Source: Candidatus Adiutrix sp.
GTDB lineage: Bacteria; Desulfobacterota; Desulfarculia; Adiutricales; Adiutricaceae
Length of the DNA stretch: 10,078 nt
Direction: 5' to 3'
NCBI GenBank assembly: GCA_031285975.1
Contig: JAITVE010000396.1
Location: 1-10,078 of the forward strand
Shown here in pieces: positions 1 through 10,078 of this stretch. The position numbers and the translations under genes were made by a program. Under the pieces are notes generated by a model. The model did not search any database. It saw only the letters and a list, made by a program, of their open reading frames with translations, and was not told the DNA's origin. Position 1 is the first letter of the stretch, and each line of letters starts with the position of its first letter.

Positions 1-2155
1 CCTGAAATCGGCCTCCGACCTGGGCGTGCCCCTGGTGGGCATGGGCCTTCTGTACCAGGAAGGCTATTTCGCCCAATACCTCAACAACGACGGCTGGCAG
101 ATGGAACGCTACCCGGCCAACGATTTCGACAACATGCCCATCACCCGCGTCAATGACGCTTCCGGCCGCCAGATCACCGTCAAGGTCAACTTCAAGGGCC
201 GGGACGTGAGCGTGGCCGTGTGGTGCGTGCAGGTGGGCCGCGTGCCGCTGTATTTGCTGGACACCGACCTCAACGAGAACCCGCCGGAATTCCGGGGCGT
301 CACCGCCCAGCTCTACGGCGGGGACAAGGAAACCCGCATCCGCCAGGAGATCGTGCTGGGCATCGGCGGCGTCCGGGCCCTGAAGGCCATCGGCCTCACC
401 CCCACGGTCATTCATATGAACGAGGGCCACAGCGCCTTTTCCGCCCTGGAGCGCATCAACCTTTTGCGGCAGGACAGCGGCCTGTCCTTTGACGCGGCCC
501 GCGAAATCGTCCAGGCTTCCACCATCTTCACCACCCACACCCCCGTGCCCGCCGGCAACGACACCTTCGACCCGGAACAGGCCCGCCTCTATTTTGAGGA
601 GTATGCCAAGGAACTGGGTATCAACTGGCGGGTGCTCCTGGGCTACGGCCGCATCAACCCCCGCGACGAGTCCGAACCCTTCGGGGTGACCCCCCTGTCG
701 CTGCGCCTGTCGGCCTACGCCAACGGGGTCAGCCGCCTCCACGGCGAGGTCAGCCGCCACATGTGGCAGAACATCTGGCCCAAAAACCCGGTGGAAGACA
801 CCCCCATCACCCACGTGACCAACGGCGTCCACGTTTCCTCCTGGGCTTCCAGGGAGATTTCGCGCCTCTACGACCGCTATATGGGCGCGGACTGGAACGA
901 GAATCAGGATCCCAAGCACATCTGGCAGCAGGCCCGGCAGATTCCCCTCTCCGAACTGTGGCGGGCCCATGAAAACTGCCGGGCCCGGCTGGTGGCCTTC
1001 ACCCGCCGCGCCCTGTTCAAGCAGCTGAAGAGCCAGGGGGCCTCCACCGACGCCCTGCGCAAGAGCATGGAAGTGCTGAGCCCGGACACCCTGACCATCG
1101 GCTTCGCCCGCCGCTTCGCCACCTATAAGCGGGCCACCCTCCTGTTCCGCGACACCCAGCGGCTGGAGAAAATTTTGAACAACCCGGCCCGCCCGGTGCA
1201 GATTATCATCGCGGGCAAGGCCCACCCCCAGGACAATGAGGGCAAGGCCTTCATCAAGCAGATCATCAACATGGCCCGCGAGCCCCGCTTCGCCAACCGC
1301 ATCGTGTTTTTGGAAAATTACAATATGCGCATCGCCAGCCTGTTGGTTTCCGGCTGCGACGTGTGGCTCAACAACCCCCGCCGCCCCCTGGAAGCCTGCG
1401 GCACCAGCGGCATGAAGGCCCTGGCCAACGGCGTTTTGAACCTTTCGGTGCTGGACGGCTGGTGGGACGAGGGCTATGCCCCGGAATACGGCTGGGCCAT
1501 CGGCCAGGGCGAGGTTGACCGCAACCACGAGCTGCAGGACGAAACCGAGAGCATGGCCCTCTATGACCTCTTGGAAAAGCAGGTGACCCCGCTGTTCTAC
1601 CAGCGCACCAGCGACAACATCCCCCAGGTGTGGTGCGAAATGATGCGCGGCGGCATCCGCGACCTGATGCCCCAGTTCAGTTCCCACCGCATGGTGCGCG
1701 AGTATTATGACCGCTTCTACGCCCCCTCCTCAAAGCATTACCAGGAACTGAGCGGCGACGGCTTCAAGGGCGCCGCCGACCAGGCCGCCTGGCGGCAGAA
1801 GCTCATGACCAGCTGGAACAACATGTCCATTGTGAGCATTTCCTCCAATGCCGACGGGGCCAGCAAAACCGTGGGCGAGGATTTGGAATTCACGGCCATG
1901 GTGCGCATGGGCGACCTGAGCCCGGACGACGTGACCGTGGAAGCCTATTACGGCCACCTCGACCACATGGGCAACTTCATCGACCGCTCCACCCTGGCGC
2001 TGTTGCCCGAACAGGATATGGGCGACGGCGTATGGCGCTATAAAAACACCCTGTCGGGCCGCAGCACCGGCAAGTTCGGCTACACCGTCCGCGTTACCCC
2101 CAGCCAGCGCCGCCTGGCCAACCCCTTTGTCCTGGGGTTGATTTCCTGGGCCTGA
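1..2155 (+). CDS. glgP: Alpha-glucan (glycogen/maltodextrin) phosphorylase, 3' part; 5' end outside window
   Basis: This enzyme cleaves alpha-1,4-glucan ends with phosphate to give glucose-1-phosphate, in the cytoplasm. The reading frame is open from base 2 (LKSASDLG before the first possible internal start), so the gene begins upstream. About 717 residues are visible, whereas this family (shorter bacterial/archaeal GlgP with an N-terminal DUF3417 domain) is usually near 850; the missing part should hold DUF3417. Visible landmarks are HMNEGHSAF near bases 415-441, THTPVPAGNDTF near 532-567, HVTNGVHVSSW near 812-844, the phosphate-site-like RRFATYKR near 1108-1131, and the PLP motif GTSGMKALANG near 1400-1432, whose Lys codon at 1415-1417 should carry the cofactor. 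The frame ends at a TGA at 2153-2155. A PilZ gene follows 27 nt downstream on the same strand. The family call is firm; starch, glycogen or maltodextrin preference cannot be read from the sequence. Confidence 0.95.
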   Translation, partial: LKSASDLGVPLVGMGLLYQEGYFAQYLNNDGWQMERYPANDFDNMPITRVNDASGRQITVKVNFKGRDVSVAVWCVQVGRVPLYLLDTDLNENPPEFRGVTAQLYGGDKETRIRQEIVLGIGGVRALKAIGLTPTVIHMNEGHSAFSALERINLLRQDSGLSFDAAREIVQASTIFTTHTPVPAGNDTFDPEQARLYFEEYAKELGINWRVLLGYGRINPRDESEPFGVTPLSLRLSAYANGVSRLHGEVSRHMWQNIWPKNPVEDTPITHVTNGVHVSSWASREISRLYDRYMGADWNENQDPKHIWQQARQIPLSELWRAHENCRARLVAFTRRALFKQLKSQGASTDALRKSMEVLSPDTLTIGFARRFATYKRATLLFRDTQRLEKILNNPARPVQIIIAGKAHPQDNEGKAFIKQIINMAREPRFANRIVFLENYNMRIASLLVSGCDVWLNNPRRPLEACGTSGMKALANGVLNLSVLDGWWDEGYAPEYGWAIGQGEVDRNHELQDETESMALYDLLEKQVTPLFYQRTSDNIPQVWCEMMRGGIRDLMPQFSSHRMVREYYDRFYAPSSKHYQELSGDGFKGAADQAAWRQKLMTSWNNMSIVSISSNADGASKTVGEDLEFTAMVRMGDLSPDDVTVEAYYGHLDHMGNFIDRSTLALLPEQDMGDGVWRYKNTLSGRSTGKFGYTVRVTPSQRRLANPFVLGLISWA

Positions 2156-2182
2156 GCCGCCCTTGAATGATGTAGAGCCCGC

Positions 2183-2938
2183 ATGAGCACAGCACCCAAG
2201 AAGACGGCCCGGCCCGTCGATCCCTCCCGCCTTTTGCGGGTTCAGAACCGGCTGGATTTGATTTTGAGCGAAGACCTGGTCAGCGGCCTGGCCGACGTCC
2301 GCAGTTCCATGATTTTGGACTTGAGCGACACGGCCGTCACCGCTGCCCAGACCGACCCGCCTATTTTGAAATCCATGACCGACCGGGTCATAGACGCCAG
2401 CATTGTGCATCACGACCTGAAAACCTATGAGCCCAGCCGCTGGGGCTGGACATGCCGCATCCTGGGCCAGCGCAACGATTACCGCCTCAACCCCCAAGAC
2501 CCGGATTCCTTTCCCGTGTCCGTGGTCTTCCTGTCGCCCCCGCCGCCGGACGGCCTGACGAAAGCCAATGTCCGCCAGGCCTACCGGCTGGATTTGTCCG
2601 GCAAGGATATAGCCTTAACCATCAGCCCCGCCGAGTCGCCGGTGAAACTGGTCAACTTTTCCACCGGCGGGGTGATGCTTGAAAGCCGCGCGCCCCACGA
2701 ATTCCGCCTGGGCCAGGCCTTGAACTACGTTATCACCTTCCCCCCCACCGACGACTTTGCGGAAACCACCCTGCGCGGCGAAGCCGTGGTGGTGCGCATG
2801 GAGTATGACCAGCAGCAGCGCGCCGCCAAACTGGGCCTCAAATTCCGCGAAGTCAACGTCACCTCAAGCCGCGACATCCAAAAAATCATCAATTATTACA
2901 TGCTGGAAGAGCAGCGGAAGAGGAATAGGGGACTGTAA
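2183..2938 (+). CDS. PilZ-domain protein, probable cyclic-di-GMP receptor
   Basis: This 251-aa soluble protein has a C-terminal PilZ domain (about residues 128-240). The two c-di-GMP-binding motifs are present: R131-QAY-R135 (RxxxR) and N158-x-S160-x-x-G163 (the D/NxSxxG motif, in NFSTGGVML). The domain closes with the usual LGLKF strand at about 217-221. The N-terminal half (about 20-120) resembles the YcgR-N-type layout, a beta domain ending in a strand such as VSVVFL before a linker, but this is inferred from layout only. There is no signal peptide or membrane segment. The ATG at 2183 is the first in frame after the glgP stop, 27 nt away; its ribosome binding site is weak. The gene probably shares a transcript with glgP. 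Its output (motility, polysaccharide or glycogen use) cannot be deduced. Confidence 0.88.
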   Translation: MSTAPKKTARPVDPSRLLRVQNRLDLILSEDLVSGLADVRSSMILDLSDTAVTAAQTDPPILKSMTDRVIDASIVHHDLKTYEPSRWGWTCRILGQRNDYRLNPQDPDSFPVSVVFLSPPPPDGLTKANVRQAYRLDLSGKDIALTISPAESPVKLVNFSTGGVMLESRAPHEFRLGQALNYVITFPPTDDFAETTLRGEAVVVRMEYDQQQRAAKLGLKFREVNVTSSRDIQKIINYYMLEEQRKRNRGL

Positions 2939-2948
2939 GGATAAAGCC

Positions 2949-3242
2949 GTGGGTGGAAATTTCAAACAACCTTTAACCGCCCGCGACAGAAGGCACATCA
3001 AGCTTATGCTGGAGACGGTTTTGAATTATGAAAAACGTCATATCCGGCTGGGCGCCTTCATTAACGACCTCTCAATCCTCATTAATACTTTGCAATCGGT
3101 CGATCCCATCTGGCAATCTCACGGCCGGTTTGTCGGCACAGCTTTTAAAAACGGCACGTTGGTGGAGATATCATCAGCATTCAACGAGCTGCTCAAGATA
3201 GAAAATCTTGATGGAAAAGTAATCTGGCAACGCGGCGATTGA
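2949..3242 (+). CDS. Small protein of unknown function (97 aa, helical)
   Basis: I do not recognise this protein with confidence. A GTG start at 2949 is chosen because AAGGA lies at 2937-2941, 7 nt upstream, and because it leaves a 10-nt gap after the PilZ stop; the frame stays open further upstream inside pilZ but has no reason to start there. The product begins VGGNFKQPLTARDRRHIK and appears mostly helical, with a hydrophobic stretch LGAFINDLSILINTLQ (about 34-49) followed by DPIWQ. No signal peptide, Cys pair or catalytic motif is visible. It loosely resembles small helical immunity-like proteins of the pattern hydrophobic helix, Asp-x-x-Trp, then a second helix, but that is an impression rather than an assignment. 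The coding region is visibly more AT-rich than glgP and pilZ, which could mean later acquisition or weak constraint. Confidence 0.7.
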   Translation: MGGNFKQPLTARDRRHIKLMLETVLNYEKRHIRLGAFINDLSILINTLQSVDPIWQSHGRFVGTAFKNGTLVEISSAFNELLKIENLDGKVIWQRGD

Positions 3243-3374
3243 TTGAAGAAGATAAACTCTCTACTCCAGAATCTTAGCGCGAAGCCACACCAAGAAAAAG
3301 GCATGGATACCAGAGCCGCCGCCGGTAAGCCAGTTTATAGGGCGCGGTTTTTCAAGGCGCAGCCGTTTTTAGTC

Positions 3375-4202
3375 CTAGCCGGGCTGGGCATTGTGCAAGG
3401 CCCGGACGATAACGGCTTCGGCCATCTCCGGCCCCATGGCCAAGCGGCAGCCGTCCAACAGGACGATGACGGAGCCGGACTGGCCGCCTAAAATGCGCAG
3501 GCGGGAGCCGCGCCGCAGGCCCAGTTCGGTGAGGCGGTTTTTGAGCGTTTCGGAGCCGTTGAAGCTCACCACCACCACAGATTCGCCCACGGCCGTCCCG
3601 GACAGCGGCAGGCCCGACCGGCGGCGGCGGCGGCATTCGGGGCACAGGCCGTAGACGGTCAAATTGTGGCGCAGGTGGGTGAAACCTTCGTCGGCGGCAA
3701 TGGTCTCGATAAGGCCGTCCACGTCCGGGCGGTTGAATTCAACGGCCTGGCCGCAGTCGCTGCAAATGAGGTGGTCGTGGTGCAGGCCGGGGTGGGTGTG
3801 CTCATAGATGATGCGGCCGTCCTCGGCGGGCATCTTTTCCGCCAGGCCCAGGGCAGTGAAAAGTTCCAGGGCCCCGGCGGCTTTGTCGGGCGCGGCGTCA
3901 AAGCCCCGCTTTTTCAGAACGCGGCCGAACTCCGCCACGGTCAGGTGCGCGCCGGACGACAGGAAGGCCTCCAGCATCAACAGCGGCTCCATGGGGTTGG
4001 CATAGCCCAGGCCGCTTAAGAGGGCGGTAAAACTGCCCGCGTCCAGGGCCCGATCCATGGGGCGGCCGTGTTCGCCGGGCTGGGGGCCGAGATGGTGCTC
4101 GTCCCGCAAAAGCGGCAGGCCGGAGAGCCCGGGGCGCGGCCCCTTGCCCTCTATGAAAACGCGGCGCAGCCGCTGGGCCATCTCCGACAAAACGCCGCCC
4201 AT
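3375..4202 (-). CDS. Fur-family metalloregulator fused to a C-terminal FeoA domain
   Basis: This 275-aa protein has two recognisable parts. Residues about 55-192 form a Fur-like region: a winged-helix part (about 58-135), the signature HHDHLICSDCG (141-151) and zinc-type Cys pairs C147/C150 and C187/C190. Residues about 198-270 are a FeoA (SH3-like) domain with LKNRLTELGLRRGSRLRILG and a final strand AEAVIVRAL. A Arg-rich linker (RRRRR) joins them. The first 48 residues are an extension rich in Gly, Pro and His; Met49 is an alternative start with no better ribosome site. The start at 4202 directly follows the TGA of the upstream Cys-rich peptide gene, so coupled translation is likely. It is probably an iron-responsive regulator of ferrous iron uptake, but the usual recognition-helix Tyr/Arg appear replaced (AAG at 108-110), so DNA binding is not assured. 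FeoA fused to a DtxR-type regulator is known; FeoA fused to Fur seems rare to me. Confidence 0.88.
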   Translation of the reverse strand: MGGVLSEMAQRLRRVFIEGKGPRPGLSGLPLLRDEHHLGPQPGEHGRPMDRALDAGSFTALLSGLGYANPMEPLLMLEAFLSSGAHLTVAEFGRVLKKRGFDAAPDKAAGALELFTALGLAEKMPAEDGRIIYEHTHPGLHHDHLICSDCGQAVEFNRPDVDGLIETIAADEGFTHLRHNLTVYGLCPECRRRRRSGLPLSGTAVGESVVVVSFNGSETLKNRLTELGLRRGSRLRILGGQSGSVIVLLDGCRLAMGPEMAEAVIVRALHNAQPG

Positions 4203-4403
4203 TCAACAGCCCCCGCGCTTGCCGAGCCGAATTCCCGCCATCTGCGACGCGCACTGATGCCGCTTGTGCACCGGGCAGCCCCGGCCCTGGCCGCAACCGC
4301 AGCCGCAGCCCCCGCCCCCCTTGGCCGCCCGGAAATATTTCCGCGCCAGAAAAACGACGCACACCAAACTGATGACCACAACCGCCGCGCTTTGCATATC
4401 CAT
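4203..4403 (-). CDS. FeoB-associated-type Cys-rich membrane peptide
   Basis: This 66-aa peptide has one N-terminal transmembrane helix (about residues 5-20, AAVVVISLVCVVFLA), a basic RKYFRAAK stretch, then a Gly/Cys cluster with Cys at 33, 35, 37, 43, 51 and 66. That architecture matches the FeoB-associated Cys-rich membrane proteins often encoded beside feoAB. Their exact role is not settled; a part in ferrous iron handling at the inner membrane is assumed. Two starts are possible: the ATG at 4403 (GGAAAGG 8 nt upstream) or the ATG at 4397 (GAGG 7 nt upstream). The stop TGA (4203-4205) abuts the ATG of the Fur-FeoA gene, so the two are one operon. FeoB itself is not in the window. Confidence 0.85.
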   Translation of the reverse strand: MDMQSAAVVVISLVCVVFLARKYFRAAKGGGGCGCGCGQGRGCPVHKRHQCASQMAGIRLGKRGGC

Positions 4404-4459
4404 ACCTCAAGCCTTTCCGAATCGCTCCGTTATTGCGACAGAGAAGCAATTTCAGTATA

Positions 4460-4488
4460 AATATAGACCTTCCCGCTCGCCAACGCAA
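4460..4488 (-). promoter_or_regulatory. Possible sigma70-type promoter for the Cys-rich peptide / Fur-FeoA operon
   Basis: On the minus strand, TATATT (4460-4465, five of six matches to the -10 consensus) lies 17 nt downstream of TTGCGT (4483-4488, three of six to the -35). The surrounding bases are AT-rich in an otherwise GC-rich region, and the site lies between the hsp20 terminator and the start at 4403. The -35 is weak, and no convincing 19-bp Fur box was found. Confidence 0.35.
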
Positions 4489-4502
4489 GGGGTAATCGAA
4501 AT

Positions 4503-4535
4503 AAAAACCCCCGCAGCGAAAATTCGATGCGGGGG
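4503..4535 (-). terminator. Intrinsic terminator of the hsp20 operon
   Basis: A perfect 8-bp inverted repeat, CCCCCGCA (4508-4515) and TGCGGGGG (4528-4535), has a 12-nt centre that can pair further (CGAA/TTCG). Read on the minus strand it is followed at once by TTTTTAT (from the A-run at 4503-4507). It lies 27 nt beyond the stop of the second hsp20 gene, in the right orientation. Confidence 0.9.
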
Positions 4536-4561
4536 CGGATGCAGAGCAATGACCGCGAACG

Positions 4562-4972
4562 TTAATTCTCCGTTCGAATCTCAATCTTGCGGGGCTGGGC
4601 CGGGGCGGCGCGGGGCAGTTCCAGGGTCAGCACGCCGTCTTTGAGGGCGGCGGTGATGCCCTGCTGGTCGATGTTTTCGGCCAGGCTGAACTGGCGGTAA
4701 AAGCCGCCTTCCTCATATTCGCGGATCAGCGATTTGCGGCCCTCCGGGGAGGGAGTAAGCCGACCGCTGACGGTGAGGGTGTTCTCGGACAAGTCCACGG
4801 ACAAATCGCCGGGGGCCACGCCGGGCATATCGGCCACCAGCATCAGGCCCCGGTCGGTTTCCCAAATGTCCACCACCGGCACGAACAGGGGCCGGTCGCT
4901 GGTGTTTTCCGCCTGGCCCCGGGCCACTTCCTGTTTTTCGCGGACGTTCATATCCTGCAATTCTTCAGACAT
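4562..4972 (-). CDS. Hsp20 / alpha-crystallin small heat shock protein, second of the pair
   Basis: This 136-aa ATP-independent holdase chaperone binds unfolding proteins. The alpha-crystallin domain covers about residues 30-122, starting with VPVVDIWETDRGLMLVADMPG and ending with the conserved A-x-x-x-x-G-V-L pattern (AALKDGVLTLELP, 108-120). The C-terminal tail carries an I-x-I motif (IEI, 130-132), which in this family docks into the neighbouring dimer and drives oligomer assembly. The N-terminal arm is short and polar. The ATG at 4972 has AGGAGG 5 nt upstream; that site overlaps the stop of the other hsp20 gene, only 10 nt away, so the two are co-transcribed. A clear terminator follows. 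The overall length is typical of bacterial Hsp20. Confidence 0.95.
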   Translation of the reverse strand: MSEELQDMNVREKQEVARGQAENTSDRPLFVPVVDIWETDRGLMLVADMPGVAPGDLSVDLSENTLTVSGRLTPSPEGRKSLIREYEEGGFYRQFSLAENIDQQGITAALKDGVLTLELPRAAPAQPRKIEIRTEN

Positions 4973-4982
4973 AACGGCCTCC

Positions 4983-5450
4983 TTACTCGGCTTTCACGGA
5001 TACGCGGTGGGCCTTGGCCTCGGCGGATTTGGGCATGGTCACGGTGAGGACGCCGTTTTTGAAAACCGCGTCCACCCGGTCAGCCTCAACCTTGACCGGC
5101 AGGGTCAGGGTGCGGCGGAAGGCCCCGCTCTCCCGCTCCCGGCGGTGAAAATTCACCTCGGCTCCCGGCCCGTCCGAGCCCACCCGGCCGCGCAGGTTCA
5201 GGGTCTCGCCCTTGACCGAGACTTCCAGTTGCCCGGGGTCGGCGCCGGGCAGTTCGCAGGTCAGGTACAGCCGCTCATCGTCTTCACTGAGATTGATGAG
5301 GGGGAAAACCCCGAAATTTTTGCGAAGCTGCGAGGAGACGCTCCCGGCCAGGGTATTGTAGATGGTCTCCATATGGTCGCGCATCTTTTCCAGTTCCCAG
5401 AACGAGGGCAGGCCCCGTCCGCTCCTGGGCTGGAATCTGAATCTGGACAT
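4983..5450 (-). CDS. Hsp20 / alpha-crystallin small heat shock protein, first of the pair
   Basis: This 155-aa small heat shock protein has an N-terminal arm (about 1-48, including a helix around FWELEKMRDHMETIYNTLAG), an alpha-crystallin domain (about 49-141, from FPLINLSEDDERLYLTCELP to FKNGVLTVTMP) and a tail ending HRVSVKAE, in which VSV takes the place of the I-x-I motif. The start is set at the ATG at 5448-5450, 6 nt after GGAGG; a TTG two codons upstream is part of the ribosome site itself and cannot be the start. The sequence differs widely from its partner, as expected for the two-class hetero-pairs seen in many bacteria. Heat induction is likely, through the promoter and perhaps the leader described separately. 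Confidence 0.95.
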   Translation of the reverse strand: MSRFRFQPRSGRGLPSFWELEKMRDHMETIYNTLAGSVSSQLRKNFGVFPLINLSEDDERLYLTCELPGADPGQLEVSVKGETLNLRGRVGSDGPGAEVNFHRRERESGAFRRTLTLPVKVEADRVDAVFKNGVLTVTMPKSAEAKAHRVSVKAE

Positions 5451-5455
5451 ATTCA

Positions 5456-5462
5456 ACCTCCT
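5456..5462 (-). promoter_or_regulatory. Strong ribosome binding site of the first hsp20 gene, deciding its start
   Basis: AGGAGGT reads on the minus strand at 5462-5456 and is followed by TGAAT and the ATG at 5450. Its last T is the first base of the TTG at 5456, which rules out that TTG as a start. Confidence 0.85.
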
Positions 5463-5484
5463 GTGATTAAATAGATACCAAGAG
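5458..5484 (-). promoter_or_regulatory. Possible SD-sequestering hairpin (RNA-thermometer-like) in the hsp20 leader
   Basis: In the minus-strand transcript CUCUUG (5484-5479) can pair with CAGGAG (5463-5458), six base pairs including one G-U. The loop is 15 nt and AU-rich. The right arm covers most of the Shine-Dalgarno AGGAGG. A short, weak stem hiding the ribosome site is the usual logic of thermosensors ahead of small heat shock genes (fourU and ROSE types), though neither consensus is matched exactly. The pairing was found by eye with no energy calculation. Confidence 0.35.
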
Positions 5485-5501
5485 CACGTGATTCTGATGC
5501 A

Positions 5502-5529
5502 AAAATAACCACGTAGAGAAACTTGTCAA
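5502..5529 (-). promoter_or_regulatory. Probable sigma70-type promoter of the hsp20 operon
   Basis: On the minus strand a perfect -35 TTGACA (5529-5524) is followed after 16 nt by TATTTT (5507-5502, four of six matches). Transcription would start near 5495, giving a leader of about 45 nt. Directly upstream of the -35 lies a C-run/G-run palindrome (5530-5543). No CIRCE repeat and no good sigma32 pair in this orientation were seen. Confidence 0.5.
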
Positions 5530-5543
5530 CCCCCATAGGGGGG
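5530..5543. repeat. G/C-run palindrome next to the hsp20 -35 box
   Basis: CCCCC (5530-5534), ATA, GGGGGG (5538-5543) forms a compact inverted repeat between the divergent hsp20 and permease genes. It abuts the hsp20 -35 hexamer. It could be a repressor or activator site, or only a structural quirk. Confidence 0.45.
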
Positions 5544-5603
5544 CTCGGCGCAGCGGCGCTGACAGGCGGACAATTCAGCCGGGACATATTTTGGTAGCAA
5601 CCT

Positions 5604-6587
5604 ATGGTAAAATACACCCTGAAACGTTTATTGATGATGATACCGGCCCTGTTGGGCATCACCGTGGTCAGCTTCGCGGTCATGCACCTGGCCCCGGGGC
5701 GGCCCACGGACATGATGACCGACCTCAACCCCCAGGTGACCCTGGAGGCCAAGCAGCGGCTCATTGAATTATATGGGCTTGACCGCCCCCTCCACGTGCA
5801 GTATTTCGACTGGCTCGGCCGCCTGGCCCGGCTGGACTTTGGCCGCTCCTTCGCCCCCGACCGCCGCCCGGTGCTGGACAAAATCAGCGAACGCCTGCCC
5901 GTGACCCTGGCCCTGAACGTGGCCTCCCTGGCCATCATCCTCTGCGTCTCGCTGCCGGTGGGGGTCATTGCCGCCGTGCGGGCCGGGGGCCTGTTTGACC
6001 GGGCCACGACCGTGCTTTTTTTCATCGGCTTTGCCGCGCCCTCCTTCTGGCTGGCCCTCCTGGGGATGCGCTATTTCGGGGTGGAACTGGGCTGGCTGCC
6101 CATTTCCGGCCTCACCTCCCTGGACTACGACCAGATGAGCGCCCCAGGAAAACTGGCCGACCTGGCCCGCCACCTGGTCATGCCCCTGATAATCTCCACC
6201 ATCGGCGGCCTGGCCGGGCTGTCGCGCTACATGCGCTCCAACATGCTGGAAATCATCCGGCAGGACTACCTGACCACGGCCCGCGCCAAGGGCCTCCCGG
6301 AGCGGGTGGTCATCGCCAAGCACGCCCTGCGCAACGCCTTGCTGCCGGTCATCACCATCCTGGGCCTGTCGGTGCCGGGGCTCATCGGCGGCTCGGTCAT
6401 CATCGAATCCATCTACGCCATCCCCGGCCTGGGGCAGCTCTTTTACGGCGCGGTCATGAGCCGGGACTACCCCCTGGTCATGGGCGGGCTGGTCATCGGC
6501 GCGGTCTTAACCCTGCTGGGCAACCTCTTGGCCGACCTGGGCTACGCCTGGGCCGACCCCCGCGTCCGCGACGCGGCCTTTAAATAG
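5604..6587 (+). CDS. Peptide-type ABC transporter permease, DppB/OppB family
   Basis: This 327-aa inner-membrane permease subunit of a peptide/nickel-type ABC importer has the family's N-terminal pattern (MVKYTLKRLLMMIPALLG, then HLAPGRP), an LDFGRSF segment before the second membrane helix, and about six hydrophobic segments. The EAA loop that contacts the ATPase is at about 215-250, with DYLTTARAKG at 221-230 followed by HALRNALLP; ESIYAIPGLGQLF (268-280) is also typical. The ATG at 5604 gives the standard family N-terminus, but I see no good ribosome binding site before it. A MepA-like peptidase gene starts 10 nt after the stop, and the partner permease comes after that. The family is certain; di/oligopeptide, murein-peptide or other substrate cannot be told. 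No binding-protein or ATPase gene is in the window. Confidence 0.93.
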   Translation: MVKYTLKRLLMMIPALLGITVVSFAVMHLAPGRPTDMMTDLNPQVTLEAKQRLIELYGLDRPLHVQYFDWLGRLARLDFGRSFAPDRRPVLDKISERLPVTLALNVASLAIILCVSLPVGVIAAVRAGGLFDRATTVLFFIGFAAPSFWLALLGMRYFGVELGWLPISGLTSLDYDQMSAPGKLADLARHLVMPLIISTIGGLAGLSRYMRSNMLEIIRQDYLTTARAKGLPERVVIAKHALRNALLPVITILGLSVPGLIGGSVIIESIYAIPGLGQLFYGAVMSRDYPLVMGGLVIGAVLTLLGNLLADLGYAWADPRVRDAAFK

Positions 6588-6597
6588 GAACGCTCCG

Positions 6598-7353
6598 ATG
6601 AATAAAAATACCATCGCCAACGCGGACGCGAGTCCCCGAAAAAAATCCGCCCTGCGCACTCTGGGCCGCGCAGCATTGGGTTTCGTCGCCCTCATAGCTT
6701 TTGCGGCGCTTGCTCTTTCGGCCAAGCCGCTGTTTTCGGAATCACTGGATTTGAAAAAATATATCGTTGCCAAGGCCGACGCCTACCAGGCCCTGCCGGT
6801 CTCCGGGCCGAATTTCAAGGCCGCTTCGCGCTTTGCCCACGGCCTCGGGCGCTATTATCTGCGGGGCAGAACCGCCGCCGCCATCGTGGCCGCCTACGCG
6901 GAACTGGCCCGGACGCACCCAGATTACCACTATGTGTACGGCGAAATGGGCTGGAAGGGCGGCGGCCGTTTTCGCCCGCACCGCACCCACCGCCAGGGCC
7001 TGAGCGCCGACTTCATGACCCCGATGCTCAAAACAGGCCGCGACGGGAAAGCCGTTCCCGCACGCCCGTTCTATAACGCGCTGAACCTTTGGGGATACCG
7101 CATCCGCCTGGACGGCCAGGGCCGCTACAAAAACTATCAGCTTGACGCCAAAGCCATGATAGCCCACTTGGCGGCCCTGAAAAAAACCGCGCCCCGTTTC
7201 GGGCTGCGCGTGGAGCGGGTCATTTTTGATCCGCCGCTGTTGAAGCTCCTGCGGGCCGACCCGAGTTTCGCGCAGCTGCGCGGCCTGGCCTTCATGAAGA
7301 ATCAGGCCTGGTTCCCCCATGACGGCCACTACCATGTGGATTTTGCGCGGTGA
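6598..7353 (+). CDS. MepA-like (LAS / peptidase M74-type) murein endopeptidase, membrane-anchored
   Basis: This 251-aa protein has one N-terminal hydrophobic segment (about 24-42) after a Lys/Arg-containing start, so it is probably a membrane anchor or uncleaved signal with the enzyme in the periplasm. The catalytic part matches penicillin-insensitive murein endopeptidase MepA: GGGRFRPHRTHRQGLSADF holds H128, H131 and D138, and WFPHDGHYHVDF holds H244 and H246. The spacings H-x2-H, H-x6-D and H-x-H are the same as those I recall for E. coli MepA (His110, His113, Asp120, His209, His211), where His113, Asp120 and one late His bind zinc. Such enzymes cut D-Ala-mDAP cross-links in peptidoglycan. 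AGGAA lies 7 nt before the ATG and overlaps the end of the permease gene. The enclosing permeases suggest a link to wall-peptide release and uptake. An L,D- or D,D-carboxypeptidase activity is a possible alternative. Confidence 0.78.
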   Translation: MNKNTIANADASPRKKSALRTLGRAALGFVALIAFAALALSAKPLFSESLDLKKYIVAKADAYQALPVSGPNFKAASRFAHGLGRYYLRGRTAAAIVAAYAELARTHPDYHYVYGEMGWKGGGRFRPHRTHRQGLSADFMTPMLKTGRDGKAVPARPFYNALNLWGYRIRLDGQGRYKNYQLDAKAMIAHLAALKKTAPRFGLRVERVIFDPPLLKLLRADPSFAQLRGLAFMKNQAWFPHDGHYHVDFAR

Positions 7354-7398
7354 TATGCAGTTCAATTTTCTCAAAACGTCAAGTGCGCAGGTAATGCC

Positions 7399-8229
7399 AT
7401 GAACCTGAAAATTTTTCTGAAACGCTTTGCCCGCAACCGCCTGGCCCTGGCCGGGGCGGGCCTGGTGCTGCTGCTGTTCCTGGTTTCCGGCGCGGCCCCC
7501 TGGCTGGCCCCGCACGACCCGGACAGGGTGGACATCCGCAATCGCCTCAAGCCGCCCAGCGGCGAATACATCCTGGGGACGGATTCCCTGGGGCGCGACG
7601 TCCTCTCCCGCCTCGTCTGGGGGGCCCGCGTCAGCCTCAAGGTCGGGCTGGTGGCCGTGGGCCTGGCCACGGCCATCGGGCTCCTTTTGGGCGCGGCCGC
7701 CGGGTATTACGGCGGGCTGACGGACGGCCTGATTATGCGCTTCTGCGACCTGATGCTCTGCTTCCCCAGCATGTTCCTCATCCTCGCGGTCATCGCCATC
7801 CTGGAGCCCTCCATCTGGAACGTCATGATCGTCATAGGCCTGACCAGCTGGATGGGCGTGGCCCGGCTGGTGCGGGCCGAGTTCATCAGCTTGAAGAACC
7901 GCGATTTCACCCTGGCCGCCCGCGCCCTGGGGGCCTCCGACGGCCGCATCATCCTGCGCCACCTGCTGCCCAACGCCCTGGCCCCGGTGCTGGTGGCCGC
8001 CACCCTGGGGGTGGCCGGGGCCATCCTCACTGAAAGCGCCCTTTCCTTCCTGGGACTGGGCGTGCAGCCCCCCACCGCCACCTGGGGAGCCATGCTGGCC
8101 GACGGCAAAGACTACCTCAGCCGCGCCTGGTGGCTCAGCCTCTACCCCGGCCTGGCCATCCTCCTGACCGTCCTGAGCTATAACCTCATGGGCGAAGGCC
8201 TGCGCGACGCCCTCGACCCGAGGCAATAA
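7399..8229 (+). CDS. Peptide-type ABC transporter permease, DppC/OppC family
   Basis: This 276-aa second permease subunit is the partner of the DppB-type protein encoded at 5604. It shows the family hallmark LGTDSLGRDVLSRL (59-72) just before the second membrane helix, the EAA loop DFTLAARALGASDGRIILRH (169-188) followed by LLPNALAPV, and the motif TESALSFLGLGVQPPTATWG (211-230). About six hydrophobic segments are present, and the length is typical of the shorter members. AGGT lies about 8 nt before the ATG, and the gap from the peptidase gene is 45 nt. In most dpp/opp operons the C permease directly follows B and is followed by two ATPase genes; here an endopeptidase gene intervenes and no ATPase follows, so the ATPases and binding protein must be encoded elsewhere if the system works. 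Confidence 0.94.
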   Translation: MNLKIFLKRFARNRLALAGAGLVLLLFLVSGAAPWLAPHDPDRVDIRNRLKPPSGEYILGTDSLGRDVLSRLVWGARVSLKVGLVAVGLATAIGLLLGAAAGYYGGLTDGLIMRFCDLMLCFPSMFLILAVIAILEPSIWNVMIVIGLTSWMGVARLVRAEFISLKNRDFTLAARALGASDGRIILRHLLPNALAPVLVAATLGVAGAILTESALSFLGLGVQPPTATWGAMLADGKDYLSRAWWLSLYPGLAILLTVLSYNLMGEGLRDALDPRQ

Positions 8230-8246
8230 TGAAGGCTTGATTTTTA

Positions 8247-8276
8247 TGGACAGCATCGGCTGTGCTGTGGTATAAA
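8247..8276 (+). promoter_or_regulatory. Probable sigma70-type promoter of the small unit before pgm
   Basis: TGGACA (8247-8252, five of six to TTGACA) and TATAAA (8271-8276, five of six to TATAAT) are separated by 18 nt. They lie just after the permease stop. The expected start is near 8283, about 40 nt before a small ORF with a strong ribosome site. Confidence 0.5.
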
Positions 8277-8322
8277 TACAGTAAAGGGCAATGCCGCTCT
8301 TTATGGATACAGGAGGGAAGAT

Positions 8323-8505
8323 ATGGTCTATACTCCGTCCTTTAACAATGCTTCGGCCGTTTTCGGGGAAACCCGGCGGTGGAGACTTATCCATGAACAC
8401 CAGCCGATTCCTCGGGCCCTGGATGGGGCGCTCTGGAGTCACGACTTTCGTGTTACGGCCCCGGAGGGCCACGCTTTGATGGTTCCCAGGTGGGCGGGTT
8501 GTTGA
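8323..8505 (+). CDS. Small 60-aa ORF of unknown function with strong ribosome binding site
   Basis: I do not recognise the product. It begins MVYTPSFNNASAVFGETRR, is rich in Arg, His, Trp and Pro, and ends VPRWAGC with a terminal Cys. There is no signal peptide, membrane helix or known motif. What supports translation is AGGAGG at 8311-8316, 6 nt before the ATG, under a plausible promoter and followed by a strong terminator at 8580-8607. It does not overlap a larger gene on either strand that I consider real. Alternatives are a leader peptide controlling pgm, a small stress or adaptor protein, or a decayed fragment of a larger gene. Codon-position bias over 60 codons is too little to decide by eye. 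Confidence 0.45.
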   Translation: MVYTPSFNNASAVFGETRRWRLIHEHQPIPRALDGALWSHDFRVTAPEGHALMVPRWAGC

Positions 8506-8579
8506 AGGCCCGGCCACCGTTACAATAAATATGATGTGGACGGACGGCTCCCGCCGCTCCGATTAGGTGTTGACAAACG

Positions 8580-8607
8580 GCGGCGTCCAGGGGGGACGCC
8601 GCTTTTT
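8580..8607 (+). terminator. Strong intrinsic terminator upstream of pgm
   Basis: GCGGCGTCC (8580-8588) pairs perfectly with GGACGCCGC (8594-8602) around a 5-nt AGGGG loop, followed by TTTTT (8603-8607). It ends either the permease transcript or the small unit that starts near 8283. It sits only about 50 nt before the pgm start, and no clear promoter was found in between, so attenuation of pgm is possible. Confidence 0.9.
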
Positions 8608-8645
8608 GATAGCCCTCAGGGCTGACGCTTGCTTCACGCGGAACG

Positions 8646-8651
8646 AGGAGG
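8646..8651 (+). promoter_or_regulatory. Ribosome binding site of pgm
   Basis: AGGAGG lies 5 nt before the ATG at 8657 and fixes the start. A small hairpin (AGCCC-TCA-GGGCT, 8611-8623) lies between the terminator and this site. Confidence 0.85.
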
Positions 8652-8656
8652 TCTTT

Positions 8657-10078
8657 ATGGTGCATCCACTCGCGGGCCGGAAAGCCCCGGCTGAACAGCT
8701 CGTCAATCTGCCCCGGCTTCTGGCCGACTATTACACCGCCGAGGTCAAGGCCCCGGTGGCTTTCGGCACTTCCGGGCATCGCGGCTCGTCGTTCAGCGGC
8801 TCTTTCAACGAGGCCCACGCGGCGGCCATCGCCCAGGCGGTGGTGGAATACCGCCGCGGGCAGGGCCACGGCGGCCCCCTGTTCCTGGGCTACGATACCC
8901 ACGGCCTGAGCGAGGCCGCGTTCCGCACCATCGTGGAAGTCCTGGCCGCCTTTGAGGTGGAAACCGTCATCCACGACCGGGGGGAATTCACCCCCACCCC
9001 GGTGATCTCCTTCCTCATCATTGAGCACAACCGCCGCCACCCCCAGGCTTTGGCCGACGGCCTGATTATCACCCCCAGCCACAACCCGCCCGTGGACGGC
9101 GGCATCAAGTACAACCCGCCCCACGGCGGCCCGGCTGATGTGGACGTCACCGGCTGGATTGAAAAACGGGCTGGGGAACTGATGGCCGACGCGGCCTCCA
9201 TCAAGCGGCTGCCCTGGTTCAAGGCCAAAGGGGCCGGGACGGTCAAGGCCATGGATTTCATCACCCCCTTCGCCGAGGCCCTGGGGGAAGTGGTGGACAT
9301 GCCCGCCATCAAGGCCGCCGGGCTGCGGCTGGCCGCCGACCCCCTGGGGGGCTCCGGGGTGCATTTCTGGGAACCCATCGCCGAGCGCTGGGGCCTGAAC
9401 CTCACCGTGGTCAACAAGGCCGTGGACGCCTCCTTCTCCTTCATGACCTTAGACAGCGATGGCGTTATCCGTATGGACTGCTCCTCGCCCTATGCCATGG
9501 CCGGGCTCATTGAAATGGGCGGCCGCTTCGATTTGGCCTTCGGCAACGACCCCGACTTCGACCGCCACGGCATCGTCTCCGGCGGGGAACTGATGAACCC
9601 CAACCACTACCAGGCGGCGGCCATCGACTACCTGCTCAAGAACCGGCCCCAATGGCCGGGCAGCGCGGCGGTGGGCAAAACCCTGGTCTCCTCGTCCATC
9701 ATCGACCGGGTGGTGGAGGCCGGGGGCCGCACGCTCTACGAAACGCCGGTGGGCTTCAAATGGTTTGTTGATGGGCTGTCCTCAGGCAAGCTCGTCTTCG
9801 CCGGGGAAGAGAGCGCCGGGGCCACTTTTCTGAAAATGGACGGCTCCGCCTGGACTACCGACAAAGACGGCTTCTGCCTGACCCTTCTGGGGGCCGAGAT
9901 GATGGCCCGCACCGGCCGCTCCCCTTACGAACTGTATCAGTCGCTTACTGAGCGCTTTGGCCGCAGCGAGTATGGCCGCCTGGACACCGGCATAACCGAC
10001 CGCGAAAAAGCCGTTCTGAAAGCCGCCGACCCGGCCAAATTTATCGGCGCCCGCTGCGGCGGGCACAAAATCGCCGCT
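8657..10078 (+). CDS. pgm: Phosphoglucomutase (alpha-D-glucose phosphate-specific), 3' end outside window
   Basis: This enzyme interconverts glucose-1-phosphate and glucose-6-phosphate in the cytoplasm through a phosphoserine. The frame is open from the ATG at 8657 to the window edge, giving 474 residues; the E. coli-type enzyme is about 546, so roughly 70 are missing, from the C-terminal phosphate-binding domain. Visible motifs are FGTSGHRG (36-43), the catalytic loop TPSHNPP with the phosphorylated Ser at 141, followed by DGGIKYNPPHGGPAD (147-161) characteristic of this subfamily, the magnesium loop NDPDFDRHG with Asp 298, 300 and 302, and the sugar-binding GEESAG (383-388). AGGAGG lies 5 nt before the start. 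Together with the phosphorylase at the other end of the window this would complete glycogen breakdown to glucose-6-phosphate. No defect is seen in the visible part. Confidence 0.97.
   Translation, partial: MVHPLAGRKAPAEQLVNLPRLLADYYTAEVKAPVAFGTSGHRGSSFSGSFNEAHAAAIAQAVVEYRRGQGHGGPLFLGYDTHGLSEAAFRTIVEVLAAFEVETVIHDRGEFTPTPVISFLIIEHNRRHPQALADGLIITPSHNPPVDGGIKYNPPHGGPADVDVTGWIEKRAGELMADAASIKRLPWFKAKGAGTVKAMDFITPFAEALGEVVDMPAIKAAGLRLAADPLGGSGVHFWEPIAERWGLNLTVVNKAVDASFSFMTLDSDGVIRMDCSSPYAMAGLIEMGGRFDLAFGNDPDFDRHGIVSGGELMNPNHYQAAAIDYLLKNRPQWPGSAAVGKTLVSSSIIDRVVEAGGRTLYETPVGFKWFVDGLSSGKLVFAGEESAGATFLKMDGSAWTTDKDGFCLTLLGAEMMARTGRSPYELYQSLTERFGRSEYGRLDTGITDREKAVLKAADPAKFIGARCGGHKIAA

Follow-up and report, generated by a model that had tools for sequence, protein, structure and literature searches.

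The fusion gene and its surroundings

The window, by which we mean the whole 10,078-nucleotide stretch of DNA that was analysed, carries on its minus strand a gene for a 275-residue protein in which a FUR domain is followed by a FeoA domain (Table 1). A preliminary description of this DNA had reported a Fur-like domain with the signature HHDHLICSDCG and two CxxC pairs, running without a break into FeoA, and this account was borne out: the signature occupies residues 141-151, the cysteine pairs are C147/C150 and C187/C190, and the Pfam search that had been called for placed both FUR (51.9 bits; cut-off, 23.1) and FeoA (52.5 bits; cut-off, 23) above their cut-offs. The open reading frame occupies exactly positions 3375-4202 of the minus strand, and the plus-strand reading is interrupted by stops. 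The AlphaFold model (mean pLDDT 84.6) consists of a Fur fold and then an SH3-like FeoA fold, and its PDB matches are to Fur and FeoA, with DtxR-type regulators that bear a FeoA-like domain among the best. The parallel already drawn with the SH3/FeoA domain of DtxR-type regulators fits this combination of a Fur fold and a complete FeoA domain.

Two separate genes joined by a frameshift, or by an error of assembly, had been named as a finding that would overturn this view. Both possibilities are ruled out, because the two domains are shared by 38/38 of the first protein-search matches (the window's protein included) and by 68 of the 395 genomes sampled from the phylum; further, 65 loci outside the window's order each hold the fusion as a single frame (one of them, L227, cut by a contig end). 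The architecture is thus confirmed as genuine, in one continuous frame.

Directly 5' of the fusion, and on the same strand, lies a gene for a small Cys-rich protein whose stop codon abuts the ATG of the fusion. A counterpart adjoins the fusion in all eight loci of the window's order, where the PF12669 profile scores above its cut-off in four, below it in three (the window's included), and gives no match in one (L130). The scan for such genes flagged nine of 73 fusion loci; the ninth, L195, was dropped, as it is a 40-residue frame opposite the fur gene.

The ends of the protein vary among its relatives. A cationic amphipathic N-terminal helix was detected in 31 of 34 proteins from close relatives of the window's fusion, with a moment reached by no more than 5% of shuffles, a count that is flattered by choosing the best 18-residue stretch before shuffling; the window's own helix, with a shuffle fraction of 9.6%, falls outside the 31. 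Such a helix, modelled with low confidence, could contact a membrane or a phosphate backbone. Several relatives also have C-terminal tails rich in His and Cys, and the window's fusion is without one.

Table 1. Features of the window, with the evidence for each
Feature	Position	Strand	Basis and remarks
Fur-FeoA fusion protein, 275 aa	3375..4202	minus, start at 4202	ORF, Pfam, AlphaFold, PDB matches
FUR domain, residues 76-184	3651..3977	minus	Pfam profile; winged helix and dimer domain, metal ligands kept
FeoA (SH3-like) domain, residues 199-267	3402..3608	minus	Pfam, clamp residues, PDB matches
N-terminal helix, residues 3-17 (model)	4152..4196	minus	weakly amphipathic in the window; pLDDT ~50, low confidence
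Cys-rich single-TM protein, 66 aa	4203..4403	minus	PF12669-like (FeoB-associated), 21.1 bits, cut-off 27
sigma70-like promoter match	4454..4483	minus	consensus scan only, no proof of function; 5' of the two-gene unit
Two adjacent HSP20 genes	4562-5456	minus	Pfam; 5' of the fusion unit and on its strand
Oligopeptide ABC permease genes, flanking the murein endopeptidase-like gene	5604-6587, 7399-8229	plus	Pfam
Murein endopeptidase-like gene (PF03411)	6598-7353	plus	18.4 bits, below cut-off 25
Glucan phosphorylase, PilZ-domain protein and phosphoglucomutase genes	26-2155, 2183-2938, 8567-10078	plus	

Metal ligands, DNA-contact residues and the FeoA clamp

We aligned 73 fusions (the window's, seven others of its order, and 65 from a sample of the phylum) with E. 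coli Fur, whose numbering is used for residue positions, and with 27 ordinary Furs, 26 of them encoded beside a fusion and one elsewhere in the window's genome. Ten of the 13 ligand positions (33, 81, 88, 89, 90, 93, 96, 101, 133, and 138) are invariant in all 73 fusions, among them the hinge ligand His33 and the four structural cysteines; the remaining ligands are H125 (66 fusions), H87 (59), and E108 (57, with Asp in six more). In a larger set of 157 protein matches, 11 of the 13 positions are present in 157/157, H87 is found in 156, and position 108 is Glu in 124 and Asp in 33. Mean entropy over nine metal positions is 0.32 bits in the fusions, as against 0.48 in the 27 ordinary Furs. The window's fusion has the profile match, the fold, the regulatory metal ligands, and the structural cysteines of the Fur family. 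Separately, one metal site retained in the fusions is incomplete in the ordinary Furs: their position 89 is Cys (25) or Ser (two) and in none Asp, and only four of the 27 have Glu108.

The surface that reads DNA is a different matter. At positions 14, 16, 19, 54, 56, and 57, the window's fusion has A68, P70, P73, K107, A109, and G110, and so carries none of the residues (Lys/Arg14, Thr16, Tyr56, and Arg57) that we took to mark DNA contact in a Fur-family regulator. Across the 73 fusions, Tyr56 occurs in none, Arg57 in one, Thr16 in three, and Lys/Arg14 in four; position 57 is acidic (Glu or Asp) in 42, and the Tyr-Arg pair at 56-57 is found in 0/157 of the protein matches. By comparison, Arg14, Thr16, Tyr56, and Arg57 are each present in 27/27 of the ordinary Furs, and Tyr56, Thr16, and Arg19 in 80/80 of the Fur-family proteins from other organisms that served as a second control. 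Averaged over the six DNA-contact positions, entropy comes to 2.63 bits for the fusions and 0.04 for the ordinary Furs. Arg57 was dropped as a family-wide control, position 57 being Asn in 71 and Arg in nine of the 80 control proteins. Asn is the usual residue at this position in PerR.

The weight of these residues is indicated by mutants of Magnetospirillum gryphiswaldense Fur described in PMC4506495, in which DNA binding was absent with R57A, the signal was very weak with Y56A, and affinity for DNA was reduced with K15A; the roles of the residues are those given there, and the equivalence of Lys15 and Thr17 with E. coli positions 14 and 16 is our own, by alignment. Misalignment as a cause of the missing residues was ruled out for the window: H86 and E134 are 48 residues apart, as are His33 and Glu81 of E. 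coli Fur, so that the recognition helix (residues 105-117 in the model) aligns without a gap, and the rows of the alignment are gap-free across it. Net charge of the winged helix was dropped as an argument, since E. coli Fur (-3) is about as negative as the fusions (mean, -3.6; ordinary neighbours, +0.3) and the measure does not discriminate.

That the fusion family has lost the reading of the Fur box is well supported by these comparisons; from the same data we infer, as a further step, that DNA binding was lost altogether. Regulation of genes in the manner of Fur, which the preliminary description had implied, finds no support here, with the DNA-reading residues replaced in nearly all of the family and Tyr56 universal in both control sets.

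The fused FeoA domain has both the profile match and the SH3-like fold of its family, together with a hydrophobic clamp. The clamp positions, taken from Bacteroides fragilis FeoA, are L220, L224, L227, L254, and M256 in the window's fusion, and they are hydrophobic, with Ala counted, in 63, 73, 73, 72, and 72 of the 73 fusions, respectively. This clamp is the surface proposed for contact between FeoA and NFeoB, and in B. fragilis the GTP-bound form of FeoB is described as stabilised by FeoA (PMC8980893). Contact of the fusion with FeoB through FeoA, as first suggested from the letters of this DNA, is accordingly named here as a plausible reading, in view of the kept clamp and of a feoB gene downstream in 37 of 73 loci. 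The domain is unlikely to be a recent copy of the neighbouring feoA: among the 30 adjacent FeoA proteins, Pro occupies B. fragilis position 45 in 28 and Asp occupies position 48 in 29, and all 73 fused domains have a gap and Gly there. FeoA with an additional domain is mentioned in PMC8749426, and Fur is not named in that mention.

Distribution and gene neighbourhood

Complete fusions were found in eight of 41 genomes of the window's order: four of seven in its own genus, none of 30 in the rest of its family, and all four in two other families. Of the 395 genomes in the phylum sample, 69 have a match to the family profile at an E-value of 1e-40 or lower; 68 of these matches span FUR into FeoA (one, in G245, cut by a contig end), and that in G324 covers FUR only. 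With so strict a threshold, 68 of 395 is a lower bound, and the genomes concerned are spread over 28 family codes by a hand count. The architecture, a survey of which had also been recommended, is thus common in the phylum and not peculiar to the window's genome. When proteins were searched with the alignment of the family, 356 of the 8000 candidates scored reached an E-value of 1e-30 or lower, and both domains are present in 120/120 among the matches listed. In public sources, these proteins are mostly unnamed; where named, they are mostly called Fur family regulator or transcriptional repressor, and one is called FeoA domain-containing protein. Their organisms include Desulfobacterales, Deltaproteobacteria, Thermodesulfobacteriota, Candidatus Adiutrix, and, once, Pseudomonadota.

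A contig scan beyond the phylum, in which 80 of 110 relatives were kept, showed no fusion, though a pattern scan of this kind can miss records; the matches in those 80 end by query residue 204, except that in L040, which extends to 224. A tree of the FUR part, built by a quick method from 133 columns, separates the 73 fusions from its other sequences by a branch with SH-aLRT 93, in keeping with a single origin but not proof of one. Our literature search, from which subscription journals were mostly absent, returned no open-access title or abstract describing the combination of Fur and FeoA. FeoA/SH3 domains on metalloregulators are already known from the DtxR type, and the Fur-FeoA architecture itself is already in public databases.

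Where feoB adjoins the fusion, it does so in a single arrangement: in 37 of 73 loci it follows the fusion on the same strand, and in none is it upstream or on the opposite strand. A separate feoA accompanies the fusion in 30 loci, and the locus of G038 holds the complete set of fur, fusion, Cys-rich gene, feoA, and feoB. In the other 36 loci, the window's included, feoB was not found within the sequence at hand (mostly ~4 kb a side, shorter at contig ends). Eleven of these 36 have a nearby proC-like gene, all in one BLAST cluster, whose identity as pyrroline-5-carboxylate reductase comes from Pfam on the L193 member alone. Seven loci (L193, L195, L204, L207, L213, L217, and L226) share a divergent fur upstream and a proC-like gene nearby, with feoB absent within ~4 kb of the fusion.

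In the genome from which the window comes (2.45 Mb, 417 contigs, 78% complete), an ordinary feoA-feoB pair stands on a second contig, and an ordinary Fur is encoded on a third. Fragmentation is not the whole cause of such separation, given that ~177 kb lie between the fusion and feoAB in G002, whose main contig measures 4.48 Mb. The eight fusion genomes of the order have feoB in 8/8, a separate Fur in 8/8, and another FeoA domain in 7/8. G037 has its separate FeoA joined to FeoB in an 867-residue protein (L128 9832-12435), encoded downstream of the Fur-FeoA fusion. In G324, the FUR-only protein (L229 3977-4408; 142 bits with the fusion profile) is encoded directly upstream of feoB and has its DNA-contact residues intact (K14, T16, R19, Y56, and R57); it may resemble the ancestor of the fusion.

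A candidate sensor acting on FeoB

We consider that the fusion may be a Fur-derived cytosolic Fe2+ sensor that does not read the Fur box and acts instead on FeoB through its fused FeoA domain, and we give this reading, on the sequence evidence, a probability of about one half. Both domains, the metal ligands, the replaced DNA-contact residues, the FeoA clamp, and, at roughly half of the loci, a link to feo genes are observed. With the metal sites and the hinge kept and the DNA-reading face gone, the domain most likely moves something else, and a covalently attached FeoA with a feoB neighbour suggests FeoB as the target. We infer from this the loss of DNA binding, the binding to FeoB, and the gating by metal. 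The retained Fur sites would fill with Fe2+; filling would shift the winged helix relative to the dimer domain, by way of the hinge ligand His33; and this shift would alter binding of the FeoA domain to the G domain of FeoB, where the fused FeoA might compete with or replace the ordinary one. Import would then be tuned without transcription. Counting against FeoB as the target are the 36 loci without a nearby feoB, the window's own among them.

An alternative, which we think less likely, is a DNA-binding regulator of new specificity, in which other residues read another operator and the FeoA domain acts intramolecularly, as is proposed for the SH3 domain of DtxR, IdeR, and MntR. The fold is intact in the model, whose best structure matches include DtxR-type regulators carrying a FeoA-like domain. 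Further, Arg19, a phosphate contact, is retained in 46 of 73 fusions, and position 56 is Arg in 99 of the 157 protein matches (in 15 of the 73 loci, which are the more evenly drawn set, the 157 being dominated by close relatives); together, these residues make a new DNA contact possible in one large clade. Against re-targeting, positions 56 and 57 vary widely with no new fixed set, and position 57 is acidic in 42/73 fusions.

Less probable still is an antagonist or co-factor of Fur, whose dimer domain would pair with ordinary Fur, and poison or tune it, with FeoA as the link to FeoB. The structural cysteines are kept, and an ordinary fur lies near 26 of 73 fusions (17 upstream co-directional, nine upstream divergent); however, adjacent fur is missing in 23 of the 37 feoB-linked loci, and a long branch separates the FUR domains of the fusions from the neighbouring Furs. 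The least probable is a metal buffer or chaperone that passes Fe2+ to or from FeoB with no signalling, for which the near-invariant metal sites, the additional conserved histidines His82 (67/73) and His84 (66/73), the Cys/His-rich tails of several close relatives, and the Cys-rich membrane neighbour in the window's order might speak, but which would seem to need neither the hinge ligand His33 nor the whole winged helix that the fusions keep.

Returning to the FeoB-directed sensor, we would go further only tentatively, holding it a little short of even odds that a branch of the Fur family has moved off DNA and, evolving from Fur and FeoA, has become a feedback subunit of FeoB that is gated by metal and works post-translationally, gives many members of the phylum direct Fe2+ control, and is now annotated as a transcriptional repressor. 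If so, the switching off of FeoB at sufficient iron and the role of FeoA could be tested in one protein, many proteins of the phylum named Fur repressors would probably be misnamed, and direct control of the ferrous importer by Fe2+ would operate in many of its members.

Among known systems, the Fur family (PF01475; E. coli and M. gryphiswaldense Fur) shares with the fusion its fold, metal sites, structural Cys site, and dimer domain; the fusion differs in its replaced DNA-contact residues and C-terminal FeoA domain. FeoA (PF04023) likewise has the SH3-like fold, the RLxxMGL-type motif, and the hydrophobic clamp, but the fused domain is tethered to Fur, is without the A-P-x-x-D-P loop that adjacent FeoA proteins carry, and has Arg and Gly at B. 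fragilis positions 58 and 62. DtxR, IdeR, and MntR offer the same order of parts, a metal-sensing winged-helix protein and then a C-terminal FeoA-like domain, with DNA-binding and dimer domains of another type; no DtxR-type Pfam family matched the window's fusion at E up to 1, and the match to NCBIfam MntR was confined to residues 199-268, with 14.2 bits against a cut-off of 350. FeoC is a winged-helix protein, far smaller than the fusion, and its Pfam profile gave no match in the window's fusion at E up to 1. As the fusion would be, FeoC is described as an accessory protein of some Feo systems, with feoC downstream of feoAB (PMC8749426), whereas the fusion is upstream of feoB in 37/37 linked loci. 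Finally, FeoA-FeoB fusions of the B. fragilis type also tether FeoA to a protein of the Feo system, the partner there being, according to PMC8980893, FeoB itself.
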